This document shows positions 1-64,000 of a stretch of 64,000 nucleotides of DNA, piece after piece (the first letter of the stretch is position 1; each line of letters opens with the position of its first letter). Source of the stretch: Pelagibius litoralis. GTDB taxonomy: Bacteria > Pseudomonadota > Alphaproteobacteria > Kiloniellales > Kiloniellaceae. The notes below the pieces were generated by a model. It ran no database searches and was not told the DNA's origin. It saw only the letters and a list, made by a program, of their open reading frames with translations. The position numbers and the translations under genes are program-made. The stretch is taken from contig NZ_JAAQPH010000026.1 in NCBI RefSeq assembly GCF_011683915.1, positions 1 through 64,000 on the forward strand, written 5' to 3'.

Positions 1-127
1 CATGTTCTGTCGGCTCAAAGATTTCCGAAGAATCGCCACCCGATACGACAAACGCGCAGATACTTTCCTATCTGCCGTCTTCATCGCCGCAATCATCACA
101 TGGTGGCTCAATTGAGTCCTGACCCTA
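1..127 (+). mobile_element. Right end of an IS5-family insertion sequence, truncated by the window edge
   Basis: The first 115 bases encode the C-terminus of an IS5-type transposase. The bases after its stop (about 115-127, GAGTCCTGACCCTAG-like) have the look of the outer terminal inverted repeat, ending at a CTAG. IS elements of the IS427 group insert at CTAG or TA-type sites, which fits. The left end lies outside the window, so length, completeness and the matching repeat cannot be checked. The element stops exactly where the stop codon of the neighbouring acyl-CoA dehydrogenase gene begins. Confidence 0.7.
2..115 (+). CDS. IS5-family transposase, C-terminal fragment (5' end outside window)
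   Basis: Frame from base 2 reads 37 residues beginning MFCRLKDFRRIATRYDK and ending with TGA at 113-115. This is the typical C-terminal tail of IS5/IS427-type DDE transposases (R-F-K/R-D-F-R-R-I-A-T-R-Y-D-K, then a hydrophobic end with Trp). The catalytic DDE residues would lie upstream, outside the window. The methionine at position 2 is probably internal. The short distance from the stop to the terminal repeat is normal for this family. Confidence 0.75.
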   Translation: MFCRLKDFRRIATRYDKRADTFLSAVFIAAIITWWLN

Positions 128-1927
128 GAACGCCGCTTCTTTCATGTCCATCAGCGGCGCCTTGCCGGTCATGATGGCGGCGAAGAGGCCGGAGCTCTTG
201 GGCAGCAGGCGCTGGAAGAAGAAGCGTGCGGTGGCCAGTTTGGCTTCGTGGAACTCAGGCGTCTGGCCGTTGGATTCGGAACCATTGGTTTGCGCTAGGC
301 TGACCTTCACCATGCGCGCCCACATATAGGCAAGGGCGGTCAACGCAAAAAGGTTCAGGTAGTCGGTGGCGGCGGCGCCCGCCTCCTCCGGGTCCTTCAA
401 GCCCTGCTGGGCGATCCAGAGGGTCGATTGCTGGAGCCGGCTCAAGGCCTTCGCCAGCGGCGCGACGAACTCCGCCAGTTGCGGGTCGTTCTGGTTCTCC
501 TCGATAAAGGCCTGCACCGGATGGAAGAAGCGGCGCAGCAGGCGGCCCATGTTCTGGCCCAGCTTACGGCCCACCAGGTCGAGCGCCTGAATACCGTTGG
601 CGCCTTCATAGATCTGGGCGATGCGGGCATCGCGCACCAACTGCTCCATGCCCCATTCACGGATGTAGCCGTGACCGCCGAAAACCTGCATGCCCAGGTT
701 CGTCGTCTCAAAGCCCTGGTCGGTGAAGAACGACTTGATGATCGGCGTCATCAGGGCGACCAGATCGTCGGCCTCCTGGCGCTTGGCTGCGTCGGGATGC
801 TTCTCGGCGACGTCCACCGCCATGGCGACCCAGAAGGCCAGCGCCCGCGAGCCTTCGTTATAGGCCTTCATGGTCAGGAGATTCTTGCGCACGTCCGGAT
901 GCACGATGATCGGGTCAGCCGGCTTGTCGGGATGCTGCGGCCCGGCGAGGGAGCGGCCCTGCAGACGCTCCTTGGCGTAGGCCGCCGCCGACTGATAGGC
1001 GGTCTCCGCCAGGCCCAGGCCCTGCATGCCGACATCCAGGCGCGCGACGTTCATCATGGTGAACATCTTGGCCATGCCGCTGTGGGCTTCGCCCACCAGA
1101 TAGCCCTCGGCCTCGTCGAAATTCATCACGCAGGTGGAGGAGGCCTTGATGCCCATCTTGTGCTCGATGGAGCCGCAGGCGACGCCGTTGCGCGGGCCGA
1201 CGGAACCGTCTTCCTTCACCATGAACTTCGGCACCACGAAAAGCGAGATGCCCTTGGAGCCTTCCGGCGCATCCGGCAGCTTGGCCAGCACCAGATGGAT
1301 GATGTTCTCGCTCATGTCGTGTTCGCCGGCGGAGATGAAGATCTTGGTGCCGGTGATCTTGTAACTGCCGTCGCCGTTCGGCTCGGCCCTGGTGCGGATC
1401 AGGCCTAGGTCGGTGCCGCAATGCGGCTCGGTCAGGCACATGGTGCCGGTCCAGCGGCCATGGATCATGTTGGGCAGGTAGGTGGCCTTCTGCTCGTCGC
1501 TGCCGTGCAGCTCCAGCGCGTTGCAGGCACCGTGGGTCAAGCCCGGATACATGCCGAAACTGAGGTTGGTCGAGCAGATCAGCTCGGTCAGCACGAACTG
1601 CAGGGTCTTGGGCAACCCCTGCCCGCCATGATCGGGGGACAAGGCCAGGCCGTTCCAACCCCCTTCGCAGAAGGCTTCGTAGAGTTCCTTGAATCCTTTG
1701 GGCGTGCGGACCACGCCGTTTTCGAAGATGCAGCCTTCTTCATCGCCGGAGCGGTTCAGGGGCAGCAACTCGTTCTCGCAAAACTTGGCGCCTTCTTCGA
1801 TCACCGTGTCGACCAGATCGCGGCTGGCCTCTTCGAAACCCGGCAGACCGGCGATCCGGCCGTCGTAGTCCAAGAGGTCGTAGAGCACGAAACGGATGTC
1901 ATCCAGGGGGGCGGAATAGCTAACCAT
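125..1927 (-). CDS. Acyl-CoA dehydrogenase with C-terminal extension (DmdC/FadE-like)
   Basis: The 600-residue protein catalyses the FAD-dependent first oxidation of acyl-CoA in beta-oxidation. The length and the N-terminus (Y-x-A-P-x-x-D-I-R-F) match the long acyl-CoA dehydrogenase group that includes DmdC, not the ~380-residue short group. The FAD/substrate loop CLTEPHCGTDLG and the catalytic base in IYEGANGIQ (Glu441) are visible. The ATG at 1927 follows GAGGAAAAAGACC, a good ribosome site. It is the last gene of the minus-strand fatty-acid operon, 22 bases after the hydroxyacyl-CoA dehydrogenase gene. Its TAG stop lies in the CTAG at the end of the IS fragment. DmdC proper acts on methylmercaptopropionyl-CoA; with a complete beta-oxidation set beside it, a general acyl-CoA substrate is more likely. 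Confidence 0.9.
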   Translation of the reverse strand: MVSYSAPLDDIRFVLYDLLDYDGRIAGLPGFEEASRDLVDTVIEEGAKFCENELLPLNRSGDEEGCIFENGVVRTPKGFKELYEAFCEGGWNGLALSPDHGGQGLPKTLQFVLTELICSTNLSFGMYPGLTHGACNALELHGSDEQKATYLPNMIHGRWTGTMCLTEPHCGTDLGLIRTRAEPNGDGSYKITGTKIFISAGEHDMSENIIHLVLAKLPDAPEGSKGISLFVVPKFMVKEDGSVGPRNGVACGSIEHKMGIKASSTCVMNFDEAEGYLVGEAHSGMAKMFTMMNVARLDVGMQGLGLAETAYQSAAAYAKERLQGRSLAGPQHPDKPADPIIVHPDVRKNLLTMKAYNEGSRALAFWVAMAVDVAEKHPDAAKRQEADDLVALMTPIIKSFFTDQGFETTNLGMQVFGGHGYIREWGMEQLVRDARIAQIYEGANGIQALDLVGRKLGQNMGRLLRRFFHPVQAFIEENQNDPQLAEFVAPLAKALSRLQQSTLWIAQQGLKDPEEAGAAATDYLNLFALTALAYMWARMVKVSLAQTNGSESNGQTPEFHEAKLATARFFFQRLLPKSSGLFAAIMTGKAPLMDMKEAAF

Positions 1928-1949
1928 GGTCTTTTTCCTCTAACGCCTC

Positions 1950-4280
1950 TTAGTTCCGAAGCGGTTTGCCGGTTTCCAGCGTATGTTCGACACGGGCCAG
2001 GGTGCCCGGCGTGCGCACCAGCCGCATGAAGGCTTCGCGTTCCATCTTCAGAACCGTCTCCTCGGGCAGTGGCTCGGTCATGTCGGCATCGTCGCCACCG
2101 GTCAGCACATCGGCCAACTCGGAGGCCACGACCATGTCGTGTTCGGTCGCAAGACCCTTGGCGTAGAGATCGCGAAGGGCGAAAGCGAGCGAGGCCTTGC
2201 CGGAGGGACCGGGCAGGGTCAGTTCCACCGGCTCCGGCGGCTGGTAGCCCTCGACCAGAGACAGCGCCTTTTTCTTGGCGTCGGCCAGCAGCCGTTCGCG
2301 GTTGAAGGTGATGTCGTCCTCGCGCCGCAGGAAGCCCAGTTCCCTGGCCTCGAAAGCGGACTTCGCCACCTTGGCCATGCCGATGGTCTCAAAGGCCGCC
2401 GCCACCGCCGGCATGGGACCTTTGGGCCGCCGTGGATCGCGGGCCAAGCGGCTCAACAGTTCCTTGCAGCCGCCCCAGGCCGGCACCACGCCGACCCCGG
2501 CCTCCACCAGACCGACATAGCTTTCGGCATGGGCCTGCACGGCATCGGAAGCCAGCAGGATTTCACAACCGCCGCCCAGCGCCAGCCCGGAAGGCGCGGC
2601 CACCACCGGGAAAGGCGAGCGCTTCAGGGCGGTGTAGGCCTTCTGGCCCTGGGCCACCATGTCCTCGATCATCGGCCAGGCGCCGACGTTGGCGGCGAAC
2701 ATGGCCAGACCCAGGTTGGCCCCGGCGGAGAAGTGGCTGCCTTCGTTGTAGATCACCAGGGCCTTGTAGTTCTTGCCGACGATATCCAAGGCCTTGGCGA
2801 TGATCTTGAAGACATCCGGGTCCATGGTGTTCAGCTTGGTGTGAACCTCCAGGCAGACAACGCCGTCACCGATGTCCCAAAGGCTGGCCGAACCGCTCTT
2901 TGCCAGGGGCTCGCTGCCCAGCTTCACGTCGGACAGCAGCAGGACACCCTCACCGCGCTCGACATCGGCGTAGTCGCCGGCAACGGTCAGAACCTGCTGT
3001 CTGCCGTCCTTCACCCGGTAGAAGCCGTCGGCGGCGGCGGCCTTTTCCAACAGCGGCGGCACGGCCTTCCCCTCGGCCTTCAGCCGATCGGCGAAGTCGG
3101 CGGCGCCGAGCTTGTCGATCAGCTCGAAGGGGCCGAATTTCCAGTTGTAGCCAAGGCGCATGGCCCGGTCGACGGAGGGAACGTCGTCGGCGATCTCCGG
3201 CACCAGGGCGGCGGCATAGCCCAGCGTCTGGGACAGCACCGCCCAGGCGAAGAGACCGCCCTTGTCGTCATGCGCCACCAGGGCCTTGGGACCGCCCCGC
3301 CGGCTGGCCGAGACGCTGGCGAGCGACGGCTTGCCCGCAGGCGCATAGTCGCCGGTCTTCAGGTCGACGGCTTCCTTGACCCTTGCACCATTGGATTTGT
3401 TCAGGCGATAGAACCCGCCCTTGCCCTTGCGCCCGGTATAGCCCTCGGCAATCATTTCCTCCAACAGGGGGAAGGGCCGGCGCAGGCTTTGATAGGCATC
3501 GTCTTTTGTCAGGGTCGCCGCCAGCGACGCATCGACCTTGGGCATGAGATCCAGGCCGACAAGATCGAGCAGCGCGAAGACGCCTGTTTTGGGAACGCCG
3601 ATGGGCCGGCCCATGACGGCATCGGCCTCCTCCACCGTCAGGCCGCGGTCCAGCGTTTCGACCACGGCGCACTGCAGCCAGAAGGTGCCGATGCGGTTGG
3701 CGACGAAACCCGGCGTGTCGTGGCAGAGCACGATGCCCTTGCCCAGTCTGCGGTCGGCGAAAGCAGAAAGCGTTTCCAGCACCGCGGGTTTGGTGTTGGG
3801 CCCCGTCACCAGCTCCAGCAGCGGCATGTAGCGCGGCGGGTTGAAGAAATGGGTGATCAGGAAGTCGCCACAGAAGCGATCCGGCATGTCCTTGGTCAGC
3901 AGGGAAAGCGGCAGGGTCGATGTGTTCGAGGAGATTATGGAGCCGTCCTTGCGCACGCCCTCCAGGCGCTCATAGAGAGCGCGCTTGATCTTCGGGTCTT
4001 CCAGCACCGCCTCGACGATCCAGTCGGCATCGGCCAGCTTGTCGAGATCGTCCTCGATATTGCCCGGGGTGATGAGCTTGGCCGCGCGCTTTGACATGAA
4101 GGGCGCGGGGTCGGCCTTCAGCATCTTAGCGACGGCGCCTTCGGCCAGGGCGTTGCGGTTGTCACCCTCCTTGGGCACGACATCCAGCAGCAGGACGGAC
4201 ACGCCTGCATTGGCGAGATGGGCGGCGATCCCCGCCCCCATCACGCCCGCACCGATAACGGCGGCTGTGACGATGGTCAT
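1950..4280 (-). CDS. 3-hydroxyacyl-CoA dehydrogenase / enoyl-CoA hydratase fusion
   Basis: The protein has 776 residues from the ATG at 4280. It hydrates enoyl-CoA and oxidises the 3-hydroxyacyl-CoA. The NAD-binding Rossmann motif GAGVMGAGIAAHLANAG is near the N-terminus, followed by the hydroxyacyl dehydrogenase C-terminal domains. A crotonase domain fills the C-terminal third, with the oxyanion segment FSAGANLG and the two usual acidic positions in GGGCEILLASD and LVEAGVGVVP. The order dehydrogenase then hydratase is that of FadN/PaaH-like fusions, the reverse of E. coli FadB. The start codon overlaps the thiolase stop (TGATG), so an upstream in-frame start is not needed. Thiolase and this protein should form the usual multienzyme pair. 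Confidence 0.92.
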   Translation of the reverse strand: MTIVTAAVIGAGVMGAGIAAHLANAGVSVLLLDVVPKEGDNRNALAEGAVAKMLKADPAPFMSKRAAKLITPGNIEDDLDKLADADWIVEAVLEDPKIKRALYERLEGVRKDGSIISSNTSTLPLSLLTKDMPDRFCGDFLITHFFNPPRYMPLLELVTGPNTKPAVLETLSAFADRRLGKGIVLCHDTPGFVANRIGTFWLQCAVVETLDRGLTVEEADAVMGRPIGVPKTGVFALLDLVGLDLMPKVDASLAATLTKDDAYQSLRRPFPLLEEMIAEGYTGRKGKGGFYRLNKSNGARVKEAVDLKTGDYAPAGKPSLASVSASRRGGPKALVAHDDKGGLFAWAVLSQTLGYAAALVPEIADDVPSVDRAMRLGYNWKFGPFELIDKLGAADFADRLKAEGKAVPPLLEKAAAADGFYRVKDGRQQVLTVAGDYADVERGEGVLLLSDVKLGSEPLAKSGSASLWDIGDGVVCLEVHTKLNTMDPDVFKIIAKALDIVGKNYKALVIYNEGSHFSAGANLGLAMFAANVGAWPMIEDMVAQGQKAYTALKRSPFPVVAAPSGLALGGGCEILLASDAVQAHAESYVGLVEAGVGVVPAWGGCKELLSRLARDPRRPKGPMPAVAAAFETIGMAKVAKSAFEARELGFLRREDDITFNRERLLADAKKKALSLVEGYQPPEPVELTLPGPSGKASLAFALRDLYAKGLATEHDMVVASELADVLTGGDDADMTEPLPEETVLKMEREAFMRLVRTPGTLARVEHTLETGKPLRN

Positions 4281-5419
4281 CAGGCGGCCTCCAGCACCGT
4301 GGCGATCCCCTGCCCGCCGCCGATGCACTGGGTAGAGAGGGCCAACTGCTTGCCTTCGCGCTGCAGAAGCTGCGCCGCCTTGCCGGTGATCCGCGCGCCG
4401 GTCGCGCCCAGGGGATGGCCGAGCGCAATGGCGCCGCCGTCCAGGTTCACCTTAGCCAGGTCGAGGCCCAGTTCGTCAGCACAGGCCAGGGCCTGAGAGG
4501 CGAAAGCCTCGTTCAACTCGATAATGTCCAGATCGCCCGCCGCAATGCCGGCGCGCTCCAGCGCCTTGCGGCTTGCGGCCACCGGGCCGATGCCCATGAT
4601 CTCCGGATCGCAACCGGCAACGGCGATGGAGCGCAGCCTGGCCAGGGGTTTCAGGCCGTGCGCCTTGGCGTAGTCCTCCGAGGTCACCAGCACCGCAGAG
4701 GCCCCGTCGGTCAGCGGCGAGGCTGTCCCGGCGGTAACGCTGCCGTCGGTCGAAAAAGCCGGCTTCAAGTCGGCCAGGGCGGCGGCGGAGGTGTCCGGCC
4801 GGATGCAGCCGTCAAGCTCGACCGAGGCACCGTTGGCCTGGATCGCGACGATCTCGTCCTTCAGCTTGCCCGCAGCCTGGGCGGCGGCGGCCTTCTGATG
4901 GCTGGCAACGGCAAATTCCTCCTGGCGCGCCCGCGGGATCTGGTGCTTCTGGGCGACATTCTCCGCCGTCTCGCCCATGGAGATGTAGGCCTGCGGGAAG
5001 CGCTCAGCGAGACCCGGGTGCAGCAGCGGATTGAACCCGGCCATGGGCACGCGGCTCATGGACTCGATCCCGGCGCAGATGAAGGCCTCTCCGGCGTTCA
5101 TCTGAATGTTGCCGGCCGCCATGTGGATCGACTGCATGGAGGAACCGCAGAAACGGTTTACCGTGGTGCCGGCCACCGAGATCGGCAAGTCCGCCAGAAA
5201 GCCGATGAGGCGCGCCACGTTCAAGCCCTGTTCGCCCTCCGGGAAGGCGCAGCCGACAATCAGATCCTCAATGTCCTTGGGGTCGATCCCGGTCTTGCCA
5301 AGCAGGCCGCGCACCACCTGGGCCGCCATCTCGTCCGGCCGAACCTTCACCAGATCGCCCTTGCTTGCAAAGTGGAAGGGGGAGCGGACGTATCCTGCGA
5401 TGACAACGTTCTTATGCAT
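4280..5419 (-). CDS. Acetyl-CoA C-acyltransferase (thiolase)
   Basis: This 379-residue protein cleaves 3-ketoacyl-CoA to acetyl-CoA and a shortened acyl-CoA, the last step of beta-oxidation. The nucleophilic cysteine is in NRFCGSS (Cys91). The GHPLGATGAR motif with the catalytic His and the C-terminal CIGGGQG motif with the second Cys are intact. Length is normal for the family. It is translationally coupled to the downstream dehydrogenase/hydratase gene and follows the MerR gene by 44 bases in the same operon. Confidence 0.93.
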   Translation of the reverse strand: MHKNVVIAGYVRSPFHFASKGDLVKVRPDEMAAQVVRGLLGKTGIDPKDIEDLIVGCAFPEGEQGLNVARLIGFLADLPISVAGTTVNRFCGSSMQSIHMAAGNIQMNAGEAFICAGIESMSRVPMAGFNPLLHPGLAERFPQAYISMGETAENVAQKHQIPRARQEEFAVASHQKAAAAQAAGKLKDEIVAIQANGASVELDGCIRPDTSAAALADLKPAFSTDGSVTAGTASPLTDGASAVLVTSEDYAKAHGLKPLARLRSIAVAGCDPEIMGIGPVAASRKALERAGIAAGDLDIIELNEAFASQALACADELGLDLAKVNLDGGAIALGHPLGATGARITGKAAQLLQREGKQLALSTQCIGGGQGIATVLEAA

Positions 5420-5463
5420 GGTCGGACCTTTCGGCGTTTGAGGCTGGTTCCGAGGCTTGGTGG

Positions 5464-5862
5464 CTATTCGGCCGCTTCGGCGTCGGCCCCCTTTGATTTC
5501 AGAAAGTCTTCGACGGCTGTTTCGATACCGCGCAGTTCCTGCAGGGTTTCTTCAAGATCCCTCTGCCGCGCTTCCAGGGCTTTGATGCGCTTGCGGGTTT
5601 TGGACAGAGTGAGGCGCATCTGCTCCACCTGTCCGGGATCCTGGTCATAGAGATCCAGCCATTCGGCAATCTCCCGCAGGGAAAAGCCCAGACGCTTGCC
5701 GCGCAGGATCAGGATAATCCGGCCGCGGTCGCGATGGGTGTAGACGCGGGTCTTACCGGCGCGCTGCGGCACAATAAGGCCCTTATCCTCGTAGAAACGC
5801 AGCGCCCGCGGCGTGACCTTCAGCTCCGCCGCCAATTCGGTCACGGAATAGAGTTTGTTCAC
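5464..5862 (-). CDS. MerR-family transcriptional regulator of the fatty-acid operon (LiuR-like)
   Basis: The 132-residue protein has an N-terminal winged helix (YSVTELAAELKVTPRALRFYEDKGLI) and a coiled-coil dimer helix at about residues 80-120. The MerR-type cysteines for metals or redox are absent, so an acyl-CoA effector is likelier, as in LiuR-type regulators of fatty-acid and branched-chain catabolism. Its ATG overlaps the fadD stop by 4 bases (ATGA). It probably controls its own operon through the dyad at 7681-7702, which lies over an elongated promoter as MerR regulators require. Confidence 0.88.
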   Translation of the reverse strand: MNKLYSVTELAAELKVTPRALRFYEDKGLIVPQRAGKTRVYTHRDRGRIILILRGKRLGFSLREIAEWLDLYDQDPGQVEQMRLTLSKTRKRIKALEARQRDLEETLQELRGIETAVEDFLKSKGADAEAAE

Positions 5863-7571
5863 GGCGACGATCTCTCGGCCTGCCGGGCCCGTTCCTCGGC
5901 GATCAGTTCCTTCTTCGAAAGTTTACCGATGATGGTCTTCGGCAGAGCCGCGCGGATTTCGATCAGGCGCGGCATTTCCATGGGCGAGAGCTTATCCTCC
6001 AGAAAGACCTGCAGGGGGCCCAGCTCAAGACTCTCGCCGTCCTTCAAACGGATGAAGGCTTTGGGAATCTCACCGCGGTAGTCGTCGGGCACGCCGATCA
6101 CCGTCACCTCCGCGACCGCAGGATGACGATAGATCGCCTCTTCGATGTGGCGTGGATAGACGTTGTAGCCACTGGAGATGATGACCTCTTTCAGACGGTC
6201 GATCAGGAAGGTGTAGCCATCCTCGTCCATGTAACCGACATCGCCGGTGTGGACGCGCCCGTCGCGCAGGGTCTGGGCGGTCTCCTCCGGGCGCTGCCAG
6301 TAGCCGGCCATGACCTGGGGCCCGCGAATGCAAATCTCACCCACCTCCCCCTGGGGCATGAGTTTTTCCGAGTCTTCGAGGGAGCGGATTTCGATGGTCG
6401 TACCGGGCATCGGCAGCCCGACCGAGCCGTCTTTCTGAACGCCGACAAGCGGATTGCAGGTCGCCACCGGCGAGGTTTCGCTGAGGCCGTAGCCTTCCAG
6501 CAGCGTGGCGTTGGTGATCGCCTCAAAACCTTCGCGCACCTCCTGCGGCAGCGATGCCCCGCCGGAAAGGCAGTAACGGATGCAGGAGAGATCGTATGTT
6601 TCGATCTTCGGGGTATTGATGATGGCGTTATAGAGCGTCGGCACACCGGGGAAACAGGTCGGCTTGGTGCGGGCGATGGCCTTCAACAGCATCTTGATCT
6701 CGAAGCGCGGCAGCAGAACGATTTCCGACGCGCCGCGGATGCCCAGGTGCATGATCACCGTCATGGCGAAGACGTGGAACAGCGGCAGCACCGCCAGCAT
6801 CCGTTCCTCCCCCATCTTGGCATCGATGAACCAGGTCCAGAGCTGGCTGGCATTGGCCGAGAGGTTGCCGTGGGTCAGCATCGCGCCCTTGGGGGTGCCG
6901 GTCGTGCCGCCGGTGTACTGCAGCACGGCCACGTCATCGATGGTCACCACGGCGGCTTCGAAGCTGCTGTCGTTGTCGATCAGATCGGCAAAGCGCAGAT
7001 AGGCATCGGTTTTGGGCGCCTTGGCCAGGTCGCCGCGCTTGGCGATGGCGAAGAGCTGGCGGCTGGGAAAGCGCAGGATATCCGCCATGGCGCAGACCAC
7101 GACCTTTTTCAGCGGCGTGCGCTCAAAGGCCGTGACCAGCTTCGGCAGCAGAATTTTCAGATCCAGGGTAACCGCGATCTCGGCCCCGGAATCGTCGATC
7201 AGGCCGAGCACCTCCTCCTCGGCATAGAGCGGGTTCACGTTGACGACGATGGCGCCCAGCTTCATCAGGGCGAAGTAGCAAACGACATAGTAGGGCGTGT
7301 TGGGCAGAAACAGCGCGACCCGCGATCCCTTTTCCACACCCAGGCCCTGAAAGCCACAGGCGGCCTTGTCGATCAGTACGCTGACCTCGTCATAGCTGTA
7401 ACGTTTGCCGAGAAAATCGAGACAGGGACGGCCGCCGTAACCGGCGACGGCGCGGTCGAAAGCCTTGTAGAGCGGCTCCTGCAGAACCTCGCCACCCCAG
7501 TCAATGACCGGCGGATAGCTCTTGTCCCAGGGCTGCGCCTGGCGCTCTGCGCTCGTTTGTTCCAAAGCCAT
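5859..7571 (-). CDS. fadD: Long-chain fatty acid-CoA ligase
   Basis: The product is 570 residues from the ATG at 7571 (583 from an alternative ATG at 7610). It activates fatty acids with ATP and CoA at the inner membrane. The AMP-binding signature YTGGTTGTPKG is at residues 232-242 of the longer form. The GYGLSETSP motif, the hinge region TGDVGYMDEDGY and the C-terminal lysine in PKTIIGKLSKKEL are present, so it looks active. Neither start has a strong ribosome site; GGTGGGAG lies just before 7571, and the shorter form aligns better with the usual N-terminus. It is the first gene of the operon. Confidence 0.92.
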   Translation of the reverse strand: MALEQTSAERQAQPWDKSYPPVIDWGGEVLQEPLYKAFDRAVAGYGGRPCLDFLGKRYSYDEVSVLIDKAACGFQGLGVEKGSRVALFLPNTPYYVVCYFALMKLGAIVVNVNPLYAEEEVLGLIDDSGAEIAVTLDLKILLPKLVTAFERTPLKKVVVCAMADILRFPSRQLFAIAKRGDLAKAPKTDAYLRFADLIDNDSSFEAAVVTIDDVAVLQYTGGTTGTPKGAMLTHGNLSANASQLWTWFIDAKMGEERMLAVLPLFHVFAMTVIMHLGIRGASEIVLLPRFEIKMLLKAIARTKPTCFPGVPTLYNAIINTPKIETYDLSCIRYCLSGGASLPQEVREGFEAITNATLLEGYGLSETSPVATCNPLVGVQKDGSVGLPMPGTTIEIRSLEDSEKLMPQGEVGEICIRGPQVMAGYWQRPEETAQTLRDGRVHTGDVGYMDEDGYTFLIDRLKEVIISSGYNVYPRHIEEAIYRHPAVAEVTVIGVPDDYRGEIPKAFIRLKDGESLELGPLQVFLEDKLSPMEMPRLIEIRAALPKTIIGKLSKKELIAEERARQAERSSP

Positions 7572-7657
7572 CTCCCACCACGTTATTCGTTGGCGACCCT
7601 TGATGGTCATGGGCTGGTGTCTCGCCGACGGCCGGCCCTGCCGGCGGCGCGACGCCC

Positions 7658-7702
7658 TTTATATGTATGGGCCCGAAAGGTTACGTCAAGAATATGACGT
7701 AA
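7658..7702 (-). promoter_or_regulatory. Promoter and MerR-type operator of the fadD operon
   Basis: A perfect dyad TTACGTCA-N6-TGACGTAA occupies 7681-7702. On the minus strand TTGACG (7689-7684) and TATAAA (7663-7658) are separated by 20 bases. That is too long for an unaided sigma-70 promoter and typical of MerR-activated promoters (19-20 bases). The dyad covers the -35 element. The first gene is fadD at 7571. The dyad and spacing are read directly; its link to the MerR regulator is inference. Confidence 0.7.
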
Positions 7703-7939
7703 AGGTAAACCAGCCGCCGCTGTGTCAAATTCGGCCCCGAAACGAAGAGCCAAAGCCACCACCCTGAACTGTGACTTTGTGCGGAATAATCGTAAATGGC
7801 GAAAATTGGGCCGCCATGACCGGTCAGAAGCTGCCGCCATCTCTCAAAAACGGAGAGATAGAGGGAAAAGCAGACGGGTGGCGGCTTTCACCGCCACCCG
7901 TTGCCCGGGCGGGAGGGACCCGCCCTCCGGCGGACCTGG
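7703..7939. other. Intergenic region between the fadD promoter and the RTX gene
   Basis: No convincing reading frame. The only clear structure is the terminator hairpin at 7875-7900. A second GC-rich imperfect hairpin follows at about 7905-7925 on the side of the RTX stop codon. Confidence 0.6.
7875..7900 (-). terminator. Rho-independent terminator downstream of the RTX gene
   Basis: A 10-base-pair stem (CGGGTGGCGG, loop of 6, CCGCCACCCG) is followed on the minus strand by a T-rich stretch TCTGCTTTTCCC. It lies 40 bases after the stop of the giant minus-strand gene. Confidence 0.75.
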
Positions 7940-10900
7940 TCAGGCCGCCAGATTGCCGCTGTCGATCAGGGCCTGGATGATCTCGGCGTCACTGTTGCCA
8001 AGACTGGTCAGGTCCACACCCTCCAAGACAATGGTTGTCGTATCTTCGCCGGGGCCCTCTCCGTCGAGATCGACAGTGACCGTGGTGTTTTCGCCGTCAA
8101 AGGCGAAGTCCAGGAAGGCATCCAGATCCTCTGCAGACGCGCCCTCCGGCGCGCCCTCAAGCAAGTCACCGAGGTTAAGCACATCGCCGCCGGCCCCGGT
8201 GGTGAAGTCAGCGATCGTGTCGGTATCGCCGGCATCCGCCGCGGTGAAGACGAACTTATCACTGCCTTCACCGCCGACGAGGTAGTCATCGCCCTCGCCA
8301 CCGAAAAGGATGTCGTTGCCGGCACCGCCGTCGAGGTAGTCGTTGCCGGCACCACCGAACAACTGATCGCTGTCCCGACCACCGTAGAGGTCATCGTTGC
8401 CGGCCCCGCCATAGAGCGTGTCGACACCGGCCCCGCCGAAGATGGTGTCTTCTCCATCGTCGCCGTAGAGCAGATCGTCGCCACCGGTTACCTCGCTGCC
8501 ATCGCTGGCATCGCCGTAGATAAGGTCGTTGCCGCCGCCGCCAAAGATGGTGTCGTCGCCGCCGACCCCGACCTCCGTCGACCCGCCGCCGGTCGCCAGA
8601 GCGTCACCGGCGATCAAATCGTCGCCGTCACCGCCCAGGATGGAGTCGTCGCCACCATGGTCGACCCTTGCGACCCCACCGACGGAAAGCGCATCACCTG
8701 AAATGGTGTCGTTACCGCCGCCGGCAATGATGGTGTCCTGGCTCACCCGGTTGTCGGGGTCGCCCCCGGTCGGATCGTTCACCACCTCGGCATCGCCACC
8801 GCCGGTCGCCAGAGCATCGCCGGAGATCAGGTCATTACCGGACCCGGTCTCGATCCGATCGCTGCCGACGATGGCAAGACCGGCGACATTGGAATAGGTG
8901 TTGACGACCCTGGCCTTGGCCCCAACGCCCGTTGCCAAAGCATCGCCGGCGACGACATTGTCACCGTTGCCCGCCCTAATGGTGTCGTTACCGGCCGAGG
9001 CTGTGCCGCCGAAGAGGGCCACGACATTGTTTTTCACCGTGGCATCGCCGCCATCAGCACCCGTGCTGGCCGCGTCGCCGGCGATCACATCGCCGTCGCT
9101 GTCGTCCGAAGCCGTTATGGAGTCGTTGCCGGCCTGTGCAACGCCACCCAGGCTTGCGTTGGCGTCGTTACGCACCGTCGCGGTGCCGCCCGCCCCGACC
9201 GCCAGGGCATCGCCCGCGACCGTATCGGACCCGCCACCGATGGTGATTACGTCGTTGCCGGAACTGGCCAGGGCGGAGATCGCCCCCGCCGTGTTCGCGA
9301 CGCTGGCAAGGGCGCCCTCCCCAACCGCCAGGGCATCGCCGGAAACCAGATCGTTTCCGGCGCCCGTGCCGATGGTGTCGTTGCCGGCAGATGTGGTTCC
9401 AAAGAGAGTCGCCAAGGCGCCGTTGGTGACATCAGCCGTGGCTTGGCCGTTGGTGGCAATCGCCAGGGCATCGCCCGCCACCACGTTGTCGCCGTCACCG
9501 GCGGAGATGCTGTCGTCGCCGGCTCGGCTGTCGCTGCCGGCCGCCGCGTTGCTCTGCTTGGCCGTGACTCCGGACCCGCCGATTGCCTGGGCACCGCCCG
9601 AGATACTGTCGGCACCGCCGCCCGTGGTGATCGTGTCGTTACCGACACTGGCATCGACAACAGCGACGTTGTTGCCGATCGCGGTGGCTGAGCCTTCGGA
9701 GATCGCCTGGGCCTCGCCCGCCACCCTGTTGTCGCCATCACCTGTGGTAATGGTGTCGTTGTCCACCAGGCCAGCGATGCCGGCAATGTTATTCTGCGTC
9801 GCGGAGGCTGACGTACCGCCATGGGCTTGGGCACCACCGGAGATGCTGTCGGCGCCACTGCCCGTGGTGATCTCATCGTTACCGGCACTGGCGTCGACAA
9901 GAGCGGCGTTGTTGCCGGTTGCGGTGGCTGTGCCATCGGCGATTGCCTGGGCATCACCCGCCACCATGTTGTTGCCATCGCCGGCGGCAATGGTATCGTT
10001 ACCGGCCCTGTCGGCGAACAACGCCGCCTCGTTGACCTGGTTAGCCGTGGCCTCTGTACCGCCGACCGCCTGGGCGTCGCCCGAGATACTGTCTGCACCG
10101 CTGCCCGCGGTGATCTCGTCATTGCCGGCGGAACTGCCTTTCGTGGCAGAGTTGTTGCCGCCCGCCGTCGCCTTGCCGTCTGAGATCGCCTGGGAATCAC
10201 CCGCAACCAGGTTATCCCCATTGCCGGCGGTAATGGTGTCATTGCCGGCATTGCCCCCTGCAGCAGCCTCGTTGCTATGCGTGGCTGTCGCGCTGTTCAA
10301 GCCCTTGGCCTGGGCGCCGCCGGAGATGATGTCATTGCCGCCGCCGGTGGTGATCTCGTCGTTGCCGGCCTCACTAAAATCTGCGGTGGCCGTGTTCTCG
10401 CCGACTGCCGTGGCATCGCCGTTGTTGGCGATGGCCTGGGCCTCGCCCGCCACCAGATTGTCGCCATCACCGGCCTTGATGGTGTCGTTGCCGGCGTCCG
10501 CGCCGCCCCCGGTCGCCGAGTTCACCAGCTTGGCGAAGGCGGCGGTTCCGCCGATCGCCTGGGCATCGCCGGAGACGGTGTCGGCACCATTGCCGGCAAT
10601 AATGGAGTCATCGCCAACAACGGCATCGATCCCGTTGGCAAAGTTTTCGCCATAGGCCGTCGCCGCGCCGTCGCTGCTGATCGCCTGGGCATCGCCCGCC
10701 ACCAGATTGTTGCCGTCACCGGCCTTGATGGTGTCGTTGTCGGCAAAGTCGAAGGGCCCTATCGCCGTGTTTGTCTGCTTGGCGAAGGCGGTGGTTCCAC
10801 CGATCGCTTGGGCGCCACCCGAAATGGTGTCGGCGTCACCACCCGTCGTGATAGAATCGATACCCGCATCGGCGAAGCCACCCCCGGTTCCGTCGGCCAG

Positions 10901-13900
10901 GTTGTCACCATAGGCCGTCGCTGCGCCGCCGCTGCTGATCGCCTGGGCATCGCCGGCGACGGTGTTGGCACCTTCACCTGCCGCGATGGTGTCGTTGCCG
11001 GCCCGGATGGTGTCGTCACCGGCAGAACCGCCCGCCGTCGCGGTGTTGGTCTGCGTGGCCTTGGCCTCCGTACCGCCAATCGCCTGGGCATCGCCGGAGA
11101 CGATGTCGGCACCGCTGCCCGTGGTGATCCCGTCGTTGCCGGCGGAACCGCCGTTGCCCAGATTCTCGCCTTGGGCAGAGGCGAAACCACCCGCGATCGC
11201 CTGGGCGTCACCGGCAACTTGGTTGTTGCCGTCACCCGCCGCGATGGTGTCGTTGCCGGCTCTGGTGCCGCCGTTGGCGGTGTTCAGCTGGGTCGCCTGG
11301 GCATTGGCCCCGCCGATCGCCTGGGCGCCGCCGGAGATGGTGTCGGCGCCGCCGCCGGCAACGATGGAGTCATCACCCGTGACGTTGCCGAAGCCCGCCG
11401 CCGTATTGGTCCCCAGAGCCGACGCTGTAGCGGATTTGGAGATCGCCTGCGCCTCGCCGGCCAGCGTGTTGTCGCCGTCACCGGCATCGATGGTGTCGTT
11501 GCCGGCCCGGTTGAAGTTCCCGCCCTGGGCAATGTTGGTGCCCTGCGCGTTGGCCACGCCGTCGGCGATTGCCTGGGCATCGCCGGCGATGATATCGGCG
11601 CCGTCCAGCGCGGAGATGCTGTCGTTGCCGGCAAGGCTGCCCTCGCCGCCGTCGGCGGTATTGAAGGCCTGAGCCACCGCATTGCCTTCCGCTCCATCGG
11701 CAAAAGCCTGGGCGTCACCGGCGATCCGATTGGCGCCGTCCAGCGCAGAGATGCTGTCGTTGCCGGCAGAACCCCGATCGGCGGCCGTATTCTCGACGAC
11801 CGCTTTGGCAAAGCCGAAGTCGCCGCTTACGACCGCCAGCGCATCGCCGGCGATCATATTGTCGCCGTCGCCGCCATCGATGAGATCGCTGCCGATCGGA
11901 GCCTGGGAGGCGCCGAACACAGCCTTGTTGACGGCCATTGCTTCCGCAATGGCGCCGTCGGTTTCTTCACCGCCGGCGATGGCCGCCGCGTCACCGCCGA
12001 TCACGTCAGAGCCTTCGCCGCCGTCGATCAGGTCATTGCCAAAGCCGGCGTCCGAGGAGTTAAGCTCCCCACGGTCGACGCTATCGTCGGTGTAAGCATA
12101 GGCCCGCGCGGTCTGCGTGTCTGTCGCCAGGGCATCGCCGGAGACCAGATCGTCTCCATTGCCGGCAAAGATACTGTCGTTACCGCCGAGGATAGCGATA
12201 GCCTCGTAATCCTCCGATAGACCGCTGGTGTTGTTCAACGCATCACCGGCGATCACATCTCTACCGGCATGGTTCAGATCATCATCGGGCAGCCCACCGA
12301 CCTCATCCGATCCGTCACCGAAGATCTGGTCGTCGCCGGTTCCGCCGTCCAGGGAATCATCACCCTGGCCGCCGATCAGGTAGTCGCTGCCGGAACCCCC
12401 ATAGAGGGCGTCGTTCCCAGCCTCGCCGAAAAGGAAATCGTTGTGATCGCTGAAGGTAGGCTCGTCATCCAGGTCGGCAACGCTGGTGTCTCCGCCTTCG
12501 CCGCCGTCAGCCTGGAGCTGCTCAAACTGGCCGAGAGCCTTTTGGGCCTGCTGCTCCGCCAGGTCCTGCGACCCACCGTAGAGGGAATCATCGCCTGACG
12601 CGCCCAACAGGAAATCGGGCCCGCCGTTACCTTCAACCAGATCGCCGCCGTCCTCGGCCTGCAGGAAGTTCTGTCCGGCCAGAGGGTCCGGGTTGTCCTG
12701 GCCCGGGTCCAGGTCGTCGTTCAAGGGATCGCCGGGATTGAGATCCGGCTCACCGAAAACCTCATCCGTGTTGTTGGCGTTGCCGTCGGTCGGCTGCGTG
12801 CCCGTGGTCCAGTCGTCCGGGCTGTCGGTATCGTCAGTGTCGACCCGCGAGAAAACTTTGTGACCGCTGGTGAGGATACCGTTGAAGGTCTCGAAGTCGA
12901 GGTCCAGCAGCGGCGAGCCGAAACCCTCCGGCGCGCCTGCAAAGTCGGGATTGTTCAACCCGTCCTGGTCAGCGCCGTTGGCGGCAAAGCCGTCTACATG
13001 CTGGTCGCCCTGATTGTCTTCGCCAGGGCGGAACACGACGTTCACGGCGATGGGATCGGTTGTATCCTCACCCAGATCCCAGAATTCGGCATCGTCGATT
13101 TCGAAGCCGTCGACCACGTTGCCATCGGCATCAAAGACCCGCGCAACGATGATTTCCTCACCGTCTTCACCGGTATCGTCTGCAACCTGGTAGAAGACGA
13201 TGTAACCGCCCGGTGGGATGGTGACGCCATCCGGAATCGCAACGGTTATGACATCGCCATCCGGGTTGACGATCTCGATGGTCACGTCATCGAGCGAAAT
13301 CTCATCATCTGAATTGTTCAGCAGCTCGATGTAGTTGAATTCCTGAAGCGGCTCGTTGGAAACACCTTCCTCATCCGCCGCAGATCCGGTGCCGGGCAGA
13401 TCGGGAATGCGCAGCGCGACCCCCAGGCCGATCTCGTTGACCAGCACCGGCGGCGGCACGAACACGAATTCGATGACATCGGGTTCGACGCCTGCGGCGC
13501 CAAATGCGAGCTCGGTGGTGCCCAACGTATCCTGCGCCGACAGCAGATCGATGGTCTCGCCCAGGTCGTCGTTGTACTGCGATCCACCGCCGCTTAACGG
13601 GCCCTGGCCGGCAGCCGTTTCGAGGCTCGAGTCGTCGGTCCCCGCCAGCGCCAACGCCTGGCTCAGCAGCACCTCCGCGCCGATTTCAACACCGCCCACC
13701 GTGAAGCTCGGCGCGTCTCCGTCCTCGACCACAGTGACCATGTCGAGAAACACGATCTGGCTGTCCGGCGTGCCGTCGCCGTTGTCGTCGAACGCCAGGA
13801 TGAAGTTGGCGCCCTCGACCTGCACCTGGGCCGCGCCCGGCGCGAAATCAAGATTGTAGGTCTGGCCTGCCGCTGCCTGAACCTCGACAGCCTGGCCAGG

Positions 13901-14044
13901 CGCTGGGCGCGCGAGGCTTACGACCGCGCCAGCCTGGCCGGGCGCCGTTGTGTTACCCGCGCTGCCGCCGACATAAATGTCCTCGGCGCGCTCCGCCACT
14001 GTGTCTTCCTGACCCTCGTAAACGCGCAACAGATCGTCTGTCAT
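7940..14044 (-). CDS. Giant RTX-type secreted repeat protein with type I secretion C-terminus
   Basis: The 2034-residue acidic protein is probably exported by a type I secretion system, since it has no N-terminal signal peptide and ends in an RTX block plus a T1SS-type tail. Layout: residues 1-150, an N-terminal module common to T1SS repeat proteins; about 200-370, a lamin-tail-like beta domain; 470-590, a first block of GGxGxDxLxGG calcium repeats; 590-855, degenerate repeats; 855-1520, eight alternating pairs of two repeat classes; 1520-1780, a third class (AGDALA type); 1780-1930, canonical RTX nonapeptides; 1932-2034, a tail beginning FVFTAADAGDTDTIADFTTG. GGAGATAGGAA precedes the ATG at 14044. 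No T1SS ABC transporter or TolC gene is in the window. Likely role: surface adhesin or extracellular matrix protein; catalytic activity is not evident. Confidence 0.85.
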   Translation of the reverse strand: MTDDLLRVYEGQEDTVAERAEDIYVGGSAGNTTAPGQAGAVVSLARPAPGQAVEVQAAAGQTYNLDFAPGAAQVQVEGANFILAFDDNGDGTPDSQIVFLDMVTVVEDGDAPSFTVGGVEIGAEVLLSQALALAGTDDSSLETAAGQGPLSGGGSQYNDDLGETIDLLSAQDTLGTTELAFGAAGVEPDVIEFVFVPPPVLVNEIGLGVALRIPDLPGTGSAADEEGVSNEPLQEFNYIELLNNSDDEISLDDVTIEIVNPDGDVITVAIPDGVTIPPGGYIVFYQVADDTGEDGEEIIVARVFDADGNVVDGFEIDDAEFWDLGEDTTDPIAVNVVFRPGEDNQGDQHVDGFAANGADQDGLNNPDFAGAPEGFGSPLLDLDFETFNGILTSGHKVFSRVDTDDTDSPDDWTTGTQPTDGNANNTDEVFGEPDLNPGDPLNDDLDPGQDNPDPLAGQNFLQAEDGGDLVEGNGGPDFLLGASGDDSLYGGSQDLAEQQAQKALGQFEQLQADGGEGGDTSVADLDDEPTFSDHNDFLFGEAGNDALYGGSGSDYLIGGQGDDSLDGGTGDDQIFGDGSDEVGGLPDDDLNHAGRDVIAGDALNNTSGLSEDYEAIAILGGNDSIFAGNGDDLVSGDALATDTQTARAYAYTDDSVDRGELNSSDAGFGNDLIDGGEGSDVIGGDAAAIAGGEETDGAIAEAMAVNKAVFGASQAPIGSDLIDGGDGDNMIAGDALAVVSGDFGFAKAVVENTAADRGSAGNDSISALDGANRIAGDAQAFADGAEGNAVAQAFNTADGGEGSLAGNDSISALDGADIIAGDAQAIADGVANAQGTNIAQGGNFNRAGNDTIDAGDGDNTLAGEAQAISKSATASALGTNTAAGFGNVTGDDSIVAGGGADTISGGAQAIGGANAQATQLNTANGGTRAGNDTIAAGDGNNQVAGDAQAIAGGFASAQGENLGNGGSAGNDGITTGSGADIVSGDAQAIGGTEAKATQTNTATAGGSAGDDTIRAGNDTIAAGEGANTVAGDAQAISSGGAATAYGDNLADGTGGGFADAGIDSITTGGDADTISGGAQAIGGTTAFAKQTNTAIGPFDFADNDTIKAGDGNNLVAGDAQAISSDGAATAYGENFANGIDAVVGDDSIIAGNGADTVSGDAQAIGGTAAFAKLVNSATGGGADAGNDTIKAGDGDNLVAGEAQAIANNGDATAVGENTATADFSEAGNDEITTGGGNDIISGGAQAKGLNSATATHSNEAAAGGNAGNDTITAGNGDNLVAGDSQAISDGKATAGGNNSATKGSSAGNDEITAGSGADSISGDAQAVGGTEATANQVNEAALFADRAGNDTIAAGDGNNMVAGDAQAIADGTATATGNNAALVDASAGNDEITTGSGADSISGGAQAHGGTSASATQNNIAGIAGLVDNDTITTGDGDNRVAGEAQAISEGSATAIGNNVAVVDASVGNDTITTGGGADSISGGAQAIGGSGVTAKQSNAAAGSDSRAGDDSISAGDGDNVVAGDALAIATNGQATADVTNGALATLFGTTSAGNDTIGTGAGNDLVSGDALAVGEGALASVANTAGAISALASSGNDVITIGGGSDTVAGDALAVGAGGTATVRNDANASLGGVAQAGNDSITASDDSDGDVIAGDAASTGADGGDATVKNNVVALFGGTASAGNDTIRAGNGDNVVAGDALATGVGAKARVVNTYSNVAGLAIVGSDRIETGSGNDLISGDALATGGGDAEVVNDPTGGDPDNRVSQDTIIAGGGNDTISGDALSVGGVARVDHGGDDSILGGDGDDLIAGDALATGGGSTEVGVGGDDTIFGGGGNDLIYGDASDGSEVTGGDDLLYGDDGEDTIFGGAGVDTLYGGAGNDDLYGGRDSDQLFGGAGNDYLDGGAGNDILFGGEGDDYLVGGEGSDKFVFTAADAGDTDTIADFTTGAGGDVLNLGDLLEGAPEGASAEDLDAFLDFAFDGENTTVTVDLDGEGPGEDTTTIVLEGVDLTSLGNSDAEIIQALIDSGNLAA
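9490..11475 (-). repeat. Eight alternating two-class ~40-residue repeats inside the RTX protein
   Basis: Class V reads GDG(N/D)N-xVAGDAQAIxxGxATAxGxN. Class S reads GxGAD-xISGGAQAIGGTxAxAxQxN. They alternate strictly V-S-V-S for eight pairs over residues ~855-1520, each joined by a degenerate calcium nonapeptide AGNDxI. One S unit carries an extra AGNDTI insertion. Identity is high but never perfect, so the array is old rather than freshly amplified. Confidence 0.85.
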
Positions 14045-14540
14045 TTCCTATCTCCAAATTGACTAACTCGACATACGCAAAGACGCCAGAAACCGATCCA
14101 GAGAATCGATTTTTACATCCAAAGTTGCGCGGAGTGTCTTGGAGGGCCGTCGCATTAACAAGGTTTCAACCGTATCAAAGCATGGCATTATGTATTAGTT
14201 AACTGTTATAATCAGGCAAAACTGTTGTGATTGGTTAACAAATCGGACCAATTTCCTAAGAAACTCTTACTTAGCGGGTGTCAGAAAACCAAGGTTCATT
14301 CACAGCTTTTCCCACTAAAAAAGGATATAAACAAATGATACACACGCAATACGCGAGTGAAATAGAAACTACTGAGGGAGTTATTCGCGGCTGCGATGGC
14401 CTTCCCGGAGAACCCCGGAATTAGCCTGGGGACCGGCGTGTTTTTCATCAGTCTTCCAGAGCGACGATCCGATCACGGACCGGGCCCGGATCGCTTCCAG
14501 CGTGGCGGGAGACAACTGTTGGATGACTGCTGGATGACTG
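14045..14540. other. AT-rich region upstream of the RTX gene
   Basis: About 500 bases without a credible gene, clearly richer in A and T between 14060 and 14390 than its surroundings. It should hold the RTX promoter. A possible minus-strand promoter is TTGCCT with TAATAC 16 bases further, in about 14195-14220. GTTAAC occurs at both ends of 14197-14239 within an imperfect dyad. A tandem TGGATGACTG pair lies at about 14520-14541, just beyond the end of the next gene. Confidence 0.45.
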
Positions 14541-15197
14541 TTAGGCAGTCGCCCTGCGCCGCCGCGCCAGATACAACGCCGCCTCGACGGCGGCGACATT
14601 GGGCAGCCAGCAGGACAGGCTTAGCAGCGCCGAGACCTGGTTGTAGTCGAGCCCGAAGGCCTCGAAAACGAGAAGCTGAAGGCGCAGGGAAATCGCCGCA
14701 GCGGTCAGGGCATAGGACCGCAGCATCCACCGTCTATGCAGATCGAACCGGAGGTTCACGGCGTGCCGCCAGCCCTGGGCCGTGACCGCCATCCAGGCGA
14801 CGGCCAAAGCCGAGAAGCCGAGTGTTGCGACCCAACCGCTTTCGACGTCCGGCGCAATCCAAAGCGCACTCGCCGCCCCCATCGCGCAGAACAGGACATA
14901 GCTTCGGCCGGCCCAGCGGTGAACGCCCGGCCAGCACCGGCGCGGCAGGGCCGAAAACTGGACCGCCCCAACCATCAGGGCCAGGGCCGAAGCTGTCGTA
15001 TGCGCCACGAAGATCCAGCCGTTCGCGACGAAGGAGGCCTGCATCGACGGCGGCAGGGCCGCGGGGTCGCCGGAAAGGTATCGCAGCGACACCAACCCTA
15101 CGGCGAAAGCCAGTATCAGGAGAACTGCCAGAGGCACGCCCCTTAACAAACCCGGCCTCAAGCGATAGAGACCATCGGCATCCGCGCTTGAGCGCAT
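14541..15197 (-). CDS. DUF2306-type integral membrane protein
   Basis: The 218-residue protein has about six hydrophobic segments, preceded by a short basic N-terminus. Family features are HTTASALALMVGAVQF, the HRWAGRSYV segment and LRFDLHRRWMLRSYALT, the conserved histidine/arginine loops of DUF2306 membrane proteins, whose function is unknown. The ATG at 15197 is preceded by GGAGGG at good spacing, so the longer frame from 15227 is not preferred. It lies 94 bases after the FAH-fold gene on the same strand and may be co-transcribed. The conserved histidines could bind haem or metal, but that is speculation. Confidence 0.75.
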   Translation of the reverse strand: MRSSADADGLYRLRPGLLRGVPLAVLLILAFAVGLVSLRYLSGDPAALPPSMQASFVANGWIFVAHTTASALALMVGAVQFSALPRRCWPGVHRWAGRSYVLFCAMGAASALWIAPDVESGWVATLGFSALAVAWMAVTAQGWRHAVNLRFDLHRRWMLRSYALTAAAISLRLQLLVFEAFGLDYNQVSALLSLSCWLPNVAAVEAALYLARRRRATA

Positions 15198-15291
15198 GTT
15201 ATCCCTCCACCTCTCTGATCTGCACAAAAGGCGCCGCTCTCACGGTATTCGTCCTTTGTCTTGCCTGTTGCCTCTGCCAACGACAGCCGCG

Positions 15292-16515
15292 CTATTGCCG
15301 CTGAGGCGCAGGCCCGATGATCTGGGCTGAAATACCGCCCAACCGACTGCTGTGATGCTCAACCGCGTCGCCGGCCTGCAGAAAACTCTCGCTCTCCAGC
15401 CCTCTTCGAATCGCGCGACCGATGACGTAGTCGCGCGGCGAGGCAAAGGATAGAAATCCGCCCAGACAGAAGTAGGCGATCGCTCCGCAGGCAATCTCCC
15501 TGGTTTCCGGCGGCCGAAACAGAACACCCGCCGGCGTTCCGGACAGCAGAACCGCGCCTTTACGAATGATACCGTCTACGGTCAACGGCACGGCCTGTCC
15601 TTCGAAACGCCAGCGCTCATCGCCCCCGGCTTCAACGACGAAGGCAGCCATTTGCCGGAAATCGAGGATCATTTCCTTGCCTGCCGCATACTGCATCGGC
15701 GCACCGTTGAGTGTCGTCGCAATGACTTCGCTGGAGACAAAAGAGCGCCAATCCGCCGGAACGACGATGTAGGGGCCTGTCGGGAAAAGCCCGGGACCGC
15801 TTTTTGCGTCACTGAACCCCACCCCGCTAAGGCTGTCCTCTCCGGCAGGGATGCCGCGCAGCAAAGCGGCTCTATCGGTGAAGTCTCCACAGAGGAAAAC
15901 CGCCTTCACCGCCTTGTCGAAGTCGTCAAGCGTGCGAATGTCCCGGTCGAAACGCATGCAAAGTTCAGCCTCGTAGTCGAGAAGAACCGCGGTGGGATCG
16001 GCCTGCAATGTCGTTGTCGAGGCTGTCGGCACCGCAAACTTTGGAAAGGCGAAGGTCCCTTCGTTGTTCACCTCCTCACCATGCTCGGCAAAGTTCGTGC
16101 CGAACGCGACGTGACCGCTTGCAGTCGCCGCAGGCAGCAATCGATCCCTGCGATACGACCGGGCCCGATCAGACTGCTCCTCGGCCAGCCGAACCAAAGC
16201 CCTGCGCCCGAGCACCGACATGGCATCGAAGACATCCGGATTGTCACGCCCAAGCCAGGCGCCAAGATCGATTCCGGCAACCTCCGTTCCGGTCTGCCCG
16301 ACAACGAGCAACAGGCTGTGCGCGCTTTCACCGACGCGCAGCTTGGCGAAAGTCAGCGCTTCGTCGAAAGGCGCAATAACGCTCTTCGGCGCGGAGTTAA
16401 CCGGGTCCAAGCTCTGCCGCTCCAGTGGAGCGGTGCAGACCAGAAAGACGCTGCCAAAGGCGACCGCGACAAAGGCCGCGGCCACCAGGGCGTGTCTTTT
16501 TTTCAGGGCCAGCAT
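15292..16515 (-). CDS. Exported or membrane-anchored FAH-fold (fumarylacetoacetate hydrolase-like) protein
   Basis: The protein has 407 residues. An N-terminal hydrophobic segment (residues ~8-28) looks like an uncleaved anchor or signal peptide. The FAH fold follows: PKFAVPTASTTTL, metal-site acids in LLDYEAELCMRF and the Asp in CGDFTDRAA, then KSGPGLFPTGPYIV, LNGAPMQYA and GAVLLSGTPAGV. FAH enzymes are normally cytoplasmic C-C hydrolases or decarboxylases, so an exported form is unusual. The ATG at 16515 is 9 bases past the stop of the upstream porin gene; an in-frame TTG at 16527 overlaps that stop. Neither has a strong ribosome site. Substrate unknown. Confidence 0.75.
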   Translation of the reverse strand: MLALKKRHALVAAAFVAVAFGSVFLVCTAPLERQSLDPVNSAPKSVIAPFDEALTFAKLRVGESAHSLLLVVGQTGTEVAGIDLGAWLGRDNPDVFDAMSVLGRRALVRLAEEQSDRARSYRRDRLLPAATASGHVAFGTNFAEHGEEVNNEGTFAFPKFAVPTASTTTLQADPTAVLLDYEAELCMRFDRDIRTLDDFDKAVKAVFLCGDFTDRAALLRGIPAGEDSLSGVGFSDAKSGPGLFPTGPYIVVPADWRSFVSSEVIATTLNGAPMQYAAGKEMILDFRQMAAFVVEAGGDERWRFEGQAVPLTVDGIIRKGAVLLSGTPAGVLFRPPETREIACGAIAYFCLGGFLSFASPRDYVIGRAIRRGLESESFLQAGDAVEHHSSRLGGISAQIIGPAPQRQ

Positions 16516-16523
16516 GACGGATA

Positions 16524-17366
16524 TCAAAACCGGTATGAAATGGCCAGGCCGCCGAAAAGCTGATCGGGCGACCCCTCATCATCGACGATCGGGCTGTCGG
16601 CGGCGTCGCCGAGCAGACGCGTGTACTCGACGCGGCCGAGCACACCCCAACGTTCCGTGAAGTTGTAGCTGAGCGTCGCCTCGACGCCGACGTCCTTCAG
16701 GCCGCCGTCCGAATCGTAGCGCTGCAGGCCGCTGCGCGCCGAATCCCGGGCATCGATCCCGAAATAGGTCTGCATGTAGTCGTCGCTTGCAAAAGTGATC
16801 CCGGTATCGAGACCCAGGCGCCATCGCTGACCGAAGAAAATCGCGTAGCCGCCACCCAAGGTCGCCGTCAGGCCCTCATGCGTGCCGGTGACATCGGCAA
16901 GCACCTGGGCGCTCAACTCGAACTCGTCCCTGGGATCGAAAAGCTCGGTGAACTGATAGCGAAGGAAACCGCCAAATTCGAAGGCGTCGTCAATCGACGA
17001 GAGGCGGTCGACAACGTCATTGCTGACGTCATCGCGTCCGGGGCGATAGGTCACGGCAGGGCCGAACTGGAAGCGGGAGTCGGGCAGCACGTTGAGACGC
17101 GCGTCGAGACCTTCGATCTCAAGGCTGAGACCAAGCGCGTCGACCCGGCTGATGATCAGCGGAACCGGCTCATAGTCGGACGAGCCTTCATATTCCGGCG
17201 ACACCGCCGGGCCGAGGGCGATGAAACCGCTGACGCCACCGCCGGATTCTGAAGGCCCCTGTTCTGAAGACTGGGATTCGTCAGCCAGGGCCGGCGCCGA
17301 AAACAGCCAGGGCGCGGATGTAAGCGCTGCAACGATAAAACGGAAAGGCAATGATTGTTCCTGCAC
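16524..17366 (-). CDS. MipA/OmpV-family outer membrane protein
   Basis: The 280-residue protein starts from a GTG at 17366 after GAGAGGAG. A TTG slightly downstream, after AGGA, is an alternative. The signal peptide ends ...APALA. The mature part has the family pattern GFIALGPAVSPEYEGSSDYEPVPLI, alternating beta strands and a C-terminal aromatic residue (SYRF), typical of outer-membrane barrels. MipA/OmpV proteins are thought to scaffold murein enzymes or act as porins. The open frame continues upstream to 17705 but has no signal-peptide logic there. It lies immediately before the FAH-fold gene, so the two probably form an envelope operon, divergent from the TetR gene. Confidence 0.85.
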   Translation of the reverse strand: MQEQSLPFRFIVAALTSAPWLFSAPALADESQSSEQGPSESGGGVSGFIALGPAVSPEYEGSSDYEPVPLIISRVDALGLSLEIEGLDARLNVLPDSRFQFGPAVTYRPGRDDVSNDVVDRLSSIDDAFEFGGFLRYQFTELFDPRDEFELSAQVLADVTGTHEGLTATLGGGYAIFFGQRWRLGLDTGITFASDDYMQTYFGIDARDSARSGLQRYDSDGGLKDVGVEATLSYNFTERWGVLGRVEYTRLLGDAADSPIVDDEGSPDQLFGGLAISYRF

Positions 17367-17610
17367 GCTCGAAAAGCTCCTCTCAACAGGTCGATTTCGG
17401 CTGCATTGTGAGGAGAAGCCGGCAATCTGAAAACTCGCGTTCAGCCGCTGGTAAAGGCTGGCGGGAGGGCACCGAAGCTTTCGCGAAAACACTGGAAAAA
17501 TTGGAGACAAGCCGCATTTAAGACTCTGTCCCTGCAACACGGCTGCTCGCGTTTCGCGGCGAGCGAAGGGGTTGCGGGAACCGATGCCCCTGGGTGGAAC
17601 CGCTATCAAT

Positions 17611-18249
17611 ATGAGCAAGATCTCACATAAGAAAGCCGCCAAGGCTTCGACCCGGCCCCGGCGAATGCCGCGGCAGGAACGCTCCCGCGCGATGGTCGAC
17701 GTCATCGTTGAAGCAACCTGGAAGGTGCTGGCCGAAGAAGGCTATGCCGCGGCCAGCACAAACCGCATCGCAGAGCGTGCCGGCACCAGCGTCGGCTCCC
17801 TCTACCAGTATTTTCCGAACAAAGACGCCATCGTCGCGGCGGTCCAACGGCGCCATCACGCCGACCTGGGCGCCGTCATGGCGACAGCCTTTGCGGAGGC
17901 CGCGGGACAACCGCTCGAGAAAGCCACGCGCCGGCTGGTGCGTGCCAGCCTGGACGCGCATCTGCTGGACCCGGACCTGCACCGCACCCTGTCCCAGCGG
18001 GTGCCGGACTCGGTCAACCCGGAGACCCGGGGAACCCTGAAGAATGGTATCCAGGCGCAGATTCGCAGCTGGCTGGAGGGCTACCGCCCGGCGCTGACCG
18101 TCACCGATCTCGATACCGCCGCCTTTGTCGTGCTGCACCTGGTGGAGTCGGTGTCCCACGCCGCCATCCTCGATCAGGACGAAACACCGGATCCCGCGCG
18201 CGTCGAAGACGAACTGACAGCGACGGTGGTGCGCTACCTGACGGGGTGA
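17611..18249 (+). CDS. TetR-family transcriptional regulator
   Basis: The protein has 212 residues from the ATG at 17611 (upstream starts at 17572 TTG and 17584 ATG are possible). The N-terminal helix-turn-helix is typical: VIVEATWKVLAEEGYAAAST, then RIAERAGTSVGSLYQYFPNK. The C-terminal ligand-binding domain gives no clear substrate. It is transcribed away from the MipA/OmpV and FAH-fold genes, which it probably represses. It converges on the TRAP transporter, with only 32 bases between the stops and no obvious terminator. Confidence 0.88.
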   Translation: MSKISHKKAAKASTRPRRMPRQERSRAMVDVIVEATWKVLAEEGYAAASTNRIAERAGTSVGSLYQYFPNKDAIVAAVQRRHHADLGAVMATAFAEAAGQPLEKATRRLVRASLDAHLLDPDLHRTLSQRVPDSVNPETRGTLKNGIQAQIRSWLEGYRPALTVTDLDTAAFVVLHLVESVSHAAILDQDETPDPARVEDELTATVVRYLTG

Positions 18250-18281
18250 CGCGAGGCGGCCCCGCAGGCCGCCATGTCAGG

Positions 18282-19562
18282 TCATCGGTACAGCAGGGTC
18301 GGCAGAAACATGGAAAGCGCCGGCACGAAGGTGACCAGCAGCAGCACGGCGACCAGCGGAATCAGGAAAGGCGCGGTCGCCGCCACACAGCGCTCAAAGG
18401 GCACGCCGGAGACCCGCGAAAGCACATAGATGACCATGCCGACCGGCGGCGTCAGCAGGCCGATCATCAGGTTCAGGATCATGACCACGCCGAAGTGCAC
18501 CGGGTCGATACCCAGCTTCACAACGATGGGCAGCAGCACCGGCACCAGAATGGTGATGGCGGCGATGGTTTCCATGAAGCAGCCGACGATCAGCAGGATG
18601 ACGTTGATCATCAGCAGGATGAGGATCGGGTTCTCGGTCACCTGCAGGATCAGGTCGGCAAAAAGCTCGGTCACCCGGTTGCTGGTGAGAATCCAGGCGA
18701 AGATCGACGCGGCAGCGACGATGAACATCACCACCGCGGTGGTTTCGATGGTGTCGAAACTGACCCGCAGCAGGCGGCGCGGCGTCAGCGTGCGATAGAC
18801 CAGCAGGCCGAGCAGCAGCGCGTAGGCCGAAGCCGCAATGGCCGCCTCGGTCGGCGTAAAGACGCCCCCCAGGATGCCGCCGACGATGATCACCGGGGTC
18901 AGCAGCGACAGGAAGGCGCGCTTGAAACCGGCCAGCAGGATCGCCCAGGCAAAGCGGGCATCGCGCGGGTAGTTCCGCGCCCGGGCGTACCAGGCGACCA
19001 TGGCCATCAGCGATGCGGCCATCAGCAGGCCGGGAATGAAACCGGCGGCGAAGAGCTGGCCGATGGAGGCCGAAGCCATCACGCCATAGATCACCATCGG
19101 CAGCGAAGGCGGAATGATCGGACCGATCGTCGACGACGCCGCCGTGACGCCGACCGAGAAGTCGGCGTCGTAGCCGGCGTCACGCATCGCCTTGATCTCA
19201 ATGGTGCCGAGCCCGCCGGCATCGGCGACCGCCGCGCCGGACATGCCGGCGAAGACCACGCTGGCACCGACGTTCACATGACCCAGGCCGCCACGCATCC
19301 AGCCGACGCAGGCCTTGGCAAAATCGAAGATGCGGTTGGTGATGCCGGCGGTGTTCATAAGATTGCCGGCCAGAATGAAAAAGGGCACCGCCAGCAGCGG
19401 GAAGGAATCTACCCCGTTCACCATGCGGTGGATCACCACCAGATCCGGCACCTGGCCGGACAGCAGAATGAAGACCAACGAGGAGAAGCCCAGGGCGATG
19501 GCGATCGGCACGCCGAAAACCAGCAGCACGAAGACCATGATGAACAACAACGCCATCAACAT
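18282..19562 (-). CDS. dctM: TRAP transporter large permease (DctM)
   Basis: The 426-residue integral membrane protein has about 12 hydrophobic segments. It is the sodium-coupled transport subunit of a tripartite TRAP system. Family motifs include FFILAGNLMNTAGIT, GAAVADAGGLGTIEIKAM, IIPPSLPMVIYGVMA and the C-terminal GLLTPPVGMVIYVLS. It is the last gene of the dctP-dctQ-dctM operon, 16 bases after dctQ. The substrate is probably an acidic sugar or other carboxylate, inferred from the divergent dehydratase and dehydrogenase genes. Confidence 0.93.
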   Translation of the reverse strand: MLMALLFIMVFVLLVFGVPIAIALGFSSLVFILLSGQVPDLVVIHRMVNGVDSFPLLAVPFFILAGNLMNTAGITNRIFDFAKACVGWMRGGLGHVNVGASVVFAGMSGAAVADAGGLGTIEIKAMRDAGYDADFSVGVTAASSTIGPIIPPSLPMVIYGVMASASIGQLFAAGFIPGLLMAASLMAMVAWYARARNYPRDARFAWAILLAGFKRAFLSLLTPVIIVGGILGGVFTPTEAAIAASAYALLLGLLVYRTLTPRRLLRVSFDTIETTAVVMFIVAAASIFAWILTSNRVTELFADLILQVTENPILILLMINVILLIVGCFMETIAAITILVPVLLPIVVKLGIDPVHFGVVMILNLMIGLLTPPVGMVIYVLSRVSGVPFERCVAATAPFLIPLVAVLLLVTFVPALSMFLPTLLYR

Positions 19563-19578
19563 AAAACCAGCGCTCCGC

Positions 19579-20181
19579 TCAATCGATCATCTGGCGCTCG
19601 CCCGGGCGGGTCAGCGCGGAATAACCCTGGCGCCAATGCCGCCAAGCCACCCGTAGGGCATAGAAGGTCATGAGGAGGAAGGCGACGAAGACGACCCAAT
19701 AAACCACATCCTTGCCAAGCTCGATGGAGGCCATCTTCTGGTTGGTCTTCAAGGCCAGCTTGGCGGTAATCCAGGTTGCCAGACCGAAGAAGACGACCCG
19801 CAGCAGATCGACCAGGGTCGAGAAGCCGCGCCCCCAGGCGCCCGGCAGGTAGCGATAAAAGAATTCGACGGTGATGTGGCTGTTCTTGCGTACCGCCAGG
19901 GCGGCGCCGACAAAGGTGACGCCGATAAGCAGATAGCGGGCGATCTCTTCCGTCCAGCCGATGGAATCGTTCAGCACATAGCGGGAGAAGAACTGCAGGA
20001 AGACAACCCCGGCCAACACCCAGAACAACAGCAGGACAACCGAATCTTCGGGCCGGATGTCGCTCAGGTCGACAGCGCCGTCGTAGTCTTCGGGAAGCCC
20101 GGGATCGGAGAGCGAGGGGTCGGGAGAAGAGGGAGACGCCGGCGGCGCCTCCCCTTTTTTGTCATCCATGGTACCAGCCAT
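19579..20181 (-). CDS. dctQ: TRAP transporter small permease (DctQ)
   Basis: The protein has 200 residues from the ATG at 20181; an ATG at 20169 is as likely. A Pro/Asp-rich cytoplasmic head is followed by four membrane segments. The family motif is around FFSRYVLNDSIGWTEEIARYLL. DctQ is the small membrane subunit that pairs with DctM. The open frame extends upstream into dctP, but the upstream residues are the shadow of that gene. Confidence 0.9.
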   Translation of the reverse strand: MAGTMDDKKGEAPPASPSSPDPSLSDPGLPEDYDGAVDLSDIRPEDSVVLLLFWVLAGVVFLQFFSRYVLNDSIGWTEEIARYLLIGVTFVGAALAVRKNSHITVEFFYRYLPGAWGRGFSTLVDLLRVVFFGLATWITAKLALKTNQKMASIELGKDVVYWVVFVAFLLMTFYALRVAWRHWRQGYSALTRPGERQMID

Positions 20182-20197
20182 AAGACGGTTCAGCGCC

Positions 20198-21196
20198 TTA
20201 CTGAATGGCCTGCAGTTTGTCGTAGGTCGCCTGGTCCCAGGTCGCCGCGGGGCCGTTGTGCAGCGGCACCACCGCAGCGCGGAAGGACGCACGATCGACC
20301 TCGTTCACCGTCTTGCCCTGGTCGCGGAACCAGGCCACCAGGCTGTTCTCCGCCGCGATGATATCGTCGGTGCAGTTCTGCGCCGCGTCCTTCAGCACGC
20401 CGATGAGCATCGCCTTGTCGTCGTCCGACATGCCGTTCCAGGTGGAACCGGAAACAATCGTCATCAGCGCATCGGTGATGTGGCCGGTCAGGGTGATGTA
20501 GTCCTGTACTTCGTAGAACTTCTTGAACTGGATCGTCGGCAGCGGATTTTCCTGCGCATCGACGACGCCCTGCTGAAGCGCCAGATAGACTTCGGCAAAG
20601 GCGATCGGGGTCGGATTGGCGCCGACAGCCTCCGGGAACATTTTGTAGAGCGGTGCGTTGGGCACGCGGATCTTCAGGTTGTTCATATCGCCGGGGCTTT
20701 TGATCTCCTTGTTGGAGGTCACATGACGCTGGCCATAGTAGGTCAGGGTAACCACCTCGTTGCCGGTGCTGTCGCGGTAGCCGCCGACCATGTCGCCGAA
20801 GAGATCACTGTCGCGGTAGGCCGCCCAGTGCTTGAAGTCGCGGAACATGTAGGGTGAGCCGCCGATGGCGATGGGCCCGTAGGAACGGCCGGCGAAGAGC
20901 TGGCCGGTGTAGATGATGTCGACCGTGCCGAGGGTCAGCCCCTCGTTGATGTCGACTTCCTTGCCCAGCGAGGAAGCCGGGAAAACTTCGATCTCGTACT
21001 TGCCGGCGGAGCGCTTCTTCATCTCCTCGCCGGCCCAGACGGCCCATTTGTGATAGGGCGAACCTGTCTCGTAGACATGGGCCCATTTGAGGACCTGGGC
21101 AGCCGTCGCCTGACCGGGCAGGCCGGTGACCAGAACCGCCAAGGCAATGGCGATGACACCAAGGCCAAGCACTGGCCGCTTGCAAGAAATCCGCAT
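20198..21196 (-). CDS. dctP: TRAP transporter solute-binding protein (DctP)
   Basis: The 332-residue periplasmic protein has a signal peptide ending near residue 33 (GQATAAQ). It captures the ligand and delivers it to DctQM. Family features are VLKWAHVYETGSPYHKWAVWAGEEM, the conserved arginine in LKIRVPNAPLYKMFPEAVGANPTPI, and GVVDAQENPLPTI. The ATG at 21196 follows GGGAGGAAACC. The promoter lies in the divergent region 21197-21376 shared with the GntR gene. Confidence 0.93.
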   Translation of the reverse strand: MRISCKRPVLGLGVIAIALAVLVTGLPGQATAAQVLKWAHVYETGSPYHKWAVWAGEEMKKRSAGKYEIEVFPASSLGKEVDINEGLTLGTVDIIYTGQLFAGRSYGPIAIGGSPYMFRDFKHWAAYRDSDLFGDMVGGYRDSTGNEVVTLTYYGQRHVTSNKEIKSPGDMNNLKIRVPNAPLYKMFPEAVGANPTPIAFAEVYLALQQGVVDAQENPLPTIQFKKFYEVQDYITLTGHITDALMTIVSGSTWNGMSDDDKAMLIGVLKDAAQNCTDDIIAAENSLVAWFRDQGKTVNEVDRASFRAAVVPLHNGPAATWDQATYDKLQAIQ

Positions 21197-21260
21197 GGTT
21201 TCCTCCCGAGGATTCTTTATTGAAACACGCACCTTAGCGGTGCTTTACGGGATCAGATAA

Positions 21261-21276
21261 ATTGGCCTGACCACCT
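21261..21276. promoter_or_regulatory. Possible GntR operator between dctP and the GntR gene
   Basis: TTGG-CCTG-ACCA is an imperfect dyad of the TGG-N5-CCA kind used by FadR/FCD-type GntR regulators. It sits in the 180-base divergent region between the TRAP operon and the regulator. The match is weak and rests on position as much as on sequence. Confidence 0.3.
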
Positions 21277-21376
21277 GATAGCTTGACCTTTCTAGCATTC
21301 CTTTGCACCCTGTGGCTAGCGGGAATCGGCGCTGGGCGCCATCGAACCGCACCCTCTAACAAGGCAGATCGTCGCC

Positions 21377-22141
21377 ATGCCGGTCGAAGTGATCCAGACC
21401 AAACGGCTCTTCCAACAGGTTTTCGAACAGCTGGCCGAGCTGATCGGCAAGGGCGAATTCCCCCTGGGAAAACGGCTGCCGGCGGAACGCGATCTGGCGC
21501 GGCAACTGGGCGTCAGCCGGGCCACGGTACGCGAGGCGATGATCGCCCTGGAACTGTCCGGTCTGGTCGAAGTACGGGTCGGTTCGGGGATCTTTGTCGT
21601 TGCCGAGCGCGCCGCGGGCCCCGCCCTGACACCGCAGCAGGATCTCGGCTTGGGCCCCTTCGAACTGATTGAGGCCCGCCGCATGGTGGAGGGTGAAATC
21701 GCCTACTTCGCCGCCCAGCAGATTCAAGACAGCGATCTCGAAACACTGGAAGCGGCGTTGCGCCTGATGGAGCACGAACACGCCGAAGGCTTCCAGAGCG
21801 AGCGGGGCGATCGGGCCTTTCACCTTGCCATCGCCCAGGCCACCCGCAACAACGCCCTGATCAAGATGGTGGAGGTCCTCTGGGATCTGCGCGAAGCCTC
21901 ACCCATGTGGGCGAAGCTCCATGAAAGGGTTCGCGCCGCGCAGGTCCGACCGGCATCTTTGGACGATCACCGGCGCATCATCGAAGCGCTGCGGCAGGGC
22001 GACCCGGCACTGGCAAGAAGCACAATGGATGTCCATCTGCGGCGTGTCGCCGACGATCTCCTGCGGATTTCAGAAGCCGAATTTGCCGGCGAAGTCGGCG
22101 CCGAAGAAAGACAACGCGGACGGCGCGCAGTCGGCCGCTAG
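21377..22141 (+). CDS. GntR-family regulator with FCD domain
   Basis: The 254-residue protein has an N-terminal winged helix (KRLPAERDLARQLGVSRATVREAMIALELSGLVEVRVGSGIFV). The C-terminal all-helical FCD domain has the metal-binding pattern E-x2-R-x3-E (FELIEARRMVEGE) and later histidines in DDHRRIIEALRQGD and MDVHLRRV. Regulators of this type (UxuR/ExuR, LldR, DgoR) sense sugar acids or hydroxy acids. It is followed 30 bases later by the altronate-dehydratase gene and faces the TRAP operon, so it probably controls both. Confidence 0.9.
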   Translation: MPVEVIQTKRLFQQVFEQLAELIGKGEFPLGKRLPAERDLARQLGVSRATVREAMIALELSGLVEVRVGSGIFVVAERAAGPALTPQQDLGLGPFELIEARRMVEGEIAYFAAQQIQDSDLETLEAALRLMEHEHAEGFQSERGDRAFHLAIAQATRNNALIKMVEVLWDLREASPMWAKLHERVRAAQVRPASLDDHRRIIEALRQGDPALARSTMDVHLRRVADDLLRISEAEFAGEVGAEERQRGRRAVGR

Positions 22142-22171
22142 ACGCAAACCTTCGAGGAAACGGATCAATCC

Positions 22172-23740
22172 ATGACGAGCCCAGATCGTACAGAGGCTGC
22201 CGCTGCCGAGGGTGATCAGGGCAGCCTGGTCATCCGGCTCAGCCCCAACGACAACGTGGTGGTCAGCCGTGCTGAAATTCTGGAAGCAACCGGCGTGCCG
22301 CAGGAAGGCGTTACCACCCGCAATATCATCCCGACCGGCCACAAACTCGCCACCCGGACCATTGCACCGGGCGATCCCGTCGTGAAGTACGACCAGATCA
22401 TCGGCTTCGCCAAGCAGGCCATCGCCGCGGGCGAGCATGTTCACGTTCACAACTGCGGCATGGGGGCCTTCGAGCGCGACTACGCCCACGGCGAAGGCGC
22501 CAAGCCGACCGCCTTTGTGCCGGAGAACGAGCGCGCCACCTTTCAAGGCTACCGCCGCGCCGACGGACGGGCCGGCACCCGCAACTACATCGGCATCCTG
22601 ACCTCGGTGAACTGCTCGGCCACCGTGGCGCGCTACATCGCCGAAGCCTTCAACAGAACCGGCATTCTGAGCGACTACCCCAACATCGACGGCGTGGCGG
22701 CTTTCGTCCACTCCACCGGCTGCGGCATGGCCGACAGCGGCGACGGCTATGAGGCGCTGCAGCGCACGCTCTGGGGCTACGCGCGGCACCCCAACTTCGC
22801 CGGGATCCTGATGGTCGGGCTGGGTTGCGAGGTTAATCAGATTCCCTTCCTGCTCGATGCCTACGGCCTGAAGCCGGGCGCGGGTTTCCAGACCATGACG
22901 ATACAAGGCAGCGGCGGCACCCGGCGCACGGTGGATGAAGCGATTGAGCGCATCACCGCCATGCTGCCCGCCGCCAACGCCGCCAAGCGGGAAACCCTGC
23001 CCGCCAGCGAGCTGACCCTGGCGCTGCAATGCGGCGGTTCGGACGGTTACTCCGGCATCACCGCCAACCCGGCGCTCGGCGCCGCGGCCGACCTGCTGGT
23101 GCGCCACGGCGGCACCGCGATCCTGAGCGAAACGCCGGAGATCTATGGCGCCGAACACCTGTTGACCCGCCGCGCCGTCAACCGCGACATCGGCGAGAAG
23201 CTGATCGAGCGCATCCATTGGTGGGAGGACTACACCAAGCGCAACGGCGGCGAGATGAACAACAACCCCTCCCCCGGCAACAAGGCCGGCGGACTCACCA
23301 CCATTCTGGAGAAGTCGCTGGGCGCAGCCGCCAAAGGCGGCACCACCAACCTGACCGGCGTCTACAAATACGCCGAACCGGTCACCGCCAAGGGCTTCGC
23401 CTTCATGGACAGCCCGGGCTACGACCCCTGCTCGGTGACCGGCCAGGTGGCTTCCGGCGCCAATGTGGTCTGCTTCACCACCGGGCGCGGCTCAGTCTTC
23501 GGCTTCAAACCCTCCCCCTCGATCAAACTGGCGACCAACACCACCATGTACCGGCGCATGGAAGAGGACATGGACATCAACTGCGGCGGCATCGCAGACG
23601 GCGAAGCCTCGGTCGCGGCTGTCGGCCAGGCGGTTTTCGAAAAGGTCCTGGCGGTCGCCAGCGGCGAACCCTCAAAGTCGGAAGCTCTGGGCTTCGGTGA
23701 CGCCGAGTTCATCCCCTGGCAAATCGGAGCGGTGATGTGA
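22172..23740 (+). CDS. uxaA: UxaA/GarD-family sugar-acid dehydratase (altronate dehydratase)
   Basis: The 522-residue protein is full length for the UxaA/GarD family. The N-terminal SAF domain (residues ~18-100) is followed by the large dehydratase domain, with conserved cysteines and histidines in HSTGCGM, VGLGCEVNQ, LQCGGSDGYSG and MDINCGG, the likely metal ligands. The enzyme removes water from D-altronate, giving 2-keto-3-deoxygluconate; galactarate dehydratases are close relatives. Its neighbours (GntR, TRAP, Ldh-type oxidoreductase) fit sugar-acid catabolism. The exact substrate is not decided by sequence. Confidence 0.82.
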   Translation: MTSPDRTEAAAAEGDQGSLVIRLSPNDNVVVSRAEILEATGVPQEGVTTRNIIPTGHKLATRTIAPGDPVVKYDQIIGFAKQAIAAGEHVHVHNCGMGAFERDYAHGEGAKPTAFVPENERATFQGYRRADGRAGTRNYIGILTSVNCSATVARYIAEAFNRTGILSDYPNIDGVAAFVHSTGCGMADSGDGYEALQRTLWGYARHPNFAGILMVGLGCEVNQIPFLLDAYGLKPGAGFQTMTIQGSGGTRRTVDEAIERITAMLPAANAAKRETLPASELTLALQCGGSDGYSGITANPALGAAADLLVRHGGTAILSETPEIYGAEHLLTRRAVNRDIGEKLIERIHWWEDYTKRNGGEMNNNPSPGNKAGGLTTILEKSLGAAAKGGTTNLTGVYKYAEPVTAKGFAFMDSPGYDPCSVTGQVASGANVVCFTTGRGSVFGFKPSPSIKLATNTTMYRRMEEDMDINCGGIADGEASVAAVGQAVFEKVLAVASGEPSKSEALGFGDAEFIPWQIGAVM

Positions 23741-24858
23741 GCGATACCCACAAGGTATTCAAAGAAACAGCGGCCAAGAGCACCGCGGCGGACGAAGCCG
23801 TCAGGATCCAGGAGCCGGAACTGGCGCGCTTCCTGCGCGATGCCCTCTCAGTTGCCGGTGCCGACGCGCCCTCAACAGAGGCCGCCGTGCGTGCCCTGGT
23901 CGGCGCCTCCCTCCGGGGGGTCGACAGTCACGGGGTGCGGCTTTTGCCGCACTATGTGAAGGTACTGCAGGGCGGACGGGTGAAAGGCCGGCCGCAGCTG
24001 CGCTTCGAAAAGCGCGCCGCCGCCGTCGGCAACCTGGATGCCGGCAATGCCCTGGGCCACCTGGCCGGCTACCGCGCGATGGAAGAGGCGATGATCCTGG
24101 CCGAGGACGCCGGAATCGGCGCCGTGGCGGTGAGCAACTCCTCGCACTTCGGGGCCGCCGGCGCCTACAGCCTGGCGGCGGCAGAGGCGGGCTATCTCGG
24201 GCTTTGCGTCTGCAACAGCGATTCCGCGGTTCTCGCCCACAGCGGCCGCGATGTCTTTCACGGCACCAACCCGATCAGTTTTGCCGCCCCTGTCGCCGGG
24301 CAGCGGCCCTACCTGATCGACATGGCAACCAGTTCGATCCCCTTCAACCGGGTCCTGCAGTTCAAGGCGATCGGCAAGACCCTGCCGCCGGAGGTGACGG
24401 TGGACAACCAGGGCCGGATGACCCAGGACCCGGCAGCGGCCAACGCCCTGCTGCCCCTGGGCGGCAGCACTTATGGCTACAAGGGTGCCGCCCTGGCCGG
24501 CATGGTCGACGTGATGTCGGCCATGCTGAGCGGTATGCGGCTCAGCCACGAGATCCCCAACATGATCACATCCGACTGGTCGGAGCCGCGCAGGATGGGC
24601 CAGTTCTTCCTGGCCCTGAAGCCCGAGACATTCCTGCCCGGCGAAATCTATGCCGAACGCATGGCGGCCTACCTGAAGGCGCTGCGTGGTGAAAGCGCGC
24701 AGTCCGGTGAAACCGTGATGGCCGCCGGTGACCGGGAATGGGCGGTGGAACGCGAACGCAGCGCCATCGGTATTCCCCTGGATGCGCATAACTGGCAGGC
24801 ATTCGGGGAACTCGCGCAGTCTCTGCGCGTGACGCCACTGACGCCGGTATCGATCTGA
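23737..24858 (+). CDS. Ldh-family NAD(P)-dependent oxidoreductase (malate/L-lactate dehydrogenase-like)
   Basis: The 373-residue protein starts at a GTG that overlaps the uxaA stop (GTGA), so the two are translationally coupled. Family motifs are VRALVGASLRGVDSHGVRLLP with the catalytic His, VSNSSHFGAAGAYSL for cofactor, THGTNPI-like HGTNPISFAAP, and YGYKGAALAGMVDVM. Members reduce or oxidise 2-hydroxy acids (malate, lactate, sulfolactate, ureidoglycolate, delta1-piperideine-2-carboxylate). With a sugar-acid dehydratase next to it, a 2-hydroxy or 2-keto sugar-acid derivative is a likely substrate. Confidence 0.85.
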   Translation: MSDTHKVFKETAAKSTAADEAVRIQEPELARFLRDALSVAGADAPSTEAAVRALVGASLRGVDSHGVRLLPHYVKVLQGGRVKGRPQLRFEKRAAAVGNLDAGNALGHLAGYRAMEEAMILAEDAGIGAVAVSNSSHFGAAGAYSLAAAEAGYLGLCVCNSDSAVLAHSGRDVFHGTNPISFAAPVAGQRPYLIDMATSSIPFNRVLQFKAIGKTLPPEVTVDNQGRMTQDPAAANALLPLGGSTYGYKGAALAGMVDVMSAMLSGMRLSHEIPNMITSDWSEPRRMGQFFLALKPETFLPGEIYAERMAAYLKALRGESAQSGETVMAAGDREWAVERERSAIGIPLDAHNWQAFGELAQSLRVTPLTPVSI

Positions 24859-24876
24859 CAGGCAAGAAAGAACCGG

Positions 24877-25689
24877 CTATTCGAAGCAGATCGTCGTCTT
24901 GTTGTGGGACGCGCGCAGCTGCCTGAAGATGAACAGCAGAAACAGCAGCACGCCCGCGTACTCAAGGCTTTCCTCTATCGTTGCGAAAGCCCGGTAGTGC
25001 AGCGTCTCGATACCGGCCACCTCCGCCTGGGCGCCGCCCAGCATCTCCATACCGATCGCTCCGGATAGAAAAACGACCGCCGAACCGATCAACAGGCCGC
25101 GGTCGAATCCCTTGAAGCTGAGAATAAACGGCACGAAGCAGAGCAACCCGGCAAGGCAGATCACCAAGGCCGGCAGCGTCCAGGCGAAATAGAACAGTCC
25201 GCTGTTGTCGATGCGCGCACTCAGCACCGCAGACAGCCATTCATGGATCATCGCGATCTCATCGAGCGACAGCGCGCAGAAGATGATCGCCAGCAGGAAC
25301 CAGGGAATCGCCTGGCGCCGCTTTTCCCGATTGACCTGCACTGCAACGAAAAGCAGCGACAAGGCACAGAACATCATCAGGCTGGTGGCAAACCAGGTGG
25401 GCAGGCTGGACTCGGTATCCAGATCGAGCCGGTAGATACGGTCAGAAAGCCCGGCTTCCGGCACCGCGAAAATCAAGACGTCCTGCAGCAGGCTCAACAG
25501 AACGATGACGGCGGCGCAAAGCCACAAGACACCAAACACATAACGCAGCTTGATCGTCAGGATCTGGCGAACCTGCGCCGCCTCTCCTGCAACCGGGCGA
25601 CCTTCCGCGGCGGGCGGCGAAGGCCTTTCCAGGTCTGTTCTTTTTGTAGGCGTAGCTTGTCCGGGCGTAAGGGCTGCTTGTCTGGACAT
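24877..25689 (-). CDS. Polytopic membrane protein of unknown function with a DE-x4-HE motif
   Basis: The protein has 270 residues. A Pro-rich cytoplasmic head is followed by about seven hydrophobic segments. A membrane-embedded acidic/His motif SLDEIAMIHEWL and a later IEESLEYAGVLLF stand out. The gene at 50503-51204 encodes a protein with the same plan and equivalent motifs (LFDDLFMVHENL, LEDGSKFVGIALW), so both belong to one family. I do not recognise it. Buried Asp, Glu and His could form a metal site. It converges on the Ldh gene; no operon partner is evident. Confidence 0.7.
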   Translation of the reverse strand: MSRQAALTPGQATPTKRTDLERPSPPAAEGRPVAGEAAQVRQILTIKLRYVFGVLWLCAAVIVLLSLLQDVLIFAVPEAGLSDRIYRLDLDTESSLPTWFATSLMMFCALSLLFVAVQVNREKRRQAIPWFLLAIIFCALSLDEIAMIHEWLSAVLSARIDNSGLFYFAWTLPALVICLAGLLCFVPFILSFKGFDRGLLIGSAVVFLSGAIGMEMLGGAQAEVAGIETLHYRAFATIEESLEYAGVLLFLLFIFRQLRASHNKTTICFE

Positions 25690-25851
25690 GACGGACCCCG
25701 ATGGAGAGCAGGATTTGTTCTCCGTCAGGATGCGTCACAACACTGTCATTCAATTGTAATATTCTTGTGGCCACTACCGGCCGCAGCGGAATCGGCGCTT
25801 AAGCGAACCCGACAATCCAGCGGCCAACCGACCGCCCGCTTGGCTTTCCAA

Positions 25852-26088
25852 TCAGCCGGCCAGATGCCCGCCCTGGGGCAAGCTCACCGGCCGCGACGCA
25901 GAAGCCAGCCAGTCGAAACGCTGCCAGAAACGTTCGTGGAAGAAGAAGACGACCGTGTTGACCGCCGGCTCGATCAGCGCGACCCCGGTGGCGATCAGGA
26001 CCGATCCGGTCAGGGCATAGGTCACGCCAAACCCGACACCGAAATGCAGCACCGCAAAAGACAGTGTCTTTGCTATATCCCGCGCCAT
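25852..26088 (-). CDS. DUF2061 small membrane protein
   Basis: The 78-residue protein has two membrane segments and the DUF2061 pattern: KTLSFAVLHFGVGFGVTYALTG, then GVALIEPAVNTVVFFFHERFWQR. Function is unknown. AAGGAGAGGCC precedes the ATG. The region just upstream holds a promoter overlapped by a complex dyad with a Fur-like core, suggesting metal-responsive control. Confidence 0.85.
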   Translation of the reverse strand: MARDIAKTLSFAVLHFGVGFGVTYALTGSVLIATGVALIEPAVNTVVFFFHERFWQRFDWLASASRPVSLPQGGHLAG

Positions 26089-26101
26089 GGCCTCTCCTTC
26101 C

Positions 26102-26159
26102 TTGGAACGATTCTAATTGAGAGTGATTATTAGTTACGTTCCAAAGATATCTTTGTCAA
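26102..26159 (-). promoter_or_regulatory. Promoter with overlapping dyads and a Fur-like box upstream of the DUF2061 gene
   Basis: TTGGAACG (26102-26109) and CGTTCCAA (26137-26144), and inside them CTAAT (26113-26117) and ATTAG (26129-26133), share one centre at 26123. The core TGAGAGTGATTATTA (26118-26132) matches the Fur-type 7-1-7 pattern TGATAATGATTATCA at about 12 of 15 positions. A perfect palindrome CAAAGATATCTTTG (26142-26155) adjoins it. A minus-strand -35 TTGACA (26159-26154) and possible -10 TAACTA (26136-26131) run through the dyad. Regulator identity is inference. Confidence 0.55.
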
Positions 26160-26286
26160 CCCCGGTATAAATTCCTGCATGACTCCGGCTTTGACAGACC
26201 CTCTGAGTTCTTCGACACTTCCGTTCAGGGAAAGTGGCGGCGCTATGACTGCCCGTAAGGGGATGCGGAAAAATCAGGGGTACGGC

Positions 26287-26997
26287 ATGAGCGACCGTAA
26301 GGCGTGGGCTCCGGAAATGGGGCAAAGCGGCGACACCGGTTTTGATATCGGTGAAAGGCGCCCAACAAAAACAACCGCAGACAACCGCTGTGGTGACCGC
26401 AGCCCCCTGCTGGAGGCGGACTGGCGCTATATCGAAACGACCGAGCTGGACGACCTCAGCGCCGAGGACTGGACGCTCCTGAACCGGCAGCGCAGGCCCT
26501 ACTACGCGGACGAACAGGCGCGCCAGGCGCTGAGGTTTCTGAGTTGCAGCGAACACGACAGAAGCTTCGGCTACCAGATCAATAACTATCGCCACTGCCT
26601 GCAGACGGCGACAATGGCGCACAACGCCGGCGAAGACGAGGAAACCGTCGTCGTCGCCCTGCTGCACGACATCGGCTTCGTCGCCTGCCCTGACAGCCAT
26701 GGCGAATTCGCCGCTTCGCTGTTGGCCAACTATATCTCGGAAAAGAACCTCTGGATGCTGCGCCATCACGCGATCTTTCAACAGATCCACCTGGCCGGCG
26801 TGCCGGACCATGGCTTTGATCCGGATGAGCGGGAGCGTTGGCGCGGGCATCCGTTCTTTGAGTGGACCGCCAATTTCGTCGACCGCTACGACCAGCGCGC
26901 CATGTGCCCGCATTACGACACGGCGCCGCTCAGCTTCTTTGAGCCCATGGTGCAACGGCTCTTTGCCCGGCCGGCGCGCACTCTGACGGTCGACTAG
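26287..26997 (+). CDS. HD-domain metal-dependent phosphohydrolase or oxygenase (PhnZ-like group)
   Basis: The 236-residue protein starts from the ATG at 26287, preceded by AGGGG and 6 bases. Longer starts at 26179 and 26245 have no ribosome site. Metal ligands of the HD fold are visible: His103 (NYRHCLQ), His127-Asp128 (LLHDIGF), His138 (SHGEFAA), His160/161 (LRHHAIFQ) and a late Asp in FVDRYDQ. The pattern of an early YRHxLQTAxxA and the HHAIFQ motif is that of the group containing PhnZ, a di-iron oxygenase cleaving 2-amino-1-hydroxyethylphosphonate, and many uncharacterised relatives. No PhnY partner is beside it, and the C-P lyase genes are 30 kb away, so no phosphonate role is claimed. 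Confidence 0.75.
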   Translation: MSDRKAWAPEMGQSGDTGFDIGERRPTKTTADNRCGDRSPLLEADWRYIETTELDDLSAEDWTLLNRQRRPYYADEQARQALRFLSCSEHDRSFGYQINNYRHCLQTATMAHNAGEDEETVVVALLHDIGFVACPDSHGEFAASLLANYISEKNLWMLRHHAIFQQIHLAGVPDHGFDPDERERWRGHPFFEWTANFVDRYDQRAMCPHYDTAPLSFFEPMVQRLFARPARTLTVD

Positions 26998-27082
26998 AGC
27001 ATGACAGATGAACGGCACGATCAAGAAGGGCTGTCCTGAGGTGCGGGGACCGAAGGTATTGGGAAACGAAGGGGATCACAAA

Positions 27083-27728
27083 ATGAATCAGGTCAGACTT
27101 GTTCTGGCGTCAGTGTTGCTTGGCTGTCTTGCCTGGACCGCACCGGCCGCGGCGCAGGATTCGAGCCTCATCTAAGGTGTTGGAATCGGGCAAGCTCAGG
27201 GTCGGCACGACGGGCGATTGGAACCCGATGTCGATGAAAGACCCGGCAAGCGGCGGCTACGCCGGTTTCGACATCGACGTCATGACCGAGCTGGCCAAGG
27301 ACCTGGGCGTAGAGATCGAGTTCGTTCCGACGGAATGGAAGACCCTGGTACCGGGCATCGTGGCCGATAATTAGGGCATCACGACCAGCGCTTCCGTCAC
27401 ATCGCAACGCATCCGTAGCGCCGCCTCCTTCGGCCTTTCCAACTTCCAGAAAATGCGCCTCGCGGTACTGTCCCAGGCGATCCGCCGCATCCTGCCGGCC
27501 ATGGGCAAACAGTTCGTCTATATGCTGAAAATGTCGTCGCTGGTCTGCGTGCTCGGCCTGTCCGAGCTGACGCGCCGCGCCAACGAACTCTCGGTCACCG
27601 TCTACCGCCCGCTGGAGACCTACACCATCCTGCTGCTCGAATACCTGGCGCTGGTGCTGGTCGTCTCCTGGCTGGTGCGCCGCCCCGAGAAACGCATGGG
27701 CGCCAACGTGCCGGAGGGTGGGTGCTAA
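27083..27728 (+). pseudogene. Decayed amino-acid ABC transporter: binding protein fused by deletion to permease C-terminus
   Basis: From the ATG at 27083 (after AAGGGG) a signal peptide is encoded ([20 protein letters not shown]), then a frameshift gives TAA at 27173. The plus-one frame continues with the start of a polar amino-acid binding protein ([38 protein letters not shown]) and is broken again by TAG at 27372. Beyond, the same frame reads ITTSASVTSQR. It then switches to the C-terminus of a HisM/GlnP-type permease (ILPAMGKQFVYMLKMSSL, LSELTRRANELSV). Most of the binding protein and permease is therefore missing. At least three lesions (frameshift, nonsense, large deletion) make it non-functional. 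Confidence 0.85.
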
Positions 27729-27804
27729 AAGCCTCGCGGGACCTCGCATTGACCCTTGCACAAATCACACTACGCTTCCGGTCTTGAGATCACTGTTCTT
27801 TGGA

Positions 27805-28887
27805 TCAGCGCCGGGGCTCCAGGACAAAACCCAGGATCCGTGGATTTCCGGTGAAGGGATCAATGCAGCCCGGAAGCATCTGGTACTCGGCGCAGACACC
27901 CCGCAAGATGATGACGCCGTCCCCCAGCATCACGTCATAGTGGCGGGTCACCGTTACATCTTCATCGTAGATCTCAGGTACTTCGCCCTTGGCCTTCACC
28001 TCACCCTCATAGCGTGACGGCGTAAGCTGGAGCCGATCTCTGTCCAGCCGCCAGCGGCCGCTTTCCTTGTGCGTTATCTCAAGTGTCGACTCGCCCGTCA
28101 TAACGTCGAAGTCAAAGTGGGACCACTTTGAAACGTAGCGCCCGTTCTCCCGCAGTTCGATATCCGGAGACCCGGAAGAAAGTGCGGCAATCGCGAAGTT
28201 ATCCTCTTCCAAGAGAACGTCTCCGCGCACTCTCCCTCCCTCCCAATCGCCGACGACATCCTCGGCTTCGGGCCAAACCGCCGCATCACGTTTCCGCACA
28301 TGCTGATAGCTTGGCGACCCGGTCGCCTGAGCGTCCATCACCTTGAGTGAGTCGAGAATTGATCTGAGTGTCGCTGCCCGGGGCGCCACGGCCTCGATCC
28401 CGCCTTCATAGGCGACGGACGCGAAGATGCCGCTGCGGCCGGGGCGGCTGATCTGAACATGATGGACAACCGGATCACCGATCACAGTCGAGCCGAAAGC
28501 ACCTTTCGTCACCATGGATAGCGCCAGGACACTCTGACGTGTCTCGTCAGGCCCGCCCGTCGTGTTGCGGACCATGGAAGCGTGAAGGCGCCCAGTCGCC
28601 CTGATCTCGGTGGCGCGGAGGTCGTGAAACAAGAAGAGTTCCTCGTTGTCCTCCCAACCCGTCGACAACAGGATAAAATTGTAGTCCGGGCCCTCCGCAA
28701 GAAGGACGGTGCCGCTTTCATCCAATGAAGCGATCCAGCTGTCTGGCAGCAGGAGATCGAAGCTGCCCTGTATGAAGCGGGTATTGAGCGATACATCCTG
28801 GGCTGCCGCCCCTGGCACCGCATGCAAAAGCCCTATCAGCATGGCGGTGCCGACGAGATTCAGATGGCGCCTGAAAGCCGTGAGCAA
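27805..28887 (-). CDS. Secreted protein of unknown function
   Basis: The protein has 360 residues from a TTG at 28887 preceded by AAGGGGAG. An ATG at 28923 is in frame but puts acidic residues before the signal peptide. The signal peptide (RRHLNLVGTAMLIGLLHAVPGAAAQ) is followed by two beta-rich halves. The first resembles a DUF-type lipoprotein domain (GSFDLLLPDSWIASL, LRSILDSLKVM). The second (VGDWEGGRVRGDVLLEEDN ... FVLEPRR) has a lipocalin-like alternating strand pattern. I do not recognise the family. It stands alone, between two broken genes. Confidence 0.6.
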   Translation of the reverse strand: MLTAFRRHLNLVGTAMLIGLLHAVPGAAAQDVSLNTRFIQGSFDLLLPDSWIASLDESGTVLLAEGPDYNFILLSTGWEDNEELFLFHDLRATEIRATGRLHASMVRNTTGGPDETRQSVLALSMVTKGAFGSTVIGDPVVHHVQISRPGRSGIFASVAYEGGIEAVAPRAATLRSILDSLKVMDAQATGSPSYQHVRKRDAAVWPEAEDVVGDWEGGRVRGDVLLEEDNFAIAALSSGSPDIELRENGRYVSKWSHFDFDVMTGESTLEITHKESGRWRLDRDRLQLTPSRYEGEVKAKGEVPEIYDEDVTVTRHYDVMLGDGVIILRGVCAEYQMLPGCIDPFTGNPRILGFVLEPRR

Positions 28888-28958
28888 AGAAACTCCCCTT
28901 TCCGGATTTCCCGACTCAACCATAGCATGAACGTGACGCGACGGCGCGAAACTCGTTG

Positions 28959-29249
28959 TCAGCCGGCCGTCATTCCTGTTTCCGATGCATCCAACCAGGC
29001 CTTCAAGGTGGTGGCAATCTCCAGGGTGTGGCCGATGAACCAGCGCTCCAGCCCTTGCGCCGTCGCCTCGATATGGAACTGGGTGGCGAGGACGAGCAGA
29101 AGGTCGACGGCCTGGAACGCCGGGTCGCTCAGGTCGTCGAGACCGGCTTCGCGGTAGCCGGTCTCATAGCCCTGCGCTTGCAACACCGGTTGGAAGCTGC
29201 CGAGGTCTTCAAAGGCGACATGGCGGATGGCAAGGGCTGTCTTATTCAT
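28959..29249 (-). pseudogene. Class I glutamine amidotransferase remnant with internal deletion
   Basis: The 96-residue frame joins the N-terminus of a GMP-synthase-like glutamine amidotransferase (ALAIRHVAFEDLGSF, VDLLLVL) directly to its C-terminus (ATQFHIEATAQGLERWFIGHTLEIA). Family members have about 230-240 residues. The missing middle contains the nucleophile motif G-I-C-L-G, while the catalytic His and Glu in QFHIE remain. An in-frame deletion is the simplest reading, and the product cannot be an active amidase. The frame is still open, so the loss may be recent or the stub may be expressed. Confidence 0.75.
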
Positions 29250-29474
29250 GGCGGGGCCTCATATTGGCAGGCGGCTGCGGCGCGCACCTGGGTGACGCCC
29301 CAACCTGCCGAAGCAAGCACACAAAGGGGGTCAGGCTGCTTTACCTGCATGACCCCGCTCTGCCATAACTTCCGGAATAAGGTCCGCTAGAAATATGGGC
29401 TCACGCTACGCCATGCAAGATCCTGTCGGCCGCCTGCTGCGCGGAGAGCAACCTAAGAGAAAAACAGAGACCTC

Positions 29475-30890
29475 ATGACCAAACCGCTGCAGCTTCACGA
29501 AGATCGCCTGTTTCCGGCAGAGGCGTCACAACGGGGCGTCGCGCGGCGGCTTTACGCTGAGATCAAGGATCTTCCGATCGTCTCGCCGCACGGCCATACC
29601 GACCCGGCCTGGTTCGCGGAAGACCAGCCTTTCGGCAATCCCGCAGAGCTCTTCATCATTCCCGACCACTACCTCTTCCGCATGCTCTACAGCCAGGGCG
29701 TGGACCTTGAGGATCTCGGCGTGCCGCGCCGCGACGGCGGGCCGGTGGAACGCGACGGGCGCAGGATCTGGCGGCGCTTTGCCGAGCACTACCACCTCTT
29801 TCGCGGCACCCCCTCGCGCCTCTGGTTCGATCATGCCCTCTCGGTCGTCCTGGGCATCGACGAACAGTTGACGCCGGAGAGCGCCGACCGGCTCTACGAC
29901 CGTCTGTCGGAGCGGTTACAGCAGAGCGATGCCCGGCCGCGCGCCCTCTTCGACCGCTTCAACATAGAGGTTCTGGCAACCACGGAATCACCGCTCGATG
30001 ACCTCGCGCATCACAAGGTGATCCGCGACAGCAACTGGGACGGCCGGGTGATCACGGCTTTCAGGCCCGACCCGGTGGTCGATCCCGACTTCGAGGGTTT
30101 TCGCGGGAATGTCGAAGAACTCGGCAAGCTGACCGGCGAAGATACGGCGGGTTGGGACGGCTACCTGGCCGCCCAGCGCCAACGCCGGGCCTTTTTCTCG
30201 GAGATGGGGGCGACCTCCAGCGATCACGGCCACCCCAGCGCCGCCACTGCCGACCTTGATCCGGGCGCCTGCCGGACACTCTTCGCCAAGTGTCTCGCCG
30301 GCGACGGATCGCCCGAGGATCACGAACTGTTCCGCGCGCAGATGCTGACGGAAATGGCGCGCATGAGCCTGGATGACGGCCTGGTGATGCAGATCCATCC
30401 CGGTTCCTTGCGCAACCACAACGCCGGGCTGTTCGAGCGCTTCGGCCGCGACAAGGGCGCCGACATCCCGACGCGGACCGACTATGTCGCGGGGCTGAAA
30501 CCGCTGCTCGACCGCTTCGGCAATGAGAAGGCCCTCTCCGTCATCCTCTTCACCCTGGATGAAACGAGCTACAGCCGGGAACTCGCTCCCCTGGCCGGGC
30601 ATTATCCGATCCTGAAGGTCGGCCCGGCCTGGTGGTTCTACGACAGTCCGGAGGGCATGCTGCGCTACCGCCGCGCTCTCACCGAGACCGCGGGTTTCTA
30701 CAACACTGTCGGCTTCAACGACGATACACGCGCCTTTCTGTCGATCCCGGCACGCCATGATGTGGCAAGGCGTGTCGACTGCGCTTACCTGGCGGAGCTG
30801 GTCTGCACCCACCGCCTGGGCGAGGACGAGGCCTTGGAGGTCGCCCATGACCTTACCTACCGCCTGGTGAAGCAGGCCTACAAGCTGTGA
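29475..30890 (+). CDS. uxaC: Uronate (glucuronate/galacturonate) isomerase
   Basis: The 471-residue protein matches UxaC length (about 470). It converts D-glucuronate to D-fructuronate and D-galacturonate to D-tagaturonate in the cytoplasm. Typical segments are LPIVSPHGHTDPAWFAEDQPFGNP, ELFIIPDHYLFRMLYSQG, RFNIEVLATTESPLDDL, VMQIHPGSLRNHN and KVGPAWWFYDSPEGMLRYR. It is followed after 51 bases by a mannitol dehydrogenase-family reductase, the usual next enzyme. No strong ribosome site precedes the ATG. Confidence 0.93.
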   Translation: MTKPLQLHEDRLFPAEASQRGVARRLYAEIKDLPIVSPHGHTDPAWFAEDQPFGNPAELFIIPDHYLFRMLYSQGVDLEDLGVPRRDGGPVERDGRRIWRRFAEHYHLFRGTPSRLWFDHALSVVLGIDEQLTPESADRLYDRLSERLQQSDARPRALFDRFNIEVLATTESPLDDLAHHKVIRDSNWDGRVITAFRPDPVVDPDFEGFRGNVEELGKLTGEDTAGWDGYLAAQRQRRAFFSEMGATSSDHGHPSAATADLDPGACRTLFAKCLAGDGSPEDHELFRAQMLTEMARMSLDDGLVMQIHPGSLRNHNAGLFERFGRDKGADIPTRTDYVAGLKPLLDRFGNEKALSVILFTLDETSYSRELAPLAGHYPILKVGPAWWFYDSPEGMLRYRRALTETAGFYNTVGFNDDTRAFLSIPARHDVARRVDCAYLAELVCTHRLGEDEALEVAHDLTYRLVKQAYKL

Positions 30891-30941
30891 GGCCGGACAC
30901 GATGAGGCCCAATTGGCGCGTTGCCCCATGAAGCGGCCCCC

Positions 30942-32429
30942 ATGAAGCGACTGAGTGAGAAAACGCTCGCCGAACTGCCTTCCGAGATCCAGCGCCCGGC
31001 CTATGACCGCCAGGCCTGTCAGACGGGCATCGTCCATCTTGGTATCGGTGCCTTTCACCGCGCCCATCAGGCGGTCTATAGCGACGACGTCTTGGCCGCA
31101 GGCGAACAGTCCTGGGCAATCTGCGGGGCCAGCCTGCGCGGCCCCGGCGTGCGCGACCAACTGGCACCGCAGGACGGGCTCTATACCCAGGCCGTGGCGG
31201 GACCGGAGGGAGAAAGCCTGCGCGTCATCGGCGCGGTGAAGGAGGTGTTCTTCGCCGCCGAAAATCCGGCTGCCCTGGTGGCGCGTCTGGCCGACCCGCA
31301 GACCCGCATCGTCTCCCTCACCGTCACCGAGAAAGGCTATTGTCACGACCCGGCCAGCGGCGCCCTGCAGCACGACCACCCCGACATCCGCCACGACCTG
31401 CAGCACCCGGAACAACCCCGGTCGGCGCTGGGATTTCTCCTGGCCGGACTGCGCCGGCGATATGAGCGCGGCCAGACACCCTTCACAGTATTGTCCTGCG
31501 ACAACCTGCCCCACAACGGCGCGACCCTGCGGGGTCTCGTGCTGGAACTGGCCGAGGCGGTCGATCCTGCACTGATGCGTTGGATCGAGGCAGAAACTTC
31601 CTTTCCTTCGACCATGATCGACCGCATCGTCCCCGCGACCACCGAGGACGACCGGCAACGGGTTTCCGAACGTCTCGGCCTGCGCGACGAGGGCGTCGTG
31701 ATCTGCGAGCCTTTCCGCCAATGGGTGATCGAGGATCGTTTCGCCGCCGGCCGGCCCCTCTGGGAGCAGGCGGGTGCGCAGATGGTGAGCGACGTTGCGC
31801 CCTTTGAAGAGATGAAGCTGCGGCTGCTCAACGGCAGCCATTCCATGCTGGCCTATCTCGGCTATCTCTGCGGCCACGAGACCATCGCCGACACCATGGC
31901 CGACGATACCCTGCGCCGCCTCACCAGGCGCTTCATGGATCGCGAAGCGGGACCGACCCTGAAACTGCCGCCGGGCGCCGATCTGGAAAGCTACAAGCAG
32001 GCCCTGATCGAGCGTTTCGCCAACCCCGGCCTGCAGCACCGCACCTGGCAGATCGCCATGGACGGCAGCCAGAAGCTGCCGCAGAGGCTGTTGGCTACGA
32101 TCCGCGACCGCCTGCGGGTCGGCGCAGCGATAGATCTGCTGGCGCTGGCCGTCACCGGCTGGATGCGTTACACGGCCGGCCACGACGAGGCAGGGGCCGT
32201 CATCGACGTCCGCGACCCCCTGGCCGGGAAACTTGTCGAAAGCTACGCCGCCGGCCAAGGCGATCCGTCAAGGATCGTCGACGCCTTTCTGCAGCTCCGA
32301 GAGGTCTTCGATCCCGATCTCGCCGACAATCCCGACCTGCGAAAGGCGCTGACCGGCGCACTCGGGCTGATCCTGACGCGGGGCACCAGGGCAGCCGCCG
32401 AAGCAACCTTGGCGCGCATCTCCATCTGA
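30942..32429 (+). CDS. uxuB: Long-chain mannitol dehydrogenase-family reductase (fructuronate reductase-like)
   Basis: The protein has 495 residues from the ATG at 30942 (a TTG at 30921 is possible). It is an NAD-dependent reductase of the MtlD/UxuB group. The Rossmann motif GIVHLGIGAFHRAHQAVYSDD is at the N-terminus. The catalytic region is FPSTMIDRIVPATTED with EMKLRLLNGSHSMLAYLG (Lys and the N-x3-H motif). Directly after uxaC, reduction of fructuronate to mannonate is the best guess. Tagaturonate reduction or mannitol 2-dehydrogenase activity cannot be excluded, the latter because a sugar ABC transporter follows. Confidence 0.85.
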   Translation: MKRLSEKTLAELPSEIQRPAYDRQACQTGIVHLGIGAFHRAHQAVYSDDVLAAGEQSWAICGASLRGPGVRDQLAPQDGLYTQAVAGPEGESLRVIGAVKEVFFAAENPAALVARLADPQTRIVSLTVTEKGYCHDPASGALQHDHPDIRHDLQHPEQPRSALGFLLAGLRRRYERGQTPFTVLSCDNLPHNGATLRGLVLELAEAVDPALMRWIEAETSFPSTMIDRIVPATTEDDRQRVSERLGLRDEGVVICEPFRQWVIEDRFAAGRPLWEQAGAQMVSDVAPFEEMKLRLLNGSHSMLAYLGYLCGHETIADTMADDTLRRLTRRFMDREAGPTLKLPPGADLESYKQALIERFANPGLQHRTWQIAMDGSQKLPQRLLATIRDRLRVGAAIDLLALAVTGWMRYTAGHDEAGAVIDVRDPLAGKLVESYAAGQGDPSRIVDAFLQLREVFDPDLADNPDLRKALTGALGLILTRGTRAAAEATLARISI

Positions 32430-32468
32430 ACCCACCCAATGGCCATCGTCGCGGCCTTCCACTGTATT

Positions 32469-32503
32469 GAAATAATATTGCGTATTGACGGCAATATTAT
32501 TTC
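32469..32503. repeat. Perfect 13-base inverted repeat around the lacI-type -35 element
   Basis: GAAATAATATTGC (32469-32481) and GCAATATTATTTC (32491-32503) are exact inverse complements separated by 9 bases that contain the -35 hexamer of the regulator promoter. There is no T-run after it, so a terminator for uxuB is less likely than an operator. Confidence 0.75.
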
Positions 32504-32513
32504 CTTTTACACT
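32485..32513 (+). promoter_or_regulatory. Sigma-70 promoter of the LacI-regulator / ABC transporter operon
   Basis: TTGACG (32485-32490), 17-base spacer, TACACT (32508-32513). Transcription would begin about 32520, inside the palindrome at 32516-32529, leaving a leader of about 20 bases before the ATG at 32540. Confidence 0.65.
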
Positions 32514-32515
32514 TT

Positions 32516-32529
32516 CCAAAACGTTTTGG
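32516..32529. promoter_or_regulatory. LacI-family operator (perfect palindrome with central CG)
   Basis: CCAAAACGTTTTGG is a perfect 14-base palindrome with the central CpG characteristic of LacI-family operators. It lies at the expected transcription start, just upstream of the LacI-family gene, a classic autoregulation position. Confidence 0.75.
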
Positions 32530-32539
32530 ATCGCAGGAA

Positions 32540-33556
32540 ATGACCCTCAAACGAGTCGCCGAGGACCTAAACCTCTCTGTCACCACGGTTTCCAGGGCAC
32601 TGAACGGCTACCCTGACGTGAGTGAAGCAACGCGGGAAAAGGTGAGAGAAGCGGCCCGGAAGGTCGGCTATGTCCCCAACCGCCTCGCCCAGGCCCTGCA
32701 GCGGGGCACCTCTGAGGCGGTCGGCATCATTCTGCCGAGCCAGTTCGGCCACTTCGAAGATCCGTTCTTTCTGGAGCTGCTGGTGGGGATCGGCGAGCGC
32801 CTGCACAGCGCCAACCTGGACCTGGTGGTCTGTGCCGTGCCGGAGGGACCGGCCGAAGTCGACGCCTACAAGCGCCTGGTCGAGGGCAGGCGGGCGGATG
32901 CCGTGATCATCGCCCGAACCCGGCGCCATGACGAACGGATCGACTATCTGATCGAGCAAGGCGTTCCCTTCGTCACCCATGGCCGCGCGGAAACCGCGAC
33001 GCCCATCGCCTTCATCGATGCCGACGCCCGGACAGCCTTTCGCCGGGCCACCGAACGTCTGATCGAACTTGGCCATCGGCGCATCGCCCTGATCGGCGCG
33101 CCCGAAGAACTCTTCACCGCCGGCGAACGCAAGACCGGCTACGAGGAAGCCCTGCGCGCTGCCGGCATTACCTTCGATCCAGACCTTTATGCCGTCACCA
33201 GGCTCAACGAACGCGGCGGCACGGCCGCGGCCGAGCGCCTGTTGGGCGGCGACAAGCGGCCGACCGCCCTGCTCTGCGCCAACGATGCCATCGCCCTCGG
33301 GGCGCTGCGCATCGCCCGCCGCCTTGGTATCGCAGTGCCGGATGAACTGTCGATCGTCGGCTTCGACGATCTGCCGATGGCCGCACAGGCCGAGCCGCCC
33401 CTCACCACTATGCGCCAGGACATCCGCGGTGCCGGCGCGCGCCTGGCGGAGATGGTTTGCGCACGCCTGGGCGGCACCGCCATCGCCGATCTGCAGGAAC
33501 TTCTGGAAGCACCCTTGATCGAGCGCGAGTCGACCGGGCTCGCGTCCCAGACCTGA
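32540..33556 (+). CDS. LacI-family transcriptional regulator
   Basis: The 338-residue protein has an N-terminal helix-turn-helix (MTLKRVAEDLNLSVTTVSRALNGYPDVSEATREKV) and hinge helix (NRLAQALQRG). The periplasmic-binding-protein-like core has the usual GFDDLPMAAQAEPPLTTMRQDI segment. It binds a sugar effector and probably represses itself and the downstream ABC transporter genes, starting 35 bases later. The AGGA before the ATG is closer than usual. Confidence 0.92.
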   Translation: MTLKRVAEDLNLSVTTVSRALNGYPDVSEATREKVREAARKVGYVPNRLAQALQRGTSEAVGIILPSQFGHFEDPFFLELLVGIGERLHSANLDLVVCAVPEGPAEVDAYKRLVEGRRADAVIIARTRRHDERIDYLIEQGVPFVTHGRAETATPIAFIDADARTAFRRATERLIELGHRRIALIGAPEELFTAGERKTGYEEALRAAGITFDPDLYAVTRLNERGGTAAAERLLGGDKRPTALLCANDAIALGALRIARRLGIAVPDELSIVGFDDLPMAAQAEPPLTTMRQDIRGAGARLAEMVCARLGGTAIADLQELLEAPLIERESTGLASQT

Positions 33557-33591
33557 ACAGACAACAACAAAAAAACACAGTGGAGGAAAAG

Positions 33592-34878
33592 ATGAAGACC
33601 ATGCTCAAGACCGGATTGTCGGCAGCCGCCGTCTCCGCCCTTTTGTTCACCAGCCTTGCTGTTTCAGCCGAGACGATTTTTCTCTCGACCCAGGCACGCC
33701 CCATCGAAGAAGCCGAAGCCATGCGCAACACGGTTCTCGGCGCCTATCAGGGTGAGGTCGACTACATCCCGCAGGAAGACGGTCCCTTCCTGAACCGGGT
33801 TCTGGCCGAGGCCGAGGCCGGCGACGTCTCCATCGGCCTGCTGGGTGCCCTGCATGGGAACTTCCCGGTGCTTGCCGGCGCCGATGCCCTGGCGCCGGTC
33901 GACGACATCATGGCATCGCTCGGCGACCGCAAGCTGATCAACACCTTCGTGGAGCTGGGCAAGCTGGGCACCGACAAGCAGCACTACGTTCCCTGGATGC
34001 AGGCCAGCTACGTCATGGCGGCCAACCGCGAAGCGCTGCAGTACCTGCCCGAGGGCGCCGACGTGATGGCGCTGACCTACGATCAGCTGGCCACCTGGAG
34101 CGCCAACGTCCAGACCGCGACGGGTGAGCGCAAGCTGGGCTTCCCCGCCGGGCGCAAGGGCCTGATGCACCGCTTCTTCCAGGGTTATCTCTACCCCTCC
34201 TTCACCAACTCCGTCGTGACCGAATACCGCGGCGAGAAAGCAGCGGCGATGTGGGCCGGTTTCCGGGATCTCTGGAAGACTGTGAACCCGCGCTCCACCT
34301 CCTACGACTTCATGCAGGAGCCGCTGCTGGCCGGAGAAGTCTGGATCGCTTTCGATCATACGGCCCGTCTGATGGACGCCTTCAACCAGCGTCCGGACGA
34401 CTTCATTGCCTTCCCGGCCCCCGCCGGCCCCGAAGGCCGCGGTTTCATGCCCGTCGTGGCCGGCCTGGCGGTGCCGGCAAACGGACCGGACCGGGCTGCC
34501 GCCGCGAAACTGATCGACTACATGACCCGCCCGGAAACCCAGATCGCCACCCTGAAGGCCATCGGTTTCTTCCCGGCCATCGAGATGGACCTGCCGGACG
34601 ACCTGCCGCGCGGCGTCCAGATCGCCGGGGCCGCGGTTTCGGCCCAGTCCGCCTCCCCCGACGCCAATCCCAGCCTGCTGCCGGTCGGCCTGGGCGACAA
34701 GGGCCGGGAGTTCAACAAGGTCTTCATGGACACCTTCCAACTGATCGTGCTGCGCAAGGCCGACATCGCGGAAACCCTGGACCGCCAGGCCGGCAACCTG
34801 CGCAAGCTGATGGAAGAGACGGGCGCCCCCTGCTGGGCGCCGGATCCGTCCAGCGCCGGTGCCTGCCCGGTAAAGTAG
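33592..34878 (+). CDS. Sugar ABC transporter substrate-binding protein
   Basis: The 428-residue protein starts from the ATG at 33592 after GGAGGAAAAG. The frame reaches upstream to 33457 but overlaps lacI there. The signal peptide (SAAAVSALLFTSLAVSA) is cleaved before ETIF. The mature protein is a family-1 (MalE/UgpB-type) carbohydrate binder, with QAEPLLAGEVWIAFDHTARL-like and GLAVPANGPDRAAAAKLIDYM segments. It ends in a Cys-containing tail (CWAPDPSSAGACPVK) that could form a disulfide. Two permeases and an ATPase follow in one operon. Confidence 0.9.
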   Translation: MKTMLKTGLSAAAVSALLFTSLAVSAETIFLSTQARPIEEAEAMRNTVLGAYQGEVDYIPQEDGPFLNRVLAEAEAGDVSIGLLGALHGNFPVLAGADALAPVDDIMASLGDRKLINTFVELGKLGTDKQHYVPWMQASYVMAANREALQYLPEGADVMALTYDQLATWSANVQTATGERKLGFPAGRKGLMHRFFQGYLYPSFTNSVVTEYRGEKAAAMWAGFRDLWKTVNPRSTSYDFMQEPLLAGEVWIAFDHTARLMDAFNQRPDDFIAFPAPAGPEGRGFMPVVAGLAVPANGPDRAAAAKLIDYMTRPETQIATLKAIGFFPAIEMDLPDDLPRGVQIAGAAVSAQSASPDANPSLLPVGLGDKGREFNKVFMDTFQLIVLRKADIAETLDRQAGNLRKLMEETGAPCWAPDPSSAGACPVK

Positions 34879-34958
34879 TCCGCCACGATCGATCCGCCCC
34901 TGCCGAAGAAGCGCCGCCGCGAAGCGCGCACCTTTGGCAGGCGGCACGGGGGTGACCG

Positions 34959-35804
34959 ATGATCACTGAAAGAACCCTGCCCTATTGGCTGCTGGCGCCG
35001 AGCCTGGTCTTTTTGATCGCGCTCTTTGCCTATCCCTTCGCCGATGCCTTCTTCATTGCCTTTCGCGCCGATGGGCAGTGGACCTTCGACAATTTCCGCA
35101 CCATGGTCGACGACATCAACTTCGGCCTGTCGCTGTGGAACACCATGCTGCTGGTGTTGATCGTCGTGCCTCTGCAGATCGCCATCGCGCTGACCATGGC
35201 GATGATGCTGACCAAGATCCGTGCCGGCCGCGACCTCGTGCTCTATGTCTGGACCATTCCGCTCGGCATTTCCGATCTGGCCGCCGGCGTGGTCTGGCTC
35301 GCTCTTTTGAGCGAACGCGGCTACATCAATACCGTCCTTTCCGCCCTCGGCATCGTCGACGGGCCGGCGTTGTGGCTGAGCTATGAGACGCCGGTGGCGC
35401 TCTTCATCGCGGTTATCCTGGCGGAGGTCTGGCGCGCCACCGCCATCGTCATGGTGATCCTGGTGGCCGGCGTGCAGCTTATCCCCAAGGAATACAACGA
35501 AGCGGCGGAAATCTTCGGCGCGTCGGCCTGGCAGCGCTTCGTCAAGATCACCCTGCCCCTGCTGAAGCCCAGCCTGCAGACCGCCCTGATCCTGCGCACC
35601 CTGCTGGCCTTCGAGGTTTTCGCCGTGGTGGTCGCCCTGGGCGGCCGCGACCTGCCGGTACTGATGGGCGAGGCCTTCCTCTGGCAGTTCGACTACCGCG
35701 ACAGCGGTGTGGCTTCGGCCTATGCCGTTCTCATCCTGCTCATCTCCATCGCCTTCACCCTGGTTTACCTGCGGGTGCTGCGCGTTAAAGAGGAGGCCGA
35801 GTGA
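34959..35804 (+). CDS. Sugar ABC transporter permease (MalF-type)
   Basis: The 281-residue protein has six membrane segments. The EAA loop for ATPase contact is EYNEAAEIFGASAWQRFVKITLPLLKPSLQ. It pairs with the next permease, whose reading frame overlaps its stop. MalF-type because it is the first permease and has the longer periplasmic N-terminal part. Substrate is probably a glycoside or sugar derivative. Confidence 0.92.
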   Translation: MITERTLPYWLLAPSLVFLIALFAYPFADAFFIAFRADGQWTFDNFRTMVDDINFGLSLWNTMLLVLIVVPLQIAIALTMAMMLTKIRAGRDLVLYVWTIPLGISDLAAGVVWLALLSERGYINTVLSALGIVDGPALWLSYETPVALFIAVILAEVWRATAIVMVILVAGVQLIPKEYNEAAEIFGASAWQRFVKITLPLLKPSLQTALILRTLLAFEVFAVVVALGGRDLPVLMGEAFLWQFDYRDSGVASAYAVLILLISIAFTLVYLRVLRVKEEAE

Positions 35805-36673
35805 TGACTGCCCTCACCAAAGACAACCTGCCGGAAAAACCCGGCCTCGCGGACCGGCTGCTGCCACGCTGGAGCGTCGGACAATGGCTCTTCGCCGCGA
35901 TCTGCCTGATCCTCTGCCTCTGGGTCCTGCTGCCGATCTACCTGCTCGTGCTCAGCGCCTTCTCGCCGCGCGACGCCGTCTTCGCCTGGCCGAAGGCCTT
36001 TCTGCCGCTCGATCTCTCGACCGACACCATTGCCTTTTTCTTCGGGGTCCGTGGGGTTCTGGCGGCCTTCTTCAATTCGGTCATGGTGGCGGTCCTGACC
36101 ATGGTGATCTCCATCGGCCTCGGCGCGCCCGCCGGCTATGCCCTGGCCCGCTTTCGTTTCCGCGGCAAGGACAGCTTCCGCCTGATGATCGTCATGACCC
36201 GCGCCTTCCCGATTGCCATTCTGGCGCTGCCGCTGACCGTAACCTTCATCAAGGTCGGGCTCTACGACACCGTCTTCGGCGTGGCGCTGGTCCACTCGGC
36301 CCTGGCCCTGCCCTTCGCCGTCCTGATCAGCTCCAGCCTTTTTATGGGGATACCCTTCGAGCTGGAAGAGGCCGCCTGGACCATGGGCTGCACCCGCTTC
36401 CAGGCCTTCATGCGCGTGGTCATGCCGATCGCGACGCCGGGCCTGGCGGCGGCGGCGATTTTCGCCTTCGTGATCTCCTGGAACGAGGTCTTCGCGGCGA
36501 CCATCCTGACCCTGCAGCACCCGACCCTGACGGCCTTTCTGCTGACCACCCTGGCGGAATCACCGCTCTACTTCCGTTTTGCCGGCGGCTTCTTCCTGGT
36601 GGTCCCGGCGCTGATCTTTATTTTCGCGGTGCGCAAATACCTCTTCAGCATGTGGGGCATCGCCAACCGCTGA
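35804..36673 (+). CDS. Sugar ABC transporter permease (MalG-type)
   Basis: The 289-residue protein starts from the ATG at 35804, placed 7 bases after AGGAGG. A GTG at 35801 is directly ahead. Six membrane segments are seen. The EAA loop is PFELEEAAWTMGCTRFQAFMRVVMPIATPGL. It ends KYLFSMWGIANR, the typical MalG C-terminus that contacts the binding cassette. Confidence 0.92.
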   Translation: MTALTKDNLPEKPGLADRLLPRWSVGQWLFAAICLILCLWVLLPIYLLVLSAFSPRDAVFAWPKAFLPLDLSTDTIAFFFGVRGVLAAFFNSVMVAVLTMVISIGLGAPAGYALARFRFRGKDSFRLMIVMTRAFPIAILALPLTVTFIKVGLYDTVFGVALVHSALALPFAVLISSSLFMGIPFELEEAAWTMGCTRFQAFMRVVMPIATPGLAAAAIFAFVISWNEVFAATILTLQHPTLTAFLLTTLAESPLYFRFAGGFFLVVPALIFIFAVRKYLFSMWGIANR

Positions 36674-36725
36674 ACCACGAAACAGGTGCCTCCAAAGGGC
36701 GCCCGAAGCAAGGGAGTAAAAAGCC

Positions 36726-37787
36726 ATGGCTGCCGGCATCTATGTCGATAAAGTTCGCAAGGTCTTCGGCACCTTCGAGGCCCTGAAGTCCGTATCCCTG
36801 GACGTACAGCCGGAGGAGTTCACCGTTCTGCTCGGCCCCTCGGGCTGCGGTAAGACGACCCTGCTGCGCATCATCGCCGGCCTGGAGACGGAAACCTCCG
36901 GAGAGTTGAGGATCGGCGATAAAAGGGTCAACGGCCTGCCGCCGCGCAACCGCAACATCGCCATGGTGTTCCAGAACTATGCGGTGTTTCCACATCTGAC
37001 GATCTTCGAGAACATCGCCTTCGGCCTGCGCATGAAAAAGCTGCTGAACAGCGAGATCGAACCGCGGGTGAAAAAGGCCGCCGGCATGATGCACATCGAA
37101 CATCTGCTGGACCGCTACTCGGCCCAGCTCTCCGGTGGCCAGCGCCAGCGCGTCGCGGTCGCCCGCGCCCTGGCGATGGAGCCGGAGGTCCTGTTGATGG
37201 ATGAGCCATTGTCGAACCTGGACGCCCTGCTGCGCCTGGAGATGCGCGCCGAATTGAAGGGCCTGCTGGCGGAAAGCCGCACCACAACCATCTACGTCAC
37301 CCACGATCAGGTCGAAGCCATGAGCCTGGCCGACCGCATCGCCGTGATGCACGGTGGCCACATCATCCAGTACGACCGCCCCATCGAGGTCTATCAGAAC
37401 CCGGCCAACGCCTTCTGCGGCGGCTTCATCGGCAATCCGCCGATGAACTTCCTGCAGGCGGAACGCGAGAACGGCCACTGCCGGATCGCCGGCGCCGCCC
37501 TGCCCGGCCCCAGCGCCAGCCAGGGCAACGGGCGGGTCACCCTGGGAATCCGGCCGGAGGATGTATTGGTGGCGGAAACCGCTGCCTCGGAACATCTGAC
37601 CGGGCGGGTGACGGTGGTCGAACCGCTCGGCCCCCACAACCTGCTGACCCTCGCGGTCGACCAACAACTGTTTCGCGTCACAACCGCCGCTGACTCCCCC
37701 ATCAAAAGCGGCCAGGAGGTCTATCTTGCGCTGGCCCCGGAACGGCGGCGCTGGTTCGACACTGAAAGCGGCAAAGCGCTCCATTGA
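36726..37787 (+). CDS. Sugar ABC transporter ATP-binding protein (MalK/UgpC-type)
   Basis: The 353-residue protein has Walker A GPSGCGKTT, the Q-loop in MVFQNYAVFPHLT, signature LSGGQRQRVAVARALAMEP, Walker B LLMDEPLSNLDA and the switch His in VTHDQVEAMSL. The C-terminal TOBE/OB domain (GNPPMNFLQ ... LGIRPEDVLV) is that of MalK-like ATPases. It begins 52 bases after the second permease; the glycosidase gene follows 32 bases later. Confidence 0.94.
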   Translation: MAAGIYVDKVRKVFGTFEALKSVSLDVQPEEFTVLLGPSGCGKTTLLRIIAGLETETSGELRIGDKRVNGLPPRNRNIAMVFQNYAVFPHLTIFENIAFGLRMKKLLNSEIEPRVKKAAGMMHIEHLLDRYSAQLSGGQRQRVAVARALAMEPEVLLMDEPLSNLDALLRLEMRAELKGLLAESRTTTIYVTHDQVEAMSLADRIAVMHGGHIIQYDRPIEVYQNPANAFCGGFIGNPPMNFLQAERENGHCRIAGAALPGPSASQGNGRVTLGIRPEDVLVAETAASEHLTGRVTVVEPLGPHNLLTLAVDQQLFRVTTAADSPIKSGQEVYLALAPERRRWFDTESGKALH

Positions 37788-37819
37788 TGACAGGTTCAAG
37801 AAGAGGCGATTGACTGAAG

Positions 37820-39160
37820 ATGGCTGAGGCAACAGCGCCAGAGGCGCCCAAAAACTTGAGTGACCCGGAGGTCTGCACGCGCGAGGCCGAGCGCATTCTC
37901 AAAGAAAACGACCGCGGCGGCTATACCGTGCCGACCCCGGGGCTCTATCCGTTCCAATGGAACTGGGACAGCTGTTTCGTGGCACTCGGCTGGGCAACCT
38001 TCGACGAAGTGCGCGCCTGGCAGGAAATCGACAGTCTCTTTGCCGCCCAGTGGCCCGACGGCATGGTCCCTCACATCGCTTTCCACAGAGAAGACCCGGG
38101 ATACTTTCCGGGCCCCGACGTCTGGGGCAAGGCGGCGATCTGGGGTGATCGACCTGCCGTCGCCACGTCGGGGATCAGCGATCCGCCGGTTGCTGCCAGC
38201 ATTGTTCTGAAGCTTTGGCAGGGCGCCCGCGACCGGCAACAGGCCGGCGCCGCCGCGCAGCGGCTCTATCCCAAGCTGATGGCCTGGCACCGCTGGTTCC
38301 ACGGCGCGCGCGACCCGGCGGCGGATGGCATGGTCGCCATTCTCCACCCCTGGGAATCCGGACGGGACAACAGCCCTGACTGGGATACCGCCCTTTCCCG
38401 GGTACCGGCGGACGGTTTGCCGCCGTTCGAGCGCCGCGACCTCGACAAGATCGACGCCGCGCAACGGCCCCGCAAGGAACAGTACGACCGCTACCTTTCC
38501 CTCATCCTGACATTCCGCGAGAGAGGTTACGACCCGGAGGCCATCTATGCCGCCTCTGCCTTCAAGATGGTCGATGTCGGCACGCTCGCCATCCTGCTGC
38601 GCGCAGACCGCGATCTCAGGGTGCTGGCCGAGGCCCTGGGCCACCAGCAAGACATCCCGGAGTTCGATCGCTGGATCGCGCGGGGCGAAGACGCACTGGA
38701 GCGGCTTTGGGACGAGGAGGCCGGAAGCTTTCGATCCTTCGACCTGGTATCCGGTACCTTCGCCGACGCCATCACCTCAGCCTCTTTCCTGCCGCTCTAT
38801 GCCGGTGGCGTGAAACCTGAACGCCTGATCCAGATGATTGAGATTCTGGACCGATGGTTTGCCACGACTGCCTATCCGGTGCCGAGCTTCGATCCCGAGG
38901 ACCAACGCTTCGACCGGCTGCGCTACTGGCGCGGGCCGACCTGGGCCATCGTCAATCACATGATCGCAGAGGGCCTGAGCGATTGCGGTTATGACGACCG
39001 GGCGGCCCGTATTGCAGAGGCCAGCGCGCGCGCCATCCGCCAAAGCGGTTTCTGGGAATACTTCGATCCCATCACCGGTCAGGGCCTCGGCGGAGACGAC
39101 TTCACCTGGACCGCGGCCATGTGGCTGGCCTGGGCCAGGCACTTCGCAACCGAGAACTGA
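37820..39160 (+). CDS. MGH1/GH63-like glycoside hydrolase
   Basis: The 446-residue protein is an (alpha/alpha)6-barrel of the GH63-related group that includes mannosylglycerate and glucosylglycerate hydrolases. Signature segments are PFQWNWDSCFVALGWA, PDGMVPHIAF, LHPWESGRDNSPDWD (Asp183, candidate acid) and FWEYFDPITGQGLGGDDFTWTAAM (Glu413, candidate base). There is no signal peptide, so it acts on substrate imported by the preceding ABC transporter. A mannosyl- or glucosyl-conjugate such as a compatible solute is the likely substrate; sequence alone does not say which. Confidence 0.82.
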   Translation: MAEATAPEAPKNLSDPEVCTREAERILKENDRGGYTVPTPGLYPFQWNWDSCFVALGWATFDEVRAWQEIDSLFAAQWPDGMVPHIAFHREDPGYFPGPDVWGKAAIWGDRPAVATSGISDPPVAASIVLKLWQGARDRQQAGAAAQRLYPKLMAWHRWFHGARDPAADGMVAILHPWESGRDNSPDWDTALSRVPADGLPPFERRDLDKIDAAQRPRKEQYDRYLSLILTFRERGYDPEAIYAASAFKMVDVGTLAILLRADRDLRVLAEALGHQQDIPEFDRWIARGEDALERLWDEEAGSFRSFDLVSGTFADAITSASFLPLYAGGVKPERLIQMIEILDRWFATTAYPVPSFDPEDQRFDRLRYWRGPTWAIVNHMIAEGLSDCGYDDRAARIAEASARAIRQSGFWEYFDPITGQGLGGDDFTWTAAMWLAWARHFATEN

Positions 39161-39163
39161 GCC

Positions 39164-40363
39164 TCAGGATTGCGCGCTGTCAGGCAGAACGCGCAGGACC
39201 TCCGCAAGCGCCAGGAAAAGATGATAGAGGCTGCTGGCCGGAATTGCCGGGGCGATCATCTTGCCGTCGCCATCCAGCTGATCCTGCCAGAGCGCATGAT
39301 CGAAACTCACGAAATGGGTGAACATCGATTTCAGCAGCGGCTCGCTGCCGGCCTTGGCGGTCGGATCGCCGCAGCGTTCGGTCAGGGCGAGACAGGCCTT
39401 CAGTGCCTCGGTCTGGGGCCAGAGCCGCTTGCTGCCGCCCTTCAGTACCCGGCCTGTCTGGTCCAGTTCATCATAGGCCCCGAAAACACCACCCGGCCGG
39501 CGGTCGATGCCATGTTGCCAGCCCCAGGAAAACAGCTTTTCCATGATCGGCAGAACCGAGTCGTCTCCGGACAGCTGCCCGTAGCGATGGAGCAGCCAAA
39601 CCCATTCAAAATGGTGACCGGGCTCACGCAGAAGCGCACCCTCGACCGCCATCTCGTTCCAATCCGAATCGAAGAACTCCGTCAACTGCCCCGTATCAGC
39701 GGCATAAAACCTGAGCTTGAAGAGATCGAGAATGCGTCCGGCCCGATCGAACCATTCCTGCTCGCCGCTCGCCTCATACAGAGCCAGCAGGGCTTCGAAA
39801 AGGTGCATGTGAGGATTCTGACGGCGCGGCAGCGGGATGGCCTCGCCCTCGGCTACCGCGTGGTCGGTGTAACCGTCGAAGCTGCCGTCTCGCTCCAGCC
39901 CCAGCGACGAATCGACAAATGCGATCGTCCGCTTGGCACGCTGCAAAACCTCCGGGTCGCCGCCGGCACGATAAAGCCAGGCCATCGCCAGCAGCATGAA
40001 AGCGTGGTCGTAGCAGTCCTTCGTCCGGTCGAGCGGAGTCCCGTCGCGCCGCAGGCGGTGGAACCAGCCTTCGCCGTCATGATCCCAGGCATGTTCAAGC
40101 AGAAAGGCATAGGCGCCGCGGGCCAGCGCCAGCCCGTCGGGGAACAACTGAAGGGTATGAGCCTGGGCATAGACGTAGATCTGTCGCGCCTGCAGCCTGA
40201 CGCGCGTGTAGTCCTCGCTACTCGGTTGCGCCGACAGATCCAGCTTCTCGATAAAAGCGCCAGTCTGCGAATCAAAACCGGTGGCTGCCCAAAAAGGCAG
40301 CAGCTTCTGGCCCAGCCAACCGCCGAGATCTTCGATAGCAAAGGACATGGTCAGCTGTGACAT
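39164..40363 (-). CDS. N-acylglucosamine 2-epimerase-family sugar isomerase (mannose isomerase-like)
   Basis: The 399-residue protein has an (alpha/alpha)6-barrel. Conserved active-site segments are RVRLQARQIYVYAQAH, TKDCYDHAFMLLAMAW, RRQNPHMHLFEALLALYE and EPGHHFEWVWLLHRYG, with the catalytic histidines in the last two. The group contains D-mannose isomerase, YihS and cellobiose 2-epimerase. It converges on the glycosidase gene with 3 bases between the stops. Release of mannose by the hydrolase and conversion to fructose by this enzyme is a coherent but inferred pathway. Confidence 0.85.
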   Translation of the reverse strand: MSQLTMSFAIEDLGGWLGQKLLPFWAATGFDSQTGAFIEKLDLSAQPSSEDYTRVRLQARQIYVYAQAHTLQLFPDGLALARGAYAFLLEHAWDHDGEGWFHRLRRDGTPLDRTKDCYDHAFMLLAMAWLYRAGGDPEVLQRAKRTIAFVDSSLGLERDGSFDGYTDHAVAEGEAIPLPRRQNPHMHLFEALLALYEASGEQEWFDRAGRILDLFKLRFYAADTGQLTEFFDSDWNEMAVEGALLREPGHHFEWVWLLHRYGQLSGDDSVLPIMEKLFSWGWQHGIDRRPGGVFGAYDELDQTGRVLKGGSKRLWPQTEALKACLALTERCGDPTAKAGSEPLLKSMFTHFVSFDHALWQDQLDGDGKMIAPAIPASSLYHLFLALAEVLRVLPDSAQS

Positions 40364-40705
40364 TTTTGTTCCCGCCTTGGATGACGGTCCGAAATTGCGC
40401 CTCCAGAAGCGGTCTCAATAACGCGACAGCCCTGGCAACTCAAGGTCTGGCCAATAGGCCGGGCAGGCTTTGCAGCCTGACAAGGCAAAAACCTCAACGC
40501 GGGCATATGCCGCAGAACTACAATCATCAGCCAGTTGCATCCGGCCTTGTCCGGAGTAGTATTGCCCAGGCTTGTCGCCGCCCGGTTTTTGACACTTCGA
40601 TTGGGGAATGGGCGGCGAACAGCGGAAGCTTGAAGCTTTCAGGTGACTTAGCCTTCCTGTTCCGGCAGCGACTCCGGGCAATACGGTGAGGGCCAAAAAG
40701 CGAAG
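40364..40705. other. Divergent intergenic region between the epimerase and Crp-type genes
   Basis: No credible gene. A short perfect inverted repeat CAGGCT-TTGC-AGCCTG lies at 40464-40479. A -35-like TTGACA at 40589-40594 has no convincing -10. No clear operator was found. Confidence 0.4.
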
Positions 40706-41431
40706 ATGGAGGCGATGACAGCCAACCAACGGCTCTCGGGGGGTACGGGTTACGCGCTTGAGCGGATCGAGATCTTCAAAGGTCTGGAAGCGAGCGAGAT
40801 CGAGCGCCTTTCGCAGCGCATGAATTGGCGCAACTACCAGGCCCAGCAACAGATCATCGGCCACCAGGACGCCTCGACCGACGTCTACTTCATGGTTTCC
40901 GGAACGGTCCGGGTGATCCTGTTCTCGAGTGCCGGCAAGGAAGTGGCTTTTCGCGACATCTCAGCCGGCGAGTGCTTTGGCGAGTTCGCCGCCATCGACG
41001 GAGCGCCCCGCTCAGCCAACGTCATCGCTCTGACGGATGTGATGATCGGCTCCGTGCCGGCTGAAACTTTCCGTACCATCCTGCAGGAATACCCTGCCGT
41101 TTCCATGGCGATGCTGACCTACATCACCCGCCTGGTTCGCTCTTTGAGCGAGCGGATCTTCGAATTCAGTACGCTTGCCGTGAAAAATCGTATCCATTCG
41201 GAACTGCTGCGACTGGCGCGGGATCACATCGGCGACGACAATACGGCGCGCATCTCGCCGGCACCGACCCATGCCGATATCGCCAGCCGCATTTCGACCC
41301 ATCGTGAGGCGGTGACCCGTGAGTTGAACGATTTGACCAAGAACGGTTTGATCAAACGCGACGGCCGCACCCTGATCGTCAGCGACGTCATCGAGTTGGA
41401 ACGTATGGTCCACGAAGTCGCCGGCGACTGA
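40706..41431 (+). CDS. Crp/Fnr-family transcriptional regulator
   Basis: The 241-residue protein has a cyclic-nucleotide-binding fold (residues ~20-140) with FGEFAAIDGAPRSANVIAL, the phosphate-binding cassette with its Glu and Arg. A dimer helix and a Crp-type winged helix follow (HADIASRISTHREAVTRELNDLTKNGLIKRDG). No N-terminal cysteine cluster is present, so it is not Fnr-like. A cAMP-type ligand is plausible. An ATG at 40715 is an alternative start. A strong terminator follows at 41548. Confidence 0.92.
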   Translation: MEAMTANQRLSGGTGYALERIEIFKGLEASEIERLSQRMNWRNYQAQQQIIGHQDASTDVYFMVSGTVRVILFSSAGKEVAFRDISAGECFGEFAAIDGAPRSANVIALTDVMIGSVPAETFRTILQEYPAVSMAMLTYITRLVRSLSERIFEFSTLAVKNRIHSELLRLARDHIGDDNTARISPAPTHADIASRISTHREAVTRELNDLTKNGLIKRDGRTLIVSDVIELERMVHEVAGD

Positions 41432-41843
41432 CCGCCCACTGAGGGGTTTTGTTCCCCGAGGTCCCGCAGCACCCGGTCGGCGGCAAGAATGCGAACCAGA
41501 CCAGGATTTCCGACCAACAGCGCTCCAGGCCAAGCTCCGGATAAGGGAAAACCCCGTCCGATGGGCAGCGGACGGGGTTTTCAAGGCTCACTAAAGGTCC
41601 GTCATCGTGGCTTGAGGGAGGACCTCCACAACAACGCCCTAAACATAGGGCCGGGCCGCCAAAACCACTGTGGGATTTGTCACACCCAGGGCAAGAAACT
41701 GCGAATTCGGCAGAATTCCTTACCCCTTGAGGCCTAAGCCACAAGTCCCGCGCCCTTCTCCGCCTGCTCACTCGCCCCGCCGACCGTCTGGGCCCAGACT
41801 TCCCAGGAAAGCCGTTTCGACCGCAATCCCGGGAGAATGCACC
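41432..41843. other. Intergenic region with terminator
   Basis: It holds the strong terminator at 41548-41581, a short GGGG/CCCC hairpin at about 41441-41458 and otherwise nothing convincing. The frame open from 41670 into the IalB gene lacks a start with a ribosome site before 41844. Confidence 0.5.
41548..41581 (+). terminator. Bidirectional Rho-independent terminator
   Basis: AAAACCCCGTCCG, loop of 8, CGGACGGGGTTTT: a perfect 13-base-pair stem whose ends give a T-run on either strand. It follows the Crp-type gene by 116 bases. Confidence 0.9.
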
Positions 41844-42335
41844 ATGAATAGGATGTTCAGCAGAGCCCTTTGCCTACCGCTCAAGCCCCTCGGGCTGGCC
41901 CTCGGCCTGGCTGCAGGCCTGACCGCCGGCAGCAGCCTCACGGCCACATCGGCCCTCGGTGACGTCGAACGCTGGAGCGTCGTCTGCGGTCAGTCGGCCT
42001 GCCTGGCCGATTACCAGGCACCGGGACTGCAGATCCTGATCGCACCCGAACGCGGCAGCCGGCGGCTGCGGGCCATCCTGCGCGTCAGCCACCAGGTGGG
42101 CGCCAACGCACCCATCGCGCTGCAACTCGACAGCGGCTGGACCACCAGTCTGCGGACCAGCGCCTGCAACGATCTGTTCTGCCAGGCTGCCGTCAGCTTG
42201 GAGGCGACCGACCAGGTTCTCGCCCGGTTCCGCAGGGACCTGCAAGGCGTGGCAGCCTATCGCGTGGCAGAGAAGACCGTCGTGGCCCGCTTTTCCTTGA
42301 AAGGCTTCAGCAATGCACTCAACCAGATCCAGTAG
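41844..42335 (+). CDS. IalB-like (invasion-associated locus B) periplasmic protein
   Basis: The 163-residue protein starts at the ATG 41844 after GGGAG. The signal peptide has a long hydrophobic core (PLGLALGLAAGLTAG). The IalB pattern is seen in the mature part: WSVVCGQSACLADYQ, LRAILRVSHQ, PIALQLDSGW, ACNDLFCQAAVSL with paired cysteines, and FSLKGFSNAL at the end. IalB proteins are periplasmic and of uncertain role. Its 3' end overlaps the start of the cytochrome gene by 23 bases. Confidence 0.75.
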   Translation: MNRMFSRALCLPLKPLGLALGLAAGLTAGSSLTATSALGDVERWSVVCGQSACLADYQAPGLQILIAPERGSRRLRAILRVSHQVGANAPIALQLDSGWTTSLRTSACNDLFCQAAVSLEATDQVLARFRRDLQGVAAYRVAEKTVVARFSLKGFSNALNQIQ

Positions 42336-42744
42336 CCGCTGCCCGACCGGGCAGTGGCCCACCCGACGGCAGAGCCGAAACCGCGGCGCCGCGAGAGATA
42401 CGCTGCTCCTGACCGGGATCGGCCTGGCAGCCGTCCTGTTCTGGGTCTGCCTGCCGCTTGTCGGCCCCGCGCGGGGCGACGAGATCACCGAGGGCCGCGA
42501 TCTGGTGGCCCAATACTGCCTGCGCTGCCATGCGGCGCCGGAAGCCCCCTACAGCACGACGGCGGCACCGACCCTGCGCGAGATGGCCCAGGCGGTAGAC
42601 TGGTCGACTCTGAGGTTACAGGCCTGGCTGGCGGCGGATCACCCGCCGATGCCGCGATTTAACCTGACCTCGGCAGAAATCTTCGCCCTGCGCAGTTACC
42701 TTTCCTCGATGAAGACCGACTCACTGCTGCACCCGGCGTTCTGA
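42313..42744 (+). CDS. Membrane-anchored or periplasmic mono-haem cytochrome c
   Basis: The 143-residue protein has an N-terminal hydrophobic segment (residues ~31-52) and one haem-binding motif CLRCH (Cys69, Cys72, His73). Met113 in PPMPRF is the likely sixth ligand, and LTSAEIFALRSYLSSM is the usual C-terminal helix. It resembles small class I cytochromes or sulfite-dehydrogenase-type subunits. The start overlaps the IalB gene; a later start would still keep the membrane segment. No catalytic partner gene is adjacent. Confidence 0.85.
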   Translation: MHSTRSSSRCPTGQWPTRRQSRNRGAARDTLLLTGIGLAAVLFWVCLPLVGPARGDEITEGRDLVAQYCLRCHAAPEAPYSTTAAPTLREMAQAVDWSTLRLQAWLAADHPPMPRFNLTSAEIFALRSYLSSMKTDSLLHPAF

Positions 42745-42755
42745 GGTCGCGGGCT

Positions 42756-43169
42756 ATGCAAGAAAAGACCCCCGCGCGTATGGCCCTGATATCGCTCGCC
42801 CTCGCCTCACCGCTTTGCCTTGGCGGCTGCGTGACCGGGCTGGTCGGCGCGGCCGGCATGGCCCTGAATGCCGTCACCGGCGGCAGCGGAGCGACGGCCA
42901 GTAAAGCCGGCAGCCCCGGCGGGCAGGGCGCCTTCGATGGAAACTCGCCCAGGGAACTGCAGGATGCCCTGGCACAGACCGACGACAGCACGTCGCCGCT
43001 CTGCCGCCGCCGGCTGGAAGCCTACCGGCAAAAACACGCCGCAACGGAGGACGAAGCGCAAGGGGAGGTACAGACAGTAAGCAAGCCCGGCAGGCGTTGC
43101 GGTCTGCAGCCTCTCTGCCTGCCCGGCGCGGAGCGCCCCACCGAGATGATGGTTTGCCGCAGCCAATAG
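42756..43169 (+). CDS. Predicted lipoprotein of unknown function
   Basis: The 137-residue protein has a type II signal peptide with lipobox LGGC. A Gly/Ala-rich stretch and a charged region containing ELQDALAQTDD follow, then a C-terminal part with four cysteines. No family recognised. It starts 11 bases after the cytochrome gene and is probably in its operon. A hairpin follows 43 bases after the stop. Confidence 0.65.
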   Translation: MQEKTPARMALISLALASPLCLGGCVTGLVGAAGMALNAVTGGSGATASKAGSPGGQGAFDGNSPRELQDALAQTDDSTSPLCRRRLEAYRQKHAATEDEAQGEVQTVSKPGRRCGLQPLCLPGAERPTEMMVCRSQ

Positions 43170-43212
43170 GCTGCTCATAGTTTGGAAGATCTCACGACAT
43201 CGACAAAATGAA

Positions 43213-43233
43213 ACGGCGGCCCGAAGCCGCCGT
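43213..43233. terminator. Hairpin between convergent genes
   Basis: ACGGCGGC, loop CCGAA, GCCGCCGT forms a perfect 8-base-pair stem between the lipoprotein and the HfaA-like gene, which converge here. It has no strong T-run, so termination efficiency is uncertain. Confidence 0.55.
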
Positions 43234-43281
43234 CGCATGTCTTTGCCCGGGCAGAGATCCCGTATAGGTATCCCGGGCCGG

Positions 43282-43722
43282 CTACTGGCTGGCGGCATCA
43301 CCATCCAGGATCTCGCTGACCTCGTCGGCTCCGTTGTTCTGGGTCTGGGTGACGTTGTTCTCAGCCGTCTGATCGCCGACCGCCTCTTGTCCTAGATTCA
43401 AGGCGCCATCCGAGTTGTTCAGGATGATGCAGGACGAATTGCCCCGCGCCCCGGCGCTGCCTTCGCCACCGCAGACAAGATAGGTCGTGGTGCCGGAAAC
43501 GGCGGCACTGCCGCTGCCGCTGTTGCCGTCCAGCAGGCCGGCGTCGACCTGCTTCATGAAGATCGCCATGCTGCCGCCGCTGCGCGCGGAAAAGCCCCAA
43601 GGCTGCTCATTCATCTGGGCCGATGCGTCACCGGCCAGGTGCGCCATCAGGGTAACCGCAAAGGCGGCGTAGACAAGAAAGGTCAGAACATCGACTGTAA
43701 AATGCATCAGGGTCGTTTTCAT
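43282..43722 (-). CDS. Secreted small subunit, HfaA/curlin-like candidate
   Basis: The 146-residue protein starts from the ATG at 43722 after AGGAGGTGGAG. The frame above it is open to 43974 but out of context. The signal peptide is cleaved after GDASA. The mature protein starts QMNEQPWGFS and is rich in Gly, Ser and Asn. It has two cysteines (VCGGEG, SCIILNN) and ends in an Asn/Gln/Thr stretch ALNLGQEAVGDQTAENN, reminiscent of one curlin-type strand repeat. It is the third gene of the operon led by the CsgG/HfaB gene, and its size equals that of Caulobacter HfaA (about 140 residues). The family link is inference. Confidence 0.6.
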   Translation of the reverse strand: MKTTLMHFTVDVLTFLVYAAFAVTLMAHLAGDASAQMNEQPWGFSARSGGSMAIFMKQVDAGLLDGNSGSGSAAVSGTTTYLVCGGEGSAGARGNSSCIILNNSDGALNLGQEAVGDQTAENNVTQTQNNGADEVSEILDGDAASQ

Positions 43723-43823
43723 CTCCACCTCCTGGAAACTGGGTCTGCCACCCCGGGATGAGAAGGGGATGAGGGAGCAGAAAATCTCTGCTCCCTCCCC
43801 GGGGTCGGTAGGCTTGCTTGTGG

Positions 43824-44957
43824 TTAGCTGCCGCCGCCGATTTCCGGCGTGCTGACAGTGATGGACAGGTTGTTGCCCACGGCCGTAGCGACCGAAGACA
43901 CCAGCGGACGCTCCAACGCACCAAGGTTGGTGTAGTTGTTGACCTCTACACCATAAGGCTGGGCGCCGAAGCAATCGAACTCACAAAAGTTCGTACCCAC
44001 CTGCGACAGCGCCGAAGTGTTGGCATAGGCGAACTGGGTGATGTCGCCCATGACCACGGCGTCGTCGGCGACCTTGGCCTCGACGGTGATCGCCTTGTTG
44101 TTGGCAACCGCCGTCGCGGCACTGTCAACCGAGGCGTTGAGGATGTCGTCCACCTTTGACACGGCAGAGATCTCAGCCGGCTCGATCACGTTGAAGAGCG
44201 CAGCCAGGGTCAGCAACGCTGCCGCATCGTGGAACTCGTTCCGGTTGTTGCCGAAGTCCGCGCCGTCCTCGATCGACGCGAGGCTGATACCGTCGCCGCC
44301 CGGCCCGATCGGCACCGGCGTCGGGCTCGGATCGTCGCCGAACTCGCCGGTGTTGAAGACATACTGGCCTTCGTGGATCTCGACCATGACATCGCTGTCG
44401 ATGCTGACGTTGTTGGCGATGGCCGTTGCGGTGCTGACCACCTCGGGCAACTCGGTCAGGGCATCGAAGGAGCCGGTCGGCTCGATCTCGATGTTCTCAA
44501 CCGGGATGTCCTCAAAGGTCATGACCACGTCCAGATCGTCCGTGCCCTCGTCGAGAGTGCCGGAGACATCGGAGGAGCTTCCCATCAGGTCGCCGCCCAG
44601 ATCGGCAACACCGGCCACGGTGCTGGGATCGGTCTCGTCGTCGGTCATGCCGTCCAGGGTGACCGTGAAGTCGACCGTGCCGGCACCGACGCCGCCGCCT
44701 TCGTTCGGTTGGTTGTTGTAGACGCCGTTCACGTAGGATTCGGCCGTCACGTCGCCGATGTAGATCTGCAGATCTTCCAGCAGTACCAGACCGACGGGAT
44801 CGATATCGACATCGATGTCGACATCCTTGGTCACATGCTCGATGACTTCCAGATCCCAGTGCCAGTCGACCTGATCGAAGGCCGCCGCCGGGGATACGGC
44901 AAGGCCAAGGGCGGCCACCGCAGCTCCACAGAGCAGTACAGACTTATTCGCTTTCAT
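43824..44957 (-). CDS. Secreted HfaD-like surface protein with ATAxxNN repeats
   Basis: The 377-residue protein has a cleavable signal peptide (ending SPAAA at residue 26). The mature part is acidic and beta-rich. Three copies of S-x-ATA(V/I)-x-NN-x-(S/A)-I occur at residues 174-187, 278-291 and 354-367, the last near the C-terminus. AAGGAGATAGAAG precedes the ATG, which overlaps the end of the CsgG/HfaB gene by 14 bases. Position after a CsgG-family pore and the repeats suggest an extracellular adhesin exported by that pore, like HfaD in the Caulobacter holdfast anchor. It has no other recognisable domain. Confidence 0.65.
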   Translation of the reverse strand: MKANKSVLLCGAAVAALGLAVSPAAAFDQVDWHWDLEVIEHVTKDVDIDVDIDPVGLVLLEDLQIYIGDVTAESYVNGVYNNQPNEGGGVGAGTVDFTVTLDGMTDDETDPSTVAGVADLGGDLMGSSSDVSGTLDEGTDDLDVVMTFEDIPVENIEIEPTGSFDALTELPEVVSTATAIANNVSIDSDVMVEIHEGQYVFNTGEFGDDPSPTPVPIGPGGDGISLASIEDGADFGNNRNEFHDAAALLTLAALFNVIEPAEISAVSKVDDILNASVDSAATAVANNKAITVEAKVADDAVVMGDITQFAYANTSALSQVGTNFCEFDCFGAQPYGVEVNNYTNLGALERPLVSSVATAVGNNLSITVSTPEIGGGS

Positions 44958-45774
44958 CTTCTATCTCCTTTAAGTATCCAGCGAAGTGATCGGTCTCCAC
45001 GAGATCGCAGCCTTGGATCGCGGGCAGACCCAGAAAGTCCGTCATAAGAAGGTAGACACCCATCTCCACGACGGATCTGACGCCGAGTTGCAACGGCTCG
45101 TTGCGAATCATTCCAGCGTCAAATTCAATGAGGGTATTACCGAAGAAGCGGAAGACGTTGGCCTCCACTTCGAAGCCGTAAATCTGCTTCTGCAGCGAGG
45201 TTGCATAGGCAACCGAGAAGTTGCGCGCGTTGACCACACGCAGGTCCAGCGCCACGTTGATCACAACCGTGCGCCCGCCGCCGCCAATACCGTTGACGAA
45301 GAGCCGGGCACCGCCGGAGGTAATGTTGTAGTTCAGCTCGGTCAGCGCACCGACGACGATGAAGTCGCTGGCGGGAAGCTCATACTCCGACAATCCGCGA
45401 CCGAGACGGCCCTGCTCGGAGAGCTTCATCTCCGCCAGGGGAATCCGCAGATCGAGCCGCTCGATCAACCGCGCCTTGCGGGTTTTCCAGAGCGCGGAGA
45501 TGACCATCTCCGACACGCCCTGACTGAGGGCGTGGCCGTTGTCGTCATAGTTCACCTGCCCGGTCTTGTCGGCGACCTCACCGACCGAGAACACCGGCAG
45601 GTTGGCGCCTTCAGATTGGGCCAGGCCCGAGAGGCACTGGCTATAAGGCGTGTGGTTGCTGGTAACCGGAAAACTGAAGACCGGCGCCACACCGGTATCC
45701 GGAAACGGTGGGCCGGCACAGGCACTAAGCGCCATCGCGGCCGAAACTACGTAGGCGCAAGCTTTTGCTCGCAT
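44944..45774 (-). CDS. hfaB: CsgG/HfaB-family outer membrane secretion lipoprotein
   Basis: The 276-residue protein (282 from a second ATG at 45792 after GGAGA) has a type II signal peptide with lipobox LSAC (Cys19). Family features are LPVFSVGEVADKTGQ, VSEMVISALWKTRKARLIERLDL, EYELPASDFIVVGALTELNYNI, GGGGRTVVINVALDLRVVNARNF and SLQKQIYGFEVEANVFRFFG, closely following CsgG/HfaB. These proteins form a nonameric outer-membrane channel for unfolded curlin-like or holdfast-anchor subunits. It is the first gene of the three-gene minus-strand operon and is divergent from a LuxR-type regulator. Confidence 0.8.
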   Translation of the reverse strand: MRAKACAYVVSAAMALSACAGPPFPDTGVAPVFSFPVTSNHTPYSQCLSGLAQSEGANLPVFSVGEVADKTGQVNYDDNGHALSQGVSEMVISALWKTRKARLIERLDLRIPLAEMKLSEQGRLGRGLSEYELPASDFIVVGALTELNYNITSGGARLFVNGIGGGGRTVVINVALDLRVVNARNFSVAYATSLQKQIYGFEVEANVFRFFGNTLIEFDAGMIRNEPLQLGVRSVVEMGVYLLMTDFLGLPAIQGCDLVETDHFAGYLKEIEDESE

Positions 45775-46103
45775 GATCCATCCCCTATGCATCGATCTGT
45801 CTCCATCAATCCGGCGGCAATACATTTCGCCCGGAACCAATGGTTGGAGATGGTACGAGAATTATTTAATGAATAAAGAGAGCGAAGGAGTATTTTAAAA
45901 TAAACAAGCATTAATACTTTCACAAATAGGTAACTACATAGATATAAGTCACCTCAGTATTACCACCCTATACGAAAGTATTACTATGCCTGCGCGAAAG
46001 ATTGTGAGAAAGCCCCGTGCTAGTCTCTCGGAAATCGTGGCGCAACAGCCGCCGGAACGGCCCGAACCGGGCCATTACAGGTCACTCTGGAGGTTCACCC
46101 ATC
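45775..46103. promoter_or_regulatory. AT-rich divergent control region of the CsgG/HfaB locus
   Basis: The region is distinctly AT-rich between 45840 and 45990. AGTATTAC occurs twice in direct orientation at 45956-45963 and 45977-45984, 21 bases start to start (two helical turns). The hexamer AGTATT also occurs at 45889 and, inverted, at 45913-45918. A further GTATTAC lies at 46863, upstream of the next secreted-protein gene. These are candidate binding sites for the LuxR-type regulators. Clear -35/-10 pairs were not assigned. Confidence 0.5.
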
Positions 46104-46850
46104 ATGTACGACCGCAACACTCAGCCGCCAGGCCCGCAGGCAGAGACTGATCACCGCCGCTGCGCTTTGTTGGCGTCGGGGATCGATACCGCACCCCTTT
46201 TGGATGCCCTGCGGCGGGTGCCGAACACCCGCATCGGCGACATCTGCATCTTTCCCGCCAACGGGCTCGGCGAGCCGGAGGCCGACTATCTGATCCTGGC
46301 GGTAGAGGACGGCAGCCGGCTGGGGCGCCTCGAACAACAGATCGACCGCTGGTCGGGCGAGAAAACCCGCGTGCTGCTGGCGGTTCCGGAATCGAAATGC
46401 GCCTTTCTGGGCGACCTGGCCCAGCGCGCCGATGGCCTGATCCTTCTCGACGCGGGCCTGGACTACCTCGAGGAAAGTCTCAGCCTCGCGCGCGAAGGCT
46501 ATTCGGTCATGCCGGCCCCGCGCGACGGCGGTTCCGGAACCTATTGCCACCTCGATATGCTCTGCCGCCTCAACGACAGCGAGCAGGCCATCCTCAAACT
46601 GTTGGCCATCGGCGACAGCAACCGCAGCATCGCCGAGCAGTTGAACGAGAGCGAGACAAGGGTGAAGTCGCTGGTGCGCGCGATCCTGGTGAAACTGGAA
46701 TGCCGCAACCGGACAGAAGCCGCGGTCCTGGCGGCGACAGTCCTGCTGCCGCTGCAGGAAAGTCTGCACAAGAATGATGCCGGCGACGGTAAGGGACCGA
46801 CGTCTACCCCCAATGGAACACCGACCAAGGGGTCTGACGACTGGCCCTGA
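46104..46850 (+). CDS. LuxR-family regulator with degenerate receiver domain
   Basis: The protein has 248 residues from the ATG at 46104 (GGAGG 10 bases upstream). The N-terminal half has the length and strand/helix order of a receiver domain but no phosphoacceptor aspartate at the expected strand end (YLILAVEDGSR). The C-terminal LuxR-type helix-turn-helix is at about residues 155-215 (LNDSEQAILKLLAIGDSNRSIAEQLNESETRVKSLVRAILVKL). This resembles CsgD- and VpsT-type biofilm regulators that do not depend on phosphorylation. It is divergent from the hfaB operon. Confidence 0.8.
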   Translation: MYDRNTQPPGPQAETDHRRCALLASGIDTAPLLDALRRVPNTRIGDICIFPANGLGEPEADYLILAVEDGSRLGRLEQQIDRWSGEKTRVLLAVPESKCAFLGDLAQRADGLILLDAGLDYLEESLSLAREGYSVMPAPRDGGSGTYCHLDMLCRLNDSEQAILKLLAIGDSNRSIAEQLNESETRVKSLVRAILVKLECRNRTEAAVLAATVLLPLQESLHKNDAGDGKGPTSTPNGTPTKGSDDWP

Positions 46851-47009
46851 GGCTATATGGGGGTATTACCTCTTCTTGCGCATTGAAACCAACGGCCATT
46901 CCCCGAAAGTGATAAGTTACACGCCCTAGCTGCGGCAGGTTTGCTCTTTGGACCGGCACCCCGCCTGGACGCCTTGGCGTAACTCTTCGCTCACTATCGG
47001 AGTTCCGGA

Positions 47010-47582
47010 ATGGCACATCATCATCAGTCCCGCACCTCTTCCAAACGGCCGGCAAGTCGTTTTGTCCGCTATGGCTTCGGCGCCCTTGTTGCCGTTGTTG
47101 CAGCGGCCGGCGCCGCACCGGAGGCCGAGGCGCAGTGGAACAATAAACCCTTTTCGTTCGGCGGTGGCGGTGCCGGCATGAGTTTCGCCGGCCGTCAGGC
47201 AATCCTGCAGCAGGAAATCCTGGGACTGACGCCCGACAATCTGCGGCGCGGATCGAACGGCGCCCTGGTCGATGTTTCGGAGGGACCGGGATCGACCGCT
47301 ATCGTCAACGCGCAGGCCGCTGCGTTTCTGCCGGGCGCCGCCGGCCGCGGCAGCAGCTTTCGTCGCAGCCCTGCCGATGGTGCGGGCGTTTTCAATCCCT
47401 TCTTCGCACCGAAGGGCGGCGGCGGGTCTTCGACGCCCAGCTTCCTGACAAGCCTGAAAACCTCGGCCACCATCGCCTCTTGGACAAACATGGTGACGGC
47501 GGGTTCCAGCAGGGGCGCGGTCGTGATTTATCCGGGAAGCGGCAGCTCGATCGATGCCTGGACCGCTCAAGTCGGCGGTTAG
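47010..47582 (+). CDS. Secreted protein sharing the mature N-terminus of the HfaA-like subunit
   Basis: The 190-residue protein has a signal peptide (residues 1-41) after a His/Ser-rich head, cleaved after EAEA. The mature protein begins QWNNKPFSFGGGGAGMSF. Compared with QMNEQPWGFSARSGGSMA of the 43282-43722 product, it keeps Gln, Asn, Pro, an aromatic, Phe, a Gly pair and Met in the same order. The rest is rich in Gly, Ser and Ala with no cysteine. Both LuxR-type genes flank it. It may be a third substrate of the CsgG/HfaB pore, which is inference. No known family recognised. Confidence 0.65.
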   Translation: MAHHHQSRTSSKRPASRFVRYGFGALVAVVAAAGAAPEAEAQWNNKPFSFGGGGAGMSFAGRQAILQQEILGLTPDNLRRGSNGALVDVSEGPGSTAIVNAQAAAFLPGAAGRGSSFRRSPADGAGVFNPFFAPKGGGGSSTPSFLTSLKTSATIASWTNMVTAGSSRGAVVIYPGSGSSIDAWTAQVGG

Positions 47583-47645
47583 CTGCAACGGCTGAATTCG
47601 GCAGCGGGTAGGCGCGAAGGAAGTATCCGAAAATCCAGGAAGCCG

Positions 47646-47673
47646 ACGGTCAGCCGCTTTGAGGGCCGACCGC
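47646..47673. terminator. Hairpin between the secreted-protein and LuxR genes
   Basis: CGGTCAGCC and GGCCGACCG pair with one mismatch across a loop of about 8 bases, between two convergent genes. There is no T-run, so this is only a possible terminator. Confidence 0.35.
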
Positions 47674-47749
47674 CGGTGGATAGGGAAGCGTCACGACCAG
47701 CAATCCCAGCGAGGCTGCAGGCCGGCCCGGAGAGCCAGAGACCAATCAA

Positions 47750-48475
47750 TCAGCCGGTCAGCTGTGAAAGGGCTGGCGCCCCGTTGGAAGCGGGAAACAT
47801 AGGATCGGCCCCACCCCCGAAAGGGAGACCCGGGGCCATTCCATGATTGAGCGCCCAGATTGCCGCTTGAGTCCTGTTGCCCGCCTTGATCTTACGCAGC
47901 AGGCTTTTCATATGCACCTTGACCGTCGCCTCGGTGATGTGGAGACGGTTTGCGATGACTTTGTTGGCATCGCCGTAAACCAGGCAGCGCAGGATCTCCT
48001 GCTCGCGATCGGAAAGACCATATTCCTCAATGCGCGCGTTGCCGACCGGTGCGACGCCGACGGCGCCGTTGATCAAGGCGGTTGCCAGATCCGTCGGCAT
48101 CACCTTCTGACCCATCATGGCCAGCTTCAAGGAATGGATCAGCGCTTCGAGCGAAATGTCCTTCAGCAGAAAGGCATCGGCCCCGGCGTTCAGGCAGGCG
48201 GCCAGAGTCCTCGGGTCCCGCTCATCGGTCAGAACGACAATCGGCGTGTCAGGCAGGGCGTCCTGCAAGTGGCGGAGGTCTTCGACCAGCAGCGAGACAT
48301 CGCCGCGCAACTCAATGAGGATCAGTTGCAGCTCATCCGGCTCAACGGCCTCATTGATCGCAGAGACGCTGGCCACTTCATGGCAAACGTTGAAGGAACT
48401 CCCTCTCAGCAGGCTTTTCAGCCCTTCGAGGAACAGGCGGTTTCGCCCTACGAGTAGCGTATTGACTTCAGACAT
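47750..48475 (-). CDS. NarL/CsgD-type LuxR-family regulator with atypical receiver
   Basis: The 241-residue protein starts from the ATG at 48475 after GGGAGAG. Receiver domain residues 1-120: the acidic pair near the N-terminus is replaced (TLLVGRN) and the phosphoacceptor position is Glu55 (LILIELRG), while Thr83 and Lys105 are kept. A Glu there can mimic the phosphorylated state. The C-terminal LuxR helix-turn-helix (LSDREQEILRCLVYGDANKVIANRLHITEATVKVHMKSLLRKI) is complete. It resembles CsgD. It is the second such regulator in this locus and is convergent with the secreted-protein gene. Confidence 0.85.
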   Translation of the reverse strand: MSEVNTLLVGRNRLFLEGLKSLLRGSSFNVCHEVASVSAINEAVEPDELQLILIELRGDVSLLVEDLRHLQDALPDTPIVVLTDERDPRTLAACLNAGADAFLLKDISLEALIHSLKLAMMGQKVMPTDLATALINGAVGVAPVGNARIEEYGLSDREQEILRCLVYGDANKVIANRLHITEATVKVHMKSLLRKIKAGNRTQAAIWALNHGMAPGLPFGGGADPMFPASNGAPALSQLTG

Positions 48476-48676
48476 AACGGTGCTCTCCCTTCCCTTTCGC
48501 CCACCAACCCCTCGGCTAGACAAAAAAGTCTCCCCGGTCCATCGGCTCCGCCTCCACGACGGATGGGACCAACGTCCGTTAACAAAGAAGGTAAAGCTCA
48601 TACAGGGAAGGGTCTGTGAGGATTACCACAGAAGGGGGAACTGTAATTTCATCCAATCATAACAATGATTTAGAAG

Positions 48677-48705
48677 ATTACAGCGCTATTACAGCACTAT
48701 TAAAG
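48677..48705. repeat. 11-base tandem direct repeat at the end of the NicO gene
   Basis: ATTACAGCGCT (48677-48687) and ATTACAGCACT (48688-48698) are followed by ATTAAAG (48699-48705), an 11-base period close to one helical turn. It includes the TAA stop of the minus-strand transporter gene and lies about 200 bases upstream of the LuxR gene start. Confidence 0.6.
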
Positions 48706-49710
48706 AGGGCCTGTAGCCCGCAGCGACACGATAAAAAGCCCGCTGCCGAGAAGGATCAACAGTACCGCGCCGCCGAAACCAAGCAGTTGATAGAAGGTCT
48801 CGACCCAGCGGACTCTCCCGCCCATAACCGTGACCGCCAGACGCTTTGACCAGAGCGTGAGCAAGGCAAGCGCGGAAACCGTCATCGCCGTTCCAAGCGA
48901 CATGGCGGCTGTCGCGGCAATGCCCGCCAGAAGAACGCCCTGGGCCAGGGCAAACAGCAACACCAATACCGCACCGCTGCAGGGCCGCAGGCCGACGGCG
49001 GCGACGACTCCCCAACCCGCGGACAGGAAACCCCGGCGCGACAGCAGCGCCGGGTCCGGCGCATGATTGTGTCCGCATTGGGCAGGGTCATGGCCGTGAT
49101 CATGACCTTCCGTCTCTTCACCGGTCCCCTTGGCACCCCGCCAGGACCGCAGCAGCGACCACAGGAGCCATAGGCCCACCAGGGCGACCAGCGCATAGCT
49201 TGCGCTTTCCAGCAGACCCACCGAAGCGGTCACCCGCAATCCGCTCATATCGAGCAGCACCGCCAGCAGGCCGACCAGGACGACGGCTGTGAGGCCCTGG
49301 AGAAACGACGCCAGAAAAGCCAGGACAATGCCGCGCCTGACCACAGACTCATTGGCCAGCAGATAGGTGGAGATCACCGCCTTGCCGTGCCCTGGGCCGA
49401 CCGCATGGAAGACCCCGTAGAGAAAACTCAGGGCAACCAGGAAGAGCGCCGCCTCGCCCGCGGCATCACCCTTAAGGGCACGGACGGCACCGGCCAGGCG
49501 GCGGTGCAGGTCGCCCTGCATCTGGTGGACGTACAGCAGAAGGGTCTGCCAGGGGCCGGCGGATGCCGGTTGGCCGGCCGCGGCTTCCGGCGGCGGTACC
49601 AGCGGCGTCTGTGCCGCCGCCTGCGGGCCGCCCCAAAGCACACAAAAGACCAGCAGCAACACGGCGCAAAGGCCGGCCTGTCTTGGAATCCAACGAAAGG
49701 CTGGCGTCAT
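48700..49710 (-). CDS. NicO/RcnA-type nickel/cobalt (divalent metal) transporter
   Basis: The 336-residue membrane protein has a signal-like first segment, about six further membrane segments and the family motif HAVGPGHGKAVISTYLLAN. A cytoplasmic His-rich loop (GHDHGHDPAQCGHNH) is typical of RcnA-like exporters and nickel permeases. GLRPCSGAVLVLLFAL is the second conserved block. The ATG at 49710 overlaps the stop of the DUF1007 gene (ATGA). Earlier in-frame starts overlap that gene and are unlikely. The pairing with DUF1007 is common and suggests an uptake or export pair for Ni, Co or Zn. Confidence 0.85.
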   Translation of the reverse strand: MTPAFRWIPRQAGLCAVLLLVFCVLWGGPQAAAQTPLVPPPEAAAGQPASAGPWQTLLLYVHQMQGDLHRRLAGAVRALKGDAAGEAALFLVALSFLYGVFHAVGPGHGKAVISTYLLANESVVRRGIVLAFLASFLQGLTAVVLVGLLAVLLDMSGLRVTASVGLLESASYALVALVGLWLLWSLLRSWRGAKGTGEETEGHDHGHDPAQCGHNHAPDPALLSRRGFLSAGWGVVAAVGLRPCSGAVLVLLFALAQGVLLAGIAATAAMSLGTAMTVSALALLTLWSKRLAVTVMGGRVRWVETFYQLLGFGGAVLLILLGSGLFIVSLRATGPL

Positions 49711-50387
49711 TGAATAACCGCTGGGCTGGCGCAGCTGAGCGTTGCGCGGGAAGCGAACCGGGCCGCAATGCTCTGGCCTCCGGCATCGAAAATATCGGTG
49801 TCGGCTAGATTGAGGGTTTCGGTGTCTGCGCCCCTGGTCAGGCGCAGCGCGCACCCCTCCGGCGCGCCATCGGAGAGTATGACGGGCGTCTCCCGCCCAG
49901 GCTCAATCGAGATGTAGAAGCTGGGATCGTAGCTGGAAAAGGAGAACTGCGCGGTACGCGGATCGACAGGCACGCTCAGGGGCAACACAAAGCGCAGACT
50001 GAGGATGCCGTCGTCAAACCGGGAACTGTAATCGCGGACCTTCTCATAGGCCGCATCGACACCGTCCACCTTGACGTATGTGAAGTAGCGATAGCTCTCC
50101 AAGGACGTCACGTTCAGTTCGGCAAGCGGCCTCAGTTCGGCCTCGTCCAACTTCCCGTCCGCGTTCTTGTCCAGATCCTCTACCGCAAAGAGGCTGTAGA
50201 ACTCGTCAAAATGCCACTCGACCTCAAGGGCGGTGACATGGTGATTGTCATCAAAGATCAGGCGGACCACGGAATCGATCCAGACATGAGGGTGCGCCAC
50301 CGAGCGATTCGCCGTTAAAGACAGCATCACGAAAACCGCCAGGGCAGCGCCTAAAACTCTTTTCCACCGCGCAGATCGCTGCGTCAT
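49707..50387 (-). CDS. DUF1007 periplasmic protein with EF-hand-like loop
   Basis: The protein has 226 residues from the ATG at 50387 (GGAGA 9 bases upstream). The signal peptide ends near SVAHPHVWID. The HPHVWID start of the mature part is the family hallmark and may bind metal. Residues ~76-90 read DLDKNADGKLDEAEL, a canonical EF-hand calcium loop. DUF1007 proteins are annotated as periplasmic parts of metal transport systems and usually precede a NicO-type transporter, as here. Translation is coupled to that gene. Confidence 0.85.
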   Translation of the reverse strand: MTQRSARWKRVLGAALAVFVMLSLTANRSVAHPHVWIDSVVRLIFDDNHHVTALEVEWHFDEFYSLFAVEDLDKNADGKLDEAELRPLAELNVTSLESYRYFTYVKVDGVDAAYEKVRDYSSRFDDGILSLRFVLPLSVPVDPRTAQFSFSSYDPSFYISIEPGRETPVILSDGAPEGCALRLTRGADTETLNLADTDIFDAGGQSIAARFASRATLSCASPAVIQ

Positions 50388-50502
50388 CTCGACTTTCTCC
50401 AAGATATTGGCCAGCTTAGCCTGGGTCCGACGCCGGAGAAAGTCTGTCGCACAACGGCCCTAACGACGGGTTAACGGATCTTCGCGAAGCCGCGCCAAGC
50501 GA

Positions 50503-51204
50503 TCAACACTCATGCCCCAGGCGTCGCCCGGCGTCCAGTATCCAGGCCGCTCTGAGATGAAAAGCTGTCCAGAGTGCTATGCCGACGAACTTGCTGCCAT
50601 CCTCCAGCACCCAGGGCCAGGTTCCCTCTACCTGGTCCGTCAGCTTGGCGACGTCGGCGGCCACGCTGACGCCCAGCAGTGCGACCGCAAGCAGCGGCGC
50701 AAAGACCCCGATGTGGCTCAGAACACCGCGAAAAGCCCCGATGTAACAAAAAGCCGAAATGCCATAAACGACAAACAAGGCAATGTCGCCATGGGCCATG
50801 CGCAGCTTCAGGTTTTCGTGAACCATGAAGAGGTCGTCGAACAGCAGCACGGCCGAGAAACCGGCCACAGCGAAGAGAAAAAGACTGCGGCGCCGGGAAT
50901 CGCGGTCGCGCATCAGCCGCAAGCCGACAAAGGCACAAACGGCTGCCGTCGTGCACCAAAGCAAGGCGCCGAGGTTGGAGAGAAACCCAAGATGAGGGGC
51001 CGACTTCTTCCCCATGATCGCGAGCGGATCGCGCGTCAGGTCGGGAAAAGGCACACGTGTCTGCAGGGCCAGCAGTGCCACCAGCAGCACGGCGCCAACA
51101 AAGACCGCAGCGACGATCAGCGCCGTCGTTGCCGTCGCCGACAAGCCGTGGTCTTCGCCGAGCGCAGCTTCACCCCGGGGACCACGCAGAGGGAAAAGGG
51201 ACAC
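50503..51204 (-). CDS. Polytopic membrane protein, same family as 24877-25689
   Basis: The 233-residue protein starts from the GTG at 51204 with AGGAG 5 bases upstream. It has about six hydrophobic segments. LLFDDLFMVHENLKL and WVLEDGSKFVGIALW match the motifs of the protein at 24877-25689 (SLDEIAMIHEWL, IEESLEYAGVLLF) in order and spacing. The overall plan and the helix containing the DE/DD-x4-HE motif are the same. Function unknown; buried acidic and His residues suggest metal or proton chemistry. It is 115 bases upstream of the DUF1007 gene on the same strand. Confidence 0.7.
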   Translation of the reverse strand: MSLFPLRGPRGEAALGEDHGLSATATTALIVAAVFVGAVLLVALLALQTRVPFPDLTRDPLAIMGKKSAPHLGFLSNLGALLWCTTAAVCAFVGLRLMRDRDSRRRSLFLFAVAGFSAVLLFDDLFMVHENLKLRMAHGDIALFVVYGISAFCYIGAFRGVLSHIGVFAPLLAVALLGVSVAADVAKLTDQVEGTWPWVLEDGSKFVGIALWTAFHLRAAWILDAGRRLGHEC

Positions 51205-51760
51205 AGCGGCTCCTGAATTGTGACTTCTGAGTTATTCTTTTTTGATTGTTTTGAGAAGGATATCGACGTCACGCGGGCCGCGGCAAATGTCCTATTTAAG
51301 GCGAGTGACCGGGGAGTAATTCTTTGTTTCCTTGCCGTGACGCAGAAAGCGGCAGCATCACCGGCCCGGACCGAACAATCCCGCCGCCAGGGCGAACTGT
51401 ATCAATTGTTTCAGCTTTTCTGAGATCCCCTGCAATCGCAGCGCCGCTCCGTAACTGGGCGCAGATGCCGACCGCCGATCCATAGAGTTTTGTTTTTCCT
51501 CGATTAATCGAGGATCAGATGACCTTCGCCGAGGCTGAAAGAACGACTCCAGGCCGCGAATGCCCGGCAACGCATCAGGCGCACGGCGGCTCGAACAGCC
51601 AACAATTGATACCAAAAGGGGCTTCGCGCGACATCGGCGGGAAACAGGCGCTCCTTATATCTGGCATCCATGGTGATCGGCGGCTGCAGGGAGAACGCAC
51701 CGCCGGGCACAATGGGCGAACCGCATAACCAATCAGTTCACTTAGGAGCTTGGTGGAGCA
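51205..51760. other. Long intergenic region upstream of the DUF1127 gene
   Basis: The first 150 bases are AT-rich. A perfect palindrome lies at 51498-51513. Small frames on both strands (e.g. 51358-51615 and 51504-51710 minus) show neither ribosome sites nor recognisable products. No RNA gene recognised. Confidence 0.45.
51498..51513. promoter_or_regulatory. Perfect 16-base palindrome, possible operator
   Basis: CCTCGATTAATCGAGG has no spacer and is preceded by a T-run (TTTTTCC). It stands 248 bases upstream of the DUF1127 start. Without a loop it cannot be an ordinary terminator; a protein-binding site is more likely. Confidence 0.45.
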
Positions 51761-52066
51761 ATGAGCAATCCCGATGTATTTGGCTCGCCAATGGTTCTGC
51801 CCGGTGTTCGACCGGCCAGCCCGTTCGGTGCAGCTATCCGACCAACCATTCAGAAACAGGCCGCGCGCGGCGCGGCGGAGATCCTGCGGCAGATTATCGG
51901 CCCTCTTGCGCGCCGCTTGCGCATCCGCAAGACCGTTACGGATCTTTCCAAGCTGGATGATCACATGCTGCGCGATATCGGCTTGAACCGCTCGATGATC
52001 ATCAGTGCCGCGCATGAAGCCGAAGAGCGGTTGCCCAGCAGCCGCAGCAGGTTTCGGTCGCAGTAA
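51761..52066 (+). CDS. DUF1127-type small protein
   Basis: The 101-residue protein has the DUF1127 pattern in its second half: RRLRIRKTVTDLSKLDDHMLRDIGLNRSMI. Arg-rich DUF1127 proteins in alphaproteobacteria are often induced by stress or phosphate limitation and some act on RNA metabolism. The N-terminal half is unconserved. The ATG is preceded by GGTGGAG. A terminator follows. Confidence 0.85.
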   Translation: MSNPDVFGSPMVLPGVRPASPFGAAIRPTIQKQAARGAAEILRQIIGPLARRLRIRKTVTDLSKLDDHMLRDIGLNRSMIISAAHEAEERLPSSRSRFRSQ

Positions 52067-52393
52067 ACAGTATGTAAGCCGGCCCGGTGCGTTGGGAGGC
52101 GCACCGGCTCGGTCATTCGATTTTTGGGGCAACCGTTAAAACAGACGGAATCTTACTTAAGGTCAATTTCACTGGGGCGGGCAGATTTGGTGGCAGGACC
52201 ATCACAACAATCGACAGTCGTGGACTTGCGAAAAAACGCAGCTTTCGCCTCGGGTCCGGCTGTACCTATCTATTCTTTTCTCTGGTGTGCCCCTCGGCTA
52301 CTCTGCCTTCCTGCTGACTTGGCAGCCTGCCGCCGGCCGGCTCGCCCGGTTCCGGCGGACAAGCAAGACAAACGCGTCACAGGAGGCCTCGCA
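52067..52393. other. Intergenic region before the hybrid kinase
   Basis: It contains the terminator at 52084-52125. The kinase frame is open back to 52124, but the 90 extra residues are compositionally unlike a domain and lack a ribosome site. No clear promoter read. Confidence 0.45.
52084..52125 (+). terminator. Rho-independent terminator of the DUF1127 gene
   Basis: CCGGTGCG (52084-52091), loop TTGGGAGG, CGCACCGG (52100-52107), with a T-run (TTTTT) about 13 bases further. It begins 17 bases after the DUF1127 stop. Confidence 0.6.
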
Positions 52394-55300
52394 ATGGCGC
52401 GGGCGACACCCGAAAGCCCCCTCGCCTTCGACCTGCCTGGCGGGGCGGAACGCCAGTTGCTCGATCTGGTGGCGGCCCGCCTCTCTGTCGTTCTCTATCG
52501 CGGACAACTCGCCAAGGGAAAACTGAACCTCGACTTCGTGAGCCCAGGCGCGGAACAACAGATCGGTAAGAGCGCCGAACAGCTCTGCGGCCGGGAAAAC
52601 GCCCTGGCCGAGCTCATTCACCCCGACGACCGCGTGGCCTACGAAGAGGCGCTTGCGGCAGTCCTGGAAAGCGGCGCCGCCAGTGTCGACTACCGTGTCG
52701 CGGTCGAAACGGGGGTCTATGCCTGGCGGCGCGATGAGATGTCGCTGGCCGCAAGTTCCGGCAAGGCCGCGAGCGACCCGGCGATCAACGGCTGCATTGT
52801 CAGCATCGAGCAGGAAAAAGACACCGAACCCGACCCGGACGCCTTGGCCGCACAGCGCGCGGCCATCATCGACCAAGCCGCTCATCCCATCGTGCTGAGC
52901 GACCGGGAGGGGCGGATCGCTGAAATCAATCGCGCGGCAGTCGCCCTTTTCTTTGCCGACGGACAAAGCAGCCGGGACGCTTCGAGAGTCAGCGACCTCT
53001 TCGATCCCGACAGTCGCAGCAGCTTTCTGGAAGCGGTGGATCTGCTGCTCCAGACAGCCGGAGAGCAAGCCGCCGGCAAAACCCTCACCCTGATCGCGCG
53101 CCACAGCGACGGCCGCGACCTGCCGGTCGAAGTCATGCTCTCGGTTATCGATCTGGGCGAAGACCGTGCCATTGTTACCGAGCTGAGGGATATCAGCGAG
53201 CGCGTCACCGCGGAGGCAGCGATCAGCCACCTCTGGCAGCTTCTCCAGGATGCGGTCGAAAGCATTCCCAACGGCTTTGCCATTTATGACGTGGATGACA
53301 AGCTGGTGCTGTGCAACGCGGCTTTTTCCGAGATCTACGATCTGACGCCGCAAGCCATGGTGGGCAGTTCCACCTACGACAACTACTGCGATGTCCTGCC
53401 GCAACTGCAGAGCATAGACGGCGAAATCATAGAGGGCCTTTCGATTACACCCGAACTGTGGTTGAGCCACGTCCGGCAGTCGGAAAGCGAGCCCGTAGAG
53501 TTTCAGTTGAAGAGCGGTGCCTGGAAACAGACGACAACCCATCCCATCCACGGTGGCGGGCGGGTTTATGTACGCACCGATATCACTAAGCTGAAGGAAG
53601 CGGAGATATCGCTTCGCAAAAGCGAGCAGCAGTTCCGCAGCCTCGTCGAGAACAACCCCTTCCCACTCTGGCTCACCGATGTCGACACCGGTATCGTGCT
53701 GTACCATAGCCCTGCAGCGGCAGCGTTGCTTGGTTATGACTGGCCAGTCACCCAGCATTACAAATCCGAACGCGCCTATGCCGACCCCGCAGACCGTCGG
53801 CACTGTACCGACGAGCTGCTGGCCGCAGGCCGCCTGGATGGCCGCGAAACTCTTTTCCGGAAAGCCGACGGCACGGTGTTCTGGGGCGCCGTATTTTCAC
53901 GACTCTGCGAACATGACGGGAAAACCATTGCCATCGGCGGCGTGGTCGATCTGACCGAACAGCGCGACAAGGAAACCCAGCTCCGCCAAGCCCAGGAAAC
54001 GCTGCAGGACGCAGTGGAGTCTCTCTCCGAGGGTTTTGCGCTCTACGACGCCGAAGACCGCCTGGTCACCTGCAACCAGCGCTACCGCGAATTCAACAAA
54101 CTGAGCAACGATGTCCTGGAACCTGGCGTGCGCTGGGCCGACTTTATCCGAACCGGCGCCGAGCGGGGCCAGTACGTCGGCGCGGAAGGCCGGGTCGAAG
54201 AATGGCTCGAGGAGCGCAGAAACCTGCGCCTCCAGTTCGGCACCGACTTGGAGTTTCAGCAGGCCGACGGGCGTTGGTTCCAGTTCACCAACCAACCGAC
54301 ACGCCAGGGCGGCATCGTGGTGACCCGCACCGACATCACCAATCGCAAGGAGATGGAACGGGCGCTGCGGGAGAGTGAGAACCTGGTGCGCAGTATCCTG
54401 GAGGCTTCGCCGGTCCCTGTGGCAATGACGCGGGCCAGTGATGGCCTGATCATCTACGAAAGCCCGGCTTCGCGCGCCCTCTTCGGACAGATGCAGCGGT
54501 CCGGCGAAGCGACCTACATAGCCGACCTTTATGTCGATCCGCGCGATCGCCAGCGTTACCTCACGCTGCTGCGCGAACGGCGCATGCTGCAAGGTTTCGA
54601 GGTCGAGCTTCGCAAAGCCGACGGTGGGCATGTCTGGGCCTCCCTGACCGCCAGCCTGATCGAATACCAGGGCGAGGAGATGATCGTTGCCAGCGCCTAT
54701 GACCAGACCGAGAGGCGCGCGGCCGAGACCGAGATGGCGCGGCATCGCGAAGCGCTCTACCAGAGCGAAAAACTGAGCGCCCTCGGCTCCCTCCTCGCCG
54801 GGGTTGCTCATGAGCTCAACAATCCGCTTTCCGTCGTCGTCGGCCATGCGCAGCTCTTGAAAGAAACCGCCAGTGATGCCCGTATCATCGAGCGGGCGAC
54901 AAAGATCGGTAATGCCGCAGACCGCTGCTCGCGCATCGTCAAATCGTTCCTGGCCATGGCCCGTCAACGGCCGCCGGAACGCAGGGTCGTCGACCTGTGC
55001 GACATCGTCCAGGCCACCTTGGATGTCACGGGCTACTCGCTGCGCACCGCCAATATCGACATCATCGTCGATATCGACCCCAAGGTACCGCCGGTCTGGG
55101 CCGACCCCGACCAGATGAACCAGGTGGTCACCAACCTTACAGTCAACGCACAGCAAGCCATGATGGAGGTTCGCGAGAGGCCGCGGGAACTGAAGATTAC
55201 CGCCCGCTACGATAACCATCGCCAGGAAGTCGTTCTCGAAGTCGCTGACACCGGGACGGGCATTCCAGAGGAAATCTGCAGCCGCGTCTTTGAACCCTTC

Positions 55301-55921
55301 TTCACCACCAAGGAAATCGGCGAAGGCACCGGCATCGGCCTTGCCGTGAGTCACCGGATCGTCGAAGCCCACGATGGGCGCATTCGCGTCGACAGTGAAG
55401 TCGGTCGCGGCTCCACCTTTACCGTCAGCCTGCCGGCGAGCTGGGAGAAAACGCGCGAACCGTCGAGCAACAAGAAGACCGTTGCAGGATGTCTGGGCGC
55501 AAAAGCCAGCATCCTGATCATCGACGACGAACCGGATGTGGCACAGATGCTGTGCGATATCCTCGCAACTCAGGGGCACCGTGTCGAAACAGCCGAGTCC
55601 GGCGAAAAGGCGCTGACGATGCTGGACGCCAGCAGCTTCGATGTCATCCTGAGCGATGTGCGGATGCCGCATCTTGACGGCCCCAGCCTTTATGCTGCGC
55701 TTGAAAGGCGCGACCCGGATCTGTTGAAGCGGACGGCCTTCGTTTCAGGCGATACGCTGAGCCCTTCGGCCCGGGCGTTTCTGAAGCGGGTTCACCGGCC
55801 TTTCATAGAGAAGCCCTTTACCCTGGAAGAAGTCCGCGATCTGGTCGACCGGATATTGGGCCGGGAGCAGGAACAGCGTTCGAAGGCAGCAACCGCGGCC
55901 GTGGAATCGGACGAAACATGA
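52394..55921 (+). CDS. Soluble hybrid histidine kinase with six PAS domains and a receiver
   Basis: The 1175-residue protein starts from the ATG at 52394 with AGGAGG 7 bases upstream. PAS-like domains lie at about 25-140, 155-270, 283-400, 410-525, 537-652 and 660-772. Two of them ([32 protein letters not shown]) are PAS-7-type near-duplicates. The histidine kinase core follows: His806 in [15 protein letters not shown]-box [11 protein letters not shown] boxes [10 protein letters not shown] and [13 protein letters not shown]-terminal receiver has Asp1088 in VILSDVRMP and a conserved Lys. There is no membrane segment, so it senses an internal signal. An OmpR-type response regulator gene follows after 66 bases. 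Confidence 0.92.
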
Positions 55922-55987
55922 AAAGCGGGATATGGGTAGCGTCTAATGTTGAACACTGTTGAGAGAGCTGGTTAGGGAGCCGTTGAA

Positions 55988-56710
55988 ATGCAGGGGCGAA
56001 AGCACATCGTCGTCGTCGATGACGAGCCGGGAATTCGCGAAACCATCGAGGAGTATCTGGAGCTTCACGACTTCCAGGTAACCGCCGTCAGCGGCGGCGA
56101 GGGCCTACGCGAGGTGATCAACGAAAAGGACGTCGATCTGGTCCTCCTGGATATTCGCATGCCCGGCGAAGACGGACTCTCCCTTGCGCGCTATCTGCGC
56201 GAAAGCACCGAGGTGGGCATTATCATGCTGACGGCGGCGGGCGAGGTGGTCGACCGTATCGTCGGCCTGGAAATGGGCGCCGATGACTATCTGGCCAAAC
56301 CCGTCGATCTGCGCGAGCTCCTGGCCCGCATCAAGGCGGTGCTGCGACGCGCCTCGGAACAAGAAGATTCCGAGGCAACCCGCACCGACAACGCTGCGCG
56401 CGTCGTTCACTTCGGGGATTTCACTCTGAACCTGGAGTCCCACAAGCTCTTCGAGCCCTCCGGTGCGGAAATTCCCCTGACCAGCATGGAATTCGACCTC
56501 CTGAAGGCCTTCGCCGATCACCCGAACCACGTGCTCACCCGCGACCAACTGCTGAACCTTGCACACAATCGTGATTGGGAGCCCTTCGATCGCTCGATCG
56601 ACATTCGTATCGCGCGCATTCGGCGCAAGATCGAAGGCGATCCGGCAAAACCGCAGGTGATCAAGACCGTACGCGGCGCCGGCTACATCTTCTCCACCGC
56701 AAAGACCTGA
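55988..56710 (+). CDS. OmpR/PhoB-family response regulator
   Basis: The 240-residue protein has a receiver domain with Asp11-Asp12, phosphoacceptor Asp55 (LVLLDIRMPG), and Thr and Lys in MLTAAG and DYLAKP. The C-terminal winged helix is of the Trans_reg_C type: LTSMEFDLLKAFADHPNHVLTRDQLL, IDIRIARIRRKI and VIKTVRGAGYIF. GGGAGCCGTTGAA precedes the ATG. It is the likely output partner of the hybrid kinase just upstream. Confidence 0.93.
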   Translation: MQGRKHIVVVDDEPGIRETIEEYLELHDFQVTAVSGGEGLREVINEKDVDLVLLDIRMPGEDGLSLARYLRESTEVGIIMLTAAGEVVDRIVGLEMGADDYLAKPVDLRELLARIKAVLRRASEQEDSEATRTDNAARVVHFGDFTLNLESHKLFEPSGAEIPLTSMEFDLLKAFADHPNHVLTRDQLLNLAHNRDWEPFDRSIDIRIARIRRKIEGDPAKPQVIKTVRGAGYIFSTAKT

Positions 56711-56868
56711 GCCATACCGAATTCGGCCGCAGCAGACTGAGCTGCGTCAACAAGCCGGGTTTTCTGCAGGTTCGGGACAAACGCCCATGCAAAGACAAGT
56801 ACCGTCATGAAACCGTCACAAAAATGAGGCATCTTGCGGCCAGTCAATCGGGAGGGGGGTTTAGCGCC

Positions 56869-57258
56869 ATGGACATTGCCGACAAGCGCGAGATGGATTT
56901 CGGCATTCTCACGAACATCGGCCTGGAACCGCTGGGTTTCGAGGCCGGTCAGACCATCATCGAGCAGGATACCACCGGCCATGAGATGTACCTGGTGCAC
57001 AAGGGCCGGGTCGCGATCGTCGTCAACGGCGCCCAGGTCGAGGAAGTCGGCGCCGGCGGTGTCTTCGGCGAGATGGGCCTGATCGACGGCTCACCGCGCA
57101 GCGCTTCAGTGCTTGCGCTGGAGCCCAGCGAGGTGGTTCCGGTGACCGAGCGGACCTTCCTCTATCTGATCCACGAGACGCCTTATTTCGCGCTCGACGT
57201 CATGCGCACCCTCACCGCCCGCGTCCGCCACATGAACGAGAAGATCCTGACGCTATAG
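56869..57258 (+). CDS. Cyclic-nucleotide-binding-domain protein without DNA-binding domain
   Basis: The 129-residue protein starts from the ATG at 56869, 8 bases after GGAGGGGGGT. A single Crp-like beta-roll is followed by the C-terminal helix. The phosphate-binding cassette is FGEMGLIDGSPRSASVLAL, with Glu and Arg in place. It ends shortly after the long helix (RHMNEKILTL), so no helix-turn-helix follows. It probably binds cAMP, cGMP or a similar ligand and acts by protein contact. It follows the response-regulator gene by 158 bases and may be in its operon. Confidence 0.82.
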   Translation: MDIADKREMDFGILTNIGLEPLGFEAGQTIIEQDTTGHEMYLVHKGRVAIVVNGAQVEEVGAGGVFGEMGLIDGSPRSASVLALEPSEVVPVTERTFLYLIHETPYFALDVMRTLTARVRHMNEKILTL

Positions 57259-57292
57259 GGGGGATCACGGGGTAAAGCAATCACGGGTAGGC

Positions 57293-58345
57293 CTAGAAGA
57301 AGATCACGGCGCGGCCGGCATCAGACTGAAACATGCTGCCGCCGGCATGCCCGACAGCGGGCACCAGCACAACCTGCGTATTGTGCGGCGCGAAGAACCG
57401 GTCCAGATGCGCCTTGAACAGGCGGCCCCGCTCCAGGCGATGCCGCCCTTGAAGAGCCGCCGAGCAGGTCCGGTTAAGTGTGCGGTCCCATGGGTTGATA
57501 TCCCGCTCTCCCAGTAACAGGGTCAGGGGCCGCTGCCGCGCGTGCTGTACCAGTTTCTCCCTGCTGGCGCGCATCATAAAGCGGTTCAGTTGGTCGAGCC
57601 CATGGTCGTAGTGATTGTAGTCGCCGCACAGATCAGCATGCGGCGGCGCAAAGCGGCCGTCGAAGGTCTGCACCGGCCGGTAAGGGTTCAGATACAGATA
57701 AGCGCCCGGGTTCGCCGCAACATAGCGCAGCCGCGTGTGAGCCACTTCCGGGATCTCCGCGTGCCCGGCAGCAAAACGCTGGACGAACTGGCCGCCGGCC
57801 GAATGGCCGACGACCGTGATCTTGCCCAGGTTGGGAAACAGCGCCCGGTCACCCAGATAGGCAAGCAGGCGCTCGACGGCCCTGAAGGAACTGATCTGCC
57901 CTTCCGGGAGCACGGAAGACCAGTCCCCACGGCGCCAATTGCTGTTGCGATCCCAAAATACCGCACCGTTGCGCTGATCTGACGCTCTGTCCGCCGTCGT
58001 CCTGTCTGCCGAAATCGTGAACCGCGGTGCCACAATCAAGGTCTGCTCTTCGACCGCTTCCAGACGGGCCGCCTCGCCCACCCGGTGAAAGTACTGACGG
58101 GCGTCGCGCCCGACCCCGTGAATGACGACCACTGCACGGCGGATCTGCGGCACCGCCTCACCGAGCGGACGACTGGCGTAGACCGGCAAATACAGCTTGG
58201 GGCCAAGCGGAAACGCCGCTGCGCAGGGCGCCCCCTCGGGACAGGACTCCGATGCAACCGCCTGCGGCAGAAGCAGGCCAAAGACGAGGACCAGCGCGAA
58301 AGCGAAGGCCAAGCGAAACGCCGGCCTGACCTTCTCGACAATCAA
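57293..58345 (-). CDS. Secreted alpha/beta-hydrolase
   Basis: The protein has 350 residues from a TTG at 58345 after GAGAG; a TTG at 58363 is also possible. The signal peptide (FAFALVLVFGLLLPQAVASE) directs it out of the cytoplasm. The alpha/beta-hydrolase core has an oxyanion segment VVIHGVGRDARQYF and the nucleophile elbow GHSAGG, with a late His in PAVGHAGGS. Paired cysteines are present at both ends (SCPEGAPC; DLCG, TCSAA). It looks like a carboxylesterase or PHB-depolymerase-type enzyme. The substrate is unknown. Confidence 0.75.
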   Translation of the reverse strand: MIVEKVRPAFRLAFAFALVLVFGLLLPQAVASESCPEGAPCAAAFPLGPKLYLPVYASRPLGEAVPQIRRAVVVIHGVGRDARQYFHRVGEAARLEAVEEQTLIVAPRFTISADRTTADRASDQRNGAVFWDRNSNWRRGDWSSVLPEGQISSFRAVERLLAYLGDRALFPNLGKITVVGHSAGGQFVQRFAAGHAEIPEVAHTRLRYVAANPGAYLYLNPYRPVQTFDGRFAPPHADLCGDYNHYDHGLDQLNRFMMRASREKLVQHARQRPLTLLLGERDINPWDRTLNRTCSAALQGRHRLERGRLFKAHLDRFFAPHNTQVVLVPAVGHAGGSMFQSDAGRAVIFF

Positions 58346-58380
58346 TTGATCTCTCGCTACCAAGGTAAAGTTCTTGCCTC

Positions 58381-58857
58381 TCAGGCCGGGTCGCGCTCCT
58401 GCGCGAGCTTGAGGGTCATATAGACGCTGAAAGGGTCGTAGACGTAGCCGGCAAAAGGCCCGCAGGTCTGGAAACCAAAGTCGCCGTAGAGCGTGCGCGC
58501 CGGCGCGAAGACCTCCGGGCTACCGGTTTCAAGGCTCAGGCGCCGGTACGACCGGCGCCTCGCCTCATCGATAATGTGTTGCAGAAGCCGGCGCGCCACG
58601 CCCTTCCCGCGCGCGGCCGCCGCCGTGTGCATGGACTTGATCTCACCGTGGCGCTCGTCGATTTCCCTCAGCGCACCGCAACCGAGCAACTGCGCAGACT
58701 CCCAGGCCGTCCAAAAGGTAATCTCCGGCCCCCGCAGGGCATCGAGATCGAGGGCATGCACGCTCTCCGGGGGAGAGTTGCTTCTCATGAGGTCCAGATG
58801 GGCCGACAGGAGAGAGGCGATCGCCTCCCCGCGCAAATCGTCTTCGCGAATGATCAT
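58381..58857 (-). CDS. GNAT-family N-acetyltransferase
   Basis: The 158-residue protein starts from the ATG at 58857; the frame is open to 58977 without support. The acetyl-CoA loop is visible in MHTAAAARGKGVARRLLQHIIDEAR (R/Q-x-x-G-x-A pattern) and the C-terminal LYGDFGFQTCGPF is typical. It resembles the YedL-like family. There is no ribosome site immediately upstream. It lies 144 bases downstream of the second phnM gene and might be part of that transcript; phnO, an aminoalkylphosphonate acetyltransferase, is also a GNAT enzyme, but no specific link is visible. Confidence 0.85.
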   Translation of the reverse strand: MIIREDDLRGEAIASLLSAHLDLMRSNSPPESVHALDLDALRGPEITFWTAWESAQLLGCGALREIDERHGEIKSMHTAAAARGKGVARRLLQHIIDEARRRSYRRLSLETGSPEVFAPARTLYGDFGFQTCGPFAGYVYDPFSVYMTLKLAQERDPA

Positions 58858-59001
58858 TGAAATACAAACAACCGAGTTGGCCAAAAGAGCTGACTTAGGG
58901 AACCAGCTGGGAAATCTGCCCCAGCCATAGCCAGCTCGGCAAGAACTCTTGCCCGAGAGGTTAACGCGCTGCAGCAATCCTGCAATTCCAAACAGAACCG
59001 G
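58858..59001. other. Intergenic region after the second phnM gene
   Basis: It contains an imperfect hairpin at about 58932-58962 (CTCGGCAAG and CTTGCCCGAG, one bulged base). No T-run follows, so it is not a confident terminator. Confidence 0.4.
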
Positions 59002-60195
59002 CTAAGCCACCCGCTTGCCGGCGCCGTAGACCGTGCGGACCACCGGGTGTTCTTCCACCATACGGACGTGCAGCAGGTCGGCGCGCTTGCCGACGGCAAT
59101 CTCGCCGCGGTCGGTCAGGCCCGCCGCCTGGGCCGGGGCGAGACTGGCCATCTTCACCGCCCGGGGCAGCGACAGACCCACGTCGTCCTTTGTCAGGCGC
59201 AAGGCCGCCGCCAGCATGGAGATCGGCACGTAGTCGGAGGCCAGGATGTCCAGCAAGTCGGCCCGGGCCAGCTCTATCGCGGAGACATTGCCGGTCTGGG
59301 AACCGCCCTTCACCACGTTGGGCGCGCCCATAATGGTGACCATGCCGCATTCGCGCGCCGCCTCGGCGGCGACAAGCGTCGTCGGAAATTCGGAGATCGC
59401 CATCCCCAGGTGGGCGGCTTCCTCGACGTGTTCCAGGGTCTCGTCATCATGGGCGGCAATGGAAATACCCTTTTCGTGCGCCATGCGGCAGATCGCAGCC
59501 CGATAGGTCGGTGCAAAAGTGCGCGAGGCCTCGGCATCGCGGCGGAAGCGTTCCTCCACCTGGTCTTCCGGCACATGAAACAGCTTCACCAGCACCTCGC
59601 GGTACTTTTCGGCGTCGGGAAACTGACGCTGGCCCACCGTGTGCTCCATGATCGACACCAACCGCAGCAGAGGGTGGTCCATGTGGGGCGCGACCTGATC
59701 CAGCAGGGTCGGGTCCGTCACTTCGCAGCGCAGATGCAGGAAATGCTGGCTGCGGAACAGGCCGAGGGCGTCCCCCTTCTCCACCGCCGCCATGATCAGG
59801 CCCAGCAGATCGCGGCGGGTCTGGTCCGCATCGCGCAGGCCCACCACCAGGGAATCGAAGACCGTGGTGATCCCCGCCGCCGCCACCTGGGCATCGTGGG
59901 CAATCGCCGCCTGCAGGGCATCCCACTGTACGCCGGGCCGCGGGACGGCATGACGTTCGCAGTGGTCGGTATGAAGGTCGACCAAGCCGGGCAGCACCAT
60001 CTCGCCCTGGCAGTCGAGAGCACCGCTGGGAACGTTACCGCCCTCAGTTATCTCGGTAATCCTATCGCCTTGCACGGTGACGGCGCCGCGAAAGGCAGCC
60101 TCCGCGGTCACCACTTCGGCATTGGCCAGCACCAGGGGGGCTGCCGCAACGGCAACCGGGGACTCCCGCTCTTCCACTACCTGCTCCTGCAACAT
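59002..60195 (-). CDS. phnM: Second PhnM paralogue (phosphonate amidohydrolase)
   Basis: The 397-residue amidohydrolase matches PhnM, the enzyme that releases diphosphate from ribose-phosphonate triphosphate in the C-P lyase pathway. Metal-site motif VLPGLVDLHTDHCERHAVPRPGVQW is intact, as are the histidines in AAHDDETLEHVEEA and the late EFPTTLVAAE and GGSQTGNVSA segments. The ATG at 60195 overlaps the upstream phnM stop (TGATG). This copy is closer to common proteobacterial PhnM sequences in its HTDH and AAAGITTVFDS segments than the first copy. Why two copies sit in tandem is not known. Confidence 0.88.
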   Translation of the reverse strand: MLQEQVVEERESPVAVAAAPLVLANAEVVTAEAAFRGAVTVQGDRITEITEGGNVPSGALDCQGEMVLPGLVDLHTDHCERHAVPRPGVQWDALQAAIAHDAQVAAAGITTVFDSLVVGLRDADQTRRDLLGLIMAAVEKGDALGLFRSQHFLHLRCEVTDPTLLDQVAPHMDHPLLRLVSIMEHTVGQRQFPDAEKYREVLVKLFHVPEDQVEERFRRDAEASRTFAPTYRAAICRMAHEKGISIAAHDDETLEHVEEAAHLGMAISEFPTTLVAAEAARECGMVTIMGAPNVVKGGSQTGNVSAIELARADLLDILASDYVPISMLAAALRLTKDDVGLSLPRAVKMASLAPAQAAGLTDRGEIAVGKRADLLHVRMVEEHPVVRTVYGAGKRVA

Positions 60196-61340
60196 CACAT
60201 CACCTGCTTTCCATCGCGCCAGACTGTACGAACATGAGGTTTGTCGTCGACCATGGCAACCCGCAGTAAATCCGCCCTGAGGCCGGGGGCAAGGCGTCCG
60301 CGGTCGTCAAGGCCGGCGGCCCGGGCGGGATTCGCCGTTACTTTGCAGACCGCCGCCGGCAAAGCCAGGCCATGCGGCCCCTGGGTCAGGCGAAAGGCGG
60401 CCTGCAGCATAGCGGCCGGCACATAGTCGGAGGCGAGGTTGTCGAGCAATCGCTCTTCCGACAGCTCGGCCGCCGAAACGTTACCGGAGTGCGATCCGCC
60501 GCGGATCAGGTTGGGCGCGCCCATGACGATATGCATACCATGGGCGCGGGCCTTGCGGGCCGCCGCTGCGGTGGTCGGAAATTCCGAAACCGTGATCCCC
60601 ATGGCCGCCGCGTCTTCGACATGCGCCTCGGTCTCGTCATCGTGGCTGGCAATGGCCAGCCCCCGCGCCCTGCCACGCTCGGCCAGCTCGGCCCGGTTTC
60701 TCGGCACCACGTCGTGCTGTGCGCCGGTCAGGCGTTCGATATGCCCGTCGGCCTCGGCCTCGCTGAGGCTCAGGTTCTTCATGGTGCGCTCGCGGAAGCT
60801 CTGAACGTTCGGATACTGGCGGTGGCCCGGCGCATGATCCATCAGGGACATCATGCCGACGGCGGCATGGTCGGCGACGGAGTCGAAAAGATCGACAACC
60901 TCCTCGTCGGTAACCTCGCAGCGCAGATGGACAATGTGATCGGACCGCAGCATGCCTTTGTCACGGGCTTCGCGCACCGCATCGATCATCGGGCGGAGAA
61001 TGTCCTTGCGCTCCGGATGCTTGATGCTGACGCCAACGCAGACACAGTCGTAAGCCGTTGTGACGCCACCGCCGGCCATCTGGGCATCGTGGGCCATGAT
61101 GGCCGCAACCGGGTCCCAGTGGGTGCCGGGGCGCGGCAGCACATGCTTTTCGAAGTGATCGGTGTGCAAGTCGATGAGCCCGGGCAGGACATAGTCGCCT
61201 GCCATGTCCTCTGCCGCGGCCACGGCGGTCGCGCCGCTGGCGATCCCGGCGATCCGGCCATCCTTGATGACCAGGTTGCCGTGCACGACCTCTTCTTCCA
61301 GAACCAGCCGCGCGTTGCTGATGACCCGTTCCACGCTCAT
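60195..61340 (-). CDS. phnM: PhnM (alpha-D-ribose 1-methylphosphonate 5-triphosphate diphosphatase)
   Basis: The 381-residue amidohydrolase has the [17 protein letters not shown] metal motif, [42 protein letters not shown] and [13 protein letters not shown]. It follows phnL directly, with its start overlapping the phnL stop by 4 bases. It should remove pyrophosphate from the triphosphate product of PhnGHIL. The downstream paralogue shares all motifs with moderate identity. Confidence 0.9.
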
Positions 61341-62059
61341 GCCGCCAGTTCCCCCGCCTTTACATTGAACACCGCGTCGGCGACGGCCTCGCGCACCTCA
61401 TCGTCATGGAAGATCCCAACCAGCGCCGTGCCACGGGCCTTGGCTTCGCGAATCAGTTCGATCACCACGGCACGGTTACCGGCGTCCAGGGACGCCGTCG
61501 GCTCGTCGAGCAGGAGAATGGGATAGTCCACCGCGAAACCCCGGGCGATGTTCACGCGCTGCTGCTCGCCGCCGGAAAAGGTGGCCGGCGCCAGGTCCCA
61601 CATGGCCTCTGGAATGTTCAGCCGTGCCAGCAGAACCTCCGCCTTGGCGCGCGCCTGCTCCAGATCGATGCCCAGGGCGTGCAGCGGCTCGGCAACGATA
61701 TCGCGCGCCGAGATTCGCGGAATGACGCGCAGGAACTGACTGACATAGCCCATGGTCTCCCGGCGCACTTCCAACACCCGGTGCGGGACGGCGGTCGCCA
61801 TATCCACCCAGTCGGCACCATGGCGCACCCAGATATGGCCGCTGCCCGGCTTGTAGTTGGCGTAGAGCGAGCGCAGCAAGGTCGACTTGCCGGTTCCCGA
61901 CGACCCGAAAAGCGCAACACACTGGCCCGCCGCCACCTCCAGGCTGAGATCGGAAAAGACCGGGATGCGGGCCTCGCCCTGGACATGCAGGATAAAGGTC
62001 TTGCTGAGGTTCTCGACCCGGATCAAGGGTGGTTGTTCCTGCTTTTCGATCATTGTCAT
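61337..62059 (-). CDS. phnL: PhnL, C-P lyase ATP-binding protein
   Basis: The 240-residue ABC-type ATPase has Walker [12 protein letters not shown], signature [14 protein letters not shown] and Walker [14 protein letters not shown]. PhnL takes part with PhnG, PhnH and PhnI in transferring the phosphonate to ATP-derived ribose. The family-typical N-terminus [10 protein letters not shown] and a conserved [14 protein letters not shown] segment are present. It overlaps phnK by 4 bases. Confidence 0.93.
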
Positions 62060-62835
62060 ACCTGTAGCACCGAGGAGACGAGAAGCTGCGTATAGGGATG
62101 GTGCGGATCATCAAGCACCTGATCTGTCAGACCGGTCTCCACCACCCTGCCGTCCTTCATCACCATCAGCCGGTCCGCCAACAGGCGGGCGACCGCGAGA
62201 TCATGGGTCACAATAATCGCTGAAAGTTTCAGTTCGCGGACAAGTCCGCGCAAAAGATCAAGCAGGCGCGCCTGCACCGAAACATCCAGCCCGCCGGTCG
62301 GCTCATCCATAAAGATCAGACGCGGCTTGGTCACCAGATTGCGCGCGATCTGCAAACGCTGCTGCATGCCGCCTGAAAAATGCTTGGGCGCATCGTCGAT
62401 CCGGCCGAGGTCCATTTCGACCTTCGCCAGCCAGTCTTCCGCTGCGCTGCGAATCTCGCCGTAGTGACGCGCGCCCACCGCCATCAGGCGCTCGCCCACG
62501 TTGCCGCCGGCGCTGACGTTCATGCGCAGGCCGTCACGCGGGTTCTGCATCACCACACCCCAGTCGGTGCGCAGCAGAAAGCGCCGCTCCGGCTCCGAGA
62601 GAGCATAGATGTCGGTCAGGCCGCGATCACGCAGATCGTATTCGACGATGCCGTTGGTCGGCATCAGCCGCGCCGAGAGGCAGTTCAGCAGGGTCGTCTT
62701 GCCGGAGCCCGACTCCCCGACCACACCCAGCACCTCGCCGCTGTGCAGCTCAAAGGAAATGTCGGCACAGGCAAGAAGACTGCCGAAGGCGTGCGACAGA
62801 TTGTGCACGCGCAGCAAAGGGGATGTATCGTTCAT
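62056..62835 (-). CDS. phnK: PhnK, C-P lyase ATP-binding protein
   Basis: The 259-residue ATPase starts from the ATG at 62835; the frame upstream of it overlaps phnJ. Walker A is [12 protein letters not shown], the signature [15 protein letters not shown] and Walker [13 protein letters not shown]. PhnK docks on the PhnGHIJ core. Its start overlaps the phnJ stop (ATGA). Confidence 0.93.
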
Positions 62836-63812
62836 GTTTCGCCTTCTCCCTGCGCCTGGGCAGCATCGCCGTCCGGCGCCTCCTGCGCGCCGACCGCCGC
62901 AGCATAGGCGGCGGCCGCCGTGTCGGGCAACTGGCCGACATGCCCCTCGGCCCGGCGCCTGCCGCAAAAGTGAGAGTCGGAACAGACGTACATCTTGCCG
63001 CCGCTGTCATCCAGGATCACCTCGTCCAGGAAGGTCTCCTCCGCCCCGCAAAGGGCGCAGTCTTCCTCCCACTGTTGAACCCGGAAGGGATGATCGTCGA
63101 AATCCAGGCTCTTCACCTTGGTGTAAGGCGGAATGGCATAGATGCGTTTCTCCCGCCCCGCCCCGAAAAGCTGCAGCGCCGGAAAATCGTCCATCTTGGG
63201 ATTGTCGAACTTGGGGATCGGCGTCGGCGACATGAGATAGCGTTCATTGACCATCACCGGATAGGAATAGGACGTGGCGATCTCGCCGAACCGCGCGATG
63301 TCTTCATAGAGCGAGACCTGCATCAGGCCGTATTCCTTGTAGGCGTGCATCTTGCGGCATTCGATCTCCCGCGGCTCCAACGTGCGCAGGGGCTCCGGCT
63401 GGGGCACCTGATAGACCAGGATCTGGTCCTCGGTCATCGGATCTTCCGGCACCCGGTGGCGGGTCTGGATGATGCTGGCTTCTTCCGTCACCTCGGTCGT
63501 GCCGACCTGCGCGGTACGGGCGAAGAAACGCCGGATATTCACGGCGTTGGTCGTGTCGTCGGCACCCTGGTCGATCACCTTCAATGTATCGTCGAGGCCG
63601 ATGATGCTGGCGGTCACCTGCATGCCGCCGGTGCCCCAGCCATAGGGCAGCGGCATCTCCCGCCCGCCGAAGGGCACCTGGTAGCCGGGCACCGCCACCG
63701 CCTTCAGGATACAGCGGCGGATCATGCGCTTGGTCTGCTCGTCCAGATAGGCGAAGTTGTAGCCTTCGCCGGCCCCGGGCGCGGCTGCGGTCTGGTTGTC
63801 GGTCTGTGGCAT
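62832..63812 (-). CDS. phnJ: PhnJ, C-P lyase catalytic subunit
   Basis: The 326-residue radical-SAM enzyme breaks the carbon-phosphorus bond. The iron-sulfur and active-site cysteines Cys252, Cys255, Cys277 and Cys283 are in the C-x2-C-x21-C-x5-C pattern of the family. LNFAYLDEQTKRMIRR-type start and GYQVPFGGREMPLPYGWGTGG are characteristic. It is longer than the E. coli enzyme (281) by a Gly/Ala-rich C-terminal tail of about 35 residues. It overlaps phnI by one base. Confidence 0.95.
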   Translation of the reverse strand: MPQTDNQTAAAPGAGEGYNFAYLDEQTKRMIRRCILKAVAVPGYQVPFGGREMPLPYGWGTGGMQVTASIIGLDDTLKVIDQGADDTTNAVNIRRFFARTAQVGTTEVTEEASIIQTRHRVPEDPMTEDQILVYQVPQPEPLRTLEPREIECRKMHAYKEYGLMQVSLYEDIARFGEIATSYSYPVMVNERYLMSPTPIPKFDNPKMDDFPALQLFGAGREKRIYAIPPYTKVKSLDFDDHPFRVQQWEEDCALCGAEETFLDEVILDDSGGKMYVCSDSHFCGRRRAEGHVGQLPDTAAAAYAAAVGAQEAPDGDAAQAQGEGET

Positions 63813-64000
63813 TACTCTGCCGCCTCCCTGTGATCCTCGTCATGACGCCGTCGCAGGCTACGGATCAATTGCAGTTCCGACTGGAAGTCGACGTAGTGCG
63901 GCAGCTTCAAATGCTGGACGAAACCGGAAGCCTCGACGTTGTCGGAGTGATAGAGCACGAACTCCTCGTCCTGCGCCGGGTACTCGATGGACTCGTCCAA
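63812..64000 (-). CDS. phnI: PhnI, C-terminal part (gene cut by window edge)
   Basis: The frame is open to the window end. The visible 62 residues read YHSDNVEASGFVQHLKLPHYVDFQSEL, the well-conserved PhnI C-terminus. PhnI is the nucleosidase subunit of the C-P lyase core. phnG and phnH are expected beyond the edge. The stop overlaps the phnJ start. Confidence 0.88.
   Translation of the reverse strand: MDESIEYPAQDEEFVLYHSDNVEASGFVQHLKLPHYVDFQSELQLIRSLRRRHDEDHREAAE

Follow-up and report, generated by a model that had tools for sequence, protein, structure and literature searches.

Which surface structure does a CsgG/HfaB-family lipoprotein serve when its gene stands beside its own secreted proteins and two LuxR-type regulators? 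The question is raised by a locus in the window, the whole stretch of 64,000 nucleotides analysed here, whose host is a marine, Pelagibius-like alphaproteobacterium. The genome holds a single CsgG-family match, which is the gene G of this locus. We consider it probable that G is an HfaB-type pore exporting HfaD- and HfaA-like surface subunits, under a proposed control by regulators via GTATTAC boxes.

Gene content of the locus

The six genes from A1 to LuxR2, including the divergent LuxR gene, the third secreted protein and the second LuxR gene, were predicted by the sequence-only reading and are open reading frames at the coordinates in Table 1. The gene order G-D-A1 on the minus strand, with a 14 bp overlap between G and D, agrees with that reading, in which a CsgG/HfaB lipoprotein heads the operon. 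LuxR1 is divergent from G. The bounds first drawn (43282-48475) proved too narrow, as an IalB-like protein, a cytochrome c and a lipoprotein at 41844-43169 are part of the locus. Crp, AGE, NicO and DUF1007 are presumed gene names.

Table 1. Features of the locus, with positions in the window and the evidence for each
Feature	Position	Strand	Evidence
G: CsgG/HfaB-family outer-membrane lipoprotein (predicted)	44944-45774	-	Pfam CsgG and NCBIfam HfaB matches, lipobox
D: HfaD-like secreted protein, three ATAxxNN repeats	43824-44957	-	hhalign against 4 true HfaD
A1: HfaA-like secreted subunit	43282-43722	-	clade-only profile, hhalign against 5 true HfaA
LuxR1: GerE-type regulator, degenerate receiver-like N-domain	46104-46850	+	GerE match
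A2: second secreted protein, distant A1 relative	47010-47582	+	A1-only and A2-only profiles
LuxR2: NarL-type regulator, atypical receiver	47750-48475	-	GerE and Response_reg matches
IalB-family secreted protein (accessory)	41844-42335	+	Pfam IalB 7.2e-9
Small c-type cytochrome, CxxCH (accessory)	42313-42744	+	Cytochrome_CBB3 2.6e-5
Small lipoprotein, conserved Cys and CLPG motif	42756-43169	+	no Pfam/NCBIfam family; conservation among clade loci
Terminator-like hairpin 3' of the G-D-A1 operon	43212-43234	-	10-pair stem, T-rich tail
GTATTAC box 1, between G and LuxR1	45957-45963	+	motif counts, congener comparison
GTATTAC box 2, 21 bp from box 1	45978-45984	+	motif counts, congener comparison
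GTATTAC box upstream of A2	46863-46869	+	motif counts, congener comparison
GGATTACCA element upstream of LuxR2	48620-48628	+	kept in 8/8 congeners

Among the 32 clade loci, iterated profiles found the IalB protein in 10, the cytochrome in 8 and the lipoprotein in 15, in each case with five from the window's genus. Plain BLAST, run on fewer loci, detected outside the genus the lipoprotein in L031, L034, L041 and L040, the IalB protein in L039, L034 and L031, and the cytochrome in L034 and L039. The IalB protein is present in all five congeneric carriers and was not found in the three non-carrier genomes, and the cytochrome and the lipoprotein are absent at the site in these three congeners. With 24.9 bits the cytochrome stays under the Cytochrome_CBB3 cut-off of 27. 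The lipoprotein gave no Pfam or NCBIfam match over cut-off and, as judged from its sequence, is a new family. The hairpin behind the operon is weak evidence taken alone, because 8 terminator-like sites were found in the stretch against 5.9 expected. A sigma-70 promoter scan of 41500-48700 gave no hit, and Rfam gave no match at gathering scores in the whole window.

The proposed pore protein and its secreted partners

On sequence grounds G is a member of the CsgG/HfaB family; a match to another lipoprotein family, which would have refuted the sequence-only reading, does not apply. The protein, whose longest frame reaches 45840, carries the lipobox ..ALSAC, with the Cys invariant in 16 of 16 rows of the alignment. 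It passes the Pfam CsgG model (PF03783; 85.3 bits, 4.8e-24, cut-off 20.8) and, counted in the longest frame, its residues 83-270 align with solved CsgG at 9e-17. Against NCBIfam HfaB (NF037935) it scores 159 bits (1.1e-46), below the curated cut-off of 300, and against the CsgG equivalog 60 bits, which is below its HfaB score. The HfaB cut-off is passed by 19 of 385 genomes of the class, and scores of 140-180 bits occur in 9 of the 385, the window's genome among these. In the tree, a long, fully supported branch lies between G and true HfaB, and with other CsgG-family proteins as the root, true HfaB nests within the G group. Monophyly of the G group finds no support in this tree, in which the group is not one side of a branch.

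HfaABD is the holdfast anchor of Caulobacter crescentus and has the gene order A-B-D (PMC6707917). The present locus likewise combines a CsgG-family lipoprotein with an HfaA-like and a putatively HfaD-like secreted partner, whereas its order is G-D-A. The kinship to HfaA and HfaD suggested by the sequence-only reading has profile support. True HfaD was assigned by position to four ORFs and true HfaA to five, and other HfaB loci without a clear candidate were left out of the comparison. D aligns with HfaD at an hhalign prob of 91 (E 9e-7, 57 repeat columns) versus 6-17 for three control pairs, and A1 with HfaA at 93 (E 2.5e-7); these links are short, spanning 37-57 columns. ATA(V/I)GN-type motifs are common to D and HfaD, and a Q-x3-G-x-Q-x-A element is common to A1 and HfaA. 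The three ATAxxNN repeats claimed for one signal-peptide protein lie in D at residues 177, 281 and 357. Across 29 D homologues, 69 such motifs were counted, where shuffled sequences gave a mean of 0.46; the expression used was written after the sequences had been seen.

All profile values for A1, A2 and HfaA come from profiles built on clade members only. With the A1 profile, a single ORF of the non-clade loci came in under 0.05: it immediately precedes true HfaB in L082, was matched at 4.7e-10 and is the one true HfaA found directly; the corresponding D profile found no true HfaD directly. Iterated A-profile scores (true HfaA at 5e-23 and 2e-5, A1-A2 at more than 100 bits) were rejected as inflated, because the profile had absorbed L082 and L079. 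Searched with the A2-only profile, the window's A1 is recovered at 2.3e-7 and 6 of 33 A1 proteins at 1e-3; the A1-only profile in turn recovers 11 of 25 A2 proteins. A2 reaches an hhalign prob of only 46 with HfaA and lacks the A1 and D motifs that were looked for. The structure model of D is all-beta (pLDDT 68) and has no PDB match at E 0.001, and that of A2 is uninformative (pLDDT 44), which leaves the formation of fibres without support from any fold. When D and A1/A2 were compared as profiles with solved structures, no credible match emerged, and A1 has no Pfam or NCBIfam match. An Asn/Gln-rich, curlin-like protein had been proposed; its composition stands, with 16% N+Q in mature A1, but the secreted proteins do not reach the curlin-repeat model (PF07012), the best score being 10 bits on D (cut-off 20.7).

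Conservation, regulators and GTATTAC boxes

The block recurs in 32 loci examined, the window's locus included, and A2 is found in 25 of them. In the 27 loci left after de-duplication and clustered by BLAST, a set which omits the near-identical L029, L030, L032, L092 and L028, the neighbours are co-conserved as had been anticipated: D occurs in 24, an A1-type gene in 26, an A2-type gene in 21 and regulators in 26, GerE-type in 25 of these. G is present in 27/27 by construction, since the loci were found through it. A polysaccharide gene was not recognised within the conserved block of these 27 loci. Five G genes occur in genome G072, and a single tandem array there holds three of them alongside D and A genes. 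At the corresponding site in three of eight congeners, both regulators stand without the other seven genes, which are missing to the left and right of LuxR1. This coordinated absence may be a single event; the LuxR2 tree does not decide between gain and loss within the genus. In the open PMC literature, judged by title and start of abstract, no paper describing this variant was among the matches listed.

LuxR1 matches GerE (4.4e-11) and gives no receiver-domain match at E 1. Of 34 clade G genes, 19 have a LuxR-type gene in divergent orientation next to them, no more than 1 kb away. LuxR2 matches GerE (4e-19) and Response_reg (7.7e-10); aligned with the canonical receiver pattern, the usual acidic pair is absent and a Glu takes the phospho-Asp place. 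The earlier label of CsgD-like regulators is correct for the architecture, but both proteins fail the CsgD equivalog cut-off of 250 bits (28.7 and 66.4 bits). They are encoded in place, as that reading held, but both also persist as open frames at the same site in the three congeners without the system, and are thus not purely dedicated to it. The GGATTACCA element is found in carriers and non-carriers alike.

The GTATTAC box was picked after inspection. It occurs 15 times in 32.6 kb of promoter regions versus 8 times in 317 kb elsewhere, which is the highest promoter count of 420 letter permutations; these statistics and the D-motif counts omit the near-identical loci L029, L030, L032 and L092. 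All five congeneric carriers have the box in front of both G and A2, and it is missing from the fetched regions of all three congeneric non-carriers; within the genus it is found only with the system. Eight of the 15 promoter sites are from the window's genus. Outside the genus, promoters hold 7 boxes and the remaining sequence another 7, roughly a tenfold excess by length, and no box occurs in 19 of 28 loci.

Holdfast anchors, curli and the proposed system

The locus could be an ordinary holdfast anchor, the lineage's HfaABD, which holds an exopolysaccharide made elsewhere in the genome. We regard this as unlikely, although the HfaA- and HfaD-like partners and the nesting of true HfaB in the rooted tree would fit. 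The holdfast exporter HfsD presumably belongs to the Poly_export family, and in 10 of the 12 carriers examined this family is represented by 1-5 genes. The window's own genome has one, on another contig in an exopolysaccharide cluster with a WcaJ-type transferase, Wzy_C and BBP2_2. The neighbourhoods of Poly_export genes were compared between this genome and four true-HfaB genomes (greedy ORF comparison, family scans of ten ORFs); hfsDAB was not identified there and general exopolysaccharide genes were seen, therefore only the Poly_export count was used. In the nearly complete carriers G038 and G349 the Poly_export search at E 0.001 found nothing, and a holdfast exporter is therefore not obligatory. 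Further points against an ordinary anchor are that G falls short of the HfaB cut-off by nearly half and is set apart from true HfaB by its long branch. In contrast to HfaABD, the locus adds a further A-type gene, two LuxR-type regulators, the lipoprotein, the IalB-like protein and the cytochrome c. At 13 HfaB or HfaB-intermediate loci, whose flanks were mostly about 4 kb versus 6 kb, neither LuxR-type regulators nor the lipoprotein turned up. The intermediate loci (L046 from Shimia and L085-L087) share an HfaB-like gene, directly preceded in L046 and L086 by a small secreted protein. They differ in a large downstream secreted protein (1499 aa in L046, at least 676 aa in L085, where the end of the stretch truncates it) and in the LuxR pair, which the profiles did not find there.

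A divergent curli system is considerably less probable. As in csgBAC/csgDEFG, a CsgG-family pore is adjoined by GerE-type regulators, as with csgD. The claim that a csgE/F-like gene is missing held true: CsgE was found in 0/17 and CsgF in 1/17 carrier genomes (E. coli control positive), and this CsgF is some 40 kb away from G and adjoins another HfaB/CsgG-type match. This speaks against curli but counts little, because alphaproteobacterial curli systems are without csgC, csgD and csgE, and in about half of the genera also without csgF, according to PMC3521004. The secreted proteins have no curlin repeat over cut-off and an HfaD-like protein in its place, G scores far higher with HfaB than with the CsgG equivalog, and neither regulator attains the CsgD cut-off. 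Little is known of what CsgG-family proteins do outside curli and holdfast, and export through G is itself a deduction, but it is very doubtful that G serves an envelope function by itself while the adjacent secreted proteins take another route, given how regularly D and A1-type genes lie beside G and that G, D and A are multiplied together in tandem in G072.

For the HfaB-type export system we favour, the following course can be proposed. G would form a CsgG-like lipoprotein pore in the outer membrane, through which D, A1 and A2, delivered by Sec, would be exported. The repetitive, beta-rich D would build a surface anchor or short fibre together with A1 and A2. The small lipoprotein, the IalB-like protein and possibly the cytochrome would be accessories, which may do the work of CsgE and CsgF in curli. 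Expression of the G-D-A1 operon and of the separate A2 would be governed via the shared GTATTAC boxes by LuxR1 and LuxR2, either regulator being a candidate for binding.

Tentatively, and with somewhat less than even confidence, we propose a third kind of alphaproteobacterial CsgG-superfamily surface system, distinct from both curli and the holdfast anchor and perhaps ancestral to HfaB. It would build an HfaA/HfaD-like protein appendage with its own periplasmic and lipoprotein helpers, be controlled by an atypical regulator pair via boxes which are system-only in the genus, and form arrays in some lineages. The G branch provides numerous related sets of pore and subunit genes, and with them a lipoprotein that is a candidate helper and a second candidate helper of IalB type. 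Together with congeners that have or lack the gene set at one site, this makes the parts list and the operator testable. The same material is relevant to the question whether the holdfast anchor derives from a surface system of proteins with no tie to holdfast.

Locus layout and conservation of the neighbourhood

The six genes that the sequence-only reading had placed at the locus were all recovered in position. G, the CsgG/HfaB-family lipoprotein gene, is the sole CsgG-family match in its own genome (6.03 Mb searched). D, coding for an HfaD-like protein, overlaps the end of G with its first 14 bp; A1, coding for an HfaA-like secreted protein, comes after D with a spacing of about 100 bp. LuxR1, the first of two regulator genes, is divergent from G and has A2 downstream on its own strand, and the second, LuxR2, is convergent with A2. 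The closest named relatives are Pelagibius isolates.

Features of the window and of compared loci (L, locus handle; G with a number, genome handle)
Feature	Position	Strand	Remark
Cytochrome c gene	42313-42744
Terminator-like hairpin	43212-43234
G	44944-45774	-	signal peptide and lipobox
GGATTACCA	48620-48628		upstream of LuxR2
Gene pair, 384 and 231 aa	48700-50402		upstream of LuxR2
1265-aa ORF, then 240-aa ORF	52124-56710
Region of HfaB-like gene, Shimia sp.	L046:5315-11486		intermediate score class
Cytochrome c gene	L087:2252-2902		related to that of the window
Sel1-repeat protein gene	L097:2906-3880
Exopolysaccharide cluster	L113 (G000:C22:278000-297900)		own genome

For the neighbourhood comparison, 34 G genes akin to that of the window (the group) were collected in 32 loci, the window included. 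By record title, the named ones come from Alphaproteobacteria, save one Micavibrio assigned to Bdellovibrionota by the taxonomy used for the tree; the remainder belong to the window's order or class. Of the 32 loci, 30 have a recognisable D, and one of the two without it stops at a contig end; 30 have an A1-type gene, the other two stopping at contig ends. A2 was seen in 25 loci, and one or more GerE-type regulators in 30 (all but L043 and L044). A LuxR-type gene stands next to 19 of the 34 G genes in divergent orientation, no more than 1 kb away. BLAST clustering of ORFs of at least 80 aa in 27 de-duplicated loci, in which G is present 27/27 by construction, bore out the predicted co-occurrence across genomes: regulators in 26 loci (25 if L044 is set aside, where they are not of GerE type), A1-type proteins in 26 (two disjoint clusters), D in 24 and A2-type proteins in 21. 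Less frequent were a small lipoprotein (11 loci), IalB-like (7) and Sel1-repeat proteins (7; L097 and six other loci) and cytochrome c (5), and no further cluster reached three of the 27 loci. At 13 HfaB or intermediate loci (L077-L089), the same profiles found no LuxR-type gene, in flanks of mostly about 4 kb vs 6 kb. Genome G072 holds five G genes (L100, L101, L102); L100 is a tandem array of G-D-A, G-D-A, D-A and G-D-A behind three regulators and one A2.

Among eight congeneric genomes, five carry G, and the same site adjoining the same Crp-type and AGE-type genes was recovered in all eight. In the five carriers it holds IalB, cytochrome, lipoprotein, A1, D, G, LuxR1, A2 and LuxR2. In G003, G004 and G007 it holds LuxR1 and LuxR2 alone, as open frames with 60-73% identity; A2 and the six genes that lie across LuxR1 from it are missing. 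G, A2 and IalB were not found genome-wide in these three, and D, A1, lipoprotein and cytochrome were not found in their fetched regions. Because they are jointly absent from the non-carrier site, the seven genes behave as a single unit that a regulator gene interrupts, and since both regulators are kept in the three non-carriers, these exist apart from the unit. The tree cannot separate one loss from one gain, and the congener absence is therefore counted as a single event. The gene pair upstream of LuxR2, with presumably NicO-like and DUF1007-like products, is missing at the same place in G007, and its 231-aa protein was not found anywhere in that genome. The 1265-aa ORF and the 240-aa ORF, the latter presumably response-regulator-like, adjoin the locus in congeners too.

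Regulators and DNA elements

Both regulators contain GerE domains. Read against what we take to be the canonical receiver pattern (acidic pair and phospho-Asp place), the receiver-like domain of LuxR2 lacks the acidic pair, and at the phospho-Asp place it has Glu in the window's genus and still Asp in some relatives; the N-domain of LuxR1 is more degenerate. The box GTATTAC, chosen after inspection, occurs four times in the window vs 0.61 expected (0 of 100 shuffles reach four): a pair 21 bp apart precedes G, a third site precedes A2 and the fourth lies within G. Over 28 de-duplicated loci, promoter regions totalling 32.6 kb contain 15 sites and the other 317 kb contain 8, and GTATTAC ranks first of 420 letter permutations by promoter count; the window's genus supplies 8 of the 15, and 19 of the 28 loci are without a site. 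The box lies upstream of G and A2 alike in 5/5 congeneric carriers and was not found in 3/3 non-carriers, within the 6 to 19.5 kb fetched for each. We infer that LuxR1 or LuxR2 binds GTATTAC. The element GGATTACCA is found upstream of LuxR2 in 8/8 congeners, with or without the system.

Relation of G to HfaB and CsgG

The assignment of G to the CsgG/HfaB family held, with 85 bits against a Pfam CsgG cut-off of 20.8 and alignment to the solved CsgG at 9e-17. With the NCBIfam equivalogs, G scores higher for HfaB (159 bits) than for CsgG (60 bits) and falls short of the HfaB cut-off of 300 bits. The HfaB model matched in 42 of 385 class genomes at E 0.001, of which 19 exceed the cut-off (true HfaB), four lie at 219-234 bits and nine, including the own genome, at 140-180 bits. 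A profile of 16 members gave 417-528 bits for group genes and at most 192 for the other matches listed; by this profile the group is present in 11 of the 61 genomes from the order, and in 4 of the 398 in the phylum sample.

In a tree of 58 proteins, a long branch (support 100/100, length 3.29) parts true HfaB and intermediates from the group, and no branch has exactly this group to one side. Rooting by other CsgG-family proteins nests HfaB within the group, with a supported fork (95/95) linking it to L098 and weaker ones linking it to L041 and L040. The tree is compatible with an origin of HfaB from within the group, the long branches making the nesting uncertain. L085-L087 likewise have HfaB-like genes with intermediate scores; the one in L046 adjoins secreted proteins of 214 and 1499 aa without Pfam match, and L087 has a cytochrome c gene near its HfaB-intermediate gene, the remainder of the system missing.

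Secreted proteins, curli and the holdfast anchor

The matches next given for A1, A2 and D profiles refer to profiles of clade members only. Judged by these, A1 and A2 are distant relatives: a profile built from A2 alone matched the A1 of the window at 2.3e-7, as well as 6 of 33 A1 at 1e-3, and one built from A1 alone matched 11 of 25 A2. The A1 profile also retrieved the ORF directly upstream of true HfaB in L082 (4.7e-10), followed by L081 (0.063), and no other true HfaA; the D profile did not retrieve HfaD. Profile-profile comparison gave a probability of 93 over 37 columns for A1-HfaA, 91 over 57 columns for D-HfaD and just 46 for A2-HfaA, with 6-17 for the control pairs D-A1, D-HfaA and HfaD-HfaA. 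As in HfaABD, the Caulobacter holdfast anchor, A1 has HfaA's element Q-x3-[GA]-x-[QN]-x-[AS] (27/30 A1, 4/5 HfaA; totals 28 and 4 vs shuffle means 2.4 and 0.3) and D has HfaD's A-[TSV]-A-x-[GAS]-N (27/29 D, 3/4 HfaD; totals 69 and 4 vs 0.46 and 0.16), both elements being defined after inspection and missing from A2 (0/21). A1, A2 and some HfaA carry a short Pro-aromatic segment right after the signal peptide (e.g., MNEQPWGF, WNNKPFSF). In CsgA, an N-terminal segment serves in export, and by analogy a similar role as export signal is suggested for that of A1 and A2. In the predicted model of D (pLDDT 68), beta structure prevails around the repeats; the model had no PDB match at E 0.001.

The system differs from curli in that no curlin repeats were found at the locus, and the proposed absence of a csgE/F-like gene extends to the carrier genomes (CsgE 0/17, CsgF 1/17); in the sole CsgF carrier, G151, CsgF lies about 40 kb from G and adjoins another HfaB/CsgG-type match. 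The missing repeats weigh more than the missing CsgE and CsgF because, in the available part of PMC3521004, csgE is likewise missing from alphaproteobacterial curli systems, and csgF often is too. The same part reports just 171 of 601 CsgG Pfam hits from curli systems, and HfaE is named as a further anchor factor in the available part of PMC6372794. Literature searches showed no description of this HfaB-type variant among the matches listed.

Poly_export, the family to which we take the holdfast exporter HfsD to belong, has a match in 10 of the 12 carriers examined and none in G038 (100% complete) or G349 (99%), with positive controls including Caulobacter matched. The own genome has a single Poly_export gene, in an exopolysaccharide cluster on another contig together with WcaJ-type transferase, Wzy_C ligase and BBP2_2 barrel genes, and the window system may be linked to this cluster. 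The system is not clearly curli and not simply a holdfast anchor. The locus is a real, conserved and little-described branch of HfaB-type export systems with new parts, and gives a clear test bed.
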